Of a stretch of 64,000 bases of DNA, positions 1 through 64,000 are shown one piece after another. The notes beneath the pieces were generated by a model, which worked only from the letters and a program-made list of their open reading frames with translations, ran no database searches and was not told where the DNA came from. A program made the position numbers and the translations under genes. Source of the DNA: [Mycobacterium] nativiensis (GTDB lineage: Bacteria; Actinomycetota; Actinomycetes; Mycobacteriales; Mycobacteriaceae). The DNA is taken from contig NZ_CP083986.1 of the NCBI RefSeq assembly GCF_020172685.1, forward strand, positions 4,172,158 to 4,236,157, written 5' to 3'. The stretch's first letter is position 1; the number at the start of each line of letters is the position of its first letter.

Positions 1-2
1 AC

Positions 3-287
3 GATGTGCGCGTCGCGCTGGAGGCGCATCCCTCGGTCAGGGGCGCCGCAGTGGTGGGCCGCGCTGACGACCGCCTCGGCCAGATCCCGGTGGCCGCGGT
101 CGAGTTGCGTTCCGGGGCCCACACCGATGCCGAGACCCTGGTGGAATTCCTGCGCACCCGGCTGGCCCGCTACGAAATCCCCACCGACATCGCGATCGTC
201 GACACCATCCCGCGAACACCCTCGGGCAAGGCCGACCTCAATGCGGTGCGCGAACTGATCGGTGTGCAGGGTGAGCATGCCCGCTGA
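3..287 (+). CDS. acyl-CoA ligase (AMP-binding), C-terminal part only
   Basis: The reading frame is open from the window edge, so the gene is cut at its 5' end and only about 94 residues are visible. They match the C-terminal lid domain of the adenylate-forming ligase family, which activates a carboxylic acid with ATP and loads it on CoA. The A10 motif TPSGKAD with the invariant catalytic lysine lies near the end, preceded by a YEIP segment typical of this family. The gene overlaps the next ligase by 11 bases, so the two are probably co-transcribed and translationally coupled. Substrate cannot be inferred. Confidence 0.9.
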   Translation, partial: DVRVALEAHPSVRGAAVVGRADDRLGQIPVAAVELRSGAHTDAETLVEFLRTRLARYEIPTDIAIVDTIPRTPSGKADLNAVRELIGVQGEHAR

Positions 288-1803
288 CACGCTTCCGCGG
301 ATCTGGCGCACCCAAGCGCAGTCACGCGGCTCGCACCCGTTGTTGATCTGCGACTCCGAGCGGCTCAGCTACGCGCAGGCCGACCATCGCTCAGCGTTGC
401 TGGCCCGACGGCTCATCGCTCTCGGAGCGGGCAGGGGTAGCCATGTCGGGTTGCTACATCCCAACGGCGCCGCCTTCGTGGTCGGCATGCTGGCCGCCGC
501 ACGCATCGGCGCGGTGGTGGTCCCGTTCCCCACCTTCGCCACCGTGCCGGAACTGCGCTTCCAACTGGCGCACAGCGACGTGCGTATCCTGCTGGCCGCC
601 GAGTCCTACCGGTCTCACGACTATCGACAGCGGCTTTCCGAAGTGCTTTCCGACGTCGATATTGACTGCAGTGAACCGCTTTTCAGCGTCCACGTCCCAC
701 AGTTACGCCGGGTCATCCTCGACGCCACCGCGCCGAGCTCCGGCCTCGCAGGCAACGACCTGCTGACTGCGCTGGAAGATGATGTCGACAGCAGCGATCC
801 GCTGGCCATCATCTACACCTCCGGATCATCCGGCACTCCCAAAGGGGTGGTGCACACCCACGCCGGGCTACTCGGCCACCAACGCGACCTCAACGAGATC
901 TGCGAGGTGACCGCCGCCGACATTCATTTCAGCAATTCGCCGTTCTTCTGGATCGGAGGCTTCGCCTTCGCGCTGCTGTCCAGTGTGCTGGCAGGATCGA
1001 CACTGCTGTGCTCGAATGCCACCGACCCGGGCGCAACTCTGGATCTGCTGGAGGCCGAGAAGCCGACGCTGAGCAATGGTTTCGCCAGCGGGGTCACGGC
1101 GCTGATTCATCACCCCAGCCTCGGCCGGCGGGACCTGTCCAGCCTGCGCCGCGGGAACCTGTACCCGATCATGGCGCCCGAGGCGCGGCCTGCCGACCCC
1201 GAACTGCGGCATGGCAAGCTCGGGATGACCGAGACCGGCGGCCCGGTGTTGCTCAGCGACGACGACACCGACCAGCCCGAACATCGGCGCGGCAGCTACG
1301 GCAAGCCGGCGCCCGGAATCGAGTGCCGAGTCGAGGACGGCGAGCTGTTGGTTCGCGGCCGCGACGTCATGCAGCGCTACTACAGACGCAGCCGCGAGGA
1401 ATGCTTCGACGCCGACGGCTGGTTCCACACCGGGGATCTGGTCCGCACCGATGTCGATGGCTTCTACTACTTCCTCGGGCGGCGCGACGCCATGATCAAG
1501 ACTGCCGGCGCCAATGTTGCACCCGCCGAAGTGGAGCGCGCGATCGCCAAGGTGACGGGTGGGGTCCTCGCCCACGTGATCGGTATACCCGACCCGGACC
1601 GCGGACAGTTGGTGGCCGCCGTCCTGGTGGGCGGCGACACCGATACCGGAGCGCTGCGCGAGCTGCTGGCAGCGGAGCTGTCGTCGTACAAGATCCCCCG
1701 CAGGTTCGCCACCGTGGACCCGGAGCGGATTCCGCTGCTGTCCAGCGGCAAGATCGACCGGCGCCGGTTGGCAGACGTGTTCTCGCAGGGGCCAAATGCC
1801 TGA
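277..1803 (+). CDS. acyl-CoA synthetase / AMP-dependent ligase
   Basis: A complete adenylate-forming ligase of 508 residues that should convert a carboxylic acid to its CoA thioester. The phosphate-binding loop reads YTSGSSGTPKG near residue 178. The A5 region GMTETGG, the A8 hinge WFHTGDLVRTDVDGF and the C-terminal SSGKIDRR with the catalytic lysine are all present. The ATG at 277 has AGGG 6-9 bases upstream and overlaps the preceding ligase; a GTG at 271 is an alternative. It overlaps the next ligase by 8 bases. The sequence is of the generic FadD type and does not identify the substrate. Confidence 0.9.
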   Translation: MPADTLPRIWRTQAQSRGSHPLLICDSERLSYAQADHRSALLARRLIALGAGRGSHVGLLHPNGAAFVVGMLAAARIGAVVVPFPTFATVPELRFQLAHSDVRILLAAESYRSHDYRQRLSEVLSDVDIDCSEPLFSVHVPQLRRVILDATAPSSGLAGNDLLTALEDDVDSSDPLAIIYTSGSSGTPKGVVHTHAGLLGHQRDLNEICEVTAADIHFSNSPFFWIGGFAFALLSSVLAGSTLLCSNATDPGATLDLLEAEKPTLSNGFASGVTALIHHPSLGRRDLSSLRRGNLYPIMAPEARPADPELRHGKLGMTETGGPVLLSDDDTDQPEHRRGSYGKPAPGIECRVEDGELLVRGRDVMQRYYRRSREECFDADGWFHTGDLVRTDVDGFYYFLGRRDAMIKTAGANVAPAEVERAIAKVTGGVLAHVIGIPDPDRGQLVAAVLVGGDTDTGALRELLAAELSSYKIPRRFATVDPERIPLLSSGKIDRRRLADVFSQGPNA

Positions 1804-3331
1804 CGCCACAACCATGGACGCACTGGTTCGCTCCCGCGCCGCCGCGCACGGGGACAAGCCGGCGGTGATCGATCCTGGCACCCGGATCAGCTACGCCGCC
1901 CTGGAGGCGTCGTCTCGGGAATTGGCCGCGATCCTGGTGCAGGCCGGTGTCGGCAAGGGCACCCGAGTGGGGCTGATCATGCCCAACGGCGTCGACTGGG
2001 TCCGGACAGCGGTCGCCGTGACCCGGATCGGCGCGGTGCTGGTCCCGCTGAGCACGTTGCTGACCCCGCCGGAGCTCCGTGCGCAGCTGCGCGTCGCCGC
2101 GGTGCAGTTTCTGATCGGCGTCGAAGAGTTCCGGGGCCGCCGCTACCTCGACGGCCTGTACGCCGCGCCAGCACTGGATCTGCCTGCGCTGCAGCATGTC
2201 TGGTCTACTCGGAGATTGGCATCGGCCCCCGCCGGCGCCGGCCCCGCCCGCGTGCTCGATGCGCTGGCCGCATCCGTCACGCCCAGCGATCCCATGCTGA
2301 TCATGTTCACCTCCGGCAGCAGCGGCCCGCCGAAGGGAGTGCTGCACTCGCACGGCAGCGCACTGGGCGCGGTGGCATCCGGCCTGGCCGCCCGCTGCAT
2401 CGATGCCGACACCCGGCTGTACCTGCCGATGCCGTTCTTCTGGGTCGGCGGATTCGGAGGCGGGGTGCTGTCGGCGCTGCTCGCCGGGGCGACGCTGATC
2501 ACCGAGGAGATCCCGAAACCGGAGACCACCCTGGGACTGCTGGAGTCCGAGCGGGTCACGTTGTTCCGCGGCTGGCCGGACCAGGCACAGGCACTGGCCA
2601 GGCACAGCGGCACCACCGACCTGTCGGCGCTGCGACCCGGAAGCCTGGAGGCGCTGCTGCCGCCCGCGCTGCGGGCCGAACCCGGAGCGCGGGCCAATCT
2701 GTTCGGGATGACCGAGAGCTTCGGCCCGTACTGCGGCTACGCCGCCGACACCGACCTGCCGCGGTCGGCCTGGGGCAGTTGCGGAAAGCCGTTCGAGGGC
2801 ATGGAGGTTCGGATCGTCTACCTCGAGACCGCCGTTCCGGTGCCCACCGGGATGATCGGCATGATCCAACTGCGCGGACCGCACATCCTGCGCGGCATCT
2901 GCGGACGCACCCGGGAGGCGACCTTCACCGCCGACGGCTACTACCCCACCGGGGATCTGGGCCGACTCGATCACGACGGATTCCTGTACTACCACGGCAG
3001 ATCCGACGACATGTTCAAGGTCAGCGGCGCCACCGTGTACCCCGGCGAGGTGGAGAAGGCGTTGCTGGCCATCGACGGTGTCACGGCAGCCTTCGTGACC
3101 AACGTGCCCGACGGCGAGCAGGCTCGGGTGGGCGCGGCGGTGGCCGGCGATGCGCTGACGATCGGCCAGCTGCACGAGCGGGCCCGCGCGCTGTTGAGCG
3201 CATTCAAAGTGCCGACGGTGTGGCTGCTGGTTGCGGGTCCCGATGCCATCCCGCGCGGTCCGACCGGCAAGGTCGACACGCGGCGACTACAGGAAATGCT
3301 GGCGAACCAACAACGGAGGGAACGGATATGA
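1796..3331 (+). CDS. acyl-CoA synthetase / AMP-dependent ligase
   Basis: The third consecutive ligase, 511 residues, from the same superfamily as its two upstream neighbours. Visible motifs are FTSGSSGPPKG (ATP phosphate loop, around residue 169), FGMTESFG (A5), YYPTGDLGRLDHDGF (A8) and GPTGKVDTRR (A10 lysine). A WVGGFGGG stretch in the N-terminal domain resembles the WIGGFAFA of the preceding ligase, so the two are probably paralogues from a tandem duplication. Its stop overlaps the start of the following SDR as ATGA, indicating coupled translation. Confidence 0.9.
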   Translation: MPDATTMDALVRSRAAAHGDKPAVIDPGTRISYAALEASSRELAAILVQAGVGKGTRVGLIMPNGVDWVRTAVAVTRIGAVLVPLSTLLTPPELRAQLRVAAVQFLIGVEEFRGRRYLDGLYAAPALDLPALQHVWSTRRLASAPAGAGPARVLDALAASVTPSDPMLIMFTSGSSGPPKGVLHSHGSALGAVASGLAARCIDADTRLYLPMPFFWVGGFGGGVLSALLAGATLITEEIPKPETTLGLLESERVTLFRGWPDQAQALARHSGTTDLSALRPGSLEALLPPALRAEPGARANLFGMTESFGPYCGYAADTDLPRSAWGSCGKPFEGMEVRIVYLETAVPVPTGMIGMIQLRGPHILRGICGRTREATFTADGYYPTGDLGRLDHDGFLYYHGRSDDMFKVSGATVYPGEVEKALLAIDGVTAAFVTNVPDGEQARVGAAVAGDALTIGQLHERARALLSAFKVPTVWLLVAGPDAIPRGPTGKVDTRRLQEMLANQQRRERI

Positions 3332-4149
3332 CAGGCCGACTGACCGACAAGGTGGCATTCATCACCGGCGCGGCGCGCGGGCAGGGACGCGCGCATGCGG
3401 TCCGAATGGCCGCCGAGGGCGCAGACATCATCGCGATCGACGTGGCCGGCAAGCTGCCGGACTGTGTGCCCTACCTGCCGTCATCCCCGGAGGATCTGGC
3501 CGAAACGGTGCGACTTGTTGAGGCCACCGGCCGGCGCATCGTCTCCTCGGTGGTCGACACCCGTGACTACGCCGAGATGTGCGAGGCCGTCGCCGACGGG
3601 GTGGCCGCCCTGGGACGGCTGGACATCATCGTCGCCAACGCCGGTGTGGCCGCCCCGCAGGCCTGGGATGCCATCACCCCGGAGAACTTTCGCGATGTCA
3701 TGGACATCAACGTGACCGGCACCTGGAACACCGTGATGGCCGGCGCGCAGCACATCATCGACGGTGGACGGGGCGGGTCGGTCATCCTGGTCAGCTCCGC
3801 CGCCGGAATCAAGATGCAGCCGTTCATGGTGCACTACACGGCCAGCAAGCACGCCGTGACCGGGATGGCGCGCGCGTTCGCCGCTGAACTCGGCAAGCAT
3901 TCGATTCGGGTCAACAGCCTGCATCCGGGCGCGGTCAACACCCCGATGGGCACCGGCGACATGATGGCGGCGTTGAACAAGGCCAACGAGACCAACCCGC
4001 AATTGATCCACATGGTCACGCCGTTCCTGCCCGACTGGATAGCCGAGCCCGAAGACATCGCCGACGCAGTGTGCTGGTTGGCCAGCAATGAGTCGCGGCT
4101 TGTCACCGCAGCGGGGATCGCGGTCGATCTGGGCTCCACCCAGTATTGA
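3328..4149 (+). CDS. mycofactocin-coupled short-chain dehydrogenase (SDR)
   Basis: A 273-residue Rossmann-fold alcohol/ketone oxidoreductase. The cofactor loop is TGAARGQGRAHAV, followed by NAG (residues ~98-100), a catalytic serine in VSSAAG and YTASK. The segment after beta-2 (IDVAGKLPDCVPYLPSS) is the long insertion that sets apart the actinobacterial mycofactocin-associated SDRs, which hold NAD non-exchangeably and pass electrons to mycofactocin. That cofactor assignment is family knowledge; no mft gene is in the window. The ATG overlaps the upstream ligase stop (ATGA). A close homologue lies at 30645. The gene ends 5 bases from the convergent PucR gene. Confidence 0.87.
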   Translation: MTGRLTDKVAFITGAARGQGRAHAVRMAAEGADIIAIDVAGKLPDCVPYLPSSPEDLAETVRLVEATGRRIVSSVVDTRDYAEMCEAVADGVAALGRLDIIVANAGVAAPQAWDAITPENFRDVMDINVTGTWNTVMAGAQHIIDGGRGGSVILVSSAAGIKMQPFMVHYTASKHAVTGMARAFAAELGKHSIRVNSLHPGAVNTPMGTGDMMAALNKANETNPQLIHMVTPFLPDWIAEPEDIADAVCWLASNESRLVTAAGIAVDLGSTQY

Positions 4150-4154
4150 GGGGT

Positions 4155-5408
4155 TCACTCTGGGAGCACGCGTTCACCAAGGGTGGCCACCACCCGCAGA
4201 GCCACCTCCAAGGGCATCCTGCGTTCGTCGAGCGGCTGCGGCAGCAATTCTTCGACCTGCTGCATCCGGTAGAGCACCGTGTTCTTGTGCACGCTCAGCG
4301 ACTCGGCAGCCTTGGCCATACTGCCCTGCTCGAGGTACACCAGCGCGGTCTGCCGTAGCCGATCAGTCGCCGCGCCTCGCTCCGCCAGACCGCCCAGTTC
4401 ACGGCGCACCAACCGAGACAGGGCCGCGATGTCGGCGGCCAGACAGCTGACGAGTTCGACATCGCGGTACAGGGTGACCGGCGCGGGGTCGGTCTCGGCG
4501 GCGATCCGGTAGGCGCGCAGCGCCTCCTCGTGGGTGACGCGGAACCCCTCGACACCAGCGGCGGGAATCCCGGCGGCCAGGTGGACCTTCGGCCGGTGCT
4601 GCCGAAATTCCTTCAAGCGAGCAATCTCCCGCAGGTCCGGGACACCCGTAGTGGCGAGCCAGACCCAGAGCATCCGACCGCCCGCCGGCAGCGTCAGCGG
4701 ACGCGGAGCACCGAGGCGGGTCGCGATCTGGACCGCCAGTGTCTCCAGGAATACGGTGGCGTCATCCTCGGGACGGTCGAGAGTCCAGATGATCAGGCCG
4801 GTCTGCTGGACGTGGAGATTGTGCCCGAGTTGTCTTGTGCTGCGCTCGATGTCGACTGCCTCCTCACGCAAGATGGCCTCGACAAGCTCGCGCCGACGGG
4901 TCTGCGCGCTGCTGACTTGCCGTCGGGTCTCGTCCAAGAAAGCCATCTCGGCACGCTCGGTGGCGTGGGATATGGTCCGGCTCAAGTGATCCCACTGCAG
5001 GTCCAGAACCGCCGGCAGCAACTCCGGATCGGTGATCTCGCGACAGGCAGAAGTCATGATCTCAGCCCAGCTGATGCGCTGCAAAGTCCGGTAACAACGC
5101 TGCAGCAGAGCGATGTCGTAGCCGCGCCGGGCCAGGGTGCGGCCCAGAACCTTGGCGGCATTGGGCAGATCGATATCGCTCGGGCGTTCGTGCGGCCCCT
5201 GACTGAAGTACGCGCCGACACCGTCGTGCACCGCGATCTGTAGCTCCTGCCGAAGCGCGGGGTCATCCCCGATCTCCGGCACGTCGGCGGCGATGGCGTC
5301 GATCATCCGTCCAGACAGGGTGGACAACTGCGGCTCTGCCACCTCACGGTTCGCGAAGGATTCGAACCAGGTTCTGGCCTCCGCTACCAGGTCACGGCGT
5401 TGACGCAT
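4155..5408 (-). CDS. PucR/CdaR-family transcriptional regulator
   Basis: A 417-residue protein with the usual layout of actinobacterial PucR-type regulators: an alpha-helical sensor region (about 1-160), a degenerate GGDEF-like middle domain, and a C-terminal helix-turn-helix in which LSVHKNTVLYRMQQVEELL (about 375-393) is diagnostic of the PucR HTH_30 domain. The ATG at 5408 is preferred over longer extensions because it gives the usual N-terminus and leaves a 109-base divergent region before the fadD at 5518. It probably controls the divergent beta-oxidation operon at 5518-15070, and perhaps itself. The inducer is unknown. Confidence 0.85.
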   Translation of the reverse strand: MRQRRDLVAEARTWFESFANREVAEPQLSTLSGRMIDAIAADVPEIGDDPALRQELQIAVHDGVGAYFSQGPHERPSDIDLPNAAKVLGRTLARRGYDIALLQRCYRTLQRISWAEIMTSACREITDPELLPAVLDLQWDHLSRTISHATERAEMAFLDETRRQVSSAQTRRRELVEAILREEAVDIERSTRQLGHNLHVQQTGLIIWTLDRPEDDATVFLETLAVQIATRLGAPRPLTLPAGGRMLWVWLATTGVPDLREIARLKEFRQHRPKVHLAAGIPAAGVEGFRVTHEEALRAYRIAAETDPAPVTLYRDVELVSCLAADIAALSRLVRRELGGLAERGAATDRLRQTALVYLEQGSMAKAAESLSVHKNTVLYRMQQVEELLPQPLDERRMPLEVALRVVATLGERVLPE

Positions 5409-5517
5409 ATCGATACCCCCAATCGCGTTCCGGTCCACGCCGTGGCACAACCGTTGCCTGCCGATTTGTGATCCACGGTACAAGCCCCAATTCTTGCGTC
5501 GCAGCACACTGACCGTC
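5409..5517. promoter_or_regulatory. divergent promoter region between PucR regulator and fadD operon
   Basis: This 109-base gap must hold the promoters for both the PucR gene and the operon starting at 5518. It contains a short perfect inverted repeat CCACG-C-CGTGG at 5435-5445 and a CACAA/TTGTG pair at 5446-5450 and 5466-5470. Either could be part of a PucR operator, but neither is long enough to be convincing alone. No clear -10/-35 pair was identified. Confidence 0.4.
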
Positions 5518-7320
5518 ATGACCACCACAGATCCCGTTTCGCGGCTTACACAGGCGAGGTCGCTGTGCGAGCTGTTCCAGCGCACCTGCGCGACCCGCGC
5601 CGGGGATCTCGCGCTGCGCACACCGGACGGTGGGACCGCGTTGACCTGGGGTGAATACGGCGCTCGGGTGCAGCGGCTCGCTGCGGGGCTATCTGCACTC
5701 GGGGTTTGCCGCGGCGACACGGTCGCGATCATGCTCACCAACCGGCCCGAGTTCCATCTGATCGACGCCGCCGCGTATCACCTGGGCGCGATCCCCTTCT
5801 CGGTCTACAACACGAGTGCCCCGGCACAGATCGCCTACCTCTTCGACAACGCGGCAAACCGGGTCGTCGTCTGCGAGGAACAATTCCTGGAGCATGTGCT
5901 GGAGGCCAAGGCGGGCAGCCGGGTCGAGCACGTGATCTGTCTCGGCGATGCCCCGGCGGGCACGATGACGCTCGCGGAGGTCGAAGACCTCGGCGACCCG
6001 GAGTTTGATTTCGAATCCTGCTGGCGTGCCGTGCAAGCGGACGACACGATCACCATCATCTACACCTCCGGCACGACCGGCACCCCCAAGGGCGTCGAGA
6101 TGTCACATCGCAACGCCATCTTCGGCACCGAAGCGATGCTGGGGATCCCGGAGTTCGCGGCGGGCTGCGGAGGGCGGGTGGCCTCCTATCTACCCGACGC
6201 ACATGCCCTCAACCGATGGCTCGCCCATTACCTGCCCGCGGTCACCGGTGCTGCGGTGTACACGGTGGCCGACAGCAAGGACCTTGCGGCCGCACTGCCG
6301 ACGATCCGACCCACGGTGTTCGTCGGGGTGCCGATGCTCTGGTACAAGCTTGAGGCGACGGTGCGCGCCGCGCTGTCCGCGGAGCCAGGACTACGCGGCA
6401 CTCTCGCCGCGTGGGCCCTGCAGGTCGGCCGGCGCAAGGTCGCCGCCGATCTCGCCGGCAAGCCCATCTCGCCGCTGCTGCGGCTGAAGTACCTGCCGGC
6501 GGAGCGTTTGATACTTGCGCGCCTACGGCAGCAAGTCGGTTTGGACCAGACGGCCATCGCCTATAGCGGGGCGGCACCCATCACCCCGGAGACCCTGGAA
6601 TTCCTGCTGGCGCTCGGGATCCCGGTCGCCGAGGCCTGGGGCATGTCCGAGATCGGCCTGGCGACCTCCAATCGTCCGGGAGCCCAGCGGGTGGGCACCG
6701 TCGGCACGGTGCTGAGGCGGGTTGAAATCCGCTGCCTCAACGACGGTGAACTACTGGTCCGCACTCCCGGGTTGATGAAGGGCTACCGCAACGACCCGGC
6801 CCGCACCGCCGAAGTCGTCGACGACGACGGTTGGGTGCACACCGGCGATATCGGGGTCATCGATACCGGGGGCTACGTCACGATCGTCGATCGCAAGAAG
6901 GAATTGATCATCAATTCCGCTGGCAAGAACATGTCTCCCGCCAATATCGAGAACGCGGTCCGCGCCGCGAGTCCGTTGGTCGGATCGGTGGTGGCCATCG
7001 GCGATCGGCGCAAGTACGTGACCGCGCTGATCACCCTCGAACCCGAAGCGGCGGCGGCATTCGCTTCCGCGCACAGCGTCGAAGCCTCACCGCGTGCGCT
7101 CGCAGCCGATCCGGCCGTCCGACGCCGACTCGACGCGGCTATCGCCGCCGCCAATGCCCGCCTGTCGCGTGTCGAGCAGGTGAAGGCCTACACGGTGCTG
7201 CCGGTGTTCTGGGAACCCGGCAGCGATGAGATCACCCCCACGATGAAGCTGCGCCGCGGTGTGATCACCGAAAAGTATGCGCGCGAAATCGATGCGCTCT
7301 ATGAGTTCGCCCGAACCTAA
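5518..7320 (+). CDS. long-chain acyl-CoA synthetase (FadD15/FAA1 type)
   Basis: A 600-residue ligase, larger than the roughly 510-residue ones upstream, of the eukaryote-like long-chain class. It has [18 protein letters not shown], a middle segment [14 protein letters not shown], the A5 motif EAWGMSE, the [17 protein letters not shown] motif characteristic of long-chain fatty acid CoA ligases, and TPTMKLRR at the C-terminus. It should activate long-chain acids at the head of the operon. The ATG at 5518 is chosen over an in-frame TTG at 5494. It is followed after 31 bases by a thiolase. Confidence 0.9.
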
Positions 7321-7351
7321 TTTTCTGCGCCGGAAAGGACGACAGCTAGCC

Positions 7352-8572
7352 ATGACAACAGAAGCATTCGTGTACGACGCGATTCGCACCCCCCGAGGTC
7401 TGGGCAAGCCCACCGGCGGGCTCTACACCATCGCGCCGGTCGACCTCGCCGCCGACCTCATCCATGAGATGTTGCACCGCAATGAGGGCATCGACCCCGA
7501 ACGGATCGACGACGTGATCCTGGGCTGCGTCAGCCCGGTCGGCGAGCAGGGTTTCGATATCGCCGAGATGGCCGTGGTGCGGGCCGGATTGAGCGAGACC
7601 GCGGTTGGGGTCCAGCTCAACCGATACTGCGCGTCCGGGCTGGAAGCGGTCAACACCGCCGCCCAGAAAATCGCATCCGGGTGGGAGGACCTCATCTTCG
7701 CCGGCGGTGTCGAATCCATGTCCCGGGTTCCGATGGGTTCCGACGGCGGCATGGTCGTCGCCGCAGACCCCAATGCCTACCAGCGCACCCCGATCATTCC
7801 GCAGGGGCCCGCCTCAGATCTGCTGGCCGCCAGGTACGGCTTCAGCCGCACCGACCTCGACGCGTTCGCGGCGCGTTCACACCGCAACGCCGCCCGGGCA
7901 TGGACAGAAGGCCGATTCAAAGGATCCGTGGTGCCCGTCGCCGATCTCAACGGCATCGTCGTGCTCGACCACGACGAGCTGGTGCGCCCGGACGCCACCG
8001 TGGAGTCGCTGGGTGCACTCAAGCCTGCGTTCGCGGCCATCGGCGAGCTCGGCGGGTTCGACGCCGTCGCCCTGCAGCGCTACCACCAGCTCGAGCGCAT
8101 CGAACACGTACACACTGCCGGCAATTCCTCGGGAATCGTGGACGGCGCATCGTTGCTTGCCATCGGAAATGCCCGTATCGGAGCCGAATTCGGACTCACA
8201 CCGCGAGCCCGGGTAGTGGCCACCGCGGTCACCGGATCCGATACGCCGATCGGGTTCACCGGTCCCTACCCGGCCTGCCGCAAAGCACTGAAGAAGGCCG
8301 GGCTGAACATCGCCGACATCGACCTCATCGAGGTCAACGAGGCGTTCGCAGCGGTGGTGCTGACCTTCGCCGAGCAGTTCGGCATCGGACTGGACAAGAT
8401 CAACGTCAACGGGGGTGCCATCGCCATGGGCCATCCGCTGGGTGCAACCGGCGGCATGCTGCTCGGCACCGTCATCGACGAACTCGAACGCACCGGAAAC
8501 CGCTACGGCATGGTCACGCTCTGCGCCGTCGGCGGCATCGGCATCGCCACCATCGTCGAGCGCGTGAGCTGA
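7352..8572 (+). CDS. fadA: thiolase (acetyl-CoA acyltransferase)
   Basis: A 406-residue type II thiolase with all three catalytic elements: the nucleophilic cysteine in [10 protein letters not shown] (about residue 90), the histidine in [14 protein letters not shown] (about 359), and the second cysteine in LCAVGGIG (about 390). It performs the last, thiolytic step of beta-oxidation. AAGGA lies upstream of the ATG with somewhat wide spacing. Its position before a FadB-type enzyme suggests that the two form a FadA/FadB complex. Confidence 0.92.
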
Positions 8573-8603
8573 CCAGAGCGCACCAGAGAGGACCTGAACA
8601 ACC

Positions 8604-10751
8604 ATGACTGACAACGTCATCAATTGGGCACTGGGCTCGGACGGCATTGTGGTGCTGACCCTTGACGATCCCTCCCAGTCCACCAACACCTGGAACACCC
8701 CGTTCCGACAGTCACTGGCCGACGTCGTGGACAGACTGGAGGCCGATCGCGACGGCTACGTCGGCGTCATCATCACCTCCGGCAAGGAGGTCTTCAGCGC
8801 CGGTGCGGATCTCAAGGAGATCGGCCCGTTGATGGACAGGGCGGATGCGGCAGAGATCGCCACCTTCTTCGATCACGCGAAGGCACTGCTGCGCCGGCTG
8901 GAACGCCTGGGCAAACCGGTCGTCGCGGCGATCAACGGAACCGCGCTCGGCGGTGGTCTCGAACTCGCGCTGGCGGCTCACCACCGAATCGCCCCGGACC
9001 GCCCCGGTATCCAGATCGGACTACCCGAGGTGACCCTTGGCGTGATCCCCGGTGCGGGCGGCGTGGTGCGCACCGTGCGCATGTTCGGCGTGGCCGCTGC
9101 GCTGACGAACGTCCTGCTGAACGGGACCAAGTTCAGCCCGCGCAAAGCGCTGGCCGCCGGACTGGTCGACGCGGTGGTCGACACCGACGCCGAGCTGCTG
9201 CCCGCCGCGCGGGCGTGGATCACCGCCAATCCAGCACCGGTGCAGCCGTGGGATCGCAAGAGTTACACCCTGCCAGGCGGTCCGGTCACCGGGGCGGAGC
9301 TGTCGCAGCAGGTGCTCGCGCTGTCGGCCACCCTGCGTAAGCAACTCAAGGGAGCCGATCTGCCGGCCCCGCGAAACCTCATCGCCGCCGCGATCGAAGG
9401 CAGCCTCGTTGACTTTGCCGCTGCGGAGACAATCGAAACCCGGTATCTGGTGAACTTGTCACTGAATCCACTGACCGCCAACGGAGTCCAGTCCTTCTTC
9501 GATCTGCAGAAGGCTAATCGTAACGACTATCGCCCCGCCGGGGTGGCACCCTTCCGCCCGACCAAGGTGGCGGTCGTCGGGGCAGGAATGATGGGTGCGG
9601 GAATCGCGTACGAATACGCCAAAGCCGGTGTGGCCGTGGCGCTCAAGGATATTTCGGTGGAGGCCGCCGAACGCGGCAAGTCGTATTCGCGCACTCTGGC
9701 GGAGGCGGCCGTCGCCAAAGGCCGCTGGACGCGGCAGCGAGCCGATGAACTGCTCAACCGCATCACAGCGGCGGCCGACGACGCCGACCTGGCCGGCGCC
9801 GATCTGATGATCGAGGCGGTGTTCGAAGATCCCGGGCTGAAGAAGAAGACCTACGCACAGGTCGAGCCAGTACTCGACGCTACGGCGCTGCTGGCATCGA
9901 ACACCTCGCAGATTCCGATCACCGGACTCGCCGAGGGAGTCACCCGACCTGAGGCGTTCATCGGCATGCACTTCTCGTCTCCAGTGGACAAGATGCCGAT
10001 GGTCGAGGTGGTCAAGGGTGCACTGACCAGCCGGGAATCAGTGTCACGCGCGGTGGACGTGGTCCGCCTGATCAACAAGACGCCGATCGTGGTCAACGAT
10101 GGCCGCGGCTTCTACCTGACGCGACTGTTCATGGCAGCGACGTTCGAAGCATGTGAAATGGTCGCCGACGGCGTGCCGGCCACCTCGATCGAGCAGGCCG
10201 CTCTACAGAACGGCATGCTGACCCAGCCGCTGCTGGTACTCGACCAGGTCAGCCTGTCACTGTCGCGGTCGATCATCGCCGACCGGGAGGCCGAGACCGG
10301 CACCGACAAACGCACGGCCGGTGAAGGCGTCATCATCCGGATGGTGGATCAGTTCGGGCGCCTGGGCCGGGCGGCCGGAGCCGGCTTCTACGACTACGCA
10401 GACGGCAAGCGCCTCACGCTGTGGCCGGGCTTGAGCGACGCATTCGGACCCGCCCGAGACATCCCGTTCCAGGATCTGCGCGACCGGTACCTGTTCCGGG
10501 TCGCGCTGGAGGTGGCTGCCTGCCTGCAGGAAGGCATCGTCGAAACCACCGCCACCGCCAACGTCGGTTCCGTCATGGGCGGATTCCCCGCGGGAACCGG
10601 CGGGGCGTTGTCGTTCATCAACAGCTACGACGGTGGCCCCTCCGGATTCGTCGCCCGTGCACGCGAACTCGCTCAGACCTACGGCGAGCGCTTCCTGCCA
10701 CCTGCCGTGGTGGTCGACGCCGCCACGAACGGCACCCGCGTTGGTCACTGA
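8604..10751 (+). CDS. fadB: FadB-type multifunctional enoyl-CoA hydratase / 3-hydroxyacyl-CoA dehydrogenase
   Basis: A 715-residue fusion. The N-terminal crotonase domain (about 1-190) has both catalytic glutamates, in GGGLELALAA and LPEVTLGVIPGAGG. The dehydrogenase part begins near residue 320 with the NAD loop VAVVGAGMMGAG and continues with NTSQIPIT, GMHFSSPVDKMPMVEVV and the dimerisation domain. Length and order match the alpha subunit of the bacterial fatty-acid oxidation complex, which carries out hydration and NAD-dependent oxidation in one chain. GAGAGGACC precedes the ATG. The thiolase upstream supplies the beta subunit. Confidence 0.93.
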   Translation: MTDNVINWALGSDGIVVLTLDDPSQSTNTWNTPFRQSLADVVDRLEADRDGYVGVIITSGKEVFSAGADLKEIGPLMDRADAAEIATFFDHAKALLRRLERLGKPVVAAINGTALGGGLELALAAHHRIAPDRPGIQIGLPEVTLGVIPGAGGVVRTVRMFGVAAALTNVLLNGTKFSPRKALAAGLVDAVVDTDAELLPAARAWITANPAPVQPWDRKSYTLPGGPVTGAELSQQVLALSATLRKQLKGADLPAPRNLIAAAIEGSLVDFAAAETIETRYLVNLSLNPLTANGVQSFFDLQKANRNDYRPAGVAPFRPTKVAVVGAGMMGAGIAYEYAKAGVAVALKDISVEAAERGKSYSRTLAEAAVAKGRWTRQRADELLNRITAAADDADLAGADLMIEAVFEDPGLKKKTYAQVEPVLDATALLASNTSQIPITGLAEGVTRPEAFIGMHFSSPVDKMPMVEVVKGALTSRESVSRAVDVVRLINKTPIVVNDGRGFYLTRLFMAATFEACEMVADGVPATSIEQAALQNGMLTQPLLVLDQVSLSLSRSIIADREAETGTDKRTAGEGVIIRMVDQFGRLGRAAGAGFYDYADGKRLTLWPGLSDAFGPARDIPFQDLRDRYLFRVALEVAACLQEGIVETTATANVGSVMGGFPAGTGGALSFINSYDGGPSGFVARARELAQTYGERFLPPAVVVDAATNGTRVGH

Positions 10752-10783
10752 ATCCCCCGACCCCACAATCAGATCGGATCATC

Positions 10784-11923
10784 ATGACTGCATTTGTCCT
10801 TGGCGAGGATCACCTGGTCTTCCGTGACAACATCCGCAAGTTCGCCCGCGAGAAGTTCATCCCCGGCCAACTCCAACGCGCTGCGAGCATCGAATACCCC
10901 CGCACGGAACTACGGGAACTGGCAGCGGCTGGCCTCACCGCATTGGCGGTACCGGAAGAACTCGGCGGACAAGGCGCCGACCTGCTCGCTCTCGGGCTGG
11001 CCGCCGAAGAAATCGGCTACGCCTGCTCGACCATGGCCTGTGCCTTCTTCTTCGTCAACGTGCAAACGAGCTTCTTCGCCACGCACGCCCCGGTGGCGGT
11101 GCGCAACAACTGGCTGCCCAAGCTCATCTCCGGTGAGGCCATCGGCTGCACCGCGCTCACCGAACCCGACACCGGCTCCGACGCCTCCGCACTGACGTGT
11201 CGCGCCGACCGCGTCGAGGGCGGCTGGAAACTGTACGGCGAGAAGTCCTCCATCACCCAAGCTCCACATGCCGATGTCGCCATCGTCATCGCTCAGACCG
11301 ACCCGGGCAAGCGAGCCAAGGGAATCGGTGCTTTCGTGGTGACGCTGGACGATCCGACCATCGCCCGCCAGGCGTTCGAAGACCCGGGCTGCAAGCCGAT
11401 CGGCCGCGGTGCGCTCACCTTCGACGGCACGTTTGTGCCTGACGCCTACGTGATGTTCGAACCGGGCTCGGGCTTCCACGGGATCATGCGCGAGTTCGAC
11501 CTCACCAGAGCCCTGATCGGGCTCATGGTAATCGGCACCGCGCAGCGTGCCCTCGACATGACGGTTGAATACACCAAGCAGCGCACCACTTTCGGCCGGC
11601 CGCTCGCGGTGAACCAGGGTGTGCAGTTCCCACTGGCAGAGCACAGCACCTATGTCACCGCGGTCCGAGCGCTGGCCTACCAGACCCTCGGCCTGCGCAT
11701 GGCCGGCCAGCCGCACACCGCGCAGGCGGCAATGCTCAAATGGTGGGCTCCGCAGGTCGCGCTGGCCGCCGTCAACGACTGCGTCGTCCTACATGGCCAC
11801 GTCGGCTGGTCCGAGGAGATGCCGCTACAGGCCATGCTGCGCGACGTGTCCGGCTACCAGATCGGTGACGGCACGCCGCAGATCCAGAAGATGATCATCG
11901 CCCGCGATCTCTACGCCCGGTGA
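10784..11923 (+). CDS. acyl-CoA dehydrogenase with Asp at the usual catalytic Glu position
   Basis: A 379-residue FAD-dependent acyl-CoA dehydrogenase for the first step of beta-oxidation. The family segments are CTALTEPDTGSDASAL, the TKQRTTFGRPLAVNQG region and LHGHVGWSEE. At the C-terminus, where most members have YEGT with the catalytic glutamate, this protein reads IGDGTPQIQKMIIAR, placing aspartate at that position. The alternative base site used by isovaleryl-CoA dehydrogenases (ER in helix G) is TR here. Asp at this site may tune the enzyme for branched or cyclic acyl groups; that is inference. The ATG at 10784 lies 32 bases after fadB. Confidence 0.88.
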   Translation: MTAFVLGEDHLVFRDNIRKFAREKFIPGQLQRAASIEYPRTELRELAAAGLTALAVPEELGGQGADLLALGLAAEEIGYACSTMACAFFFVNVQTSFFATHAPVAVRNNWLPKLISGEAIGCTALTEPDTGSDASALTCRADRVEGGWKLYGEKSSITQAPHADVAIVIAQTDPGKRAKGIGAFVVTLDDPTIARQAFEDPGCKPIGRGALTFDGTFVPDAYVMFEPGSGFHGIMREFDLTRALIGLMVIGTAQRALDMTVEYTKQRTTFGRPLAVNQGVQFPLAEHSTYVTAVRALAYQTLGLRMAGQPHTAQAAMLKWWAPQVALAAVNDCVVLHGHVGWSEEMPLQAMLRDVSGYQIGDGTPQIQKMIIARDLYAR

Positions 11924-11932
11924 AGGACTGAC

Positions 11933-13525
11933 ATGAACGAGACGACACTTCCTGAGCCCGAGTACGACTGGCTCGTTGTCGGTTCCGGGTTCGGCGGTGC
12001 CGTTTCGGCCCTGCGCCTGGCGGAGAAGGGCTACCGGGTGGCCGTCCTTGAATGTGGCCGACGATTCACCGATGACGAATTGCCCGAGCGCACCGGCCAA
12101 TTGCGCCGCTATATCTGGATGCCCCGGCTCGGCATGAAGGGAATCCTGCGGCTGACCGCGTTTCGCGACGTGACGGTGCTTAGCGGCAGCGGAGTGGGTG
12201 GGGGCAGCCTGGTCTACGCCCAGACGCTCTACCGCGCCGAACCCGGCTTCTACGAGCAGGCCCGCACGGTCAGCGGGGAGGCCCCCGACCTGGATGCGCA
12301 CTACGCCGTCGCCGAACGCATGCTGGGTGTCGTCGAGCACCCGCACCGGACGCCGGCCGATGAGCTGTTCCACAAGGTTGCTGAGTCGATGGGTGTCGCG
12401 GACACGTTTCACCCGGCGCGGGTCGGCGTGTACTTCGGGGAGCCCGGTGTCACCGTGCCGGACCCGTTCTTCGACGGCGCCGGTCCGGCGCGAACCGGTT
12501 GCATCTCGTGCGGAGAGTGCATGCTCGGCTGCCGCTACAACGCCAAGAACACCCTGCCGAAGAATTATCTGTGGCTCGCCGAGCGACTCGGGGTGCAGAT
12601 CATTCCGGAACGCACGGCGACGCTGATCCGACCGCGCGGGGCCGCCGACGGCGCCGACGGCTACGTCGTCACCACTCAGCGCACCGGGGCGTGGGTCCGC
12701 AAAGACACCCGCGAGGTCTCCGCCCGCGGTGTGGTGGTGGCAGCCGGCGCGCTGGGTACCAACCTGCTGCTCGCGCGCAGCAAGCACACCGGCGCGCTGG
12801 CAGGGATCTCCGACCGGCTCGGCCACATGGTACGGACCAACAGCGAATCGCTGACGGCGGTGACCGTCCCGGAGGATCGCGACTGGAGCAAGAGCGTATC
12901 CATCACGTCGAGTTTTCACCCCGCCCCGACAAGCCACACCGAAACGGTCACCTACGGCGCCAGCGCGGACATGATGGGGCTGCTGTTCACGATGCTCACC
13001 CCGGGTGGCGGCCGAATCAGCCGGCCACTGAAGCTGTTTGCGCAGATTCTGCGGCATCCCCGGCGATTCCTGCATGCCAGTAACCCGCGCGGGTGGTCTC
13101 GTCGGTCCCTGATCACCGGGATCATGCAGACGCTGGACAATTCCCTGCAACTGGTGCCCAAGCGATCACCGCTGGGTCGGGTGCGGCTGACCACGCGTCA
13201 GGATCCGGATAACCCCATCCCCACGTTCATCCCGCTTGCCAACGAGATCACCCAGCGGCTCGCAGAGGAGACGGGCGGCGTGGCGCAGAGCTGGATCACC
13301 GAGGCCCTGTTCAATATTCCGGTCACGGCGCACATCCTCGGCGGCGCTATTCCCGCGATCAGTCCCGACCGCGGCGTGATCGACATGGATCATCGGGTTT
13401 TCGGCTACCTGAATCTGATGGTCTGCGATGGGTCGGCGGTGCCGGCGAACCCGGGCGCCAACCCTAGCCTGACGATCACCGCGATGGCCGAGCGCGCGAT
13501 GGCCACCGTGCCGCCGGCGCACTGA
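11933..13525 (+). CDS. GMC-type FAD oxidoreductase (cholesterol-oxidase-like)
   Basis: A 530-residue flavoprotein. The N-terminal FAD loop is VVGSGFGGAVSALRLAEKGY, followed by GSGVGGGSLVYAQTL. A cysteine cluster CISCGECMLGC (about residues 190-200) is characteristic of the ChoD-like GMC subgroup in actinobacteria. The C-terminal PANPGANPSLTITAMAERA closes the FAD domain. Such enzymes oxidise alcohol groups of sterols or other lipids. Given the neighbouring aldehyde dehydrogenase and long-chain ligase, a fatty-alcohol dehydrogenase role is as likely as a steroid one. It starts 9 bases after the acyl-CoA dehydrogenase stop, with GGTGAAGG upstream. Confidence 0.87.
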   Translation: MNETTLPEPEYDWLVVGSGFGGAVSALRLAEKGYRVAVLECGRRFTDDELPERTGQLRRYIWMPRLGMKGILRLTAFRDVTVLSGSGVGGGSLVYAQTLYRAEPGFYEQARTVSGEAPDLDAHYAVAERMLGVVEHPHRTPADELFHKVAESMGVADTFHPARVGVYFGEPGVTVPDPFFDGAGPARTGCISCGECMLGCRYNAKNTLPKNYLWLAERLGVQIIPERTATLIRPRGAADGADGYVVTTQRTGAWVRKDTREVSARGVVVAAGALGTNLLLARSKHTGALAGISDRLGHMVRTNSESLTAVTVPEDRDWSKSVSITSSFHPAPTSHTETVTYGASADMMGLLFTMLTPGGGRISRPLKLFAQILRHPRRFLHASNPRGWSRRSLITGIMQTLDNSLQLVPKRSPLGRVRLTTRQDPDNPIPTFIPLANEITQRLAEETGGVAQSWITEALFNIPVTAHILGGAIPAISPDRGVIDMDHRVFGYLNLMVCDGSAVPANPGANPSLTITAMAERAMATVPPAH

Positions 13526-13549
13526 AACCCGGACAGGATTGCGATCACG

Positions 13550-15070
13550 ATGACAGACACACGGATCGACGTACGATCGCCGGCGGACGCCTCAATCGTC
13601 GGCTCTGTGGCGAGCCTCAGTGCCACCGAGGTGGCCGCGGCCGTCACCGGCATTCGCACCGAGCAACCCGGATGGGAAACGCTCGGAATCCGGGGCCGCC
13701 GCGAATGGTTGGAGCGGTACCGGGACTGGCTGCTCGACCATGACGACGAAGTGACCGGTCTACTGCAAGCCGAGACCTCCAAGCCGTTGCAGGAGGCGCG
13801 CCTTGAACTGGCAATGTCGCTCGACCTGATCAACTATTACTGCAAGAACGCCGAAGCATTCCTTGCCGATGAACATCCGCGTGGCCACAGTGTGATCACC
13901 AAGTCCAAGCGGCTGACCATCACGCGACACCCGTATCCGGTCGTCGGCGTGATCACACCGTGGAACGTGCCACTTCTGATCGCTCTGGCCGATAGCGCAC
14001 CTGCGCTGCTGGCCGGAGCGGCGGTGGTCGTCAAACCCTCCGAGCTAACCCCGCTGGCGACGCAGCGCGTGATCGACGGGTGGCAAGAGATCGGCGCGCC
14101 CGGCGTGTTCGTGTGCACCCCCGGCGCCGGCGCCACCGGCGCGGCAGTTGTCGAGGAAGCCGACTTCATCCAGTTCACCGGTTCGACCCGCACCGGGATC
14201 AGGATCGGCCGTCGTGCCGCCGAACGTCTGATACCGAGCAGCCTCGAACTCGGCGGTAAGGACGCCATGATCGTGCTGGCCGACGCCGACCTCGAGCGCG
14301 CGTCCAACGCAGCGGTCTGGGGCGGCATGTTCAACTCCGGGCAGGCGTGCGTCTCGGTCGAACGGGTGTATGTCGAGGCCTCGGTGCACGACGAATTCGT
14401 GCGGCGCGTCACCCAGAAGGCCTGGACAGTGCGCGTCGGAACCAACGACGGCGCCTCCAAGGCGGATATCGGTCCGCTCATCAGCTCGACGCAGCTCGCC
14501 ATCGTGACCACCCAAGTACAAGATGCCGTGAGCAAGGGCGCCACCGTGGTAACGGGCGGGGAGCGCGCGCAGCCGCAGGGCGGAGCGTTCTTTCAACCTA
14601 CGGTGCTCACCGGTGTCGACCACACGATGCAGGTCATGCAGGAGGAGACATTCGGCCCGACACTGCCGATCATGAAGGTTGCCAACGCAACCGAAGCGAT
14701 CAGGCTCGCCAACGACTCGCCCTACGGATTGTCGGCCAGTGTCTGGACTCGCAACACCGAGCGCGGCCGCGAGGTCGCGCGCCGGCTCGAGGCAGGGGCA
14801 GTCAATGTCAATGACGTGCTCTCCAACCTCTTTTTGTTCCCGGCGCCGCACGCCGGCTGGAAGAAATCAGGGACCGGTGAACGCCTCGGCGGAGCTGCCG
14901 GTATTCGGAAGTACTGCCGTGAACAGGCGATCATCGAGAGCCGCATTACGCCACACGATGAGCCCCTATGGTTCCCCTACACGCCCGGCAAGCACCGGCT
15001 CATCTGGCGACTGCTGCGCTTCATGATCGCGCGCGACGCCAACCGCAAACTGCGTAAGTTCGGGCGGTGA
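13550..15070 (+). CDS. NAD(P)-dependent aldehyde dehydrogenase
   Basis: A 506-residue aldehyde dehydrogenase. It has PWNVPLLIAL, the coenzyme segment FTGSTRTGIRIG, the general-base glutamate in LELGGKD and the nucleophilic cysteine in NSGQACVSVERVY. EETFGPTLPI lies in the C-terminal half. The enzyme oxidises an aldehyde to the acid; following the GMC oxidoreductase, it completes an alcohol-aldehyde-acid sequence that feeds the operon's ligase. The last ~30 residues form a basic tail (RRLLRFMIARDANRKLRKF), longer than usual, which could help membrane association. Last gene of the operon. Confidence 0.9.
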   Translation: MTDTRIDVRSPADASIVGSVASLSATEVAAAVTGIRTEQPGWETLGIRGRREWLERYRDWLLDHDDEVTGLLQAETSKPLQEARLELAMSLDLINYYCKNAEAFLADEHPRGHSVITKSKRLTITRHPYPVVGVITPWNVPLLIALADSAPALLAGAAVVVKPSELTPLATQRVIDGWQEIGAPGVFVCTPGAGATGAAVVEEADFIQFTGSTRTGIRIGRRAAERLIPSSLELGGKDAMIVLADADLERASNAAVWGGMFNSGQACVSVERVYVEASVHDEFVRRVTQKAWTVRVGTNDGASKADIGPLISSTQLAIVTTQVQDAVSKGATVVTGGERAQPQGGAFFQPTVLTGVDHTMQVMQEETFGPTLPIMKVANATEAIRLANDSPYGLSASVWTRNTERGREVARRLEAGAVNVNDVLSNLFLFPAPHAGWKKSGTGERLGGAAGIRKYCREQAIIESRITPHDEPLWFPYTPGKHRLIWRLLRFMIARDANRKLRKFGR

Positions 15071-15192
15071 AAGGCAATGCGCCAGCCTCGACACCTCGAC
15101 GATAGATTCATGCCCAGCTGGTTCTGACGAACCGGACCACCAATCCCGCTGCGCACCAACGCTCTCCAGCGGCCATCGGCGATTGCGTGTCG
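15071..15192. other. intergenic region between convergent genes
   Basis: The 122 bases between the aldehyde dehydrogenase and the convergent DUF222 gene contain a short hairpin, GGTTC-TGAC-GAACC (15120-15133), without a U-tract. It may contribute to termination from either side. Nothing else is recognised. Confidence 0.4.
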
Positions 15193-16776
15193 TCATCCTG
15201 CTTGTGGCCAGGCATCGTCAGGCAAGGTTCGGGTGATTTCGTCGAGGGCGGCGTCGTAGTCGTCGCCGCCGAAGTGTCGGCTGCCGAGTTCATCGAGGGT
15301 CGGGTCGTAGTCGGGTTCGTCGGGGTCGGGCCATGGTGTGTCGAGCAGTGGGCCTGGTGCGTCAACGGCATCGTCGGTGCGTCGGCGGAGGCGGTCGATG
15401 ACGGCTTCGATGAAGTGGAACGGGTTGACCCGCGGTTGGCCACGGTCCAGGCGCGGGGGCGGGATCCATTCGACCCGACCGGTGTCGTCGAGCCGAGTCA
15501 GCCAGCCCTGCTCACTGGCCATCCGGTTGTCGGGGGCACACGCCAAGCCCAACGCATCAACATCGGTCTGCCCGTTGCGGGCCCAATCGTTCTCCAGATG
15601 GTGGGCCTGGGTCAGATACCCCGAGACCGAGCACCCGGGCCGCGTACACCCGCGATCGCGCGCATGCAGCACGATGCGTTGATCGGCCGAGGCGATGCGC
15701 TTGGTTCGGCCCAACCACAATGCGCGGCCTTGGCCGTCGAACACACTCAGGTAGTGATACGCGTGCCCGGCCATCCGCAGTAGGTCGGCCATCGGCAACA
15801 GACTGCCGCCGGCGGTGTGGGCTTTGCCGATCACCCGCGGTGCCGGCTCGAGCAACGGTGCGTGTTCAGCTGCAGCCTGGAGTTCGGCCAGGGTGGTCGA
15901 GACGATGACAGTGACTGGCAGCCCGTTGAGCTGCCCGAGATCACCGCACGCCAGTACCACCCGCAAGGCGGCCAACACCGCGTCGTGGTGTCGTTGATCG
16001 CGGTTGCGGTGATCGTGCTGGATCTGCTCCTGGCTGGGGGTGCCGGCGACGCAGGGCTGCTCATCGGCGGCATTGCACATTCCCGGTGCTCCCAGCTTTG
16101 CCAGGACAGGCTCCAAGGTCGCCCGCAACTCTGGGGTGATCTTGCCGCTCAAGGTGCTCATGCCGTCGGGGCCTTGCCGGCCCAACCGCAGCCCACGCCG
16201 CGCCAGGCGTTCCTGGTCGGTGAAATCTCCATCCGGACTCAACACCGCCACCAAATGATCGGCCAACCGCGCGAAGATCTCCGGGGCGAATTCCGATGCC
16301 AATACGGCCAGATCGGCCTCGGCGCGCTCCCAATCCGCCGCCCCAACCCTGGCCGGGATCTTCGCCAAGGCCTTACGCGCGATCGCCATCTGCTCCGGGC
16401 CGATCCGACCGGTGGCTTGGGCAGCGGCCAGCGCCGGCAACATCGGTTCGAGGGGTTCGCCACTGATCGCGGTGCGCGGCCCAAGCTCGGCGGCCTCGGC
16501 CATGCGCCTCCGCGCCGCCGCCGAGCTGATCCGCAACCGCTCGGTCAGTGCCTTGGTCAGTGAGCACGCCCCCAACAGTCCGGCATCACCCTCGGCAACC
16601 AACCGGGCCAGGATCCGATGTTCGACGAGCGGCGCCCGCCACGCCACCACCTCACGACGGGCTAGCACCTCCATCAACTCCTCAGCACTCAACGCGTCGA
16701 ACGAACACCTCTCCAACTCCGCATGAGCAGCTTCGATTACGTCCAGAGCAGCACCGATGCGCTCCCGATCCGCCAT
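15193..16776 (-). CDS. DUF222 / HNH endonuclease-signature protein (13E12 family)
   Basis: A 527-residue protein with an alpha-helical N-terminal DUF222 domain (about 1-330) and a C-terminal HNH nuclease domain with CTRPGC, TQAHHLENDW and ACAPDNRMAS (about 420-470). This two-domain family is multicopy and mycobacteria-rich (REP13E12/13E12 proteins). Its function is unsettled; DNA cleavage is expected from the HNH fold only. The ATG at 16776 has AGGAAGG just upstream; another ATG at 16791 lacks a ribosome-binding site. It is apparently unrelated to its neighbours, and copies of this family often mark recombination-prone places. Confidence 0.85.
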   Translation of the reverse strand: MADRERIGAALDVIEAAHAELERCSFDALSAEELMEVLARREVVAWRAPLVEHRILARLVAEGDAGLLGACSLTKALTERLRISSAAARRRMAEAAELGPRTAISGEPLEPMLPALAAAQATGRIGPEQMAIARKALAKIPARVGAADWERAEADLAVLASEFAPEIFARLADHLVAVLSPDGDFTDQERLARRGLRLGRQGPDGMSTLSGKITPELRATLEPVLAKLGAPGMCNAADEQPCVAGTPSQEQIQHDHRNRDQRHHDAVLAALRVVLACGDLGQLNGLPVTVIVSTTLAELQAAAEHAPLLEPAPRVIGKAHTAGGSLLPMADLLRMAGHAYHYLSVFDGQGRALWLGRTKRIASADQRIVLHARDRGCTRPGCSVSGYLTQAHHLENDWARNGQTDVDALGLACAPDNRMASEQGWLTRLDDTGRVEWIPPPRLDRGQPRVNPFHFIEAVIDRLRRRTDDAVDAPGPLLDTPWPDPDEPDYDPTLDELGSRHFGGDDYDAALDEITRTLPDDAWPQAG

Positions 16777-16883
16777 CGCCTTCCTGCCCATACATAGAAC
16801 ACTAGTTCGATACACCGACAAGAACACCCGCGGTGGCGGGCGCCCAACTCTAAGAAACCGTTGAGGAAATCGGAGCCCTAGTT

Positions 16884-17264
16884 CTACTGCTGAGCCAGCC
16901 GCTCGTTGTGCAGGCGCACCAGTTCCCGGAACCCCAGCCGGTGGTACTGCGGAACCGGCTGGATCCCCCACACATCCCGGGCGGTGTCCTTGCCCTCGGC
17001 CCCTTCGGGAGGACCGAGCGGTGGGTAGGGGTGCTTGCACTCCAACGTGTCATCGGAGAATCGGTTCTTGAGCAGTTCGCTGCAGATCTGGGTGAGGCTC
17101 AGCGTCGGGTAGCCGTAGTAGACCGCCATGAACGGCAGGGTGAATGCCCCCTCGATGACCAGGGCGACCAGGCACACCAGGGTGGCTCGCTTGATCCACT
17201 TGTGCATCCGGGCGTAGTACGGCGTAGTACCCGGTGGCAGGTCTTCGGCGACAGAAATGTCCAT
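16884..17264 (-). CDS. unknown 126-aa single-span membrane protein, last gene of the NorQ/NorD operon
   Basis: I do not recognise this protein. Residues about 22-48 form one hydrophobic segment ([19 protein letters not shown]) after a short polar N-terminus. The remaining ~75 residues are soluble, with Pro-rich [10 protein letters not shown], two cysteines (in TQICSEL and LECKHP) and a basic helical end. AAGGAGCG lies 5 bases before the ATG. It starts 15 bases after the membrane protein at 17280, so the two are probably made together. With the two larger membrane proteins it may form the small subunit of a membrane complex; this is inferred only from position. Confidence 0.75.
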
Positions 17265-17279
17265 CGTTGCGCTCCTTGA

Positions 17280-17972
17280 TCAGTCGGTGAAGATTTCCCG
17301 ATTCACGGTGTGTAGGTATGGGATTGCCAAGAACGGGGTGATGTAGAAGATGTCGTAGATCCACCAGCCGATCACCGGGAACACCACACCGGCATAACGC
17401 ACATCGGCATACATGGTCATGTTGAACACGTAACCGACCCAGATCACCACGCCCATCCAGCAGGTCACGATCATCCATTGATGACCCCACCGCTTCATCT
17501 GCAGGAAGCCGATCGCTGCGGCGCACCGCATGGAGAACACCGTGAGGATCAGCCCCACCACCCAGGCTTTCTCACCGGGGGCCGCCGAGCCCCCGACCCA
17601 CAGCTCGTTGTAGTGCCAGAAGTAGCTGGCGTCGAACATGCCACCCCAGCCGACCATCAGCACCCGGTTGATCAGGGTGTGATTGCCGATCATGTCCAGT
17701 GCCCAGCCGAGGCTGTTGAGGAAGCCGTCGATCAGCACCAGGTACCCGATCAGGGTGACGATCATCGGACGCACCGACAGGCCGGCGCGGGTGGCTTCGC
17801 GTTGCAACCAGACTCCGCGCATGAAGATCGGGAAGCCCAGCAGCCCGGGTACCCACATGCCCATCAGTGCCGCACCGGCGATCATCCAGCGGTCGGCTCG
17901 CCACTGGGCTGCGCGGGATTGCTCATGATGCTCCTCGAGACCGAGGGAATCCGCGCCCGCAATCGACGTCAT
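17280..17972 (-). CDS. unknown multi-spanning membrane protein, paralogue 1
   Basis: A 230-residue integral membrane protein with about six hydrophobic segments and no family I can name. It is a paralogue of the protein at 20586; both share D82, D93, H98, D114, H120 and E123 (numbering of this copy) in or near the middle spans, including DASYFWHYNELW versus DAGYYWHYNELW. This set of acidic and His residues could bind a metal. From KRWGHQW onward the two proteins are almost identical. The gene overlaps the 42-aa gene upstream (ATGA). Association with NorQ- and NorD-type genes suggests a metal-dependent membrane enzyme needing ATP-driven activation; that is inference. Confidence 0.8.
   Translation of the reverse strand: MTSIAGADSLGLEEHHEQSRAAQWRADRWMIAGAALMGMWVPGLLGFPIFMRGVWLQREATRAGLSVRPMIVTLIGYLVLIDGFLNSLGWALDMIGNHTLINRVLMVGWGGMFDASYFWHYNELWVGGSAAPGEKAWVVGLILTVFSMRCAAAIGFLQMKRWGHQWMIVTCWMGVVIWVGYVFNMTMYADVRYAGVVFPVIGWWIYDIFYITPFLAIPYLHTVNREIFTD
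17323..17465. repeat. 143-bp tract identical to 20629-20771
   Basis: The 3' part of the membrane-protein gene at 17280 is base-for-base identical over 143 bases to 20629-20771 in its paralogue, in direct orientation and 3306 bases apart, while sequence outside the tract differs clearly. This pattern fits recent gene conversion or very strong selection on this part. Recombination between the two would delete the NorQ/NorD genes. Confidence 0.9.
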
Positions 17973-18097
17973 AACGTCCACCACCCGCGGGCGAAGGACA
18001 TGTAGAGCTGGATGCCGAACATGATGGCCAAATAACCGTAGATGAAGATCTGAAAGACGATCAGTGCTCTTTTGCGTTTCCGTTCTTGCTGGTCCAT
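17969..18097 (-). CDS. unknown 42-aa membrane peptide
   Basis: A small gene with a polar, strongly basic start (MDQQERKRKR) followed by one hydrophobic segment (ALIVFQIFIYGYLAIMFGI) and a short tail ending in RGWWTL. GGGAAG lies upstream of the ATG. Its stop overlaps the start of the next gene (ATGA), and it begins 17 bases after the AAA+ gene. The fit between two genes and the clear transmembrane pattern support expression. A comparable 34-aa peptide accompanies the second membrane paralogue, suggesting one small partner per large subunit. Confidence 0.68.
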   Translation of the reverse strand: MDQQERKRKRALIVFQIFIYGYLAIMFGIQLYMSFARGWWTL

Positions 18098-18114
18098 GAC
18101 TGCGACTTCCCTTT

Positions 18115-18909
18115 CTAGTGAGCCTGATTCGGGGTGACGAACACGCCGGCCGCGACTTCACGCAGGCCGTCGTGAATCCCTCCGTCGGTGGTGAGCGGCG
18201 CGAGGATGCAGGCTTCGGCGGCTTCGATCTCATTGGCTCCGTCGGCCACCAGCTGCGCCGCGCTTACCAGTGCCCGCGTGGACGGCGGTTCGAAGTGAAA
18301 TGCCTGGTCTGCGTTGCGAAGTGCGTCGGCACATGCCACGAGGCGTTCCGCGACCGACAAAGCGATGCCGGTCTCCGCGACGATCACGGCTGCTTCACGG
18401 TCCGGCGGCAGGTAGTCCATGGCGAGCGTTGCGAAGCGTTGCCGAAATGACGGCTTGAGCTCCTTGAGCGAGCTCCGATAGGCCGGATTGTAGGAGCAGA
18501 CCAGCATGAACGTCTCAGGGGCCGTGACCACTTCGCCCGCACGGTCCAGATACAGGCTGCGACGGTGATCGGTCAGGGAGTGCAGGATCGCCAGCGAGTC
18601 GTGCCGCGCCTCGACCACTTCGTCGAGGTAGCAGATGGCCCCGGCTTTCACCGCTTTGGTCAGCGGCCCATCGGTCCACCTCACATCACCACCGGCCACC
18701 ATGAACCGGCCGACCAGATCCGAACTGGTCAGGTCGTCATGGCAGCTGATGGTGATCACCGGACGCCCCAGCAGCAGGCCCATGTGTTCGACCAGCCTGG
18801 TCTTGCCGCAGCCCGTGGGCCCGGTCAGCATCACCGGAATGCGCCGCCGGTAGGCCCTTTCGAACAGCTGCACCTCATTGCCATTGGCCAGATAGGTATC
18901 GGTTGTCAT
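18115..18909 (-). CDS. norQ: MoxR-class AAA+ ATPase, NorQ/NirQ/CbbQ type
   Basis: A 264-residue AAA+ ATPase. Walker A is GPTGCGKTR (about residues 29-37), Walker B ICYLDEV, followed by a sensor-1-like VCSYNPAY and the SFRQRF arginine region. Length and motif spacing match the NorQ/NirQ/CbbQ group, which works with a VWA-domain partner to activate metalloenzymes such as nitric oxide reductase or Rubisco. The VWA partner is directly upstream. No nitric oxide reductase catalytic subunit or Rubisco is in the window, so the client is more likely one of the adjacent membrane proteins. The ATG at 18909 follows a GGAGGACACCG stretch. Confidence 0.85.
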   Translation of the reverse strand: MTTDTYLANGNEVQLFERAYRRRIPVMLTGPTGCGKTRLVEHMGLLLGRPVITISCHDDLTSSDLVGRFMVAGGDVRWTDGPLTKAVKAGAICYLDEVVEARHDSLAILHSLTDHRRSLYLDRAGEVVTAPETFMLVCSYNPAYRSSLKELKPSFRQRFATLAMDYLPPDREAAVIVAETGIALSVAERLVACADALRNADQAFHFEPPSTRALVSAAQLVADGANEIEAAEACILAPLTTDGGIHDGLREVAAGVFVTPNQAH

Positions 18910-18931
18910 CGGTGTCCTCCATCGGTATCTG

Positions 18932-20449
18932 TCATGCGGCAACCAGTTCGCGGTGCACGTGGGCCAGCACGCGCGGCAGCTCCTCGATACGCCGGATGCG
19001 CCGAGAGCAGCGCTGGCCGAACACCTCCGGCAGCGGATCAACGCGGACCGGGCCAACCCCGACGTAGTAGACACAGACCCCGGCCTCGTTGGCCTCTTCG
19101 ACCGCGTGCGCCACATCGGCCCAGGCGTAGCGGCCCTCGTAGCCCTCGTCGGACATCAGGCCGTCGCCGATCACGATCAGCAGCCGCCGCTGCGACGGTT
19201 GCGCAATCAGCCGACTGGTCAGATGACGCAGCGGAGCACCCAGCCGGGTGTAACCGCCGGCCAGCAGCCCCAGGTCACTGGGCGCCACCAACCTGCGATC
19301 ACCGAAGTCCTTCAGGCAGTGCACCGCCACGTGATGGCGGGTATTGCCGGTGAAGGCGAAGACACCGTGTCGTTGATGGGCACGCGTCATCGCACCCGAC
19401 AGCGCGTCAGCGCAGGCCAGTTCCAGGCGGAAGAGCCGGCCGCCGTGCACCCCCAGCGAGGAGCTCGCGTCCAGCAGCAGCGCGGTCGCCACGTCCCGGC
19501 CTGCGGGCAGCAGTTCCCGGAATAGTCGTGGTTCGTCGCATTCCCCGGTCAAGGTGTCGAGGTGATGGCTGACGTAGGCGTCGACGTCGAGGTCCGAACC
19601 ATCCTCCAATCCGTTGGTCATCGCCCGAGCCGTGCTCTGCTCAAACCACTTCCGCAGATCCATGCGGGCCGCCGTGTGCTGGCCCCGACGGGCGGTCCAG
19701 GCGTGTTCGACGACGGCGACATGGTCAGGCAGGAACCTGCCGGAATGGGCGTTCCATTCGGGGTACGGGATGCCCGGTCGCCGCTCGGCGGAGGTGTAGC
19801 CGTCGTCCTCGTCCGGTCTGCTCGGCGGCGGCAGGCTGGTGTTGCGCACCCCGCCCTCACCGCCGACCGGTACGGAATAGGCCCGGGGTCGGCGTTTCTG
19901 CGTGCTGGACCATGGCATTCGGCCGATACGGCGTATCGACTCGGTCAAGCTGCCGGATGCTGTCCACGTCCTCGGCAACGTCCCCACCAGCGGATACCAG
20001 GCCAGCTCACCCCGGGCTCGCGCCAATTCGATGGCGCGGTCGAACATCTCGTTCGCGGACAGGTCCGGGTCGCAGGGCTCGAGGTTGGCCAGCCGGCGTC
20101 GGAGTTCGGGCAATAGGCCGGGCCATCGGCGGCCCACCCATCCCAGCGCCACCTGCGCCTCCACGAATGTCAGGGCCCGCAGTTCGCGCGAGGTCAGCTC
20201 CGCCAGGTGGTATGCGGCGATCCGCTCCTTGGACGGTGAGCACTGCAGCGCCACACCGCCGGTCAACGTCCGGCGGGTCCAGTCCGGCGGCATCGGGTAT
20301 GGCACTTCGACAGTGGACAGCGTCGAAGTCACCCCGAACCCGCGCTTGGCCCCGGTCACCAGGCGTGCACCGTCGCGACGCCGATCGCTCAGCGCGACCG
20401 CGGTCAGTGCGCAACTGCTCTCCAGCTCCAACGGGTTCACGTCGGCCAA
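18932..20449 (-). CDS. norD: VWA-domain protein, NorD/CbbO type
   Basis: About 505 residues; the C-terminal third is a von Willebrand factor A domain with the metal-binding MIDAS motif DASSS (in LLLDASSSLG, about residue 350) and later LLIVIGDGLMSDEGY. The N-terminal part is helical and basic, as in NorD and CbbO. Partner of the NorQ-type ATPase that follows after 22 bases. In known pairs the VWA protein recruits the client and the hexameric ATPase remodels it to insert or activate metal. The start is uncertain: TTG at 20449 or GTG at 20440, neither with a strong ribosome-binding site, so coupling to the 34-aa gene just upstream is likely. Confidence 0.82.
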   Translation of the reverse strand: MADVNPLELESSCALTAVALSDRRRDGARLVTGAKRGFGVTSTLSTVEVPYPMPPDWTRRTLTGGVALQCSPSKERIAAYHLAELTSRELRALTFVEAQVALGWVGRRWPGLLPELRRRLANLEPCDPDLSANEMFDRAIELARARGELAWYPLVGTLPRTWTASGSLTESIRRIGRMPWSSTQKRRPRAYSVPVGGEGGVRNTSLPPPSRPDEDDGYTSAERRPGIPYPEWNAHSGRFLPDHVAVVEHAWTARRGQHTAARMDLRKWFEQSTARAMTNGLEDGSDLDVDAYVSHHLDTLTGECDEPRLFRELLPAGRDVATALLLDASSSLGVHGGRLFRLELACADALSGAMTRAHQRHGVFAFTGNTRHHVAVHCLKDFGDRRLVAPSDLGLLAGGYTRLGAPLRHLTSRLIAQPSQRRLLIVIGDGLMSDEGYEGRYAWADVAHAVEEANEAGVCVYYVGVGPVRVDPLPEVFGQRCSRRIRRIEELPRVLAHVHRELVAA

Positions 20450-20461
20450 CTCGACCGCGGC

Positions 20462-20566
20462 TCAGAAGGTTCCGATGGAGTCGAACATCCAGTACCAGAA
20501 TGCGATGATCAAACCGGTTCCGCCCCATGCGGCGACGTAACGGAGGATCTCCCAGAGCCAGGCCAT
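20462..20566 (-). CDS. unknown 34-aa membrane peptide
   Basis: A very small gene whose product is almost entirely one hydrophobic segment rich in Trp and aromatics, from MAWLWEILRYVAAW through LIIAFWYWMF to a short polar end. AGGGAG lies 5 bases before the ATG, a near-ideal ribosome-binding site. It sits 19 bases after membrane paralogue 2 and 12 bases before the VWA gene. Together with the 42-aa peptide it suggests that each large membrane subunit has a small single-span companion. Confidence 0.65.
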   Translation of the reverse strand: MAWLWEILRYVAAWGGTGLIIAFWYWMFDSIGTF

Positions 20567-20585
20567 CAGAACTCCCTATCGTTGG

Positions 20586-21284
20586 TCAGTCGGAGAAGAT
20601 CTCGCGATTGACGGTGTGTAGGTACGGAATTGCCAAGAACGGGGTGATGTAGAAGATGTCGTAGATCCACCAGCCGATCACCGGGAACACCACACCGGCA
20701 TAACGCACATCGGCATACATGGTCATGTTGAACACGTAACCGACCCAGATCACCACGCCCATCCAGCAGGTGATGATCATCCACTGATGACCCCATCGCT
20801 TCATCTGCAGAAAGCCGATTCCGGCTGCGATCCGCATGGTGAAGACGGTCAGGATGAGCCCGACCTCCCAAGCCTTTTCGCCCGGGCCCGCGGCACCGCC
20901 GATCCACAGCTCGTTGTAGTGCCAGTAATATCCGGCGTCGAACATCGCGCCCCACCCGTTGAGCAGCACGCGGGCCAGCAGGGTGTGGCTGGCCATCATG
21001 TCCAGCGCCCATCCCACGGTGTTGATCGCGGCATCGATGACGACCAGGTAGCCCAGCAGGGTGACCAGCATCGGCCGTACCGTCAGTCCGTCGCGTTGAG
21101 CCCGGCGCAGCAACCAGATTCCGCGCAGGAAAAGCGGGAGGCCGAAGATTCCGGCGGCGGCCGTGCCGATGAGCAGGCCGCCGGAGATCAACCACTTGTC
21201 AGCGCGGCGCTGGGCGGCCCGCGAGGAGTCCAGATGCTCGTCGAGCCCGAGTCCGTCGCGCGGATGCTGCGGTGCGGTGCGCAA
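20586..21284 (-). CDS. unknown multi-spanning membrane protein, paralogue 2
   Basis: A 232-residue membrane protein, first gene of the operon and paralogue of the protein at 17280. The N-terminal two thirds are similar but diverged; the last ~70 residues differ by only a few conservative changes. The intramembrane acidic and His residues listed for paralogue 1 are kept (LDMMASHTL, DAGYYWHYNELW). The start is most likely TTG at 21284, because an in-frame stop lies two codons upstream, the N-terminus then aligns with paralogue 1, and GAGGGG is suitably placed. A rare start may lower expression. Family and function not recognised. Confidence 0.8.
   Translation of the reverse strand: MRTAPQHPRDGLGLDEHLDSSRAAQRRADKWLISGGLLIGTAAAGIFGLPLFLRGIWLLRRAQRDGLTVRPMLVTLLGYLVVIDAAINTVGWALDMMASHTLLARVLLNGWGAMFDAGYYWHYNELWIGGAAGPGEKAWEVGLILTVFTMRIAAGIGFLQMKRWGHQWMIITCWMGVVIWVGYVFNMTMYADVRYAGVVFPVIGWWIYDIFYITPFLAIPYLHTVNREIFSD
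20629..20771. repeat. 143-bp tract identical to 17323-17465
   Basis: Second copy of the perfect direct repeat within the two membrane-protein genes. It covers the last transmembrane segments and most of the conserved C-terminus. Confidence 0.9.
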
Positions 21285-21333
21285 TCGTCATCCCCCTCGC
21301 CATGTCGGCCGCCTACGACGCTAGGCACCTCAC

Positions 21334-21355
21334 TGACTTAAGTCAATGACTTTTG
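21334..21355. promoter_or_regulatory. probable TetR operator (palindrome TGACTTAAGTCA plus extra half-site)
   Basis: Positions 21334-21345 read TGACTTAAGTCA, a perfect 12-base palindrome, followed at once by A-TGACTT, so that AGTCA-A-TGACT is a second overlapping inverted repeat. The block lies about 50 bases upstream of the TTG of the membrane-protein operon and just past the stop of the TetR gene. A one-mismatch copy lies at 22062-22073 upstream of that TetR gene. The paired placement suggests that the TetR represses both itself and the operon. Confidence 0.65.
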
Positions 21356-21363
21356 GGGTCGGA

Positions 21364-21978
21364 TCAGTGTTGCGCGCGGAGCCCGCGGATCGTCCTGGTC
21401 AGGTAGTCATCGACCAACTCCGGCCGGTTCGGCCAGTCGTGGGTGGTGATCAACAGTGCGTACAGGCCCAGCAGAAAGAACACCGCGCTGTTCATGGCGA
21501 TGACGTCGTCGTCGATCTCGCCGGAGGCTCGCGCGGCTTCGATCCGCTCGGCGACCAGGACGATCAGTGGATGATCCTGCCCGCCTTCCAACGGCGGCCG
21601 GGTCGGCGAGAAGTGCAGCGCCAGGAAGTCGGTGAACAACGCCTCCCCTAAGCGGCGTTCCAGGTCCATGATCATCCGCACCGCTTCGGCCAGGGCGTCC
21701 GAAACATCTTGGTGGGTACGGAGATACTTCCGCAGCTGCTTGGCGATGCGCTCCTCCTCCCGGCGCTCCACCTCCAGCAGCACATGCTCCTTGGTGGGAA
21801 AGTGGAAGAAGAACGTGCCGTGCGCGACACCGGCGGCGGCCACGATGGCGCCGACATCAGCCTGGGCCATCCCGGTCCGTTTGAACTCGGCAGTGGCCGC
21901 GCCGAGCAGCCTCTCACGAGTCTGGAGGCGCTTGGCCTCACGTGCCGTCATCTTGTCCGGCTTGTCCGCCACCACCAT
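21364..21978 (-). CDS. TetR-family regulator, likely repressor of the NorQ/NorD membrane operon
   Basis: A 204-residue TetR protein. The N-terminal helix-turn-helix spans about residues 12-58, with LLGAATAEFKRTG, then VGAIVAAAGVAHGTFFFHFPTKE, matching the usual HTH consensus. The remainder is the helical ligand-binding domain. It lies between the operon and the bfd gene, transcribed in the same direction as both. Palindromes of the same type lie upstream and downstream of it, which supports autoregulation and control of 16884-21284. The ligand is unknown. Confidence 0.85.
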   Translation of the reverse strand: MVVADKPDKMTAREAKRLQTRERLLGAATAEFKRTGMAQADVGAIVAAAGVAHGTFFFHFPTKEHVLLEVERREEERIAKQLRKYLRTHQDVSDALAEAVRMIMDLERRLGEALFTDFLALHFSPTRPPLEGGQDHPLIVLVAERIEAARASGEIDDDVIAMNSAVFFLLGLYALLITTHDWPNRPELVDDYLTRTIRGLRAQH

Positions 21979-22061
21979 GCCTGGTTCCCTCTGCCGCCCG
22001 ACTTACGACCACCCTCCGGTGACGACAGTATCGCCTCCGCGCTGCCGCGCCGAAGCGAAGA

Positions 22062-22073
22062 TGACTCAAGTCA
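22062..22073. promoter_or_regulatory. probable TetR operator, second copy (TGACTCAAGTCA)
   Basis: Differs by one base from the perfect palindrome at 21334-21345. It lies 84 bases upstream of the TetR start codon and overlaps the last codon and stop of the bfd gene. Confidence 0.6.
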
Positions 22074-22248
22074 GCGGCTGAGGCTGCTGGGCGGTGGCCG
22101 CCATCAGCGCACGGATGTTGTTCTTGCACCGTCCGCACACCGTCCCGGCGCCGGTGCGCTCACCGACCTGTCGGGTGGTCACCGCACCGGCCTGCACGGC
22201 GTCGATCACCTGCTGACCGGTCACTCCGACACACAGGCAGACGTACAT
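22066..22248 (-). CDS. bfd: bacterioferritin-associated ferredoxin-like [2Fe-2S] protein
   Basis: A 60-residue protein of the BFD-like [2Fe-2S] family. The four cluster ligands are visible as CLC near residues 4-6 and CGRC near 38-41, with the family signature TGAGTVCGRC. Bfd proteins reduce ferric iron stored in bacterioferritin, and related small domains serve as electron donors. Here it follows the FadD3-like ligase after 6 bases and is the last gene of the amidohydrolase-ligase operon. No bacterioferritin gene is present, so a role as electron donor to a nearby oxygenase or metalloenzyme is possible but speculative. Confidence 0.82.
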   Translation of the reverse strand: MYVCLCVGVTGQQVIDAVQAGAVTTRQVGERTGAGTVCGRCKNNIRALMAATAQQPQPLT

Positions 22249-22254
22249 GACAGC

Positions 22255-23700
22255 TCACGCCCCGGCGTCGATCTCCAGCTGTACCTTGTCCACCTTGCCG
22301 GTGGCGTTCAGCGGCAGCCGGTCCACGAAACGCACCGACCGCGGAACCTTGAAGCCGGCCATCCGGTTTCGACTCCAGGCGATCAGATCGGCTTCGGAGA
22401 CCTGGGCCTTGGTTACCACGAACGCCCGGCCCACCTGCCCGAGTCGCTCGTCGGGGACGCCGATCACCGCGACCTGCGCGACGGCCGGATGTTCCAGCAG
22501 GAAACCCTCGATCTCGGCCGGGTAGGCGTTGAAGCCGCCGACGATGAACATGTCCTTCTTACGGCCGACGATCCGAAGCCGGCCGGCGGGATCCAGCGTT
22601 CCGACGTCGCCGGTGTGCAGCCAGCCTTGGGCGTCGATCGCCTCGGCGGTCGCCTCCGGATCGTCGAGATAGCCGACCATCACGTTGTAGCCGCGCACCA
22701 GAACCTCACCGTCGTCGGCGATGCGGATCTCGATGTCCTCGCAGGCCCGACCGGCCGTGGTCGCGATGTCCTCGAAGGAGTCGCCGCGGCGCGACGCCGT
22801 CACGGTGCCCGCCTCGGTGAGCCCGTACCCGGTCATGATGGACCCGAACGGCAGTTCGCTGCGGATTCGGCGGATCAGGTCCACCGGGATGTCCGCGGCA
22901 CCGGTGACCGCGGCCCGCAGCGAGGACAGGTCACGCCCCGCGGCGGCGCCCAGCAGGGACTGATACAGCGTGGGCGGCCCCGGAAGCATGGTGATGCGTT
23001 CGCGTTCAATGATTTCCAGCGCGGCGTCGACGTCGAACACCCGTACCGGGAGCATGGTGGCACCCCGGATACAGGAGGCGATGCAGCCCGCCTTGTAGCC
23101 GAAGGTGTGGAAGTAGGGGTTGACCATCAGATAACGGTCACCCTCACGCAGGTCGGCCAGATCGCACCATTCGGCGTAGAGTCGCAGGTTCTGTTGGTGG
23201 GTCATCATCACGCCCTTGGGCCGGCCGGTCGTGCCCGAGGTGAAGATGATGTCGGCGATGTCGTCACCGTCGACCGGCACGTGCAGCGGTGACCCACCGG
23301 CCAGGAATTCCGATTTCAGGTCGATCACCGGAACCCCGGCCGGGGCGGTGAAGTCCAGTCCCAGAAAGCCTTTCTCGATCAGCACCAGCTTCGCCCCGCT
23401 GCGGCCGATGATGTCGTCGGCCTCGGAGGGCTTGAAGCGGGTGTTGACCGGGACCAGCACGCCACCTGCGGTGAGCAGACCGAACGCGGCGATGATCCAT
23501 TCCGCGGAGTTCGGCGCCCAGATCGCGGCACGGTCGCCTTTGGAGATGCCCGCCGCGGCGAATGCCCCCGCCGCGCAACGAATCCGGTCGGCCAATTCGG
23601 CAAAGCTCAGCCGCACCGAGCCGTCGGCGATCGCCTCGGCGTCCCCGAAGCGATCGCCGGCGCTCAAGACCATCTCGGGGATGGTCTGCCAGCGTGGCAC
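22255..23700 (-). CDS. FadD3-like acyl-CoA ligase
   Basis: A 481-residue adenylate-forming ligase. It has FTSGTTGRPKGVMMTHQQN, the segment NPYFHTFGYKAG (close to what I recall of FadD3), GYGLTEAGTVT, GWLHTGDVGTLDPAGRL and NATGKVDK. FadD3 activates the steroid ring C/D propionate in mycobacterial cholesterol breakdown; identity here is by general resemblance, so the substrate may be another alicyclic acid. The GTG at 23700 follows the amidohydrolase stop by one base and gives the expected N-terminus (PRWQTIPEMV); a much longer reading frame upstream is out of family and overlaps the amidohydrolase. Confidence 0.85.
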   Translation of the reverse strand: MPRWQTIPEMVLSAGDRFGDAEAIADGSVRLSFAELADRIRCAAGAFAAAGISKGDRAAIWAPNSAEWIIAAFGLLTAGGVLVPVNTRFKPSEADDIIGRSGAKLVLIEKGFLGLDFTAPAGVPVIDLKSEFLAGGSPLHVPVDGDDIADIIFTSGTTGRPKGVMMTHQQNLRLYAEWCDLADLREGDRYLMVNPYFHTFGYKAGCIASCIRGATMLPVRVFDVDAALEIIERERITMLPGPPTLYQSLLGAAAGRDLSSLRAAVTGAADIPVDLIRRIRSELPFGSIMTGYGLTEAGTVTASRRGDSFEDIATTAGRACEDIEIRIADDGEVLVRGYNVMVGYLDDPEATAEAIDAQGWLHTGDVGTLDPAGRLRIVGRKKDMFIVGGFNAYPAEIEGFLLEHPAVAQVAVIGVPDERLGQVGRAFVVTKAQVSEADLIAWSRNRMAGFKVPRSVRFVDRLPLNATGKVDKVQLEIDAGA

Positions 23701-23701
23701 C

Positions 23702-24892
23702 CTAGACGGTGACGAGCCGACCGAGGTTGCCGCCCATGATCTTGGCCTGGTCGTCGACGGGAAGGTGCGACAGGGCCGTGACGTAGTGCGTCGGCTCGGC
23801 CAGGCCCTCCGGGTGCGGCCAGTCGGATCCGTAGAGAACCTGGTCCACACCGATCAGGTTGATCAGGTCGTCGATGCCGTCTTCATAGAAGGGGCTGACG
23901 TAGATCCGGTTCTTGATCTCCTCCATCGGGTTGCCCGGGAAGGCTTCGGGCGCCTTCTTGTACACCTCGGCCATGGAGTCCAGCAGCGGGGTCATCCACT
24001 TCGACCCGGCCTCGACGATGCCCACCTTGAGCTTGGGGTGGCGGAACAGCGCGCCGTGAATCACCCAGGAGGCCACTGCATCCTGGATCGGGCGCCACTC
24101 GTTGAGGATCTGCATGGCGTTGGTCTGGAACGGCAGCATCTCCTGGGTGGCGCCGTCCCACTCCGAGGTGTAGCGGGAGTAGCCGCTGTCCGACGAGTGC
24201 ATCCCGACGAACACGTCGTACTCGACGCACTTGCGCCAGAACGGGTCGAACTCGGGGAGCGCGAAGGAACGCGGTCCGCGGAAGCCGGGCACCGGCGCCG
24301 GGCGGATCAGGATCGCGCGAGCGCCGCGCTTGACCGCCCAGTCCAGCTCTTCGATGGCCTTCTCGACGATGGGCAGGGTGATGACCGGTGTGGTGAAGAT
24401 CCGGTTCTTGTAGTTGAAGCCCCAGACCTCGTCGAGCCACTGGTTGAGCGAGTGGATGATGACGTGGATCGCGACCGGGTCGTCGCGCAGCCGCTCCTCG
24501 ATCAGACTGGCCAGGGTCGGGAACATCAGCGAACGGTCGACGCCCAGCTCGTCCATCAGCTCCAGGCGCGGCGCGGGCTCGAAGAACGCCGGAATCGACT
24601 TCATCGGCTCGCCGAACAGCTCCCGCTTGCTCTTGCCGTCGGGGTTGCCGAACTTGAAGTACTCCTCCCAGGCACCCGGCTTGGCCACCACCGAGAACGT
24701 GGGGTTGGGGATGTACTCGCTGATCTGGCCGCGGATGGCGATCTTGGTACGGCCGTTGATCTCGACGTACTGGACGATGTCCTTGTACTCCTTGGGCAAG
24801 TACTTTGTCATCGCCTCCGGCGGCTCATAGAGGTGGTTGTCCGCGTCGAACAGCGGGAAAGGGATCTCGACGCGGTGTGACAGTTGACCCAT
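23702..24892 (-). CDS. amidohydrolase family 2 (metal-dependent hydrolase)
   Basis: A 396-residue TIM-barrel hydrolase of the amidohydrolase-2 / ACMSD-like family. The first metal motif is DADNHLYEP (DxxxH variant near residue 16). Later elements are GMHSSDSG, a WVIHGALFRHPKLK helix, and the metal-proximal aspartate in LYGSDWPHPEG. Such enzymes hydrolyse or decarboxylate cyclic substrates and are common in mycobacterial steroid and aromatic loci. AAAAGGAG lies 6 bases before the ATG. First gene of an operon with the FadD3-like ligase and bfd, with an operator-like palindrome immediately upstream. C-C hydrolysis of a ring fits but is unproven. Confidence 0.84.
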   Translation of the reverse strand: MGQLSHRVEIPFPLFDADNHLYEPPEAMTKYLPKEYKDIVQYVEINGRTKIAIRGQISEYIPNPTFSVVAKPGAWEEYFKFGNPDGKSKRELFGEPMKSIPAFFEPAPRLELMDELGVDRSLMFPTLASLIEERLRDDPVAIHVIIHSLNQWLDEVWGFNYKNRIFTTPVITLPIVEKAIEELDWAVKRGARAILIRPAPVPGFRGPRSFALPEFDPFWRKCVEYDVFVGMHSSDSGYSRYTSEWDGATQEMLPFQTNAMQILNEWRPIQDAVASWVIHGALFRHPKLKVGIVEAGSKWMTPLLDSMAEVYKKAPEAFPGNPMEEIKNRIYVSPFYEDGIDDLINLIGVDQVLYGSDWPHPEGLAEPTHYVTALSHLPVDDQAKIMGGNLGRLVTV

Positions 24893-24914
24893 GAAATGCT
24901 CCTTTTCGGCTTCC

Positions 24915-24929
24915 GAGAATCATATTCTC
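24915..24929. promoter_or_regulatory. probable operator GAGAAT-CAT-ATTCTC
   Basis: A perfect inverted repeat with 6-base arms and a 3-base spacer, 23 bases upstream of the amidohydrolase ATG and overlapping the stop of the upstream ligase by two bases. The same half-sites recur, with a 7-base spacer, in the divergent promoter at 26494-26512. The nearby TetR at 27267 is the most likely binder. Confidence 0.6.
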
Positions 24930-26478
24930 ATATTGGCGTCCGGGCAACCTCGCCGGCCAGGTGCTGACGTACCAGGTACTTCTGCACCTTGCCGCTGGCG
25001 GTCCGCGGAAAGTCGTCGACCTCGTGCAGTTCCTCCGGGCACTTCTGCCGCGCCACACCGAGGCGCTCGAAGTGGTCCCGCAGCTCGGGCATTCCCGGCA
25101 ATACGCACCCCGGCTTGAGCCGAACCACCGCGGCCGCCCGCTCCCCCAGCCGGGCGTCGGGCACCCCGACCACCACTGCCTCGGCGACGGCCGGCATCCC
25201 CAGGAGCACCTCTTCGACCTCCACCGCGCTGATGTTCTCCCCGCCGCGGATGATCACGTCGGCCTTGCGGTCGGTGATGGTCAGGTAGCCATCGGCGTCG
25301 AGCACGCCGACATCCCCGGTGTGGTACCAGCCGTCGGCGTCGAACGCCGCGGCGGTCAGCGCTTCGTCGGTGTAGCCCAGGCACAGGTCGGGGCCGCGGC
25401 TCAGAATCTCGCCGTCGGGCGCGAGCCGGATCTCGACGCCGGGCCGCGCGTCGCCGTCGGTGAACAGCCGCTTGTCCTCCGGGGCGCTCGGGCCCGATCC
25501 GGAGATCGACGGATGTTCGGTGCTGCCGTAGGACCGGAACACGAAGATCCCCAGGTCAGCCAGCCGGCGGGTGACCGCGGCGGGCACCGTCGAGCCGCCG
25601 AGGCCGACGTGGCGGATATGACTCAGATGCTCGGCGGTGAAATCCGGATGGTCGAGCAGGCTGGTGACGAAATACGGTGGCCCACCGCCGATCGACACCC
25701 CCTCGGCGGCCATCAATCGCAGCACCTGCGCGGGATCCCAGGTGTCGGCGAGATCGATCGGCGAGCCCTCCAGCACCGGGATCAGGAAGGCGCCGACCAT
25801 GCCGATGAAGTGCCCGACCGGGGTTGCGGTGAGCTGCCGGCCCCGATCCTTGGGGTAGTTGGCGAGCAGCTGGCGAGTCTCGCAGCACAGCGTCTGATGG
25901 CTGTGGATGACGCCCTTGGGCTGCCGGGTAGTGCCGGAGGTGAAGGCGATCAGCGCCGGGTCACCCGGGTCGGTGGCCAGCGTCCCCGCCATGGGCTCAT
26001 CGGCGAGCAGGTCGTCGAAATCGCGGCCCACCACCCCGACGATCGGCACGTCGGCGCTGAGTTCCGGAGCGAAACTCATCCGACCGAACTGCTCGGCGGT
26101 GATGAACACCTTGGGCCGGCTCGCGCTCAGGATGTAGCCCAGCTCCCGGGGCCCGTAGAAGTGCACGACGGGCACCACCACCGCACCGAGGAACGACGCC
26201 GCCCAGAAGGTGGCCGCGGCCTCCATCCAGTTGGGCAGCTGGAATGCCACCACGTCGCCCGGGCCGACACCGCGGTCGCACAGCCCGGCCGCCAGCCGGC
26301 GGGCGACCCGCTCGACCGCGCCGAACGTGCCCCGCCACGGACGGACCGCCGAGTGGACCTCGAAGTGGATGTCGGCGGCCGCGGATAACCCGCCGCTGAG
26401 CAGGTCACCGAGGGTTTCGCGGGTCCACCACCCCTGCGACTCGTAGCGGCGCACCAGATCGTCAGGAATCTTTCGCAT
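24928..26478 (-). CDS. acyl-CoA ligase (AMP-binding), AliA/EntE-like group
   Basis: A ligase of about 516 residues beginning MRKIPDDLVRRYESQGWWT; the RYxxxGWW(T) start is usual in ligases of the cyclohexanecarboxylate-CoA ligase/EntE-like group. Motifs are FTSGTTRQPKGVIHSH, YGSTEHPSIS, WYHTGDVGVLDADGYL, DRKADVIIRGGENIS and TASGKVQKY. The start is uncertain: ATG at 26478 gives the family N-terminus, while ATG at 26502 adds eight residues and lies inside the operator repeat; neither has a clear ribosome-binding site. Divergent from the enoyl-CoA hydratase at 26536. Confidence 0.85.
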   Translation of the reverse strand: MRKIPDDLVRRYESQGWWTRETLGDLLSGGLSAAADIHFEVHSAVRPWRGTFGAVERVARRLAAGLCDRGVGPGDVVAFQLPNWMEAAATFWAASFLGAVVVPVVHFYGPRELGYILSASRPKVFITAEQFGRMSFAPELSADVPIVGVVGRDFDDLLADEPMAGTLATDPGDPALIAFTSGTTRQPKGVIHSHQTLCCETRQLLANYPKDRGRQLTATPVGHFIGMVGAFLIPVLEGSPIDLADTWDPAQVLRLMAAEGVSIGGGPPYFVTSLLDHPDFTAEHLSHIRHVGLGGSTVPAAVTRRLADLGIFVFRSYGSTEHPSISGSGPSAPEDKRLFTDGDARPGVEIRLAPDGEILSRGPDLCLGYTDEALTAAAFDADGWYHTGDVGVLDADGYLTITDRKADVIIRGGENISAVEVEEVLLGMPAVAEAVVVGVPDARLGERAAAVVRLKPGCVLPGMPELRDHFERLGVARQKCPEELHEVDDFPRTASGKVQKYLVRQHLAGEVARTPI

Positions 26479-26493
26479 ATCGGCTGCGATGAT

Positions 26494-26512
26494 ATTCTCC
26501 ATTTTTGAGAAT
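26494..26512. promoter_or_regulatory. probable operator ATTCTC-N7-GAGAAT in divergent promoter
   Basis: Inverted repeat of the same hexamer found at 24915-24929, in the promoter shared by the ligase (minus strand) and the enoyl-CoA hydratase (plus strand, ATG 26536). The flank CCAATAT at 26514-26520 also appears, in the other orientation, as ATATTGG beside the first site. One regulator could control both transcription units. Confidence 0.55.
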
Positions 26513-26535
26513 GCCAATATCGTGAGTGGAGAGCC

Positions 26536-27270
26536 ATGGCCGGGGCCGAGCTGAATGTGCAAACCGATGAGGGCCTCGCCGTCATCACCATCGACCGGCC
26601 ACAGGCCCGTAACGCCATCGCCCCCGAGACCATGGAGCAACTCGACCGGGCGCTGGACCAGGTCGCCGGGGCGCGGGCACTGGTCATCACCGGCGGCGGG
26701 GACCGGGCCTTCGTCTCCGGAGGTGACCTCAAGCAACTCGCCGCCATCCGGACCGAGCCCGACGCGGCCGCCATGGCGTGGCGGATGCGCACCCTGTGCG
26801 ACCGGATCGCGGCGTTCCCGGCGCCGGTGATCGCCGCCATGAACGGTCACGCGCTCGGCGGCGGCGCCGAGGTCGCGGTCGCCGCCGACATCCGGATCGC
26901 CGCCGCCGACGTCAAGATCGGGTTCAACCAGGTCTCGCTGGCGATCATGCCGGCCTGGGGCGGCGCCGAGCGGCTGGCCGCGCTGGTCGGACGCAGCCAG
27001 GCGCTGCTGCTGGCGGGCACCGGCACCATGCTCGATGCCCCGGCGGCCGAGCGGATCGGGCTGGTGAACCGGGTGGTGCCGCGGGAGTCGTTCGACGCCG
27101 AATGGCGGGCGCTGGCACGCTCGCTGGCCAATCCGTCGGCGGCCGAGATCAAACGGGTGATCGACGGCGCATCACCGGACGAGGCGGTGGCCGCGTTTGC
27201 CCGGCTGTGGGTCTCCGACGAGCATTGGGCGGCAGCCGATCAGCTGCAGCAGCGCAGGACGCAGAGCTAA
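26536..27270 (+). CDS. enoyl-CoA hydratase/isomerase family protein
   Basis: A 244-residue crotonase-fold protein. The oxyanion-hole and active-site segments are GGGDRAFVSGGDLKQL and NGHALGGGAEVAVAADIRI. It keeps the first catalytic glutamate (GGGAEV), but the second position reads FNQVSLAIMP with Gln in place of the usual Glu, so classical hydration may be altered or replaced by isomerase or another chemistry. GGAGAGCC precedes the ATG. Its stop overlaps that of the convergent TetR gene (shared CTAA). Confidence 0.87.
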   Translation: MAGAELNVQTDEGLAVITIDRPQARNAIAPETMEQLDRALDQVAGARALVITGGGDRAFVSGGDLKQLAAIRTEPDAAAMAWRMRTLCDRIAAFPAPVIAAMNGHALGGGAEVAVAADIRIAAADVKIGFNQVSLAIMPAWGGAERLAALVGRSQALLLAGTGTMLDAPAAERIGLVNRVVPRESFDAEWRALARSLANPSAAEIKRVIDGASPDEAVAAFARLWVSDEHWAAADQLQQRRTQS

Positions 27271-27911
27271 TGCGCCGCCGGCTCCGACAGCAGAACAGCA
27301 CCGGGGACCGGCGGCGGCTCGCCCTCCAGTCGATGCAGCCAGCGCTCGACGAACGCGACGGTCTCGGCGTGACCGAGCGTCATGCCCAGCGCCTCGTGCT
27401 CGATGATCAGCATCCGCGACGCACTGGTCATCAGCACCATCAGCACCGTCGGCGGGAACTCCCCGGTGTCGATGCCGTAGCGCCTCAGCAGGCCGGAGAC
27501 CGCCTCGATCTGTTCGGCGCGAAGCCGCTCCGCGTACGCGGCGATCTCCGCCCGCAGTGCCGCGCGCTGATTGGCCAGCGCCATGAACTGCATCGTCAGC
27601 GCGGTCCCGGCCGGGTCGGTGTTGAAGCGCCACAGCGCCCACAGCGGCTGCGGCGACGCGAGGACCGCGGCCTGATCGGCCAGCCCCTGATCGCCTCGCC
27701 GGCGGAACACAGCCAGGAACAGGTCGTCCATGGTGCGGAAGTAGTAGTGCACCAGCTGGTGCTTGAGGCCGGCCTGCTCGGCCACCCGGCGGGAACTGAC
27801 CGCATTGGCACCGACAGTCACCAGAAGCTGTTCGGCGGCATCGAGCAGCAGCGTCCGATTCTTGGCGTCCGGGGCCCCAATCCTGCGCTGCCCCTTACCC
27901 GATTCGGACAT
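27267..27911 (-). CDS. TetR-family regulator
   Basis: A 214-residue TetR protein with the helix-turn-helix RTLLLDAAEQLLVTVGANAV followed by VAEQAGLKHQLVHYYFRTMDDL. A C-terminal ligand domain follows, typical of the actinobacterial lipid-responsive group. The ATG at 27911 is preferred over the GTG at 27920. It is convergent with the enoyl-CoA hydratase and divergent from the P450 at 28052 across a 140-base gap. GAGAAT repeats occur at two neighbouring promoters but not in this gap, so if this protein binds them it may not autoregulate. Confidence 0.85.
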   Translation of the reverse strand: MSESGKGQRRIGAPDAKNRTLLLDAAEQLLVTVGANAVSSRRVAEQAGLKHQLVHYYFRTMDDLFLAVFRRRGDQGLADQAAVLASPQPLWALWRFNTDPAGTALTMQFMALANQRAALRAEIAAYAERLRAEQIEAVSGLLRRYGIDTGEFPPTVLMVLMTSASRMLIIEHEALGMTLGHAETVAFVERWLHRLEGEPPPVPGAVLLSEPAAH

Positions 27912-28051
27912 CGTGTGCACTCCGCATCGTCGCTATCCACCTTTACACGTCTCGCGGCCAGCGTAATGCCGCCCAACCCTTGACCCCCCAACCCCGCCCA
28001 TGCTAAGCAGGTGCCCAGCACTTGTCAGGCTGTTCAGTAGAGAGGTCCACC
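27912..28051. other. divergent intergenic region (TetR / P450)
   Basis: 140 bases that must hold promoters for the TetR gene and the P450 operon. I see no convincing palindrome or promoter pair. AGAGAGG at 28039-28045 is the ribosome-binding site for the P450 TTG start. Confidence 0.4.
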
Positions 28052-29350
28052 TTGACTGACTTCGACACGATCGACTTCTTCACCGATCAGACGCTGGTGC
28101 CCGACCCGCACCCGTACTTCGATCACCTGCGGGCCAAGGGCCCGGTCACCCCGCTGGGCGTCTACGACGTGATCGCGGTGACCGGCCACGAAGAGGCCAA
28201 CGAGATCTACCGCGACTCCGACACGTACTCCAACCTGGTCGCCGTGGGCGGGCCTTTCCCGCCGCTGCCGTTCACCCCCGAGGGCGATGACATCAGCGAG
28301 CAGATCGAAGCGCACCGCCACCTGATGCCGATGACCGAACACATGGTCACCATGGACCCGCCGATGCACACCAAGGCCCGGTCGCTGCTGAGCCGGCTGC
28401 TGACCCCGAAGCGGCTCAAGGAGAACCAGGACTTCATGTGGCAGCTGGCCGACCGCCAGCTCGACTACTTCATCGACAGCGGCAAGTGCGAGTTCCTGAC
28501 CGAGTACGCACGGCCGTTCGCGCTTCTGGTGGTCGCCGACCTGCTCGGCGTGCCCGCCGAGGACCGGCCGGCGTTCCAGGAGGTGCTGGGCGCGCCGCAG
28601 CCGGGCGCCCGGATCGGCTCGCTGGATCATGAAGAGCTGGCCCACGATCCGCTGGCCTGGCTGGACGATAAGTTCGGCCGCTATCTCAACGAGCGGCGCG
28701 AGAATCCGGGCACCGACGTGCTGACCGACCTGGCCACCGCCACCTACGAGGACGGGTCGATCCCCGAGATCGCCGACGTGGTCAAGAGCGCCACCTTCCT
28801 GTTCGGTGCCGGCCAGGAGACCACCACCAAGCTGCTCAGTGCCGCCCTGCGGTTCCTGGCAGAGGACCCGGACCTGGTCGCGCAGCTGCGCGCGGACCGC
28901 AGCAAGATCCCGAACTTCCTCGAGGAGACGCTGCGGATGGAGAGCCCGGTCAAGACCGACCCGCGGCTGGTCCGCAAGACCACCACACTCGGCGGGGTCA
29001 CCTTGAAGGCCGGCACCGTGGTGGTCATGTTCCCCGGGGCGGTCAACCGCGACCCCCGCAAGTTCGACAACCCCCACGAGTTCCGCATCGACCGGCCCAA
29101 TGTGCGCGAGCACCTGGCGTTCGCCCGCGGCACCCACACCTGCCCGGGCTCACCGCTGGCACGCGCCGAGAGCCGAATCTCGCTGGAGCGCATCCTGGAT
29201 CGGATGACCGACATCCGCCTCGACGAGGCCGCGCACGGCCCTGCCGATGACCGGCGCTTCACCTTCGAGCCGACCTTCATCCTGCGCGGCCTGACCGAAC
29301 TGCACCTGGAATTCACCCCGGTCGCAGCTCCCGTCCCGGCCACCCTCTGA
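28052..29350 (+). CDS. cytochrome P450
   Basis: A 432-residue soluble class I P450. The I-helix motif is AGQETT, the K-helix ExxR is EETLRM, and the heme-binding loop is FARGTHTCPG with the cysteine ligand. It inserts one oxygen atom into a lipophilic substrate, with electrons from a ferredoxin not found next to it. The start is probably TTG at 28052, with AGAGAGG 6 bases upstream; a longer frame begins at 28022. First of a P450-P450-SDR set. Not assignable to a CYP family by eye. Confidence 0.92.
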   Translation: MTDFDTIDFFTDQTLVPDPHPYFDHLRAKGPVTPLGVYDVIAVTGHEEANEIYRDSDTYSNLVAVGGPFPPLPFTPEGDDISEQIEAHRHLMPMTEHMVTMDPPMHTKARSLLSRLLTPKRLKENQDFMWQLADRQLDYFIDSGKCEFLTEYARPFALLVVADLLGVPAEDRPAFQEVLGAPQPGARIGSLDHEELAHDPLAWLDDKFGRYLNERRENPGTDVLTDLATATYEDGSIPEIADVVKSATFLFGAGQETTTKLLSAALRFLAEDPDLVAQLRADRSKIPNFLEETLRMESPVKTDPRLVRKTTTLGGVTLKAGTVVVMFPGAVNRDPRKFDNPHEFRIDRPNVREHLAFARGTHTCPGSPLARAESRISLERILDRMTDIRLDEAAHGPADDRRFTFEPTFILRGLTELHLEFTPVAAPVPATL

Positions 29351-29378
29351 CCGCAGCTCTCACCGAAACCAGGGACGG

Positions 29379-30590
29379 ATGACCATGACCGTGACCACCA
29401 CCGAAGAAGCGCACTACGACCCGTACAACATCGAGCTCAACAACGATCCCTATCCGATGTTTCGTCGGCTCCGCGAAGAGGCTCCGCTCTATTACAACGC
29501 AGAGCACGACTTCTACGCGCTGAGCCGCTTCGACGACGTCCACGCCGCCTTCACCGACTACCAGACGTTCAGCTCGGCCAAGGGCGCCATCCTGGAGATC
29601 ATCAAGTCCGGCATGGAGATTCCACCGGGGATCATCGTGTTCGAGGACCCGCCGATCCACGACATCCACCGGAATCTGATGGCCGGCATGTTCAGCCCGC
29701 GCCGGATGAACGCGCTGGAATCGCAGATCCGGGAGTACTGCGCACGCTGCCTGGACCCCCTGGTGGGCACCGGCAAGTTCGACTTCGTGGGCGACCTCGG
29801 TGCCGAAATGCCGATGCGGGTGATCGGAATGCTGCTGGGCATCCCCGAAGACGACCAGAAACACGTCACCGAGCACGGCGACGCCACCATCCGCACCGAG
29901 CCGGGCCAGAAGATGACCGACAACCCGGACGGTCCGATCGCCACCGGCGACGTGTTCGCCGACTACATCGACTGGCGCGCCAAGAACCCCTCCGATGACC
30001 TGATCACCGAGCTGATGAACGCCGAGTTCGAAGACGAGCACGGCGTCCGCCGGAAGATGGGCCGCGAGGAACTGCACCTGTTTCTGACCGTGCTGGCCAC
30101 CGCCGGCAGTGAGACCACCACCCGGCTGATCGGTTGGGCCGGAAAGGTTCTGGCCGAGCACCCCGACCAGCGACGGGAGATGGCGACCAACTTCGCGCTG
30201 ATCCCGCGGGCGGTCGAGGAGCTGGTCCGGTTCGAGCCGCCCGCTCCGCACGCGGCCCGCTACGTCACCCGCGACATCGAGTACTACGGCCAGAGGGTGC
30301 CGGAGGGGTCCGCGATGCTGCTGCTGATCGGCGCCGCCAACCGGGACCACCGCAGGTTCCCGCCGGACGGCGACGTGTTCGACATCCACCGGGAACGCCG
30401 GCCACATCTGGGATTCGGGCAGGGCACCCACTTCTGTGTGGGCAACGCGCTGGCCCGGTTGGAGGCGCGGATCGCCCTCGAGGAGATCCTCAAGCGCTTC
30501 CCCGACTGGGACGTCGACCTGGCCGCGACGTCGATCTCCCCGACGTCGACGGTGCGGGGCTGGGTCTCGATGCCGGCGATCATCCCCTGA
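29379..30590 (+). CDS. cytochrome P450
   Basis: A second, clearly different P450 of 403 residues. It has AGSETT in the I-helix, EELVRFEPP for the K-helix region, and the heme loop FGQGTHFCVGNALARLE. The ATG at 29379 is listed; the ATG six bases later is equally good, with AGGGACGG upstream. It starts 28 bases after the first P450, so the two are co-transcribed and could act in sequence on one substrate, with the SDR downstream oxidising the resulting alcohol. A small [2Fe-2S] protein at 22066 is the nearest possible electron carrier. Confidence 0.92.
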   Translation: MTMTVTTTEEAHYDPYNIELNNDPYPMFRRLREEAPLYYNAEHDFYALSRFDDVHAAFTDYQTFSSAKGAILEIIKSGMEIPPGIIVFEDPPIHDIHRNLMAGMFSPRRMNALESQIREYCARCLDPLVGTGKFDFVGDLGAEMPMRVIGMLLGIPEDDQKHVTEHGDATIRTEPGQKMTDNPDGPIATGDVFADYIDWRAKNPSDDLITELMNAEFEDEHGVRRKMGREELHLFLTVLATAGSETTTRLIGWAGKVLAEHPDQRREMATNFALIPRAVEELVRFEPPAPHAARYVTRDIEYYGQRVPEGSAMLLLIGAANRDHRRFPPDGDVFDIHRERRPHLGFGQGTHFCVGNALARLEARIALEEILKRFPDWDVDLAATSISPTSTVRGWVSMPAIIP

Positions 30591-30644
30591 GCGATTCCCC
30601 CACGTACCCAAGGTTTCTCCATCACTTAAGGAATTGAGGTTTCC

Positions 30645-31484
30645 ATGACTGGACGTGTTGAAGGCAAGGTCGCATTCATCACCGGCGCGGCCCACGGCCA
30701 GGGCCGAAGCCACGCGGTGCGGCTGGCCCAGGAGGGCGCCGACATCATCGCGATCGACGCCTGCAAGCGCGTCGTGAAGGACTCGCCCATTCCGCCGGCC
30801 ACGCCCGAGGAACTGGCCGAGACCGCCGACATGGTCAAGGCGCTGAACCGCCGGATCTTCACCGCCGAAGTCGATGTGCGCGACTACGACGGACTCAAGG
30901 CCGCGGTGGACGCCGGCGTCGAGGAGCTGGGCGGTCTGGACATCATCGTCGCCAATGCCGGTATCGGCAACGGTGGCGACACCCTGGACCAGTGCAGCGA
31001 AGACGACTGGCAGGAGATGATCGACGTCAACCTTTCGGGTGTGTGGAAGACGGTCAAAGCCGGTGTGCCGCACCTCATTGCCGGAGGCAAGGGGGGCTCG
31101 ATCATCCTGACCAGCTCGGTGGGCGGGTTGAAGGCCTACCCGCACTGCGGCAACTACGTCGCGGCCAAGCACGGCGTGGTGGGCATCATGCGCTCCTTCG
31201 CCGTCGAGCTGGGCCACCAGAACATTCGGGTCAACACCGTGCACCCGACCCATGTCAGCACCGGGATGATCATGAATGAGGGCACCTGGAAGATGTTCCG
31301 CCCAGACCTGGAGAACCCGGGCCCCGACGACATGGCGCCGATCTGCCAGATGTTCCACACCCTGCCGGTGCCCTGGGTGGACGCGGTGGACATCAGCAAC
31401 GCCGTGCTGTTCCTCGCCTCCGACGAGGCCCGGTACATCACCGGCGTCACCCTGCCGGTGGATGCGGGCAGCTGCCTGAAGTGA
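30645..31484 (+). CDS. mycofactocin-coupled short-chain dehydrogenase (SDR)
   Basis: A 279-residue SDR very similar to the one at 3328. The cofactor loop TGAAHGQGRSHAV is followed by the long insertion typical of mycofactocin-dependent SDRs (DACKRVVKDSPIPPATPEE), NAG, TSSVGG and a YVAAK active site. Expected to oxidise the alcohol made by the upstream P450s, or a related one, with electrons passing to mycofactocin. A ribosome-binding site is weak (AAGGAATTGAGG). A strong hairpin follows the stop after 3 bases. The last 30 codons recur as a decayed copy at 31980. Confidence 0.88.
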   Translation: MTGRVEGKVAFITGAAHGQGRSHAVRLAQEGADIIAIDACKRVVKDSPIPPATPEELAETADMVKALNRRIFTAEVDVRDYDGLKAAVDAGVEELGGLDIIVANAGIGNGGDTLDQCSEDDWQEMIDVNLSGVWKTVKAGVPHLIAGGKGGSIILTSSVGGLKAYPHCGNYVAAKHGVVGIMRSFAVELGHQNIRVNTVHPTHVSTGMIMNEGTWKMFRPDLENPGPDDMAPICQMFHTLPVPWVDAVDISNAVLFLASDEARYITGVTLPVDAGSCLK

Positions 31485-31487
31485 CCC

Positions 31488-31547
31488 GTTGACTCTGCGT
31501 CCAGGGCGGGAAACTGCGGGAAGGCCCGCCCTGAGCGCAGAGTCAAC
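31488..31547. terminator. long hairpin, 23-bp arms, after the P450/SDR operon
   Basis: Arms 31488-31510 and 31525-31547 are complementary at 21 of 23 positions around a 14-base loop. The first arm begins GTTGACTCTGCG and the second ends CGCAGAGTCAAC. It starts 3 bases after the SDR stop. There is no U-tract, but strong hairpins without one can terminate in mycobacteria. It could also be a copy of a dispersed palindromic repeat. Confidence 0.65.
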
Positions 31548-31591
31548 GGCAGGCCGGGTGCCGCCTTCCGAGGGGTATGGCGGCACCGCGG

Positions 31592-31970
31592 CTAGGCGGG
31601 TGCGCTACCGATCACGCCGTTGGCCTCCAACGCCGCGATCTCGGTAAGTGCCGGATCGGTTGCCCAGGCCGGTGCACCCAGCACGTCACTCAGCGCCTCC
31701 CACTGCCCATCGGTGGCGACTGCGATCGCCACCTAACAGTCCCAGCGGCCGAACTCGTCGATGTCGGCGGTGCGGTACAGGTTTTGCGGGGCCGCAGTCG
31801 GTCCACGGTTGCCATCGCGCTGCAGCAGCGCACCGTACGCCGAGTACTCGATCACCTGCTCGGCAGCAATGCTGAGTGCGGCGTCGACCATCGCCGCCTC
31901 CACCAACACGCCCTCACCGGTGCGGTCGCGGTGCTCCAGCGCCAGCAGCAGGGCGTTGAGGGCGTGCACC
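31592..31970 (-). pseudogene. family III CoA-transferase (CaiB/BaiF) remnant
   Basis: The minus strand encodes about 125 residues resembling the C-terminal half of CaiB/BaiF CoA-transferases: ALNALLLALEHRDRTGEGV, then AAMVDAALSIAAEQVIEYSAYG, and, after an in-frame TAG at 31733-31735, VAIAVATDGQWEALSDVLG, ending at TAG 31592-31594. The N-terminal half is missing and at its 5' end the frame runs into an SDR-derived fragment. Both truncation and an internal stop mark it as a relic. Confidence 0.75.
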
Positions 31971-31979
31971 CCGGCGTTC

Positions 31980-32102
31980 GTGGACATCAGCAACACCGTG
32001 TTGTTCCCGGTCTCCGACGAGGCGCGCTACATCACCGGCGTCACCCTGCCGGTGGATGCGGGAAGCTGCCCGAAGCAACCGTTTGTTCCGTTGATGCGAT
32101 GA
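31980..32102 (+). pseudogene. SDR C-terminal remnant, decayed copy of 30645-31484 end
   Basis: Forty codons reading VDISNTVLF, then SDEARYITGVTLPVDAGSC, match the last 30 codons of the intact SDR (VDISNAVLFLASDEARY...) closely in both protein and DNA, then run on a few codons to a stop at 32100-32102. Only the C-terminal fragment is present, next to the CoA-transferase relic, so a larger duplicated segment was rearranged or deleted here. Confidence 0.75.
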
Positions 32103-32166
32103 AGGGGCGGGGCCTCCGCTCCCCGTGATGCTCCCGGCGGATGCTGGGGTGCGTCCTGCGGCTTGG

Positions 32167-35100
32167 TCAGGTACGGACTTCGAGACCTCGGCCGCCAACG
32201 GCTGCTTCAACTACCGCCTCAGCCTCCGCCGCGCGCGTCGCAGCCTCTGCTTCGGCTTCGTCGGCCGTGCGCCTGGCCGCCTCTGCTTCTGCGGTGCACT
32301 TACGGGCCGCAGCCTCGGCTTCCTCGGCCGCCCGCTCCGCCGCCGCAGCGGCCGCCTCCGCCGCATCTGTCGCGGCGTCAGCTTGCACGAGGTCGGCCGC
32401 GCGCCTCGCGACCTCCGTCTCGGCGTCGTCGGCCGCCTGCCTGGCCTCCTGGGCTTCGGCGGTGCGCTTCGCGGCGGCAGCCTCAGCTTCGTCAGCTGCC
32501 CGCGCCGCGGCCTCAGCGGTCGCCCCGGCCTCAACCGCACACTGGGTGACCTCAGCGACAGTCCCAGCGTCGGCCGCACACCTGGCTTCGGCAGCCAGCG
32601 CGTCGTCGACCGCACGGTCGGCGGCAGCAGCCTCCGCCTCACACCTGGCGACCGCAGCCTGCGCATCGTCGGCGCCGCCCCTGGCCGTCGTAGCCTGGGC
32701 CACACACCTGGCGAGTGCGGCCTGCGCATCGTCGGCGCCGCGCCTAGCCGCCTCGGCTGCCCCCGCAACTTGCGCTGCGCGCTCGGCGACCGTAGCCCTG
32801 GCCTGGTGAGCCGTGCGCTGGGCCGTCGCGGCCTGCGCCGCACTGTTGTCGGCCGCAGCCTGCGCGTCGTCGGCCGCGTGCCTAGCCGCCTGGGCTGACA
32901 CGGCCGCTTGAGCCGCGCGCTCGGCGACCGCAGCCGCAGCTTCCTCGGCTGCCCGCCTGGCGGCCACGGCGACCGTCCCGGCCTCAGTCGCACGCTGCAC
33001 GACCTCGGCCAACGCGGTAGCTTCCGCCGCGCGTTCGGCGACCACGGCCTGCGCTTCCTCGGCCGCATGCTTGGCTGCCTCAGCCTGTGCTCCGCACTCG
33101 GCGGCCACGGCCTCGGCGTGCTGCGCCGCCCGCGTGGCCGCCTCAGCGACCTCCTGAGCTTCGGCCGTGTGCTCGGCGATGACCGCCTCGGCATCCTGGG
33201 CGGCCCGGCTGGCGATCTCAGCTTCGGCCGTGCACTGGGCGACCGCCGCCTCGGCATCCTCGGCGGTCCGGCTGGCGATCTCAGCTTCGGCCTTGCGCTG
33301 GGCGACCGCGACTGCAGCATCCTGCGCCGCGCGCTTGGCGACCTCGATCCGGGCTGCTCGCCCGGCTACCGCAGCCTCGGCGTCGTCAGCGATACGCCAC
33401 GCCGACTCAGCGTCGGCGGCACGCGCGGCGGCGCCAGCCGCCGCGTCGTCGGCGTCACGTTTCGCCGACTCAGCGTCAGCCGCGCACTTGCGGGCCGCAG
33501 TCCGGGCCTCAGCCGCTCTAGTGGCCGCCGCAGCGACCGCCTGCGCCTCAGCAGTGCACTTGGCGACCGCCGCCGCGGCTCGGTCAGCCACGCGCCTCGC
33601 GGTCGCGGCATCAGCGACGTGCTTCGAAGCCGCCGCCTCGGCTTCGATAGCCGCGCGCTTCGTCGACTCAGCCAGCGCCCCCGCGTCAGCTGCGCGGCCC
33701 ACTGCCTCAGCGATCGCCTGGGCCTCAGCGGTGCGGGTGCGGGACACGTCCTCGGCTTCAGCGGCCGCTCGCCCCGCCGCTTCGGCGTTGGCGACGCATT
33801 TGCGGGCCGCCGCCTCGGCGTTGGCGGCCGCGTTCAACGCCGAGTCAGCGACCGCTTGAGCCTCGGCGGAAATCATGGCAGACGCATCCTGGGTTTGCTG
33901 TGCCGTACGTCCCGCCGCCTGCGCTTCAGCGGTGCAGGTGCGGGCCACCGTCTCGGCTTCCTGCGCTGCATGCCCCGCCGCCTGCGCATCAGCGGCGCGC
34001 CTCGCGATGTCAGCCTCGGCTTCCTGCGCCACGCGTGCCGTCACTGTGGCGAACTCCTGTGCCGCCGCGGCGCGGACGGTGACGGCAGCCTCGGCTTCCT
34101 GCGCCGCCTGCCGCGCGACCTCAGAAGCTGGCCCGGCCTCGGCGGCATGCCTCATGACCACGCCCAACGCCACAGCTTCAGCAGTGCGCTTGGCGACCTC
34201 GTCCTCGGCTTCTGCGGCCATGCGCCGCACGACCTCGACGGCCGATCGATAGTGCGCCACCTCGGTCTCGGCTTCCTGCGCGGCGCACCTCGCCGCCAGC
34301 GCAACCGCCTCAGCGTCCGCCGCGCGCCGGGCGGCCGCAGCCTCGGCCTCCTGCGCCGCGCGGTTGGCCGACTCGGCTTGAGCGGTGCGCGTAGCGACCT
34401 CGGCCTCAGCTTGCTCAGCCGCGCACCGCGCGGCCTCGGCTTGAGCAGCGCTGGTGGCAACGGCCTCCTGGGCCTGGTCAGCTGCGAGTCTGGCTGACTG
34501 CGCGACCAACCCGGCGTCCACCGCACGCTGCGCAGCCTGAGCAACCGCCCCAGTTTCTGTGACCTCGGCTATTTCGGCGGCAGCCAGGTCAGCCGCAGGT
34601 TCGGCAGCTACCTCTACAGCCGCACTGGCGCGGCGGAAGTAACGCGCCTTGAAGACTTCTTTGGTTCCCGAGCCACCGGCCAACTCATTAACAGCCGCAT
34701 CCTCGCGGCCCTTGGGGGCCAAGATGAGATAGACCACCGCACCGATGAACACCAGCGCAGAGGTGAAGGAGTTGATCCGGATTCCGGCAATGCGGGTGGC
34801 GACGTCCGCGCCCAACAACTCGATCCAAAATCTACCCACGCAATAGCCGGCGACGTACAACGCGAACAGCCGACCGTGCCCGATCTCAAAGCGCCGGTCC
34901 AGATGAATCAGCACAACGAATATCAGGACATTCCAGAGCAATTCGTAGAGAAACGTCGGTTGCACCACCATGGCCAGCTGTCCGGTTGAGACCCCGTTGA
35001 TCGATTGCACATCCACGAATCCGGCCGGGTCGCTCCGGTAGAAAATCTCCAAGCCCCATGGCAGCGTGGTCGCGCGCCCGAAAAGCTCCTGGTTGAAATA

Positions 35101-35544
35101 GTTTCCGACTCGGCCAATCGCTTGCGCCAGCACGAGACCGGGCGCTATCGCGTCGGCGAACGCTGGCAGCGCGATGCCGCGACGACGGCATCGGATCCAT
35201 GCGCCAACACTGCCCAGCGCGACCGCACCCCAGATCCCCGAGCCGCTGTCCCAAATATGCAACGCCCCAACGATTCCGATGCCGCCGACACCGAAATATG
35301 CCTGCCAGTCGGTGGCCAGATGATAAAGCCGGCCGCCGACCAACCCGAACGGAACCGCCCACAGGGCGACGTCGTAGATGACGCCACGCTCACCGCCCCG
35401 AGCCTCCCAGCGCCGATCCCCGATCACCAGCGCAACCACCAACCCGATGATGCTGAACAGCGCATAAGCGCGTATCGATAGGGGCCCGAAGTCCCACACA
35501 CCGCGTGGCGGACTTGCGAATGAAGCGAGCATGGTCATCGTCAT
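32167..35544 (-). CDS. lgt: prolipoprotein diacylglyceryl transferase with giant Ala-rich coiled-coil tail
   Basis: A 1125-residue protein. Residues 1-278 are a full Lgt, the membrane enzyme that adds diacylglycerol to the lipobox cysteine of prelipoproteins: IWDSGSGIWGAVALG (about 97-111) and the signature GRVGNYFNQELFGR (144-157), with about seven membrane spans. Residues 279-1125 are an extraordinary extension of Ala, Glu, Arg, Gln and Asp built from degenerate 21-residue units, i.e. three heptads. It should form a very long coiled coil, and about 13 cysteines recur in a similar position of the unit (as in VAQCTAEAE and ARKCTAEAE). Actinobacterial Lgt tails are usually far shorter. The standard trp neighbourhood is absent, suggesting a second lgt copy. 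Last gene after mceG and the transglycosylase. Confidence 0.88.
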   Translation of the reverse strand: MTMTMLASFASPPRGVWDFGPLSIRAYALFSIIGLVVALVIGDRRWEARGGERGVIYDVALWAVPFGLVGGRLYHLATDWQAYFGVGGIGIVGALHIWDSGSGIWGAVALGSVGAWIRCRRRGIALPAFADAIAPGLVLAQAIGRVGNYFNQELFGRATTLPWGLEIFYRSDPAGFVDVQSINGVSTGQLAMVVQPTFLYELLWNVLIFVVLIHLDRRFEIGHGRLFALYVAGYCVGRFWIELLGADVATRIAGIRINSFTSALVFIGAVVYLILAPKGREDAAVNELAGGSGTKEVFKARYFRRASAAVEVAAEPAADLAAAEIAEVTETGAVAQAAQRAVDAGLVAQSARLAADQAQEAVATSAAQAEAARCAAEQAEAEVATRTAQAESANRAAQEAEAAAARRAADAEAVALAARCAAQEAETEVAHYRSAVEVVRRMAAEAEDEVAKRTAEAVALGVVMRHAAEAGPASEVARQAAQEAEAAVTVRAAAAQEFATVTARVAQEAEADIARRAADAQAAGHAAQEAETVARTCTAEAQAAGRTAQQTQDASAMISAEAQAVADSALNAAANAEAAARKCVANAEAAGRAAAEAEDVSRTRTAEAQAIAEAVGRAADAGALAESTKRAAIEAEAAASKHVADAATARRVADRAAAAVAKCTAEAQAVAAAATRAAEARTAARKCAADAESAKRDADDAAAGAAARAADAESAWRIADDAEAAVAGRAARIEVAKRAAQDAAVAVAQRKAEAEIASRTAEDAEAAVAQCTAEAEIASRAAQDAEAVIAEHTAEAQEVAEAATRAAQHAEAVAAECGAQAEAAKHAAEEAQAVVAERAAEATALAEVVQRATEAGTVAVAARRAAEEAAAAVAERAAQAAVSAQAARHAADDAQAAADNSAAQAATAQRTAHQARATVAERAAQVAGAAEAARRGADDAQAALARCVAQATTARGGADDAQAAVARCEAEAAAADRAVDDALAAEARCAADAGTVAEVTQCAVEAGATAEAAARAADEAEAAAAKRTAEAQEARQAADDAETEVARRAADLVQADAATDAAEAAAAAAERAAEEAEAAARKCTAEAEAARRTADEAEAEAATRAAEAEAVVEAAVGGRGLEVRT
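32170..34710. repeat. tandem degenerate 63-bp repeats encoding the Lgt tail
   Basis: The Lgt tail DNA is internally repetitive with a period of about 63 bases (21 residues). Consecutive units such as AKRAAQDAAVAVAQRKAEAEI, given in the next gene entry form as similar 21-mers, differ at several positions, so the array is old and not a recent slippage product. The number of units will vary easily by recombination and should be checked for assembly errors. Confidence 0.75.
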
Positions 35545-35572
35545 AACTTGGAAACCCTTTTCGCCCAGCGGG

Positions 35573-36634
35573 CTAACTTGCTGCGGTCGCCGGCTCGGCG
35601 CGATCCTGCCGGTCGACGCAGCTCGCCACGCAGCCCGGATCCTCGGGGGGCTGGTCGCCGACCTCGGATGGGCCGAGGTCGATCAGCGGCATCCGCGCCA
35701 GCGGGTCGGTCGATGGCAGGCCGTTGAAGTCCAGCGGCAAGGCTGGGCCCAGACCCTCCGAGTTCTCCAGATGCGCATCGCCGATCGGTGACGGCAGGCC
35801 GGTGATCGGCGGCAGATTGATCGGCACCACACCGGTGGCGTAGGCCGCCGCCCAGCCCAGCACGTTGTGGACATAGGCCATCGAATTGTTGTAGCGCAGA
35901 ATGGCGGCCCGCACCTGCGATTGATCCCGTAGGTCCAGCCCGCCGCTGCACAGATAGCGGGCCGCCCCCAGCGTGGCATCGAACAGGTTCTGCGGATCCG
36001 CTTGGCCATCACCGTCACCGTCGGAGGCATACCGCGCCCAGGTACCGGGCAGAAACTGCATCGGCCCCACTGCGCGGACGTAGGTGACCTGACCGCCAGA
36101 ACTGCTCTGCACGATGACCTCGTTGCCGGGTAGCGAGCCGTCAAGGGCCGGACCGTAAATCGGTGGGACGGCGGTGCCGCGAGAGTCGGTGGCGCCGCGG
36201 TTGGCGTGCTTTGACTCGATCCGTCCGATCCCGGCCAACAGGCTCCAGCTGATGCCGCAGTCCGGTGCGGACACCGCCATCTGCTGCTCGGCGTTGAGAT
36301 AGGCAGACAGCGCGATCTCCGGGATCCCCAACACCCCCGTAGAACTCACAGCCGCGACGGGGCCTGCGCCGATACGCAAACTGGCCGGCGGGCGTTCGGC
36401 CGCGATCACGGTCAAGCCCGATGCGCCGCTCATATCGGCACTAACGGCGCTTAACGGAGTGACTGCGGTATCGCGCAACGGCAGTGCAGGCAAATGAAAC
36501 AGAGGAGTCGCCGCTCCGACAGGGCCAGCCAACATTACCGACGTGAGCATGGCGATGTTAAGCGCTGGCGATCCCGTCTCACCGATTACCGACTGCCGCC
36601 GCCCCACACGGCGTCGGCGCTTTAGCCAACGCAT
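35573..36634 (-). CDS. lytic murein transglycosylase (MltB/SLT_2-like), secreted
   Basis: A 353-residue exported protein. A basic N-terminus (MRWLKRRRRVGRRQ) precedes a hydrophobic segment NIAMLTSVMLAGPVGAA, a signal peptide or anchor. The catalytic domain has the transglycosylase glutamate in LLAGIGRIESKHAN (about residue 139), GPMQFLPGTWARY, and a DGDGDGQADPQN loop that probably binds calcium. It cleaves glycan strands, making space for envelope assembly. Its start overlaps the mceG stop by 13 bases, so it is co-expressed with the lipid-import ATPase; lgt follows after 28 bases. Confidence 0.87.
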   Translation of the reverse strand: MRWLKRRRRVGRRQSVIGETGSPALNIAMLTSVMLAGPVGAATPLFHLPALPLRDTAVTPLSAVSADMSGASGLTVIAAERPPASLRIGAGPVAAVSSTGVLGIPEIALSAYLNAEQQMAVSAPDCGISWSLLAGIGRIESKHANRGATDSRGTAVPPIYGPALDGSLPGNEVIVQSSSGGQVTYVRAVGPMQFLPGTWARYASDGDGDGQADPQNLFDATLGAARYLCSGGLDLRDQSQVRAAILRYNNSMAYVHNVLGWAAAYATGVVPINLPPITGLPSPIGDAHLENSEGLGPALPLDFNGLPSTDPLARMPLIDLGPSEVGDQPPEDPGCVASCVDRQDRAEPATAAS

Positions 36635-37629
36635 TCGGTTGCACCATACGGCGATTCCTCAAACGATTCCAAAATCGCTGCCTGGGCGCTCGCCGGCAGG
36701 GAGTGCAAGATCTCGCGAACCCGGGCCTGACGCCGGCCGACCGCCCTGCGCTCCGGCATACCGGGCGACGCGGTGATCTGCGGCGGCACCCCCTCCACCT
36801 CGTCGAGGCCGCCGTCGGCCTGACCCGCCGCGATAGCGGCCTGCTCCGCTGCCGCGGTCGCCTGGTCCTTCTCCTCGGACATGCCGATCGGCCCGATACG
36901 ACGACCATTGAGAAACTGCCTGACGGCCGGCTCATCGGAGGTCAGCAGCACTTCACGCGGCCCGAACATCACCAGCTGCTTGCGGTACAGCATGCCGATG
37001 TTGTCCGGCACAGTACGCACCACGTTGATGTTGTGCGTGACGATCAAGATGGTGGCGTCGATCTGGGCGTTGATGTCGATCAGCAGCTGGCTCAGGTAGG
37101 CGGTGCGGACCGGGTCCAGACCCGAGTCGGGCTCGTCGACCAGGATGATCTGCGGGTCGAGCACCAGGGCGCGGGCCAGGCCGGCACGCTTGCGCATACC
37201 GCCGGAGATCTCACCCGGGAACTTGTAGCCGTCGTTGGGCATACCGACCAGGTCCAGTTTCTCCATGACGATGTCACGGATCTGGCTCTCGGTCTTCTTG
37301 GTGTGCTCGCGCAACGGGAAGGCGGTGTTGTCGTAGATGTTCATCGACCCGAACAGCGCGCCGTCCTGGAACAACACCCCGAACAGCGTGCGGATCTCGT
37401 AGAGCTCCTTGGCGGAACACTCGAGGATGTCGGTGCCGTCGATGACGATCGAGCCGCGCTCGGGGCGCAGCAGGCCGATCAGCGACTTCAGGAACACGGA
37501 CTTACCGGTACCGGACGGGCCCAGCATGACGCTGACCTCGCCCTCGGGAATGGTCAAGGAGACGTCTTCCCAGATCCGGGCAGATCCGAAGGACTTCGTC
37601 AGCCCATTTACCTCGATGGCGACACCCAT
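36622..37629 (-). CDS. mceG: MceG-type ABC transporter ATPase (Mkl/MlaF family)
   Basis: A 335-residue ABC ATPase. Walker A GPSGTGKS, signature ISGGMRKRAGLARAL, Walker B IILVDEPDSGLDP and the switch histidine VTHNI are all intact. The MGxxIEVNGLTKSFG start and long C-terminal extension after about residue 240 match mycobacterial MceG/Mkl, which powers Mce lipid importers. GGAAGG lies upstream of the ATG. A mce operon lies about 20 kb to the right, on the same strand, but MceG commonly serves several Mce systems. Most mycobacteria have one mceG, so this may be an additional copy. Confidence 0.9.
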   Translation of the reverse strand: MGVAIEVNGLTKSFGSARIWEDVSLTIPEGEVSVMLGPSGTGKSVFLKSLIGLLRPERGSIVIDGTDILECSAKELYEIRTLFGVLFQDGALFGSMNIYDNTAFPLREHTKKTESQIRDIVMEKLDLVGMPNDGYKFPGEISGGMRKRAGLARALVLDPQIILVDEPDSGLDPVRTAYLSQLLIDINAQIDATILIVTHNINVVRTVPDNIGMLYRKQLVMFGPREVLLTSDEPAVRQFLNGRRIGPIGMSEEKDQATAAAEQAAIAAGQADGGLDEVEGVPPQITASPGMPERRAVGRRQARVREILHSLPASAQAAILESFEESPYGATECVG

Positions 37630-38185
37630 AAGAAAACCTTCCGGCTATGTTCCTGTAGTTGCAGTGAGACCTGACTCCGTGAATTGCCTCGCCGGGCCAG
37701 TTGGGTAACTTCTGATGGAGGCACGAAGGCGCACACCGTGAGAACGGCCCCCAGCCTTGCGATTTGCGAGGTGGACTTGCGGACGTATGCCTCCGTTCCG
37801 TCGGAGTGTCCCGATTTCCTCGGGCGTCGCCGGCGCGGTCATCTGAGAGGCATGGACAAGCCCGGGCCACATCCGCAGCAATCACCAACTCTGGCCGGAT
37901 AGCCTTTGCGTCCGAGCACATTCGCAATCCCAAACCTCCTAACTCCGGCAGGCCGACTACCGTGGTTGGTTGCATAGAGATCCGTGCCGATACCTGTCCG
38001 TCGTGAAATACTCCTTGCGCTATTTTCACGGAAACCGTTGCAGAACAACGCCACGGCATTTTGCGACTCCCAGATATCCACCATCATGACCGAAGCACTT
38101 CTAGCGGTCTTCACCCGAGTGAGCACATTGCACTCCCCTTTAGGAGGCAAAGGCGAGAACCAGCGCTTGCCCGAACACAACCGAT
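37630..38185. other. 556-bp intergenic region
   Basis: No coding sequence is convincing on either strand. It must hold the promoter of the mceG operon near its left end. An imperfect inverted repeat CGTGAAATA / TATTTTCACG lies at 38002-38030, possibly a hairpin for the upstream membrane-protein operon or an operator. Base composition is less GC-rich than in the flanking genes. Confidence 0.45.
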
Positions 38186-38941
38186 CTAGATCGATGATTC
38201 GGATCGGAGCGAACTCGACGGAGCTCTACCCGCCCGTTCGGATTGACGGTTAAGTTCCTTCAGCATGAACCACGTCGTCATCGAGATGTAGACGCCCCAG
38301 ATCACCACGGGCAGGTAGAAAGCCAGCAACCCGTGGTAAGCGAATGGGCCGCTCTTGAAGAACGCCGGGCCGGCCGCGAAGAAGATCGTCACACCACCGG
38401 CAATGGTCAGCCAGGTGAACCAGCGAGGAATCATCGGCTCAGCCCGGTCATCCATGAGTTCCACTGCGGCGGTGGCGAACATCTCGATCGCCAGGTAGAT
38501 CCAGCCCAACAGGAAAGCGAACCACGCCCAGTCATACCAGGACTGGATAACGTCGGCCCCGCTCTCGGGCCGATAGGCCGCGACGATCCATGCACAGCAG
38601 TTGAAGAAGACGATGAGCGAGATGAAGACCCCACACACCGCTGTGGTAATCGACCACACTGGCCAACGACCTTCGATCTTGGCCAGCATGACGCCCAACA
38701 TGATGGAGCCGGGCGTCAGAAATCCAGCAGCGATATAGAAGATTGTGCACCCGATTATGGTGCCCCAGTGATGCGTTTCGCTGAACCACACCTTCGTGGC
38801 CTCCAACCCGAGGTCCGCTCGGGCGGGCGCCCAGAAGTGAGCGATGCCTATCCAGCCGATCACCGTGAGCGTCACGAAAATCCAGTTGCACCACAGTCCG
38901 ATCTTCTGCGAGAGCACGCTTCGCTTCTCGATATCCTGCAT
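38186..38941 (-). CDS. unknown multi-spanning membrane protein in NorE/NorF block
   Basis: A 251-residue protein with six or more hydrophobic segments; I do not recognise the family. Polar residues within spans include ETHHWG (about 55-60), FFNCCAW and a WYDWAWF stretch near the middle. GGAGG lies 7 bases before the ATG. It follows the NorF-like gene after 44 bases, so it probably forms a complex with the NorE- and NorF-like proteins. It is not obviously related to the two membrane paralogues at 17280 and 20586, although all are linked to Nor-type accessory genes. Cytochrome-oxidase-like catalytic His clusters are not seen. Confidence 0.75.
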   Translation of the reverse strand: MQDIEKRSVLSQKIGLWCNWIFVTLTVIGWIGIAHFWAPARADLGLEATKVWFSETHHWGTIIGCTIFYIAAGFLTPGSIMLGVMLAKIEGRWPVWSITTAVCGVFISLIVFFNCCAWIVAAYRPESGADVIQSWYDWAWFAFLLGWIYLAIEMFATAAVELMDDRAEPMIPRWFTWLTIAGGVTIFFAAGPAFFKSGPFAYHGLLAFYLPVVIWGVYISMTTWFMLKELNRQSERAGRAPSSSLRSESSI

Positions 38942-38985
38942 GGGTTTTCCTCCTAGATAACCGGATTGGATGGGGCCGCCGCTGG

Positions 38986-39261
38986 TCACGTGAGGGACGT
39001 AGTCGCAAACCAGAAGCCCAGGATCACGAGCACAACTACCGCGATCCACGACTGGAAGAAGGCACGGGCACCCGTCGGGGCATGTCTGAGTTCCATGAAA
39101 TCCAACATCACGTATCTGACCTTGAGTGCCGCGATCAGGAAGATCCCGGTCACCGCCACGGCGGGACTGAACAGATCCTGCGATAGCCCCCATGTGGTCA
39201 GGCAGGTAGCCACCATCAAGCCGAGCCACACCACCGTGATCCGCTCGCGTAGCACCGACAT
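38986..39261 (-). CDS. norF: cytochrome c oxidase subunit IV family protein (NorF-like)
   Basis: A 91-residue protein with three hydrophobic segments and the central KVRYVMLDFMELRHAP motif that is characteristic of the prokaryotic subunit IV / NorF family. It starts at the ATG overlapping the NorE-like stop by one base. NorF helps the activity of nitric oxide reductase in denitrifiers. No nitric oxide reductase subunits (NorB, NorC) are in the window, so its partner here is likely the adjacent 251-aa membrane protein. Confidence 0.82.
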   Translation of the reverse strand: MSVLRERITVVWLGLMVATCLTTWGLSQDLFSPAVAVTGIFLIAALKVRYVMLDFMELRHAPTGARAFFQSWIAVVVLVILGFWFATTSLT

Positions 39262-39851
39262 CACATTGCCTTCTGGAGGTAAAGGAGGGGGAACAGCACG
39301 ATCCACAAGTAGTCGACCAGATGCCAGAACGACGCCACGGACTCCGGGACCAGGCGACGCGCGCTGTCGTAGACACCCCGCCGGGAGTTGACCCAGACGT
39401 AGGTCAGCAGGCTGGTTCCCAATAGCACGTGCGTGAGGTGGATCCCGGTCAGCGTGAAATACCACATGTAGAAGGTGTCGGTCGCCGGGGTGATGCCGTG
39501 AGTCAATTTCTGGGTGTACTCAATCGATTTGGAAGTCACGAACATGACTCCGGTGAGCACGCCTACCAGCAGGTAGCGCGACGCGTGAGCGATGAGGTCG
39601 CGCTTAATGGCTTGCACCGCAAGGGCGACCGCACAGGAGCTGGTCAGCAGGATCAGCGTGTCGATTCCACCCAAGTTCATGTTGAGCGTCTGCCGAGATG
39701 CTTCGAACATCGCGGGGTTTCGCTGCCGATCCTGCATGAAAGTCAGGAACAGGATCGCGAAGATCACCGAATCCGCGCCGAGGAACACCCACACGCCCTC
39801 GGCGCCGGGCAACCGCCTGGACCGCGCTTCGTCTACGGCAACTAGTTGCAT
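39261..39851 (-). CDS. norE: heme-copper oxidase subunit III family protein (NorE-like)
   Basis: A 196-residue membrane protein with five spans. The segments EGVWVFLGADSVIFAILF, the TGIHLTHVLLGTSLL helix and ASFWHLVDYLWIVLFPLLYL match short subunit III proteins of the NorE group. These lack catalytic metals and support the assembly of heme-copper enzymes. The ATG at 39851 has no ribosome-binding site; a 26-codon ORF with a strong one ends 4 bases upstream, so translational coupling is likely. It overlaps norF by one base. Confidence 0.85.
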   Translation of the reverse strand: MQLVAVDEARSRRLPGAEGVWVFLGADSVIFAILFLTFMQDRQRNPAMFEASRQTLNMNLGGIDTLILLTSSCAVALAVQAIKRDLIAHASRYLLVGVLTGVMFVTSKSIEYTQKLTHGITPATDTFYMWYFTLTGIHLTHVLLGTSLLTYVWVNSRRGVYDSARRLVPESVASFWHLVDYLWIVLFPLLYLQKAM

Positions 39852-39855
39852 GCGT

Positions 39856-39936
39856 CTAACCGATCACGCTGCCAACGGCGGCATCGTCCGTACTACTGCG
39901 AATCAAGAGACGCCCCCACACGGCATCCTCTGCCAC
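39856..39936 (-). CDS. 26-aa leader ORF upstream of norE-like gene
   Basis: GTG at 39936 lies 6 bases after AAAGGAGGTGG, one of the best ribosome-binding sites in the window, and opens 26 codons (MAEDAVWGRLLIRSSTDDAA...) ending with TAG 4 bases before the norE-like start, which itself lacks a ribosome-binding site. The arrangement suggests a leader peptide that delivers ribosomes to norE. It could instead be the real 5' end of norE broken by a frameshift. No homologue recognised. Confidence 0.45.
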   Translation of the reverse strand: MAEDAVWGRLLIRSSTDDAAVGSVIG

Positions 39937-40093
39937 CAGAACCACCTCCTTTCGCAGCCCATCAGGCACACCGATGGCTCGAATCCGCCTCACGGCCGCT
40001 CAGATAGCTCCATCGTTGCCGACGTAGCGACCGCGAGCATCCCTCGGAAGGGCGCACTTCGTTCTCCCCCCGGGGCAAACCGAGAATTGCCAC

Positions 40094-41119
40094 CTAGAAA
40101 CCGACTCCATGGATCTCATGCCCTGGCTGCTCCGTGCCGAGGCCGCGGTAGGCGTCTTCGACGGTGGCTCCGTGGTTGATGACGGAGTTCACTTGGCGGG
40201 CAATCGGCATGTTCAGCCCGTGCTTGTTGGCGAACTCCATCACCACGCCGGCGGCCTTGACGCCCTCGGCGACCTGGTTCATCGCCGTGATGATCTCCTC
40301 GATACTCTTGCCGGTGCCGAGTTGTTCGCCGACGTGCCGGTTGCGGCTGCGCTGGCTGGTGCAGGTGACGATCAGATCACCCATCCCAGCCAATCCGGAG
40401 AAGGTGTCGCGGGCCCCGCCCATCGCCTCGCCGAGGTTGGACATCTCGCGCACCGCGCGGGCCATCACCAAGGCGCGAGTGTTCTCACCGATGCCCAGCG
40501 AGTAGCCCATGCCGACCGCTATTGCGTACACGTTCTTCAGCGCACCGGCCATCTCCACCCCCACCACATCGTCGGTGGTGTAGGTCCGAAACCGCTTGGT
40601 GCGGAACAACCCGGCCAGGTTGGCGGCCATATGCTGGTCGGGCATTGCCAGCACCGCCGCGGCCGCATACCCCTCGCCGACCTCGCGGGCGATGTTGGGC
40701 CCGGCCAGGATGCCGGCTGGGTGCCCGGGCAGCACCTCCTCGACGATCTGGCTCATCCGCATGTTGGTGCCCTGCTCCAAGCCTTTGACCAGCGACACCA
40801 CCGGCACCCAGGGCCGCAGCTCGGCGGCCAGTTCGGTCAGCACCCCGCGGAACCCGTGCGAGGGCACCCCCATGACGATGACGTCGGCGCAACCCGCAGC
40901 CTCGGAGAAGTCGGTGGTGGCGCGCAGCGTGTCCGACAGCACGGCAGTATCGCCCAGATAGCGGCTGTTGCGATGGTTCTCGTTGATATCGGCAGCGGTC
41001 TCTGCCGAGCGCACCCATTGCAGCGCCGGGCCGCGCCGCGCGCAGATCGAGGCGACGGTGGTGCCCCAGGATCCGCCACCCAGGACGACGACATTCGGTT
41101 GGCGCTGTGCGGGTGCCAT
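40094..41119 (-). CDS. gpsA: NAD(P)-dependent glycerol-3-phosphate dehydrogenase
   Basis: A 341-residue enzyme that interconverts dihydroxyacetone phosphate and sn-glycerol 3-phosphate, the backbone of phospholipids. The Rossmann loop is VVLGGGSWGTTVA. SLVKGLEQGT, AGPNIAREVGEG, the catalytic lysine in AGALKNVYAIAVG and SRNRHVGEQLG are diagnostic. It starts 5 bases after the phosphofructokinase stop, so the pair forms a glycolysis-to-glycerolipid branch. Its place among lipid catabolic genes suggests a paralogue of the housekeeping gpsA. Confidence 0.92.
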   Translation of the reverse strand: MAPAQRQPNVVVLGGGSWGTTVASICARRGPALQWVRSAETAADINENHRNSRYLGDTAVLSDTLRATTDFSEAAGCADVIVMGVPSHGFRGVLTELAAELRPWVPVVSLVKGLEQGTNMRMSQIVEEVLPGHPAGILAGPNIAREVGEGYAAAAVLAMPDQHMAANLAGLFRTKRFRTYTTDDVVGVEMAGALKNVYAIAVGMGYSLGIGENTRALVMARAVREMSNLGEAMGGARDTFSGLAGMGDLIVTCTSQRSRNRHVGEQLGTGKSIEEIITAMNQVAEGVKAAGVVMEFANKHGLNMPIARQVNSVINHGATVEDAYRGLGTEQPGHEIHGVGF

Positions 41120-41124
41120 AGCGT

Positions 41125-42432
41125 TTACCTCCCGCCGACCGAATCGGTGTCCTGACCAGTCACCGCAAGAACCGTCTGCCAGAGGTAGCCGCCGATATCG
41201 ACCTTCTTTGGCGAAGAGACCGCCAACGGGATCGGTACGTGAGTCAAACGGCGCCGCCAGGAACCGACGACGGTGTCGGTCTTACCCGCCATACCCGCGT
41301 GCACGGCCGCATGCCCTAAACGGAGACAGAAGTTTCCGTCCCTGGCATTGGCGGGGAGACTGCGAATCATGTAACTCGGATCGATGTACTTGATGTTCAC
41401 CGAACGCCCCCCCGACCGAAAGGCATCTTTGACCTGGTCTCTCAAATGGATGCCGATATCGGCGTAGCGGCGATTCCCAGAGGCATCGCACTCCGTTATT
41501 TCGGCAAGAAGGTGCTGACCAGCTCCCTCAGCGACGACGATCACCACGAAACCGTCTCGCTCAATGCGCCGTTCCGCGGCGCGGACGACATCGTCGATGC
41601 TGAACGAGACCTCCGGGATGAGACATACTCCGACCTGGGTGTCCGCCAGCGTCGCAAAGCTGGCGATGAACCCCGAATCGCGGCCCATCAATTTGACCAA
41701 GCCAATGCCGGACCGTGCGCACGACGCCTCCACGTACGCTGCACGCGTCGCCTGCCGAGCCGCTTCGACGGCGGTGTCAAACCCGAACGACATATCGATG
41801 AAAGAGATGTCGTTATCAATGGTTTTCGGCACACCGACAATGGCGATCCCCAGTTCCCGTCGCCGTATTTCCTGAACTATCGAGTGTGCACCCCGTAGCG
41901 TCCCGTCACCACCGATCGTGAACAACAGCCGGATCCCCAACCGCTCAAGCGTATCGACCATCTGATCGACGGGTTGCGGTCCACGGGACGAACCCAGAAC
42001 CGTACCGCCGATTTCATGGATCTGACCCACTCGACGGGGCGTGAGTTCGATCGGCGCCAGCGCGTAGCGCTCCACCAGGCCTTCGTAGCCGAATCGGAAC
42101 CCGTATACCGTGGGGACGCCGTAGTTTTCGTGCAGGCAGAACACAATAGAACGGATTACATCGTTCAGGCCGGGGCAGAGCCCGCCGCACGTCACGATGC
42201 CGCACCTCAGTTCGGCCGGATCGAAGTAGATCTTCTCCCGCGGTCCCGCCAGCTCGAAGGAGGGCGGTTCGACGTCGGCATCCAGTTGGGCCCGCAGTTC
42301 ATCGAGGTCGCTGCGAAACAACAGCCTTTTCTCCGTATCAATGAAACGGCTTGCGCGGAACGGCGAAACAAATCTGCATTCGCCCAGCCGAGCGGTTTCG
42401 AAATCTGACCGCGCCGGTATGGCTACCTTCAC
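41125..42432 (-). CDS. pfkA: 6-phosphofructokinase (ATP-dependent, plant-like/long group)
   Basis: A 435-residue phosphofructokinase. The substrate and nucleotide loops are GGLCPGLNDVIRSIV (about 82-96), TIGGDGTLRGA, PKTIDNDI and the MGRDSGF region. GGDGT rather than GGDDS at the nucleotide site favours ATP over pyrophosphate as donor. The long N-terminal part (~75 residues) is typical of the group that includes plant enzymes. It should phosphorylate fructose 6-phosphate and, with gpsA next to it, could supply glycerol 3-phosphate. Finding both next to a GntR regulator in a catabolic region is unusual. Confidence 0.88.
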   Translation of the reverse strand: MKVAIPARSDFETARLGECRFVSPFRASRFIDTEKRLLFRSDLDELRAQLDADVEPPSFELAGPREKIYFDPAELRCGIVTCGGLCPGLNDVIRSIVFCLHENYGVPTVYGFRFGYEGLVERYALAPIELTPRRVGQIHEIGGTVLGSSRGPQPVDQMVDTLERLGIRLLFTIGGDGTLRGAHSIVQEIRRRELGIAIVGVPKTIDNDISFIDMSFGFDTAVEAARQATRAAYVEASCARSGIGLVKLMGRDSGFIASFATLADTQVGVCLIPEVSFSIDDVVRAAERRIERDGFVVIVVAEGAGQHLLAEITECDASGNRRYADIGIHLRDQVKDAFRSGGRSVNIKYIDPSYMIRSLPANARDGNFCLRLGHAAVHAGMAGKTDTVVGSWRRRLTHVPIPLAVSSPKKVDIGGYLWQTVLAVTGQDTDSVGGR

Positions 42433-42485
42433 GTCGTCAGCTTCACCGATGCGGCTGTCGCGCGCCTCCTTCGGCAGGGCCCAAT

Positions 42486-42506
42486 ATGCTCCCCCCTTCG
42501 GGGCAT
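42486..42506. terminator. short hairpin between GntR gene and phosphofructokinase gene
   Basis: ATGC-t-CCCC and GGGGCAT arms around a CCTTC loop, in the 90-base gap after the GntR stop. A 7-bp stem with a bulge and no U-tract, so termination is uncertain. Confidence 0.35.
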
Positions 42507-42522
42507 GCTCTCGAGGTTGCCG

Positions 42523-43326
42523 TCAGCTGCGGCAACCCGACTCAGTATCAGGGTGCGCGACAAGCTCCCGGACGACGATCGCATCGCGTTGACCCGATTC
42601 GGCCAACTCGTCGGCGTAGCTGTGTACGTGTCGGCACATCCGCCGGGCGGCCGCTGCGTCGTCGCGCTCCCGGATCGCTGCGGTTATCGCCCGGTGTGCC
42701 TTGGCGGTGGCCGCGCGGATCTCAGAGTCGATGAACGCGGCGTTCTCGGTGCCGGCGTAGATGGCTTGAGACAAGGCGATCATGAATCCCATCAACAGCT
42801 CATTGTGACTGGCCATCGTCACACCGACATGCCAGTCCAGGTTGGCCTGCAGGAATTGCGCGAGGTCAGCCTCCGGGTCGGCGATCGCCTGGTTGGCTCG
42901 GTCAAGTTCAGCCAGGTCCTCGTCGGTGCGGTTGCGGGCGGCGAGCTCGGCGCAGAACGGCTCCAACGCTTCCCTGGTCTCCATCAGGTCGACGAGCTTT
43001 ATGTGCTGACCGCGGATGAGCATGGTCACCGAGTTGACCATCGACTTGGTGGTGGGCCGCTGGACGAAGGCACCGCCGGCCCGCCCCGGCTTGACCCGAA
43101 CAAGGTTCTGCACTTCCAGGATGCGCAGTGCTTCACGCACCGTGGCCCGGCTCATCTGCGTCTGCTTGACCAGCTCACGTTCCGCCGGCAGTGCAGCGCC
43201 CTCGGCGAGTTCGCCGTTCAGAATTCGCTCCCGGAGCTCCCCTGCGAGGACATCGGAGGATTTCGGGACATCGACAGGGCTCAGCCTGATGTCGGACCGC
43301 GGGGGTGTTGTATTCGCTGGTTCCAT
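42523..43326 (-). CDS. GntR-family regulator (FadR/FCD subfamily)
   Basis: A 267-residue regulator. The winged helix-turn-helix is LAGELRERILNGELAEGAALPAERE... up to MSRATVREALRILEVQNLV (about 20-75); the C-terminal FCD domain includes ETREALEPFCAELAA and the ligand/metal-site histidines in LDWHVGVTMASHNEL and MCRHVHSY. ATG 43326 follows GAGGGG. It faces the acyl-CoA dehydrogenase at 43432 across 105 bases that contain a TGGTCAGACC core, matching the GGT-N3-ACC operator type of this subfamily. It likely controls the 43432-56254 run and itself, with an acyl-CoA or acid as ligand. Confidence 0.87.
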   Translation of the reverse strand: MEPANTTPPRSDIRLSPVDVPKSSDVLAGELRERILNGELAEGAALPAERELVKQTQMSRATVREALRILEVQNLVRVKPGRAGGAFVQRPTTKSMVNSVTMLIRGQHIKLVDLMETREALEPFCAELAARNRTDEDLAELDRANQAIADPEADLAQFLQANLDWHVGVTMASHNELLMGFMIALSQAIYAGTENAAFIDSEIRAATAKAHRAITAAIRERDDAAAARRMCRHVHSYADELAESGQRDAIVVRELVAHPDTESGCRS

Positions 43327-43346
43327 CCCGCACCCCTCATGGTTTA

Positions 43347-43356
43347 TGGTCAGACC
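43347..43356. promoter_or_regulatory. probable GntR/FadR-type operator TGGTCAGACC
   Basis: Contains the GGT-CAG-ACC core; FadR-subfamily regulators bind TNGTNNNACNA-like sites. It lies 21 bases upstream of the GntR start and 75 bases upstream of the acyl-CoA dehydrogenase start, as expected for a repressor site shared by divergent genes. A wider ATGGT-N12-ACCAT repeat overlaps it (43346-43367). Confidence 0.5.
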
Positions 43357-43431
43357 GAAGATACCATTGATTACCTTCGTCCGTTGCCCCGTAGTCGAAC
43401 GGGTCGCGGCCGATCGGCGGGAGGAGCGGCC

Positions 43432-44511
43432 ATGCACTGGGAGCTTTCCGATGAACAGGAGCTGTTCACCACATCGTTGCGCGAATGGTTGACCGACCGC
43501 GCCGACTCATCAGCGGTGCGCAGCTGGTGCGATGGCTCCGATCCCACCGGCTTCGAACGGCTTTTCAACGGCGAGGGTTGGGCCGGGGTCGGGTTCGACG
43601 AGAACCTCGGCGGCCAGGGCGGCGGGCTGCTGGAACTCGCGCTCACCGCGCGGGAGCTGGGGCGAGCAGCGGCGCCGTCTGCTAGCTGGCTGCAGTCGGC
43701 GATGATCCTCCCGGCCCTCGTCGACGAACCGGCGTTGGTTCGCACCGCCCTGGAGTCCGGCGAAGGGACCGCATTGGCCGTGCGCGCCGACCGCATCCCG
43801 ATGGCAGCTGCAACGGTGCAGAGTTCTGACGACCGACTGCACGGGCAGATCCCTTGCGTTCTGGGCGCCGCCCGGTCGCGGCGGTTGCTGGTGCCAGTCC
43901 ATGATGGCCAGGCCACGTCATTGTGGCTGGTCGACTGCGCGGACCCGGGCGTCGAGGTGAGACCCAGGCCCCTGCTGGACCGTTCACGGGATGTCGCAGA
44001 TGTCGCCCTTGACAACATCACCGCACGCCGGTTGGAGGTGGATGCCAACTCAGCGCTCGATGAGATCGCCTCCAGGGCAGCGGTCCTGATAGCCGCCGAC
44101 GCCCTGGGAGCTTGCGAACGGCTGCTGCAGCTGTCCGTCGACTACAGCAAGCAACGCCAGCAGTTCGGCCGGCCGATCGGAGCGTTCCAAGCCGTCAAAC
44201 ACGCCGCAGCACAGATGCTGGTCACCGTGGAATCCTCGATGTCCATCGTGTACTACGCGGCGCAATCAACCGAGGAAGGACTGCCCGACCGTGCGACACA
44301 CGCCGCTGTAGCAAAAGCACAGGTCACCGGCCACGGGGCCGAACTCGCCGACAGTGCGCTGACCTTGCATGGAGCCATCGGCTACACCTGGGAACACGAT
44401 CTACATCTGTTCTACAAGCGGGCCAAGCTCGACCGGGTGCTGTTTGGCGCACCATCGGCGTGGAACGCGCGCATCGCGGACGCACTGCCGCTCCTGCCCG
44501 TACCCGCCTGA
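43432..44511 (+). CDS. acyl-CoA dehydrogenase-like protein, no C-terminal catalytic Glu
   Basis: A 359-residue member of the acyl-CoA dehydrogenase fold. It has the N-terminal helical domain (WELSDEQELFTTSLREWL) and the SKQRQQFGRPIGAFQAVKH segment, then LHGAIGYTWEHDLHLF and KLDRVLFGAPSAW. No glutamate is seen at either of the two usual base positions. Such members typically form the non-catalytic partner in alpha2-beta2 mycobacterial FadE heterotetramers. The acyl-CoA dehydrogenase at 44623 is the obvious candidate partner. GGGAGGAG lies upstream of the ATG. Confidence 0.85.
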   Translation: MHWELSDEQELFTTSLREWLTDRADSSAVRSWCDGSDPTGFERLFNGEGWAGVGFDENLGGQGGGLLELALTARELGRAAAPSASWLQSAMILPALVDEPALVRTALESGEGTALAVRADRIPMAAATVQSSDDRLHGQIPCVLGAARSRRLLVPVHDGQATSLWLVDCADPGVEVRPRPLLDRSRDVADVALDNITARRLEVDANSALDEIASRAAVLIAADALGACERLLQLSVDYSKQRQQFGRPIGAFQAVKHAAAQMLVTVESSMSIVYYAAQSTEEGLPDRATHAAVAKAQVTGHGAELADSALTLHGAIGYTWEHDLHLFYKRAKLDRVLFGAPSAWNARIADALPLLPVPA

Positions 44512-44622
44512 CCCAACGGCCGCACCGACAGGTTCCATGTCGAGCTTCCCTTTTGGTCTGTCCATTAGTATCATTCTCACGTCAGGTTGATTTTTCCTAA
44601 GGTTCGTCGAGCGGGGAGCGTT
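44512..44622. other. intergenic region between the two acyl-CoA dehydrogenase genes
   Basis: 111 bases, the largest gap inside the 43432-56254 run. It holds GGGGAG just before the GTG start of the next gene. An internal promoter is possible but no clear -10/-35 pair is seen. Confidence 0.35.
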
Positions 44623-45789
44623 GTGGACTTTGAGTTGAACGAGGATCAGCAGACGATCCGCACTGCCGTTGCCGAGCTGGCCGGCAAGTTCGACGATCAC
44701 TACTGGATGACCAAAGACCAGAACCACGAGTTTCCGACCGAGTTCTACAACGCGTTCGCCCAAGGCGGTTGGCTCGGCATCACCACCCCGGAGGAATACG
44801 GTGGTCACGGTTTCGGCATCACCGAGGCCTCGATCCTGCTGGAGGAAGTCGCGGCCAGCGGCGCCGGAATGAACGGCGCCAGCTCGATGCACATGTCGAT
44901 CTTCGGTATGCATCCGGTGATCGTGCACGGCTCCGAGGAACTCAAGGCGCGCACACTGCCCCGCATCGTCACCGGTGACCTGCACGTGTGTTTCGGCGTT
45001 ACCGAACCGGGCGCGGGGCTCGACACCACCAAGGTCACCACCTTCGCCAAACGTGAAGGCGACCACTACGTCGTCAGCGGCCGCAAGGTGTGGATCTCCA
45101 AAGCACTGGAATCGGAGAAAGTGCTGCTGCTCACGCGCACCACGAAATTCGAGGATGCCGCACGCAAAACCGATGGCCTCACCCTGTTCCTCACCGACCT
45201 GGACCGCAGCAAGGTCGACATCCGCCCTATCCCCAAGATGGGCCGAAACGCCGTGTCCTCCAACGAGTTGTTCATCGACGGACTCGAAGTTCCCGTCGAG
45301 GACCGCGTCGGTGAGGAAGGCAAGGGTTTCCGGTATATCCTCGACGGCCTGAACCCCGAGCGGTGCCTGATCGCCGCCGAGGCGTTGGGCATGGGGCGCG
45401 CTGCACTGCGCACCGCGGTGCGTTACGGCAACGAGCGCGAGGTGTTCGGCCGGCCGATCGGAAAAAACCAGGGCATCCAGTTTCCGCTGGCCGACTCGCT
45501 GGCCCGCCTCGATGCCGCCGAGCTGATGCTCCGCAAGGCCACCTGGCTCTACGACAACGGCAAACCCTGTGGACGCGAAGCCAATACGGCTAAATACTTG
45601 TGCGCCGACGCCGGGTTCGACGCGGCCGATCGCGCACTGCAAACTCACGGCGGCATGGGGTACTCCGAGGAGTACCACGTCGCCCGATACTTCCGGGAGG
45701 CTCGGTTGACACGCATTGCCCCGATCAGTCAGGAGATGGTCCTCAACTATCTGGGCGAGCACGTCCTGGGCCTCCCGAGGAGCTACTGA
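44623..45789 (+). CDS. acyl-CoA dehydrogenase (isovaleryl-CoA-dehydrogenase-like base position)
   Basis: A 388-residue acyl-CoA dehydrogenase. It has VTEPGAGLDTTKV, a NEREVFGRPIGKNQGIQFPLAD segment and LQTHGGMGYSEEYHVARYFR. At the C-terminus the usual YEGT is replaced by IAPISQEM, so the common base is absent. Helix G instead has LNPERCLIAAE, placing Glu where isovaleryl-CoA dehydrogenase has its base, so it should be catalytic. GTG 44623 with GGGGAG upstream is chosen; an extended frame begins at 44587. Its stop overlaps the following SDR start (TGATG). Confidence 0.88.
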   Translation: MDFELNEDQQTIRTAVAELAGKFDDHYWMTKDQNHEFPTEFYNAFAQGGWLGITTPEEYGGHGFGITEASILLEEVAASGAGMNGASSMHMSIFGMHPVIVHGSEELKARTLPRIVTGDLHVCFGVTEPGAGLDTTKVTTFAKREGDHYVVSGRKVWISKALESEKVLLLTRTTKFEDAARKTDGLTLFLTDLDRSKVDIRPIPKMGRNAVSSNELFIDGLEVPVEDRVGEEGKGFRYILDGLNPERCLIAAEALGMGRAALRTAVRYGNEREVFGRPIGKNQGIQFPLADSLARLDAAELMLRKATWLYDNGKPCGREANTAKYLCADAGFDAADRALQTHGGMGYSEEYHVARYFREARLTRIAPISQEMVLNYLGEHVLGLPRSY

Positions 45790-46556
45790 TGACCAAGCAG
45801 CGTGACGTCTTCCGTCTCGACAACCGTGCAGCACTGGTCACCGGCGCGGGAAGCGGCGTCGGCGCGGCGATCGCCCGCGCCTTCGCTACCGCCGGTGCCG
45901 CGGTATTGGTGACCGATATCGACAAGGACGCGGCCGCGGCCACCGTCGAGTCGATAACCGCGGCCGGCGGTACCGCAAAACCATTCGCCCTCGATGTGCG
46001 CGACTCCGTCGCCGCCAGCGAAGCCGCAGCCGCCGCCGCCGAACTCGGCGATGGCGACCTGCACATCCTGGTCAACAACGCGGGCGCCATCGCCCCGGCG
46101 ATGTTCGAGAACCTCTCGGAGGAGAACTTTCGCCGCATCGTCGACATCCACCTGGTCGGCAGCTTCGTGTGCAGCCAGGCTGCGCTTGGACATCTGGCCG
46201 GCGACGGTACCGGGCGTATCATCAACGTGACCTCCGCGGCAGGGCTGACCGGGACTATCGGGCAGGCCAACTACGGGGCCGCCAAAGCCGGGATCATCGG
46301 GCTTACCAAGTCGCTCGCCCGTGAGCTGGCCCGCAAGTCGGTCACCGTGAATGCAGTCGCGCCGCTGGCCGCGACTGCGATGACCGAAAACATTCGCAGC
46401 AATGAGAAGCTGGCAGCCAAGACCCTGGCCCGAATACCGTTGGGACGCTGGGCCTACCCGGATGAAATCGCGCCGACGTTTGTCTTTCTGGCCTCCGACG
46501 CCGCGTCTTACATCACCGGTCAGGTGCTGCCGGTCGACGGCGGGACGGTGATCTGA
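45789..46556 (+). CDS. short-chain dehydrogenase/reductase (3-hydroxyacyl-CoA dehydrogenase-like)
   Basis: A 255-residue classical SDR. Cofactor loop TGAGSGVGAAIA, acidic DID after beta-2 (suggesting NAD preference), NNAG, the catalytic Ser in NVTSAAG and Tyr/Lys in YGAAK, and C-terminal SYITGQVLPVDGG. In this operon, between an acyl-CoA dehydrogenase and a thiolase, it most likely oxidises a beta-hydroxyacyl-CoA. Translationally coupled on both sides (TGATG overlaps). Confidence 0.87.
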   Translation: MTKQRDVFRLDNRAALVTGAGSGVGAAIARAFATAGAAVLVTDIDKDAAAATVESITAAGGTAKPFALDVRDSVAASEAAAAAAELGDGDLHILVNNAGAIAPAMFENLSEENFRRIVDIHLVGSFVCSQAALGHLAGDGTGRIINVTSAAGLTGTIGQANYGAAKAGIIGLTKSLARELARKSVTVNAVAPLAATAMTENIRSNEKLAAKTLARIPLGRWAYPDEIAPTFVFLASDAASYITGQVLPVDGGTVI

Positions 46557-47758
46557 TGGGCCGCAAGGTAACCGGCCCCTTCGCATCGACGGGCCGTGAG
46601 GTCTACATCGCCGAAGCGGTGCGCACCCCGACAGGAAGATCCCATCCGGAACGCGGCTGGTACCGCGATACTCACCCGAACGCGATGCTGGCCGCGTGTT
46701 ACACCGAACTGGTCATCCGAAGCGGCATCGACCCGAAAGTGGTCGAGGATCTGGTGATCGGCTGCACCGCCCCGTTCGGTGAGCAGTCCCGCAACATCGC
46801 CCGCAACGCCTGGCTGCAGGCCGGCTATCCGCCCGAAGTACCGGCTACCACGCTGGACCGACGCTGTGGCTCGGCGCAAACCGCGGTGGAAATGGCAGCC
46901 GCCTTGGTGGCCTCGGGCACCCACGACGTCGTGATCGCCGGTGGGGTGGAACACATGGGTCACGTCCCCATCGACTCCCCCGCCAAGATCTCTGAATTGT
47001 TCGGCGATCCCTGGCCGGCCGAACTGCGCGACCACTACACCTTTGTGCACCAGGGTGAAAGCGCCGAGCTGATCGCCGACCGCTGGCAGCTGGGCCGCGA
47101 GGATATGGACACCTTTGCCGCTCGGTCGCACCAGCACGCCGTCAAGGCCATCGCCGACGGCCGGTTCGCCGCCGAGATGATTCCGATGACGCTCGACGGA
47201 CAACTCCGCACCAGCGACCAGTGCGTACGCCCGGAGACCACGGTGGATACCCTGGCCAATCTGAAGCCCGTATTCCGCAAGGAGGGCGGGCGAGTCACCG
47301 CCGGGTCGTCGTCGCCGATCAGTGACGGAGCCGCCGGGGTGCTGCTGTGCTCCGGTGATGCGGCGCGACGGCTGGGGCTGCGACTGCGGGCCCGGATCGT
47401 TGACCAGACCACCGTCGGCGTAGACCCGATCATCATGTTGACCGGCCCCATCCCCGCCACCCGCAAATTACTGCAACGCAACAACCTCGGGGTCGACGAC
47501 ATCGACCTGTTCGAGATCAATGAGGCCTTCTCCTCGGTGGTGCTGGCCTGGCAGCACGAGCTGCGGCCCGACATGGACCGGGTCAACGTCAACGGAGGGG
47601 CGATCGCGTTGGGTCACGCCGTCGGCGCCACCGGGGCCCGGCTGATCGCCACCCTGGTCGCCGAACTGGACCGCCGCGAGGCCGACCTGGGCCTGGTGAC
47701 GATGTGCTGTGGTGGCGGGCTGGGTACGGGAACGCTGATCCAACGAGTCTCGACATGA
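46556..47758 (+). CDS. thiolase (acetyl-CoA acyltransferase, FadA5/FadA6-like)
   Basis: A 400-residue thiolase. The nucleophilic cysteine lies in TLDRRCGSAQTAVEM, the histidine in GGAIALGHAVGATGARL and the second cysteine in MCCGGGLGTG. The DRRCGSAQ form of the first motif is common in actinobacterial thiolases for bulky substrates such as steroid-derived acyl-CoAs. Coupled to the SDR upstream (TGATG) and the CoA-transferase downstream (ATGA). It cleaves a beta-ketoacyl-CoA in the degradation pathway. Confidence 0.92.
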   Translation: MGRKVTGPFASTGREVYIAEAVRTPTGRSHPERGWYRDTHPNAMLAACYTELVIRSGIDPKVVEDLVIGCTAPFGEQSRNIARNAWLQAGYPPEVPATTLDRRCGSAQTAVEMAAALVASGTHDVVIAGGVEHMGHVPIDSPAKISELFGDPWPAELRDHYTFVHQGESAELIADRWQLGREDMDTFAARSHQHAVKAIADGRFAAEMIPMTLDGQLRTSDQCVRPETTVDTLANLKPVFRKEGGRVTAGSSSPISDGAAGVLLCSGDAARRLGLRLRARIVDQTTVGVDPIIMLTGPIPATRKLLQRNNLGVDDIDLFEINEAFSSVVLAWQHELRPDMDRVNVNGGAIALGHAVGATGARLIATLVAELDRREADLGLVTMCCGGGLGTGTLIQRVST

Positions 47759-48981
47759 TCGATTTCGGCCGGTACTTGGCTGCGGGCGCCGGGGTCTGGT
47801 GGGGCCAGGCCGCCGCCGAACCGCGCCCACTGGTCGACGCGCTGTTGGCCCAGCACGACCAGATCGGCCCACTGCGGGTCTTCACCGGCCTTAGCTGGAA
47901 TGACCAACTTGCGACCAGCATGCCCGATGACGTGTCCATGGTGTCCTATGGCGGGCTCGGCGAGCTTCGGGAGTTCAGCAAGGCCGGGCGACTCGACGTG
48001 GTGCCCTGCCACTATTCCGCGCTACCGCGGATGTTCGCCGAGCGTCGGCTACCCTGCGACGTCGGTCTGATACAAGTGTCACCGCCCGACGCCGAAGGCA
48101 GGTGCTCACTGGGCATTGGCGTCGACTACGTCGCCGACGCAATCCCGCACACCCCGATACTGATCGCCGAGATCAACCAGCGGATGCCGGCTACGCAAGG
48201 CACCCAACGGATTCCGCTCGACCGGTTCGCTGCAACGATCACCACCGATCGGCCGCTGGCCGAAGATCCCACCCGGGCGCCAGGTACCACCGAGCTAAGC
48301 ATCGCCACGCACGTCGGCGAACTCGTCGATAGCGGCGACACCGTGCAGTTGGGAGTCGGCTCGCTGGGTGCTGCGATCCTCGACGCCTTGGCCGGGCATG
48401 AGGATTTGGGCTTTCACACCGGCATGGTTACCGACGGGCTGCTCCGGCTGGTCGACAAGGGCGTCGTGACCGGTGCGTGCAAGGAGATCGACCCCGGGCT
48501 GATCATTGCCGGCACCGCACTGGGTTCGACCGAGCTGTATAACCGGGTGCCCGAGTTGCCCGCCAGGTTTCTGCCAACCAGCTATACGCATAGCCCGGAG
48601 GTACTTTCGCAGCTGCACTCACTGGTGTCCGTCAACTTCGCAGTCGAAGTCGACCTCACCGGCCAGGTGGGTGCAGAGGTGTCCCACGGCGTGTACGTCG
48701 GCGCGGTCGGCGGACAGGTCGACTTCGCCCGCGCTGCCGCATTAACCGGCAAGCGATCCATCATCGCGCTGCGGGCCACCTCGCGCGGCGCCTCGACCAT
48801 CAAGCCGGCGCTTGAAGGCGGGGTGGTCACCACAGCACGTTCCGACGTCGACACCGTCGTCACCGAATACGGCGTCGCGCATCTGCGCGGCTGCAGCCTC
48901 ACCGAGCGGGCCCGCCGGCTGTGCGCGATCGCCGCCCCGGAGTTCCGCGACCAACTCGAGCTGGAAAGGAATAGATTGTGA
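47755..48981 (+). CDS. acetyl-CoA hydrolase/transferase family protein (class I CoA-transferase)
   Basis: A 408-residue protein of the Cat1/4-hydroxybutyrate CoA-transferase family. The presumed catalytic glutamate is in SVNFAVEVDLTGQVGAE. GAVGGQVDFARAA, LQLGVG-type substrate loop (TVQLGVGSLGAA) and VVTEYGVAHLRG near the end are family signatures. It moves CoA between an acyl-CoA and a free acid, saving ATP in recycling CoA, or hydrolyses a thioester. It overlaps both neighbours by four bases (ATGA, GTGA). Confidence 0.88.
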   Translation: MIDFGRYLAAGAGVWWGQAAAEPRPLVDALLAQHDQIGPLRVFTGLSWNDQLATSMPDDVSMVSYGGLGELREFSKAGRLDVVPCHYSALPRMFAERRLPCDVGLIQVSPPDAEGRCSLGIGVDYVADAIPHTPILIAEINQRMPATQGTQRIPLDRFAATITTDRPLAEDPTRAPGTTELSIATHVGELVDSGDTVQLGVGSLGAAILDALAGHEDLGFHTGMVTDGLLRLVDKGVVTGACKEIDPGLIIAGTALGSTELYNRVPELPARFLPTSYTHSPEVLSQLHSLVSVNFAVEVDLTGQVGAEVSHGVYVGAVGGQVDFARAAALTGKRSIIALRATSRGASTIKPALEGGVVTTARSDVDTVVTEYGVAHLRGCSLTERARRLCAIAAPEFRDQLELERNRL

Positions 48982-49919
48982 GCAGCTTGCCCGCACACGT
49001 TCACATCCGCGAGGTGGGTCCACGCGACGGGTTTCAGAACGAACCCGAAACCATCGCGACCGCCGACAAGATCGATTTGATCAACAAGCTGGCCTGCACC
49101 GGCCTGCGCCGCATCGAGGTGGCCAGTTTTGTGCGGCCTGACGTGATCCCGCAGTTGTCCGATGGCGTTGAGGTGTTGCGTGGGGTCGAGGTGCCCGACG
49201 ATGTCGCACTGATGGTTCTGGTGCCGAACAGCAAGGGACTCGACAACGCGCTCAAGGTCCGCGAAACCTTCTCCGAGGTAGCGATTTTCGTCAGCGCCTC
49301 GGAGACGCACAACAAGAAAAACGTGAACCGGACCATTGCCGAATCGATGGCCGACAACGCAGCAATCGCCAAGCGCATCGTCGGCGAGGGCTTGCGCTGC
49401 GCCGCCGTAATCGCGACCTCCTACGGCTGCCCATTCGAGGGCAGAGTGTCGATGACGCGGGTGCTCGACATCGCTGAGCAGTTCGCCGCGGCGGGAGCCA
49501 CCGAGATCGGATTCGGTGACACCACCGGGATGGCAAACCCCGCCTACGTCGGCGAGTTCTTCACCGCCGCCATCCGACGCCTGCCCGGCGTCGAGGTGAC
49601 CGCACACTTCCACAACACCCGCGGCCAGGGATTGGCCAATGCGTTTGCCGCGCTGCAGGCCGGCTGCACCAGTTTCGAGTCCAGCTTCGGCGAGCTCGGG
49701 GGCTGCCCGGTGCCCGCCGGCTCCACTGGGAACATCGCGTCGGAGGACCTGATCAGCATGTTCCACGAGATGGGCGTGGACACCGAGGTGTCGCTGCCGG
49801 CATTGATCGACGCCGCCCGCGCCGCCCAGCATGTTCTCGACCGCAAACTGACCAGTCACTCGATCGTTGCCGGACCAATCAACTGGAAACCGACCGCCAA
49901 CACCTCGTCCTGCTGCTAA
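48978..49919 (+). CDS. hydroxymethylglutaryl-CoA lyase-like enzyme
   Basis: A 313-residue TIM-barrel lyase of the HMG-CoA lyase family. Metal and catalytic residues are in REVGPRDGFQNE (Arg-Asp pair), the HFHNTRGQGLAN histidines and GELGGCPVPAGSTGN with the active-site cysteine. It should split a 3-hydroxy-3-methylglutaryl-type CoA ester into acetyl-CoA and a keto acid, the way leucine and isoprenoid skeletons end. In this operon the substrate may be a related tertiary 3-hydroxyacyl-CoA. The C-terminal end TSSCC has a cysteine pair. GTG start overlaps the upstream stop (GTGA). Confidence 0.9.
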   Translation: MSSLPAHVHIREVGPRDGFQNEPETIATADKIDLINKLACTGLRRIEVASFVRPDVIPQLSDGVEVLRGVEVPDDVALMVLVPNSKGLDNALKVRETFSEVAIFVSASETHNKKNVNRTIAESMADNAAIAKRIVGEGLRCAAVIATSYGCPFEGRVSMTRVLDIAEQFAAAGATEIGFGDTTGMANPAYVGEFFTAAIRRLPGVEVTAHFHNTRGQGLANAFAALQAGCTSFESSFGELGGCPVPAGSTGNIASEDLISMFHEMGVDTEVSLPALIDAARAAQHVLDRKLTSHSIVAGPINWKPTANTSSCC

Positions 49920-49946
49920 ACCCAACCGTCACAAGGAGAAACCGTC

Positions 49947-50705
49947 ATGAGCAACCGCGTCGCCTTCGTTACCGGCGGAGCCCAGGGCATCGGCCAAGGC
50001 ATCTCGGAAACCCTGGGAGCCGCCGGGTTCCGGGTCGCCGTCGCCGACCTCAACCTAGAGGCGGCAGAAGCCACCGCGAAGCGCATCGCCGCCGGGGGTG
50101 GTGAGGCTATCGCCGTGGGCATCGACGTCACCGACACCGCATCGGTGCGCAGTGCGGTCGCGGCTGTCACCGCCGAACTCGGGGATATCGAGATCGTGGT
50201 CAACAACGCCGGCTGGGATGACTTCATGCCGTTCCTGAAAACCTCGGAGGACTTCTGGGACAAGATCCTCGACATCAACTTCAAGGGGGCACTACGTGTC
50301 ATCCACACCGTGGTACCCAGCATGGTGGAACGCGGTTTCGGGCGGGTGATCAACATCGGCTCCGATGCCGGACGGGTCGGAAGCTCCCTGGAGGCGGTGT
50401 ACTCCGGCGCCAAAGGGGGCATCATCGCGTTCACCAAGACACTGGCGCGGGAGGTAGCGACCAAAGGGGTGACCGCGAACACCGTCTGCCCCGGCCCCAC
50501 CGACACCCCGGCGCTGCGTAAGTTCGCCGACGCTTCCGGGCAAGAGGCTGACAAGGTGATCGGCGGCATGACTCGCTCGGTGCCGATGAAGCGGCTGGCC
50601 CAGCCATCCGACATTGCCGCCGCCGTCGCGTTCTTCGCCTCCGATGCCGCCGAATACATCACCGGCCAGACGCTGTCCGTCAGCGGCGGCCTGACCATGG
50701 CCTGA
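49947..50705 (+). CDS. SDR resembling 2-hydroxycyclohexanecarboxyl-CoA dehydrogenase (BadH-like)
   Basis: A 252-residue SDR whose sequence follows BadH over long stretches: VNNAGWDDFMPFLKT, NIGSDAGRVGSSLEAVYSGAKGG with the Ser-Tyr-Lys triad, VCPGPTDTPALRKF and ITGQTLSVSGGLTMA. BadH oxidises 2-hydroxycyclohexanecarboxyl-CoA to the 2-keto compound in cyclohexanecarboxylate degradation, just before ring cleavage. Resemblance is from memory of the family, so the substrate may be another cyclic or branched 3-hydroxyacyl-CoA. GGAGAAACC precedes the ATG. Confidence 0.85.
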   Translation: MSNRVAFVTGGAQGIGQGISETLGAAGFRVAVADLNLEAAEATAKRIAAGGGEAIAVGIDVTDTASVRSAVAAVTAELGDIEIVVNNAGWDDFMPFLKTSEDFWDKILDINFKGALRVIHTVVPSMVERGFGRVINIGSDAGRVGSSLEAVYSGAKGGIIAFTKTLAREVATKGVTANTVCPGPTDTPALRKFADASGQEADKVIGGMTRSVPMKRLAQPSDIAAAVAFFASDAAEYITGQTLSVSGGLTMA

Positions 50706-50746
50706 CAGCCGCGCTCCCCCTTCCGAACCAAGGAGACGTACTTCCC

Positions 50747-51529
50747 ATGACACTGCCCGATGATGGCGCGCCGGCAAGCCTGCGTGTGGAAGGCCCGGTC
50801 GTCGAGATCACGCTCAACCGCCCGCCGGCCAATGCGCTCGGGCTTCCGCTCATCAAGGCTCTGCACACGGGGCTCGATGCCGCCGATGCGTTACCCGCCA
50901 AGGTCATCGTGGTGTCCTCAGCACGGGCCGGATTCTTCGCCGCCGGCGCCGACATCAAACACATGTCGTCAGTCGACGCCGCATCGTTCAGCGCGTACGG
51001 AGATGCGCTGCGCGCCGCCGTCGAACGGCTTGCCTCTCACCAGGCCCTGTCGGTGGCCGCCATCGATGGACTCGCGCTGGGCGGCGGCTTGGAGCTTGCC
51101 ATGGCCTGCACACTGCGCGTCGCCGGCTCCGACTCTCGGATGGGGCTTCCCGAGGTCAAGCTCGGCCTGATTCCGGGCGCCGGCGGAACGCAGCGGCTGC
51201 CTCACCTGGTCGGCCGTGGACCCGCGCTGGACATCATGCTCACCGGTCGGCAGGTTGACGCCGAGGAGGCACTGCGCATTGGTCTGATCGACCGGCTGGT
51301 GCCGGCTGGCGACGCGGCGACCGCCGCGCGGGAGTTGGCCCGCGAGCTGTGCGGCCCCTCATCGGCGGCGCAGCGGGCCGTGGTCCGAACAGTGGACGCC
51401 GCCTACGACCGACCGCTGAACGAAGGCCTGCGTTTCGAAGCCGAACAGATCCAGGAACTGTTCGAGCGGGGCGAGGCGAGCGAGGGCATCCGCGCCTTCA
51501 TCGAGAAGCGCGCACCCGAATTCGCCTGA
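50747..51529 (+). CDS. enoyl-CoA hydratase
   Basis: A 260-residue crotonase with the standard active site: AGFFAAGADIKHM for the oxyanion hole, GLALGGGLELAMA with the first catalytic Glu, and LPEVKLGLIPGAGGTQRLP with the second. The end EGIRAFIEKRAPEF is usual in hydratases of this class. It should hydrate an enoyl-CoA, and is the only crotonase of the three in this run with both catalytic residues. AAGGAGACG lies upstream of the ATG. Confidence 0.9.
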   Translation: MTLPDDGAPASLRVEGPVVEITLNRPPANALGLPLIKALHTGLDAADALPAKVIVVSSARAGFFAAGADIKHMSSVDAASFSAYGDALRAAVERLASHQALSVAAIDGLALGGGLELAMACTLRVAGSDSRMGLPEVKLGLIPGAGGTQRLPHLVGRGPALDIMLTGRQVDAEEALRIGLIDRLVPAGDAATAARELARELCGPSSAAQRAVVRTVDAAYDRPLNEGLRFEAEQIQELFERGEASEGIRAFIEKRAPEFA

Positions 51530-51545
51530 ACCAACAGGAGATTCT

Positions 51546-52664
51546 ATGGAACCCTTACCTGCGATCGGCGAGCCATCGGCGCACACGTCCTATGGGATCA
51601 ACGCGGTCGGCTGTGGCCGCGGACGACAGCGGTTCGACACCATGGCCCAGCTGGCCCGCGAGGCGGAGGATGCCGGTTGTGCGGCGGTATGGAGCAGCGA
51701 GCTCTACAGCCGCTCGGCGACGGTGCCGATGGCGGTGCTGGCCGCGACGACAAGCCGGGTGCTGATCGGTTCCAACATCGCCTATGGCGTCGGACGCTCC
51801 CCGTTGATGTGGGCGGCAGAAGCCCGCGACCTGGACGAGCTGTCCGAGGGGCGACTCATTCTGGGCCTCGGAAATGGCACCTCGAACATGATGAGCAACT
51901 GGCACGGGGTGGCCGGTGAGGCGCCGGCAGCCCGGATGTCCGAGCTGATCACCGTGTTGCGTCAGCTGTGGCGGTTACATGAGGGTCCGGTGCACCATGA
52001 CGGCCGCTTCTATGCCGTGCACATCGCGCCGGGCACCGAGATGTCTCCGCCGCTGCGTGCGCATCTGCCGATCTGGATCGCCGGTGTGAATCCGGCGATG
52101 ATCCGCACGGCCGGCCGCTCAGCCGATGGGCTGATCGGGCATCCGATGTTCACTACCGACTACGTCGAGCACGTCGTGCGCCCAGAGCTCGCGACCGGCT
52201 CGCGCCAGATCGGCCGGCCCGCAAATGAGGTCGCCGTCATGGGGATCCGAATCTGCGCGATCGACGACGACGAGGAAGCGGCGCGGCGCCAAGCCGCATT
52301 CGCGATCGGGCAGTACGCCGCCTCACGGGTGTATGACCGGCTGTTCGCACTGCACGGCTGGTCGGATGCCCAGCAGAAAATCCGGCAGGCTGTGCGAGAT
52401 CACGACGTCGATGCCCTGGTCAAAGCGGTGCCCGACGCCGCCGTCGACGCGATCGCAGTGGCATGCACCCCGTCGGACTTCCCCTCCCGGCTGGTGGCCG
52501 CCTCGCAAGGCTTCGACCATGTGGACCTGACCGCGCCGCCATGGGGCTTATCAGACGTGCAGACCCTGCACAGCACCCGGCAGATCCTGGCCTCGCTGCG
52601 GGCTCTGCTCGGGAGTTCGGCCGTATCCGTCAACCCAAGTGTGCAACGATCGGAGTTGGTGTAG
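51546..52664 (+). CDS. LLM-class flavin-dependent oxidoreductase (F420-type)
   Basis: A 372-residue luciferase-like monooxygenase-fold protein. Landmarks are the AREAEDAGCAAVWSSELYSR helix, SNIAYGVGRSP, RLILGLGNGT, the LPIWIAGVNPAMIRTAGR strand with the nitrogen-binding turn, and SADGLIGHPMF. In mycobacteria most such proteins use F420; the specific cofactor and reaction cannot be read off. Here it could hydroxylate or reduce an acyl-CoA or alicyclic intermediate. It ends in TAGTG overlap with the next start. Confidence 0.83.
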   Translation: MEPLPAIGEPSAHTSYGINAVGCGRGRQRFDTMAQLAREAEDAGCAAVWSSELYSRSATVPMAVLAATTSRVLIGSNIAYGVGRSPLMWAAEARDLDELSEGRLILGLGNGTSNMMSNWHGVAGEAPAARMSELITVLRQLWRLHEGPVHHDGRFYAVHIAPGTEMSPPLRAHLPIWIAGVNPAMIRTAGRSADGLIGHPMFTTDYVEHVVRPELATGSRQIGRPANEVAVMGIRICAIDDDEEAARRQAAFAIGQYAASRVYDRLFALHGWSDAQQKIRQAVRDHDVDALVKAVPDAAVDAIAVACTPSDFPSRLVAASQGFDHVDLTAPPWGLSDVQTLHSTRQILASLRALLGSSAVSVNPSVQRSELV

Positions 52665-53476
52665 TGATTGTTCTCGAACAGCCTTATGAGACTTTGCTTC
52701 TCGAGGCACCCGCCGAGGGAGTGGTCCAAGTCACCTTGAACCGCCCGGAGCGGCTCAACGCGATGACGGTGACCATGTTCGACGAATTGGAATCTGTCGC
52801 GCGTGCCGTCGGCGACGACCGCGACGTGCGAGTGCTGGTCCTGACGGGGGCCGGTACGGCGTTCTGCTCAGGCTACGACCTGGCCGACGCCGAGGAACTC
52901 ACCTCGTTGTCGGCGTTGGGCATGCTGGATCGGCAGGAACGCGCCGCCCGCGCGCTCAGCGCCGTGCGCGCGGTCCCGGTTCCGGTGATCGCCGCGGTCA
53001 ACGGTGCCGCCGCCGGCGGCGGCCTATCGCTGAGCCTGATGGCCGACATCCGACTCGGCTCACCAGCAGCGAAGTTCAACGCAGCCTTTGTACGGATCGG
53101 ACTGTCGGCGGGCGATCTGGGTGCCTCGTGGCTGTTGCCGCGCCTTATCGGGCCGTCCGCGGCCGCCGAGATCGGCTTCACCGGCCGGATTGTCGAAGCC
53201 GAGGAAGCGGAACGGCTCGGTCTTCTCAACCGGGTGACCGGACCTGACGACCTGCTCGACCAGACCCTGGCCATGGCCGCACAGATCTGCGCCAACTCCC
53301 CCGGCGGCATCCGCGTCTCCAAACGCGCGTTGCAGGCCAATCTGGAAGTCGCCTCCTTCGCGGCGGCTCTCGAACTGGAGAATCGCGGTCAGGCATTGCT
53401 GACACGCTGTGACGATATGTCCGAAGCGCTGGCGGCCTTCAAAGCCAAGCGCGTCCCGAACTTCTCCGGGAGGTGA
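52664..53476 (+). CDS. crotonase-family protein lacking classical hydratase glutamates
   Basis: A 270-residue crotonase fold with AGTAFCSGYDLADA and NGAAAGGGLSLSLMADIRL. Where hydratases have GGGxEL and LPE, this protein has GGGLSL and AAFVRIGLSAGDLG, with an Asp nearby. So ordinary hydration is unlikely and another reaction (isomerisation, thioester or C-C hydrolysis) may occur, as in other crotonases that open rings. The GTG at 52664 overlaps the upstream stop (TAGTG). Closely related to the next gene, probably by tandem duplication. Confidence 0.85.
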   Translation: MIVLEQPYETLLLEAPAEGVVQVTLNRPERLNAMTVTMFDELESVARAVGDDRDVRVLVLTGAGTAFCSGYDLADAEELTSLSALGMLDRQERAARALSAVRAVPVPVIAAVNGAAAGGGLSLSLMADIRLGSPAAKFNAAFVRIGLSAGDLGASWLLPRLIGPSAAAEIGFTGRIVEAEEAERLGLLNRVTGPDDLLDQTLAMAAQICANSPGGIRVSKRALQANLEVASFAAALELENRGQALLTRCDDMSEALAAFKAKRVPNFSGR

Positions 53477-53478
53477 GC

Positions 53479-54312
53479 ATGAACAACACCCCAGCGCAGT
53501 GGAATCGGGTGTCCCGACGCCCACTGACCGACGTCCTGGATGAGTTGCGCACCGCACGCACCCTGGCTTTCGACGCGCAGGGGAACGGTGTGCTGGTGAT
53601 GTCGGTGAACCGCCCCGATCGCGCAAACTCGCAGACCGTCGAGATGTTCGGTGAACTCGCCTGGGCCGCCGCCACATTGCGCCACGCACAGCTACGGGCA
53701 CTGATCGTCACCGGTGCGGGGGGCAAGGCGTTCTGCACCGGCTTCGACCTGAGCGAAGTCGACGTCCTCAGCCGGATGTCGGTCTCGGAGTTTACCGATC
53801 TCATCGAAACCGCTGCGGCCGGATCCACCGGACTGCGAGCGCTGCCCTATCCGGTGATCGCCGCAGTCAGCGGCCCCGCGGCCGGCGGTGGTCTGTCGTT
53901 GGCACTGGCTGCCGACGTGCGAGTCGCCGATCAAACGGCGAGTTTCAGCGCCGGTTTCGTGCGGGTCGGGTTGTCCATCGGTGAACTCGGAACATCATGG
54001 AACCTCGTTCGGATTCTCGGCCCCGGCCGCGCCGCCGAGTTGTCGTTCACCGGCCGGACCGTGCGAGCTGCCGAGGCAGTGCGAATTGGGCTGGCCTACC
54101 GGATGACCGAAACCGGAACGGCGCTCGACGCCGCGCTCGAACTGGCCGAAACCATCGCGGCCAACCCGGACGAAAGCATACGGTCCACGAAGAACGCACT
54201 GGTCCGCAACATGGAGAACACCTCCTTCCGCTCCGCACTTGAGTTGGATAACCGCGGCCAGGCACTGGTGATGCGGGTCCCCGCAACGCAACGGACGTTG
54301 ACGACAAGATGA
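53479..54312 (+). CDS. crotonase-family protein, paralogue of the preceding gene
   Basis: A 277-residue crotonase fold with an extra ~25-residue N-terminus. AGGKAFCTGFDLSEV and SGPAAGGGLSLALAADVRV again lack the first Glu, and the second region reads AGFVRVGLSIGELGTSW with Glu in place of the Asp of its neighbour. The two proteins share the FVR-GLS-G-LG-SW pattern and may form a hetero-oligomer. The ATG at 53479 has GGGAGGTGAGC upstream; GTG 53473 would give an overlap with the previous stop. Its stop overlaps the next start (ATGA). Confidence 0.84.
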   Translation: MNNTPAQWNRVSRRPLTDVLDELRTARTLAFDAQGNGVLVMSVNRPDRANSQTVEMFGELAWAAATLRHAQLRALIVTGAGGKAFCTGFDLSEVDVLSRMSVSEFTDLIETAAAGSTGLRALPYPVIAAVSGPAAGGGLSLALAADVRVADQTASFSAGFVRVGLSIGELGTSWNLVRILGPGRAAELSFTGRTVRAAEAVRIGLAYRMTETGTALDAALELAETIAANPDESIRSTKNALVRNMENTSFRSALELDNRGQALVMRVPATQRTLTTR

Positions 54313-55244
54313 TCCCAAGGCTCAGCGGCATGGACCCCGGGCTCGGACCTGATGACGACCTGCGGCACCGGCCGATCGCCGGGGAGCGTACCCGCGACAG
54401 CTTGTTCTGGCAGCTGATCATGCCGGAGCATGAGCTCGCCATGCAGGTCTACCTCTATCTCACCGGTAGCCGCAAGGCCGGCTACAACGTCTGCGTGTGG
54501 GGGCCCGATGCGCAACCGCTGGCCGTGCACCTGCACAGCGGGCGGATAACCGATGACATGGACCTGCACGACTTCTCCTTCGACGGGTTGACCCTCACCC
54601 AGCCGGAGCTACGCAAGTCGTGTCTGATGACCTACGACCGCGACGGTGTGCAGATCGAGTTCGCGTTCACCGGTATTCACGATGCGTTCAGCTACCGAAG
54701 CAACCCCGACGGCCTGCCGTCGTGGTTCGCGGAGAACCGGATCGAGCAGACCGGCCGGGTGCGCGGCGGGATCAACATCGCGGGGCGCCGCATCGAGTGG
54801 GACCGCATGGGGCATCGCGACCACTCCTGGGGTGTGCGCGACTGGGGTGTACCGCAGCATTGGAAGTGGCTGGTCGCCTACACCGAATCCGGCCGGGCCG
54901 TCAATGGATGGATTTGGATCGCCAAGGGCGAGTGGGGTTTCGCCGGGTACGTGGTGCGCGACGGCATCACCTATCCGGTCCGGAGTATCGACCAGCGCGC
55001 CGAATACGGCGACCAGATGCGTCAGCGCCGGTTGCGGGCGACGCTGACCGACGTCACCGGTGGACAAACCGCGCTGGAACTCGACGTCTTCGGCGTGATC
55101 GAACTGCCCACCCACGATAGGCTGCAGACGGTGATCCGGGAAGGCGCCTGTCACGCCGTCATCGACGGCGAGCAGGGTGCTGGACAGTTTGAAACCCATT
55201 GGCAAGGCAGCTACCTGGACTACCTGTCGGCTCGGGACGCCTGA
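54309..55244 (+). CDS. DUF7064-type (CrtC/AttH-like) protein of unknown function
   Basis: A 311-residue protein whose second half has GHRDHSWGVRDWGVPQHWKW and NGWIWIAKGEWGFAGY, patterns seen in the DUF7064/7065 proteins that resemble the carotenoid hydratase CrtC and AttH beta-barrels. Rich in Trp, His and Arg, it probably forms a lipid-binding barrel. In mycobacterial fadE and fadD loci such proteins often sit next to APH-fold proteins, as here. The reaction is unknown. Coupled to both neighbours (ATGA, TGATG). Confidence 0.75.
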   Translation: MIPRLSGMDPGLGPDDDLRHRPIAGERTRDSLFWQLIMPEHELAMQVYLYLTGSRKAGYNVCVWGPDAQPLAVHLHSGRITDDMDLHDFSFDGLTLTQPELRKSCLMTYDRDGVQIEFAFTGIHDAFSYRSNPDGLPSWFAENRIEQTGRVRGGINIAGRRIEWDRMGHRDHSWGVRDWGVPQHWKWLVAYTESGRAVNGWIWIAKGEWGFAGYVVRDGITYPVRSIDQRAEYGDQMRQRRLRATLTDVTGGQTALELDVFGVIELPTHDRLQTVIREGACHAVIDGEQGAGQFETHWQGSYLDYLSARDA

Positions 55245-56254
55245 TGTGGACCTGGTCCGAGAGCCAGCTCACCCAGCTGGGCCACTTCCTGGCCGAGCGT
55301 GGCCTGTGCGGTCCGACGGTGACCGCCGAAGCCATTGGTGACGGACATTCCAATCTGACGTTTCTGGTATCCGACGGACAGTCTCGGGTGGTGGTGCGCC
55401 GCCCACCGCCGCCCCCGCTCCCGCCGGGCGCCCATGACGTGCTGCGCGAAGCGCGGCTGCTGTCGGCGCTGGCCCAGACGAAGGTCCCGACGCCAATGGT
55501 CTTGGCGACCGCGGACGCCGGCGTGCTGCTCGATGTGCCGCTGTTGGTGATGGACTTCGTCGATGGGGCTGTGATAACCGAATCCACCCCGGCGCCAAGC
55601 GAAGACGTTCGGCTGCGCCGCCGCATCGGCGAATCCTTCGTAGATACCCTCGCTGAATTGCACAGCGTGGCTTGGAGCGCGGTGGGACTCGCCGATTTTG
55701 GCAAGCCCGACGGGTTCAACGCCCGGCAGCTGCGCCGGATGCGGTCACTGGTCGAGATCGACGGGACCATACCGCCCGCCTTCGCCGCACTGGACGGATG
55801 GCTGCACGCGCACCTACCGCCCGAGTCGGCAACGTCGATTGTTCACAATGACTTTCGCATCGGCAACATGATTGTCGACACCGGAGCGGGAGACATCGCC
55901 GCGGTGCTGGACTGGGAGCTGGCCACGATCGGCGATCCGCTCGCCGATCTGGGCTATCTGGTCGCGTCGTATCCGACACCCGGCGAACCGCTGGTGGCTA
56001 CCTCGGCAATGGGCACCGCGGTGCTCGAGCCCGGATATCCGACCCGTGCGGAGTTGCTCGACCGCTACGCGAACGCCACCGGGGCTGATGTGTCCGGCGT
56101 GAATTGGTATGCGACGCTGTCGATGTACAAACTCGCCGCGCTATACGAGTACAGCCGCAGACGGTTCGAGAGCGGCGCCGGCGACCCCTACTACGCGGAT
56201 CCCGGGTTGGTGGCCGCTTTCTTGGCTGCCGGGAAACGCCTGGCCGGCGAATAG
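55244..56254 (+). CDS. APH-fold phosphotransferase family protein (FadE36/ACAD10 N-domain-like)
   Basis: A 336-residue kinase-like protein. It has IVHNDFRIGNMIVD (catalytic loop with Asp) and AVLDWELATIGDPLADLGY (metal-binding Asp), the usual motifs of the aminoglycoside-phosphotransferase fold. The Pro-rich VRRPPPPPLPPGAHDVLREA and the overall form match the group fused to or adjacent to acyl-CoA dehydrogenases (ACAD10/11, FadE36). In ACAD10/11 the kinase domain phosphorylates a 4-hydroxyacyl-CoA; whether this applies here is unproven. Last gene of the run. Confidence 0.83.
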   Translation: MWTWSESQLTQLGHFLAERGLCGPTVTAEAIGDGHSNLTFLVSDGQSRVVVRRPPPPPLPPGAHDVLREARLLSALAQTKVPTPMVLATADAGVLLDVPLLVMDFVDGAVITESTPAPSEDVRLRRRIGESFVDTLAELHSVAWSAVGLADFGKPDGFNARQLRRMRSLVEIDGTIPPAFAALDGWLHAHLPPESATSIVHNDFRIGNMIVDTGAGDIAAVLDWELATIGDPLADLGYLVASYPTPGEPLVATSAMGTAVLEPGYPTRAELLDRYANATGADVSGVNWYATLSMYKLAALYEYSRRRFESGAGDPYYADPGLVAAFLAAGKRLAGE

Positions 56255-56257
56255 GCG

Positions 56258-56380
56258 TCAACTGCCGTCGGACTGATACAGCCGGGATACCGCCTCTGCA
56301 CGATTTCCGGCGCGAAGCTTGCGCAGAATGTGCTTCACGTGCTGCTTGACCGTACCTTCAGCAATTACCAATTGGAGCAT
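56258..56380 (-). pseudogene. LuxR-type HTH fragment
   Basis: On the minus strand, 40 codons read LVIAEGTVKQHVKHILRKL followed by a short tail to TGA at 56258-56260, the recognition helix and end of a LuxR/GerE DNA-binding domain. The receiver domain and the first HTH helices are not found upstream. A truncated relic directly after the operon; possibly a former local regulator. Confidence 0.7.
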
Positions 56381-56448
56381 CGCCCGTATCGCCTTGGGCC
56401 GCGATGTCACCGGCTGACGCGGGCGACATCGCCAACGGGACCTTCAGC

Positions 56449-56880
56449 TCAGCCGAGTGAGATCAACTCGAGCTGGATATTGTCCGGATCGCGGAACACC
56501 ACAGTCGAGTAGGCAAACGGCTCGCTCTCATCTCTGATTCCGGTGTGATCGATGTCAAGCTCGTCGAGCCAGGCCGCCTACGCCTCAAGGTCATCGCGTG
56601 TTGCCGTGCTGAAGGACACGTGGTCCAGGCCGGTGCGGGCCTCGTCGAAGGGCTCCCCCTGATTGCCGGCATTGGTGTGCAGCCCGATCGTCACACCCGA
56701 GCGTGGGTCCACGAGCAACACTCCATAGCCCGTGTCCTCGCGCCTATGATGCGGGAACGTGACCGGCACCCGATCGGCTCGAAACACCCGCTGATACCAG
56801 GCCACACTGGCTTCGAGATCGGTGACCGTCAGCGAAAGATGGTGAACCCCGCCATTACTCGGCTCAGTGCTCGGACCCAC
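56449..56880 (-). pseudogene. VOC/glyoxalase-family protein interrupted by one in-frame TAG
   Basis: GTG at 56880 with GAGGAGG upstream opens a glyoxalase/dioxygenase-fold (VOC) domain: HHLSLTVTDLEASVAWYQRV, GVLLVDPRSGVTIGLH and GLDHVSFSTATRDDLEA. A TAG at 56578-56580 interrupts, after which the same frame continues AAWLDELDIDHTGI to RDPDNIQLELISLG and TGA. Except for the stop the domain is complete at ~143 codons, so this is either a very recent pseudogene or a sequencing error. Downstream of and probably co-transcribed with the TetR at 56891. Confidence 0.8.
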
Positions 56881-56890
56881 GCCTGCCTCC

Positions 56891-57523
56891 TCATGGTTGT
56901 CGACGATTGCCGGCTGATGATCCGGTGGCGGATTCCACACCGCTTTGGACCAGGAATTGCGTGGTAGCCACCAGTGTGTCGATCGATCCGCGGTGCGGGT
57001 CCCACCATTCGGCGGCCCAGTTCATGGCTCCCAACATCAGCATGCGAGCGATCCGGACGTCGAACCCGGGAGGGGTTTCCCGGTCGCCAATCGCATCGTC
57101 GAACAGAGTTCGCCAGATCCGACCGTAGGTTGCCTCCAGCTTCTTCTGCCGCGTACTGATCCCCCCGGGGACCTGGCCCGCATTCCGGATCCACGCACTG
57201 CAGTAGTCGGAGAATTCGAGCACCTGCCGAAGGTGGGCCTCGACGGCGGCCATGAGTCGATCCAGCGGCGCCACCCCGGACGGCAGTGCCTCCAACGTCT
57301 TCTGCAGGTGGCTGTGCATCTCGCTGATCCCGCGATACATGACCTCTTCGATGAGATGCTCGCGTGACGGGAAGTAGGGGTAAATCGCACTCAACGGGAT
57401 CTGGAGGTATTCGACCACATCGGTCAGCCGTGTCCCGGCCAGTCCCTTGGTGCTGAATGCATGGGCGGCGGCATCGAGGATCACCATCCGGGTCTCCTCG
57501 TTCAGGTCGGCACCGTCAGCCAT
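56891..57523 (-). CDS. TetR-family regulator
   Basis: A 210-residue TetR protein with HTH helices ILDAAAHAFSTKGLAGTRL and VVEYLQIPLSAIYPYFPSREHLI. The ligand domain includes a WAAEWWDP segment. The ATG at 57523 has GAGGCGG 3 bases upstream; a longer frame begins at 57556. It is 10 bases upstream of the interrupted VOC gene. Given its neighbours it could regulate the mce operon or the VOC gene; no operator was identified. Confidence 0.85.
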   Translation of the reverse strand: MADGADLNEETRMVILDAAAHAFSTKGLAGTRLTDVVEYLQIPLSAIYPYFPSREHLIEEVMYRGISEMHSHLQKTLEALPSGVAPLDRLMAAVEAHLRQVLEFSDYCSAWIRNAGQVPGGISTRQKKLEATYGRIWRTLFDDAIGDRETPPGFDVRIARMLMLGAMNWAAEWWDPHRGSIDTLVATTQFLVQSGVESATGSSAGNRRQP

Positions 57524-57643
57524 ATCCGCCTCAACGAAATGTTGTGTATACCGCATGTTTCAGGCCTACTCGTCTTGAGTCCCATCCAGACTGATCTCGT
57601 TTTCTCACACTAATTCTCCTTTACCGGAGGCGCAGTGGTACGT

Positions 57644-58300
57644 CTAGTTCGCCCCGATGGAAGGCGGCGGGTAGATCCCCCGCAGAATCCTGGCCCACCA
57701 GTTGTTCCCGAATTCGATCTCGTCACTGGCGTCGTAGTCGGGGCTGGGATCCAGCGGAATGTTCTGCCCTTGGGTCGCATCGGGTTGCTGCGGCTGCCCA
57801 TACACGGCCACCACCACGGTGCGGTCCACCCTGTTTTCCGACCACACCCCGATCTGGGTGTTGGCACAGTTGACCATGATGGCGTAGGAGACCGGGTCGT
57901 TGTACCACCGGTTGATCAACTCGACACCGCTGATCGCGATGGCCGGATGGATCGCAACGGTCTGAGCTACCTGGCCAAGGTAACCTGCGGCGTTCGCACG
58001 ATCTTGCGGGGTGGATCCGTCGGAGCCGATGTCACCATCGAGGGCACGGTTGTTGAGCACATCGTTGGCGTGCCATTGCGCGGCGCGTTGCAGTTGCGGG
58101 TTGATCCGGACATCGTTGGTGCAGTTGGCTTGGTGCTGCATGGTGTAGACATTGGCGACCACCCCGTTGTTGAGCCGCTGGTTGTTCGGCAGGAGAGTGT
58201 TGTTGTCGTTGTCCCCGAAGGCCTCCGGCGCACCCAACAGTGTCCCAGCGGCGAACGACGCCAAAGCGGTCAAGACCAGCGGTTGATACAGCATGTTCAT
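57644..58300 (-). CDS. secreted CAP-domain (SCP/PR-1-like) protein
   Basis: A 218-residue exported protein. A signal peptide (MNMLYQPLVLTALASFAAGTLLGAPEA) precedes a CAP domain with NDVRINPQLQRAAQWHANDVL, a SDGSTPQDRANAAGY loop and ELINRWYNDPVSYAIMVN. AAGGAAG lies upstream of the ATG. CAP proteins in other systems bind lipids or act on the cell wall; location at the end of a mce operon suggests a role in lipid handling, which is inference. Confidence 0.82.
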   Translation of the reverse strand: MNMLYQPLVLTALASFAAGTLLGAPEAFGDNDNNTLLPNNQRLNNGVVANVYTMQHQANCTNDVRINPQLQRAAQWHANDVLNNRALDGDIGSDGSTPQDRANAAGYLGQVAQTVAIHPAIAISGVELINRWYNDPVSYAIMVNCANTQIGVWSENRVDRTVVVAVYGQPQQPDATQGQNIPLDPSPDYDASDEIEFGNNWWARILRGIYPPPSIGAN

Positions 58301-58314
58301 TCTTCCTTGTACTG

Positions 58315-58719
58315 TTAGCCGCGATAGTGCACTGCGGAGTTTCGCAACTGCGGGATCAGGGCCGGGCACAGTTCGTTTACCGCCTGTGTGATCAGATACA
58401 TCGCCCCTTCCGATGGGGTGACATCGCTCTGAACATCGGCCACGAGCTGTCCGTACGGTTCGCCGTGAGACACCTTGTCGCAGATTCCGTACCCGTAGCT
58501 CAGGGCTTCCCCGGGATTGGCGAAGTTGAAATGACCCATGGACGCGTTCCATTGATAAGCCCACACTTTGTCGGGCTGATCGGTGGTCCCCTGGTCCGGA
58601 TCGGCGAGCACGGCCGGCGCGAGTGCAACGATCACGAATCCGGATAACCCGGATAACCCAGCCCACGCGCCGGCCACTCGCATCAGGAGACGGCGGGATA
58701 TCGAACGATGTTGTCTCAT
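58315..58719 (-). CDS. secreted DUF732-type protein
   Basis: A 134-residue protein with a basic start, a signal peptide (GLSGFVIVALAPAVLADPDQ) and a small domain with two cysteines, in GYGICDKV and NELCPAL, spaced as in the mycobacterial DUF732 family. Function is unknown; members are small cell-envelope proteins. It sits 7 bases after the Mce-associated gene and 14 bases before the CAP gene. Confidence 0.78.
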   Translation of the reverse strand: MRQHRSISRRLLMRVAGAWAGLSGLSGFVIVALAPAVLADPDQGTTDQPDKVWAYQWNASMGHFNFANPGEALSYGYGICDKVSHGEPYGQLVADVQSDVTPSEGAMYLITQAVNELCPALIPQLRNSAVHYRG

Positions 58720-58726
58720 GGTCGCC

Positions 58727-59317
58727 TCACACCGGGTCGAATCCGGAGATCAGCCAGCGGTTGTGGACCTTGTCGAGGCTGACCCTCACACTTGAGGCGG
58801 TGCTGGTAGGAGCGTCCTGGCCGACGATGACCGACTGGTTGACGAACAGCAATACCACCGCGCGGCTGGCGGTCGCCGATACCGACGCGGCGGCAGGGAC
58901 GGTGGCCACCGCCGAGATGTCCTTTTGCTTCGATCCCGGAATCACCACGTCGTGGGTCAGGTCGGTGTAAGCCTGCAGAAACGGTCCGGTGAGGTTGCCT
59001 CGTGCGGCTTCAAGGTCCGCTTCGACGGTGTCGGCCTTATACGACAACAATGCGACGGTGCCGTCCGTGGCAGCGCGGACTGCCTCTGCCCCAAGTTCTT
59101 TCGCCGCGCGCGCCGACCCGTCTTGCCACTTCAGGACACCCGCCGCCGCTACCAGCAGCAGCGCCAACGCGGGCAGCACTCCGTAGGCCAAGATCCGCGA
59201 CCACCGGACGCCGCCTCGCCATCCGGGTGGCCGGCCCTGCCGGTCTATCCTTTCGGCTTCCGTTGCCGCTTCAGCATCGGTAACATTCGCGACGCGCCGG
59301 GATTTGAGTAATCTCAT
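58727..59317 (-). CDS. Mce-associated membrane protein (Mas)
   Basis: A 196-residue protein with a cytoplasmic acidic/basic N-terminus (~45 residues), one membrane span (ILAYGVLPALALLLVAAAGVLKW) and an extracytoplasmic alpha/beta domain ending with VHNRWLISGFDPV. This is typical of the Mas proteins encoded after mceF, which stabilise Mce complexes. It overlaps the preceding gene by four bases. Confidence 0.85.
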   Translation of the reverse strand: MRLLKSRRVANVTDAEAATEAERIDRQGRPPGWRGGVRWSRILAYGVLPALALLLVAAAGVLKWQDGSARAAKELGAEAVRAATDGTVALLSYKADTVEADLEAARGNLTGPFLQAYTDLTHDVVIPGSKQKDISAVATVPAAASVSATASRAVVLLFVNQSVIVGQDAPTSTASSVRVSLDKVHNRWLISGFDPV

Positions 59318-59994
59318 GGCACAAACTCCACGTTCGAAACCTTCATCTGGTTGTCAACCGTCTGCACCGAGATCCGCAGCCGCCATGACCGTGGAAACTG
59401 CTCGGCTTTACCCGCATTCGATGTCGTTACCGTTACCGCGACCAAGGCTTGAGCCGCATCCCCGGTCTCCGTCTCCAGTGCAGCCTCGGTGACAGTGCCG
59501 ACCGAGGTTGACTGGAATTTCTTGATGACGTCGATGAATGGCTGTGACCGCCTGGCGAAATCCTCGTAGAACTCCGCGGTTGCGCCATCCATAATGCGAT
59601 GCACGTCGGCGTCGGCGTGATGCCAGTCGATGGTTGTCAGGTTCAGTGCACTTTGTCGAGCCGCCTGCAGAAGCCGGCTTCGCTGGACCTCGTCCTGATG
59701 CGATTGGACGGCGCGAAACCCCAGCCAACTGACCAGCGTTGACAGCACAACAACGACAGCCAAGCCGAACATGATCACCCGACGCGACGTCCCCGGTTTT
59801 CCAGAGGCCGCGGCTGGCGGTTGAGTGACCTCGCCGTCGGCCTCGGACTCGACAGCGGTGTCCTCGATATCCTCGATGCCCTCTGCGCCTTCGGGAGCGT
59901 CGAGATCGTCAACGTTTCCGGGATCGTCGAAATCCTTTACCGCGTCCGCGATATCGCAGCGCGAGGTCAAGTCTGATTCGCTCGCTACTTGCAT
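59314..59994 (-). CDS. Mce-associated membrane protein (Mas), acidic N-terminus
   Basis: A 226-residue protein: a strongly acidic N-terminus (Asp/Glu-rich, about 1-75), a span VIMFGLAVVVVLSTLVSWLGF and an extracytoplasmic domain (WHHADADVHRIMDGATAEFYEDF). The ATG at 59994 is preferred because GGAGGG lies 4 bases upstream; a longer frame would overlap mceF. Paralogous in layout to the next gene. Likely an accessory of the Mce transporter. Confidence 0.84.
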   Translation of the reverse strand: MQVASESDLTSRCDIADAVKDFDDPGNVDDLDAPEGAEGIEDIEDTAVESEADGEVTQPPAAASGKPGTSRRVIMFGLAVVVVLSTLVSWLGFRAVQSHQDEVQRSRLLQAARQSALNLTTIDWHHADADVHRIMDGATAEFYEDFARRSQPFIDVIKKFQSTSVGTVTEAALETETGDAAQALVAVTVTTSNAGKAEQFPRSWRLRISVQTVDNQMKVSNVEFVP

Positions 59995-60038
59995 GCCACC
60001 CTCCGTTCGTCGTAGTTGTTCTGGGCTTCCCCGTGCCG

Positions 60039-61490
60039 TCAGCTGCCCGGTGGCACCACCATCGTTTGCCATGTCTTTTCACTAGGCGCGCTTTGGGCAA
60101 GGTCGGATTGGGTGTAGCGGCGCCCGTCGGGACCGATATAGCTGCCGGTCGCCGGGTCATACTCGACTATGGGCGGCAGCTGCGTCGACATCTCCAGCTC
60201 CATCCCGGGGTCCCCGGGCCCCAGGACATCTGGAATGTCTTGGCCACTGAACGTGGCGTTGGGGTCACCTTTCCAATTGGCCCCGTCGTTGAGCGGCACG
60301 TACTCCTGGTCGCTTTCACACAACTTCACTGACGGAGCGCGTTTGCCCGGCCGGGTGGTGCATGGGGTGTTGCGGGCACCGCGGACGGCGGTGAGCGCAT
60401 CCTGCGCAATCCGGCAGTATGTGGCACCGGGCGGCCGTTTCGGATAGTCCTCGAACGAGGGATTCCGCTGCTGTTGGGCCGGCAGGAACCCGGTGGTGCA
60501 CGGCACCGGGAGGTTGAGGTTGAGGTTGAAGCTGAGGTATTGCCCCCGGTAGGCCTGTTTGGTGTTGTGATTGGCAACCAGGCCGGCTGACTCGACGGCA
60601 ACAAGCTGGGGCACCAAGACAAGAAGCTGCTCGAGGTTGGGTTGGTAGGTCAGGGCGACCTGGCTGACGCTGACCATATTGGCGAGCAGGATCGGCAGGG
60701 TGGGTTGCAGCCGTTCGACCAACGTGCGCGCCTCGCTCAGCGCCGGTCCGGCGTTCTCGATCACGCCGGCGACAGCCTCGTCATGGGTTTGCAGCTGCCG
60801 AGTCACCGTCGCCAGATGCGACGCCCAACCCTGAATCGCATCGGAGGTCTCTGTCTGCGAATCAAGCACCGGTCGCGCCTTGTCGATCAGCGCGAGCAGC
60901 GGGTCCAAATTCTCGCGGGCACCTATCGAGAGATCGGTGACACCCTTGACCAGTTTGGACAGCTCCGGGCCGAGCCCGCCCACGGCCGTGTACGACTCGT
61001 CGACGACGGTCTTCAGGTTCTCGCGCGGTACCGCTTGCAAGCCGGTATTGACGGCGTCGAGCAAGGCATTGATGTCGGGCGGTACCGAGCTGTTACTCAG
61101 TGCGATCACATCGCCGTGCTTCAACGGCGGTGAGGTGCCGTTTCGCGGCAGCAACTCGATGTACTGCTCCCCAATCGCCGACTGGCTGTGCACCTCGGCG
61201 CTGAGATCCGACGGGATGTCGATACCCGACTTCAGCGATAACTCGGCTGCCACTCCCGTCGGGGTGAGGTGCACAGACTCCACCCTGCCCACCTCGCTGC
61301 CGCGATAGGTGACATTGCTGGTCTGGTACAGCCCGCCGCTTCGCGACAACTCCACCGTCACGGTGTAGCGTCCGACGCCGAACAGCTTGGCCGGCAACTG
61401 CATGAAGTGCAGCCCCATGGCAGCAAGCGCGATCAGCGCGATCGTCGTGAACACGATCAGCTGGATTGTCGCCTGTCGACTCAAACGCAT
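60039..61490 (-). CDS. mceF: MceF-family protein
   Basis: A 483-residue Mce protein: one N-terminal span (IQLIVFTTIALIALAAMGL), an MlaD/MCE domain (about 40-115) with VTYRGSEVGRVESV, a long helical region, and a C-terminal Pro/Gln-rich tail. This is the last mce subunit of the operon. Six Mce proteins form a hollow hetero-oligomer that moves lipids across the envelope with YrbE permeases and MceG. Starts one base after the mceE stop. Confidence 0.9.
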   Translation of the reverse strand: MRLSRQATIQLIVFTTIALIALAAMGLHFMQLPAKLFGVGRYTVTVELSRSGGLYQTSNVTYRGSEVGRVESVHLTPTGVAAELSLKSGIDIPSDLSAEVHSQSAIGEQYIELLPRNGTSPPLKHGDVIALSNSSVPPDINALLDAVNTGLQAVPRENLKTVVDESYTAVGGLGPELSKLVKGVTDLSIGARENLDPLLALIDKARPVLDSQTETSDAIQGWASHLATVTRQLQTHDEAVAGVIENAGPALSEARTLVERLQPTLPILLANMVSVSQVALTYQPNLEQLLVLVPQLVAVESAGLVANHNTKQAYRGQYLSFNLNLNLPVPCTTGFLPAQQQRNPSFEDYPKRPPGATYCRIAQDALTAVRGARNTPCTTRPGKRAPSVKLCESDQEYVPLNDGANWKGDPNATFSGQDIPDVLGPGDPGMELEMSTQLPPIVEYDPATGSYIGPDGRRYTQSDLAQSAPSEKTWQTMVVPPGS

Positions 61491-61491
61491 G

Positions 61492-62649
61492 TTACGGCCC
61501 CTGGTCCCAGTGGTACGGAATTGTGAGTGGATTACCCAAGTTGAAGCGGCCGCCCGCCATGCACGGGCTGGGGTACTGGCCGATGGTGCGGCCCCACTGC
61601 AGCTCCAGTTCGGTCAGATCACACTCCCATTTGGTCCCGGTGAATATCCCTTGGTCGATCCGACTCAGCGTGAGGTCGATAATCGCCGTCAGGTTGGCGT
61701 ACTCACCCCGTTGCCACTTTTCGATGCTGTCGGTCGGGAATGGGTAGGTGGGAAGGTAGTGCAGCGCGCTGGTCACGCTGTGGCCGGCGTTGGCCACCGA
61801 CTCCAGCACCGGACCCAGTGCCTTGAGCTCCTTGACCAGGTCTTCTTTGCTGCGATTCACGGTGTCAGCGGCCAGAGCACTGAACTTGCCTAATTGGTCG
61901 GCTGCCTGGATCAAGACCTCGCGGTCCCCGTTGATCACCTCAAGCGCCTCGGGAATGGTCTTGATCGCCCGGTCCAGGACGGGCTGCTGTGCGGCTACCT
62001 TCCCCACCAGCCGGTTAAGGCTGTCGCTGGCGGCGATGATGTCACCGGTCTGATCGTTAAGGTTTGCGGCGAACGTGTCCAACTCGCCGATCAAGCTACG
62101 GAGGTCTTGCTCGCGGCCGTGAAAGGCTGTGCTCAGCGCCTCGGTGATATCCCCCACTTGACCCAGGCCGCCGCCGTTGAGTACCAGCGACAACGCGGCC
62201 AGCGTCTGCTCAACGGTCGGGAAGGCAGCTACCTGCGACTCCGGGATCAATGAGCCACGGTGCAGTTTTCCCTGCGGTTCAGCATCTTTCGGAGGTGCCA
62301 GTTCGATGTGCAGCGAGCCGAAGATGGTGGTCTGGCCGATCTTCGCGGTGGCGTTGGCGGGTAGGTCGACGTTGCCGTCAAGGCGCATGGTCAGCAGCGC
62401 ATGCCAGCCTTGAAGTTCGATTTTGGTCACGTGACCGACCGTCACATCGGCGACACGCACCCGCGAATTCTGTTGGATGTTCCTGACGTCGGGCATCTGC
62501 GCCTGGATTTCAAAGGAGTCGGGGCCGTTACCCTCGGTGCCCGGTAACGGCAGCGAGTTCAGCCCGCGCCAACCACATCCAGAGATCCCGACCGCAACCG
62601 CGATCAAAACTAGGCTCGCCGCTGCGCGACGGGACCAGCGGCGCCTCAT
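61492..62649 (-). CDS. mceE: MceE-family lipoprotein
   Basis: A 385-residue Mce protein with a lipoprotein signal: basic start, hydrophobic segment VLIAVAVGISGC and lipobox cysteine at about residue 25, so it needs Lgt. The MCE domain follows (SRVRVADVTVGHVTKI), then long helices and a C-terminal part. MceE is the lipoprotein subunit in all mce operons. It overlaps the mceD stop by four bases. Confidence 0.9.
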   Translation of the reverse strand: MRRRWSRRAAASLVLIAVAVGISGCGWRGLNSLPLPGTEGNGPDSFEIQAQMPDVRNIQQNSRVRVADVTVGHVTKIELQGWHALLTMRLDGNVDLPANATAKIGQTTIFGSLHIELAPPKDAEPQGKLHRGSLIPESQVAAFPTVEQTLAALSLVLNGGGLGQVGDITEALSTAFHGREQDLRSLIGELDTFAANLNDQTGDIIAASDSLNRLVGKVAAQQPVLDRAIKTIPEALEVINGDREVLIQAADQLGKFSALAADTVNRSKEDLVKELKALGPVLESVANAGHSVTSALHYLPTYPFPTDSIEKWQRGEYANLTAIIDLTLSRIDQGIFTGTKWECDLTELELQWGRTIGQYPSPCMAGGRFNLGNPLTIPYHWDQGP

Positions 62650-63935
62650 GAGCCACCTCCCGGGGTAACCATCATGCCGGGTAGGCCGGCGGACGGGTCG
62701 GTGGCGATCGCCTCAGTCGACGGCTCCGCGGGCGGCGGCGAATCCCCTGCCGGCGGAACGTAATCGGGCCGCATCCAGTTCTCGCTATAGGTCACTTCGT
62801 TGGGCCTGGCCTGCGGTCCGACAAATAGGTTCTCGCCTAGCGGGAAGAAGTTGTACTGGCGATTCTTGACGATCGGCGCCAGGTACTGCACGCACAGCTT
62901 CGCCGCTTGCTCGCCGCCCAACCGGGACGCGGCCTGCACGGCGCCGCAGAGGAAGGCGATCGGATTATTCATATTGGTGCCGGCCAGTGCACCGGTCAAT
63001 GAACCGTTTGCCGGCTCGTAGATGTTGATGAAGTTGGCGGCCGCCGTCGGGGCGAGGTGGAGAAGATCTTTGATGTCGTCGAGTCTTTCGACCACCGCGG
63101 TAGTGATCGACGCCAGTCGGTCCGACGTGGTGCCCAGCGTCTCGCGGTTGTCGGCGACAAAGCTCTGCACGTCGCCGACAACCGAGTTTAGGTCCTCGAG
63201 CGCTTGTCCAACCTTGTTCGGGTCGTCGGCCAACACCGACGACACGCTGGCCAGGTTACGGTTGAGTTGGCTGAGCAGACCGCTGCTGTCATGCAGCGCC
63301 GACACCAGTGTCGACAGGTTTTTGATGGTGCTGAAAATGTCATCGCTGTGGTCGCCGAGCACCGATACCGCTTGCGACAGCTTGATAATGGTGTTTCGGA
63401 TGGAGCCGCCTTGGCCGCGCAGGTTGTCAGCAGCAGTGTTGATCGCCTCACCCAGAGTGCTCACACCACCTGGTTCGGTCGGCTTCAGCAGTTCGGTCAG
63501 CCGGACAAGTTCAGCGCGTATGTCGTCCCATTCGACCGGCACCACAGTGCGATTCTGTGGGATCACCGCGCCGTTCTGCATCGTGGGCCCGCCGACGTAG
63601 GGCGGTGTCAACTGGATGGCCCGGCCAGTAACCAGCTGCGGTGACAGGATCGCCGCTTTGACGTCGGCGGGGACTTTGTATTTGCGGTCGAACCAGAACG
63701 TGATTTTGGATCGCAGCGGCTGCGGTTCGATCTTCGCAACCTCACCGACCCGCACGCCTCGGATGCGCACCTCGTCACCGGGGAACAGACCACTGCTGTT
63801 ATCGAAGTAGCCGACCACCGTGTTCCGGGTGATCCGTTGGAACCCCTGTACAGCGACCACCATCCCGGCACCGAGCATCAGTACCAGTACTGTCGCAATC
63901 ATCATGCGGGGATGTGTCCGCAGCTTCGTGATCAC
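62646..63935 (-). CDS. mceD: MceD-family protein
   Basis: A 429-residue Mce protein with a membrane span (MIATVLVLMLGAGMVVAV), an MCE domain containing VGYFDNSSGLFPGDEVRIRGVRVGEV, a coiled helical region and a Pro-rich end. The GTG at 63935 overlaps the mceC stop (GTGA). Lipid-transport subunit. Confidence 0.9.
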   Translation of the reverse strand: MITKLRTHPRMMIATVLVLMLGAGMVVAVQGFQRITRNTVVGYFDNSSGLFPGDEVRIRGVRVGEVAKIEPQPLRSKITFWFDRKYKVPADVKAAILSPQLVTGRAIQLTPPYVGGPTMQNGAVIPQNRTVVPVEWDDIRAELVRLTELLKPTEPGGVSTLGEAINTAADNLRGQGGSIRNTIIKLSQAVSVLGDHSDDIFSTIKNLSTLVSALHDSSGLLSQLNRNLASVSSVLADDPNKVGQALEDLNSVVGDVQSFVADNRETLGTTSDRLASITTAVVERLDDIKDLLHLAPTAAANFINIYEPANGSLTGALAGTNMNNPIAFLCGAVQAASRLGGEQAAKLCVQYLAPIVKNRQYNFFPLGENLFVGPQARPNEVTYSENWMRPDYVPPAGDSPPPAEPSTEAIATDPSAGLPGMMVTPGGGS

Positions 63936-64000
63936 GGTCGGCCTCCTGCCTGGCTCGAGGTCGGCACCTCACCCGGTGCCGGCACGTAGATCGGTGTCTG
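63932..64000 (-). CDS. mceC: MceC-family protein, C-terminal end only
   Basis: The last 22 codons of the gene upstream of mceD (QTPIYVPAPGEVPTSSQAG to TGA) are visible, in a Pro-rich style common to MceC tails. Assigned from position and the overlap with mceD only; the rest is outside the window. Confidence 0.7.
   Translation of the reverse strand, partial: QTPIYVPAPGEVPTSSQAGGRP

Follow-up and report, generated by a model that had tools for sequence, protein, structure and literature searches.

A conserved mycobacterial gene cluster in which probable EXPERA-like membrane proteins accompany a NorQ/NorD-type pair

The DNA analysed here, which we call the window, is a stretch of 64,000 nucleotides corresponding to positions 4172158-4236157 of the single-contig 5.28-Mb genome of [Mycobacterium] nativiensis. 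Seven closely packed genes lie on its minus strand between positions 16884 and 21284, and all the open reading frames of the original prediction were found in place, 12 to 22 bases apart, with a 4-base overlap between p42 and memB. In the order of transcription they are memA (20586..21284), a predicted EXPERA-like multi-span membrane protein of 232 residues with a listed TTG start; p34 (20462..20566), a small aromatic peptide of 34 residues ending in GTF, which probably spans the membrane once; a NorD-type VWA protein of 505 residues (18932..20449); a NorQ/CbbQ-type MoxR AAA+ ATPase of about 264 residues (18115..18909); p42 (17969..18097), a 42-residue peptide with a single span in a hydrophobicity scan; memB (17280..17972), 230 residues, a paralogue of memA by identity; and p126 (16884..17264), a single-span protein of 126 residues with a conserved glutamate in the span and two cysteines in the tail. 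Gene starts are predicted throughout the cluster: the NorQ frame extends open upstream of its start, and a longer frame containing memB (17280-18233) overlaps p42. Short gaps and the p42/memB overlap make a single transcript likely. Further upstream, still on the minus strand, comes a TetR-family gene (21364..21978; Pfam TetR_N), the probable regulator of the mem system, and two operator-like palindromes frame this gene, TGACTTAAGTCA (21334..21345), 50 bp upstream of memA, and TGACTCAAGTCA (22062..22073), 84 bp upstream of the TetR gene. The FadD3-family acyl-CoA ligase gene that follows (22255..23850, minus strand; NF005801 at 764.4 bits, cut-off 657) is given as context, with no claim that it belongs to the system. 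After the cluster comes a 615-residue DUF222-domain frame (15193-17040) which overlaps the end of p126 and whose true start is probably further in.

The two membrane proteins of about 230 residues had been described as paralogues, and they are indeed identical at 169 of 223 positions (76%). At the DNA level this likeness is uneven, reaching 95.1% over memB residues 156-230 as against 65.4% over residues 8-60; for the 49 of 93 loci that have exactly two ungapped mem matches (loci with one, three or gapped matches being excluded), the median is 90.2% in the last third and 70.6% in the first part. This suggests repeated gene conversion, or else strong constraint.

Conservation of the neighbourhood across mycobacteria was borne out, and what is conserved is one system rather than a chance arrangement. 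Gene order and strand are intact for all seven genes in 76 of the best 80 of 344 related loci, a figure that describes near relatives since similarity to memA decided which loci were kept. In three of the remaining four, genes are missing close to a sequence end, and the last, L076, is rearranged, with a lone memA and the rest of the set inverted alongside. The closest relative in the contig scan was Mycolicibacter sp. MYC098, with a memA 98% identical. A less biased test is offered by a survey across 201 family genomes, themselves related and positive in 7 of 31 genera: mem genes are found in 19, the NorD clade in 19, and the two sets of genomes are identical, with a mem gene at most 1.2 kb from NorD in each (listed coordinates). 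Eleven further loci from these 19 genomes were read (L106-L116, of which L106 is incomplete). In L107-L112 the order is p34-NorD-NorQ-p42-mem-p126, with a single mem gene; L113 has two mem genes flanking p42, and L115 and L116 are organized as in the window. The single-mem loci therefore define the unit as a single mem gene with NorQ/NorD and the three small proteins, the front memA being a duplication. The genome of L116 has a third mem copy, L114, which consists of p34-p42-mem-p126 with no adjacent NorQ/NorD, the pair being found elsewhere in that genome. Two pairs among the 93 loci are identical DNA (L029/L115 and L030/L106).

In a survey of the phylum, 10 of 396 genomes scored a match, and one of these, G261, was rejected. 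Another, G121, belongs to a different family: at 41% identity, mem, NorD and NorQ are adjacent there, preceded by three small open reading frames with one hydrophobic span each for the starts chosen here, and G121 was the only one of the 101 genomes surveyed in its own family to have the system. Its locus (L100) is flanked by genes for a P450 and an APH-family kinase (7156-8391 and 12151-13371), APH-family genes being present at L111 and L113 too. Still more distant is the copy borne by the Mycobacterium branderi plasmid NZ_AP022607.1, whose mem protein is 36% identical and keeps D84, N88, W92, D95, D116, N124, E136 and K137. It is preceded by a TetR gene, a 40-residue frame and an 82-residue frame, and no CbbQ_C match was found across the 864-kb record, the plasmid record being all that was searched. 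The association of mem with NorQ/NorD, on which the original prediction depended, thus has its exceptions in L114 and in this plasmid copy. On this plasmid stretch (L120:9944-13015) a CopG/VapC toxin-antitoxin pair is encoded upstream of mem, and a 120-residue gene annotated DUF4286 comes after it.

The small proteins had all been presented as membrane proteins. For p42 and p126 the Kyte-Doolittle scan agrees, with one span each, but p34 falls below the scan threshold. Among 91 loci examined, p34 has a counterpart in 90 and p42 in 87, while E38, C61 and C76 of p126 are kept in all 87 aligned sequences from these loci. Profiles of the three were run against 438 frames from the G121 and M. branderi loci: that of p34 ranked first a frame adjoining mem (L100_8679, E 0.011), that of p126 placed two mem-adjacent frames on top (L120_11573, E 0.035, then L100_8855, E 0.09), and that of p42 had no match. 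As mem-adjacent frames come first for p34 and p126, the small subunits seem old, on what is weak evidence.

Regulation appears to be local. A relative of the TetR protein (query, that of L028) is found in 86 of 93 loci, in some of which (L024, L028) its gene sits between memA and p34. The motif TGACTNNAGTCA has just two sites in the whole 5.28-Mb genome, which both lie at this locus and are each found on the two strands; a control pattern gave one match per strand. Over 92 loci, 145 sites of this type were counted in 82 loci, where composition would lead one to expect 0.46; with assignments that rest on crude gene calls, they lie near a mem start in 61 loci, near TetR in 46, near an SDR gene in 31 and near a DapB-like gene in 15. 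In L108-L111, L113 and L114 the motif was not found even allowing two mismatches. We infer that TetR binds these sites, and the mem system is probably co-regulated.

The ATPase was correctly typed as NorQ/CbbQ, with AAA_5 at 122.5 bits (cut-off 22) and CbbQ_C at 75 bits (cut-off 20.6). Its partner is less clear-cut, the VWA match (E 1.5e-4, 22.4 bits) lying just below the cut-off of 23.8; a MIDAS-type motif (DASSS, T, D) was spotted by eye. Because the genome has a second CbbQ_C protein (contig position 1363238) adjoining, as judged by eye, its own VWA-like frame, the pair studied here looks dedicated, and because the mem and NorD genome sets coincide, the membrane complex is its likely client. 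At the second NorQ gene (L003), again read by eye, the VWA-like frame comes before and a substrate-binding protein of amide/amino-acid transporter type after, with no mem gene on the stretch.

What, then, is the membrane core? It had been described as unrecognised, a view that finds no support: close homologues already carry the name emopamil-binding in UniRef, and the best matches of the predicted mem fold in structure comparison are EBP and sigma-2. The core is thus probably EXPERA-like in fold and pocket, as far as models tell. In the structural alignment to EBP the offset grows from 7 to 15 between the first and the last aligned residues, which amounts to 8 residues inserted on balance, as against the 6 assumed for E136 below. 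At the sequence level everything stays below threshold. PF05241 matched 15 of 58 mem members at E<=1, at best with 23.4 bits against a Pfam cut-off of 25.7, and gave no match for memA, memB or M. branderi P0284; of 22 mem proteins listed individually none exceeds any Pfam cut-off, and memA and memB have no NCBIfam match at E<=1. The 13 Pfam families matched at E<=1 by the 58 members do not include membrane subunits of the copper membrane monooxygenases (AMO/pMMO), and profile-profile comparison with TMEM97-like bacterial EXPERA proteins gave hhalign E values of 0.36 and 0.27 with a narrow profile of 24 sequences. Elsewhere in the phylum, genome G294 (L119:1450-3157) encodes an EBP-like protein that does exceed the Pfam cut-off, with 30.4 bits, and matches EBP chain 6oht_A at E 1.5e-8, its gene directly adjoining a weak match to a copper type II monooxygenase (20.9 bits, cut-off 23).

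The residues D82, D93, H98, D114, H120 and E123 had been proposed as a plausible metal-binding set common to the paralogues. All six are present in both, but the set holds only in part across the family: in memA numbering D84, D95 and D116 are invariant in 58 of 58 aligned members and H100 is histidine in 53, whereas H122 and E125 (H120 and E123 of memB) are found in 29 and 27. Conservation alone is no proof of a metal, because D84 and D116 fall on positions of the EBP pocket. The alanine scan of EBP singled out, over the stretch 76-111, His76, Glu80, Trp101, Tyr104, Asp108, Arg110 and Tyr111 (PMC4263179). When this stretch was slid against the invariant mem columns through 36 offsets, +8 alone aligned four residues (His76-D84, Glu80-N88, Asp108-D116 and Tyr111-Y119), other offsets at most three; E136 would also fall on a pocket position, Glu122, were six residues inserted. 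An acidic residue at each of positions 80 and 108 of EBP is described as an EXPERA feature (PMC4263179), and, provided that the ungapped +8 register holds, position 108 is Asp and position 80 Asn in 58 of 58 mem members. The catalytic His76 and Glu80 of the sterol isomerase, whose replacement by alanine abolishes activity (PMC6549186), give way in this register to Asp84 and Asn88 in all 58 mem members. The pocket is thus probably shared with EBP, the chemistry not.

The neighbouring genes offer hints about the substrate. Beyond the FadD3-type ligase of the window lie an amidohydrolase, a second ligase, two P450-like genes (below the P450 model cut-offs) and an SDR of mycofactocin type that exceeds its cut-off; the other flank has, besides the DUF222 gene, genes for an aldehyde dehydrogenase, for a GMC oxidoreductase whose best match is a cholesterol-oxidase model (547 bits against a cut-off of 850), and for proteins of beta-oxidation type. 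Among the 93 loci, P450-like genes are found in 71, a DapB-like gene in 68 and an SDR in 66, counts that depend on crude gene calls and are inflated by shared ancestry. L107 carries steroid-type genes (3beta-HSD-like, 4-hydroxy-2-oxovalerate aldolase and FAA hydrolase); other single-mem loci have glycosyltransferase, ABC transporter or Rho-like neighbours instead. A KshA_C Rieske gene (E 4.1e-25) lies near the M. branderi copy. In this uncontrolled comparison, catabolic neighbours and steroid-type genes near mem copies suggest ring-lipid catabolism. A pathway cluster conserved between the window and M. branderi was considered and rejected: GMC oxidoreductase, aldehyde dehydrogenase, ligase, amidohydrolase and mycofactocin-type SDR occur at both, but the two GMC proteins fail to match at E 1e-5, and identity within the four remaining pairs is 27-47%, hence a likeness of class and not a conserved cluster. 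Nor is the locus part of the main cholesterol cluster, judging by one marker, the FadA5 landmark, about 386 kb past the end of the window.

We may combine these elements into a reading to which we give slightly less than an even chance: an EXPERA-like membrane enzyme complex with small subunits, matured by a dedicated NorQ/NorD pair and acting in the catabolism of lipids, perhaps steroids. The core would be a protein like EBP or the sigma-2 receptor, duplicated in the clade of the window and partnered by p34, p42 and p126. A NorQ ring with bound NorD would remodel this complex from the cytoplasmic side and so bring it to activity, most probably by admitting a metal or another cofactor to the polar pocket formed by the invariant D84, N88, D95, D116, N124 and E136. 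The local TetR would control the mem genes and, in many species, probably the neighbouring SDR and DapB-like genes too, and the substrate would probably be a membrane-partitioned polycyclic or lipid molecule of a catabolic pathway, perhaps steroid-like. Of all this, the cluster with its conservation, its co-occurrence pattern and its operator-like motif is directly observed, the fold and pocket have the backing of predictions, and the remainder is inferred. A bolder version, which we consider doubtful, has the sterol-isomerase fold turned into a membrane metalloenzyme: the Asp/Asn pair with D95, D116, N124, E136 and usually H100 would make a metal site loaded by NorQ/NorD, and the three small subunits would complete a redox or oxygenase complex acting on polycyclic lipids. 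Nitric oxide reductase, Rubisco and CO dehydrogenase, the clients named in the original prediction, all use metals, and the catalytic His/Glu pair of EBP would be Asp/Asn here, so that mem may still be a metalloenzyme; the putative loading of a metal by NorQ/NorD would be the interesting part.

The structure comparison goes part of the way towards placing mem in a known family free of metal, EBP and sigma-2 not being known as metal enzymes. Mem might accordingly be a metal-free double-bond isomerase with altered acids, or a protein for binding or transport of sterols or lipids, that NorQ/NorD only assemble or remodel, as CbbQ/CbbO probably do with Rubisco, and we would rate this as rather unlikely: EBP works by acid-base chemistry (PMC6549186), the invariant D84, N88, D116 and Y119 occupy pocket positions of EBP in the +8 register, and the distant plasmid copy has no NorQ match. 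Yet this chemistry is not simply transferable, as the essential pair described for EBP (PMC6549186) would be changed in every member, and a dedicated NorQ/NorD would be costly for a simple isomerase. The original prediction in its full form, a membrane metalloenzyme (oxygenase or reductase) whose fold has no kinship to known families, we find distinctly improbable. It could invoke the lack of Pfam matches over cut-off and of NCBIfam matches, the invariant aspartates with H100, and the fact that nitric oxide reductase, a known NorQ/NorD client, is a membrane metalloenzyme (PMC9976466), but the variable H122 and E125 do not help it, and fold and sub-threshold sequence matches agree on one known superfamily.

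One might also suppose that the client is encoded elsewhere, another oxidoreductase for example, and that NorQ/NorD are merely co-regulated with the membrane genes. The mem copies of L114 and M. branderi, with no adjoining pair, would fit, but the idea seems very improbable in view of the identical distribution of mem and NorD over 19 of 201 genomes, each with a mem gene within 1.2 kb of NorD, of their adjacency at the 41%-identical G121 locus, and of the VWA-like neighbour that the second NorQ of the genome has, by eye, to itself.

If the EXPERA-like complex matured by NorQ/NorD is real, it would lengthen the list of MoxR/VWA chaperone clients and may contribute a further step to the breakdown of lipids or steroids in mycobacteria; were a metal site confirmed, it would be the first known metalloenzyme of EXPERA type, as far as we are aware, and would found a new class of client for NorQ/NorD. 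Several EXPERA proteins (EBP, TM6SF2, sigma-2) are important in human disease, and a compact bacterial cluster with its activating machine would be a handle on the possible functions of the fold. As of 2014, EBP was the sole EXPERA member of known molecular function (PMC4263179).

It remains to set the system beside those already described. On genomic island GI4 of UM_CSW, a mycobacterial island, a TetR gene and a probable cholesterol dehydrogenase accompany three emopamil-binding homologues that resemble the EBP of M. rhodesiae (PMC4818103); these three very likely belong to the mem family, as possibly do the PF05241 proteins with about 6 spans reported from Mycobacterium, Mycolicibacterium, Microbacterium and Nocardia in the Actinobacteria genome encyclopedia (PMC9903846); in the portions of these two accounts that concern the homologues, NorQ/NorD, small subunits and operator go unmentioned. 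In the full texts of the open-licence PMC library no paper joins emopamil with MoxR, or EXPERA with bacteria and mycobacter, and what seems new here is the partnership of a probably EXPERA-like core with NorQ/NorD and small subunits, absent from the literature found. From EBP (3-beta-hydroxysteroid Delta8,Delta7-isomerase, PF05241) mem differs by an extra helix (14-40) before the aligned region, by its partners, by a sequence under the family cut-off and, in the assumed register, by the exchanged catalytic pair. The sigma-2 receptor/TMEM97 and its bacterial relatives (formerly DUF2781) are shorter, about 170-180 residues, with no significant profile match to mem and, in two short stretches (L117, L118), no NorQ/NorD beside the bacterial genes. 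With nitric oxide reductase, whose non-heme iron is inserted by NorQ/NorD in Paracoccus (PMC9976466), the likeness lies in a CbbQ_C MoxR-class AAA+ ATPase and a VWA protein encoded beside membrane-protein genes; the seven genes here comprise no NorB/NorC, and in place of a relative of the heme-copper oxidases the client would be EXPERA-like.
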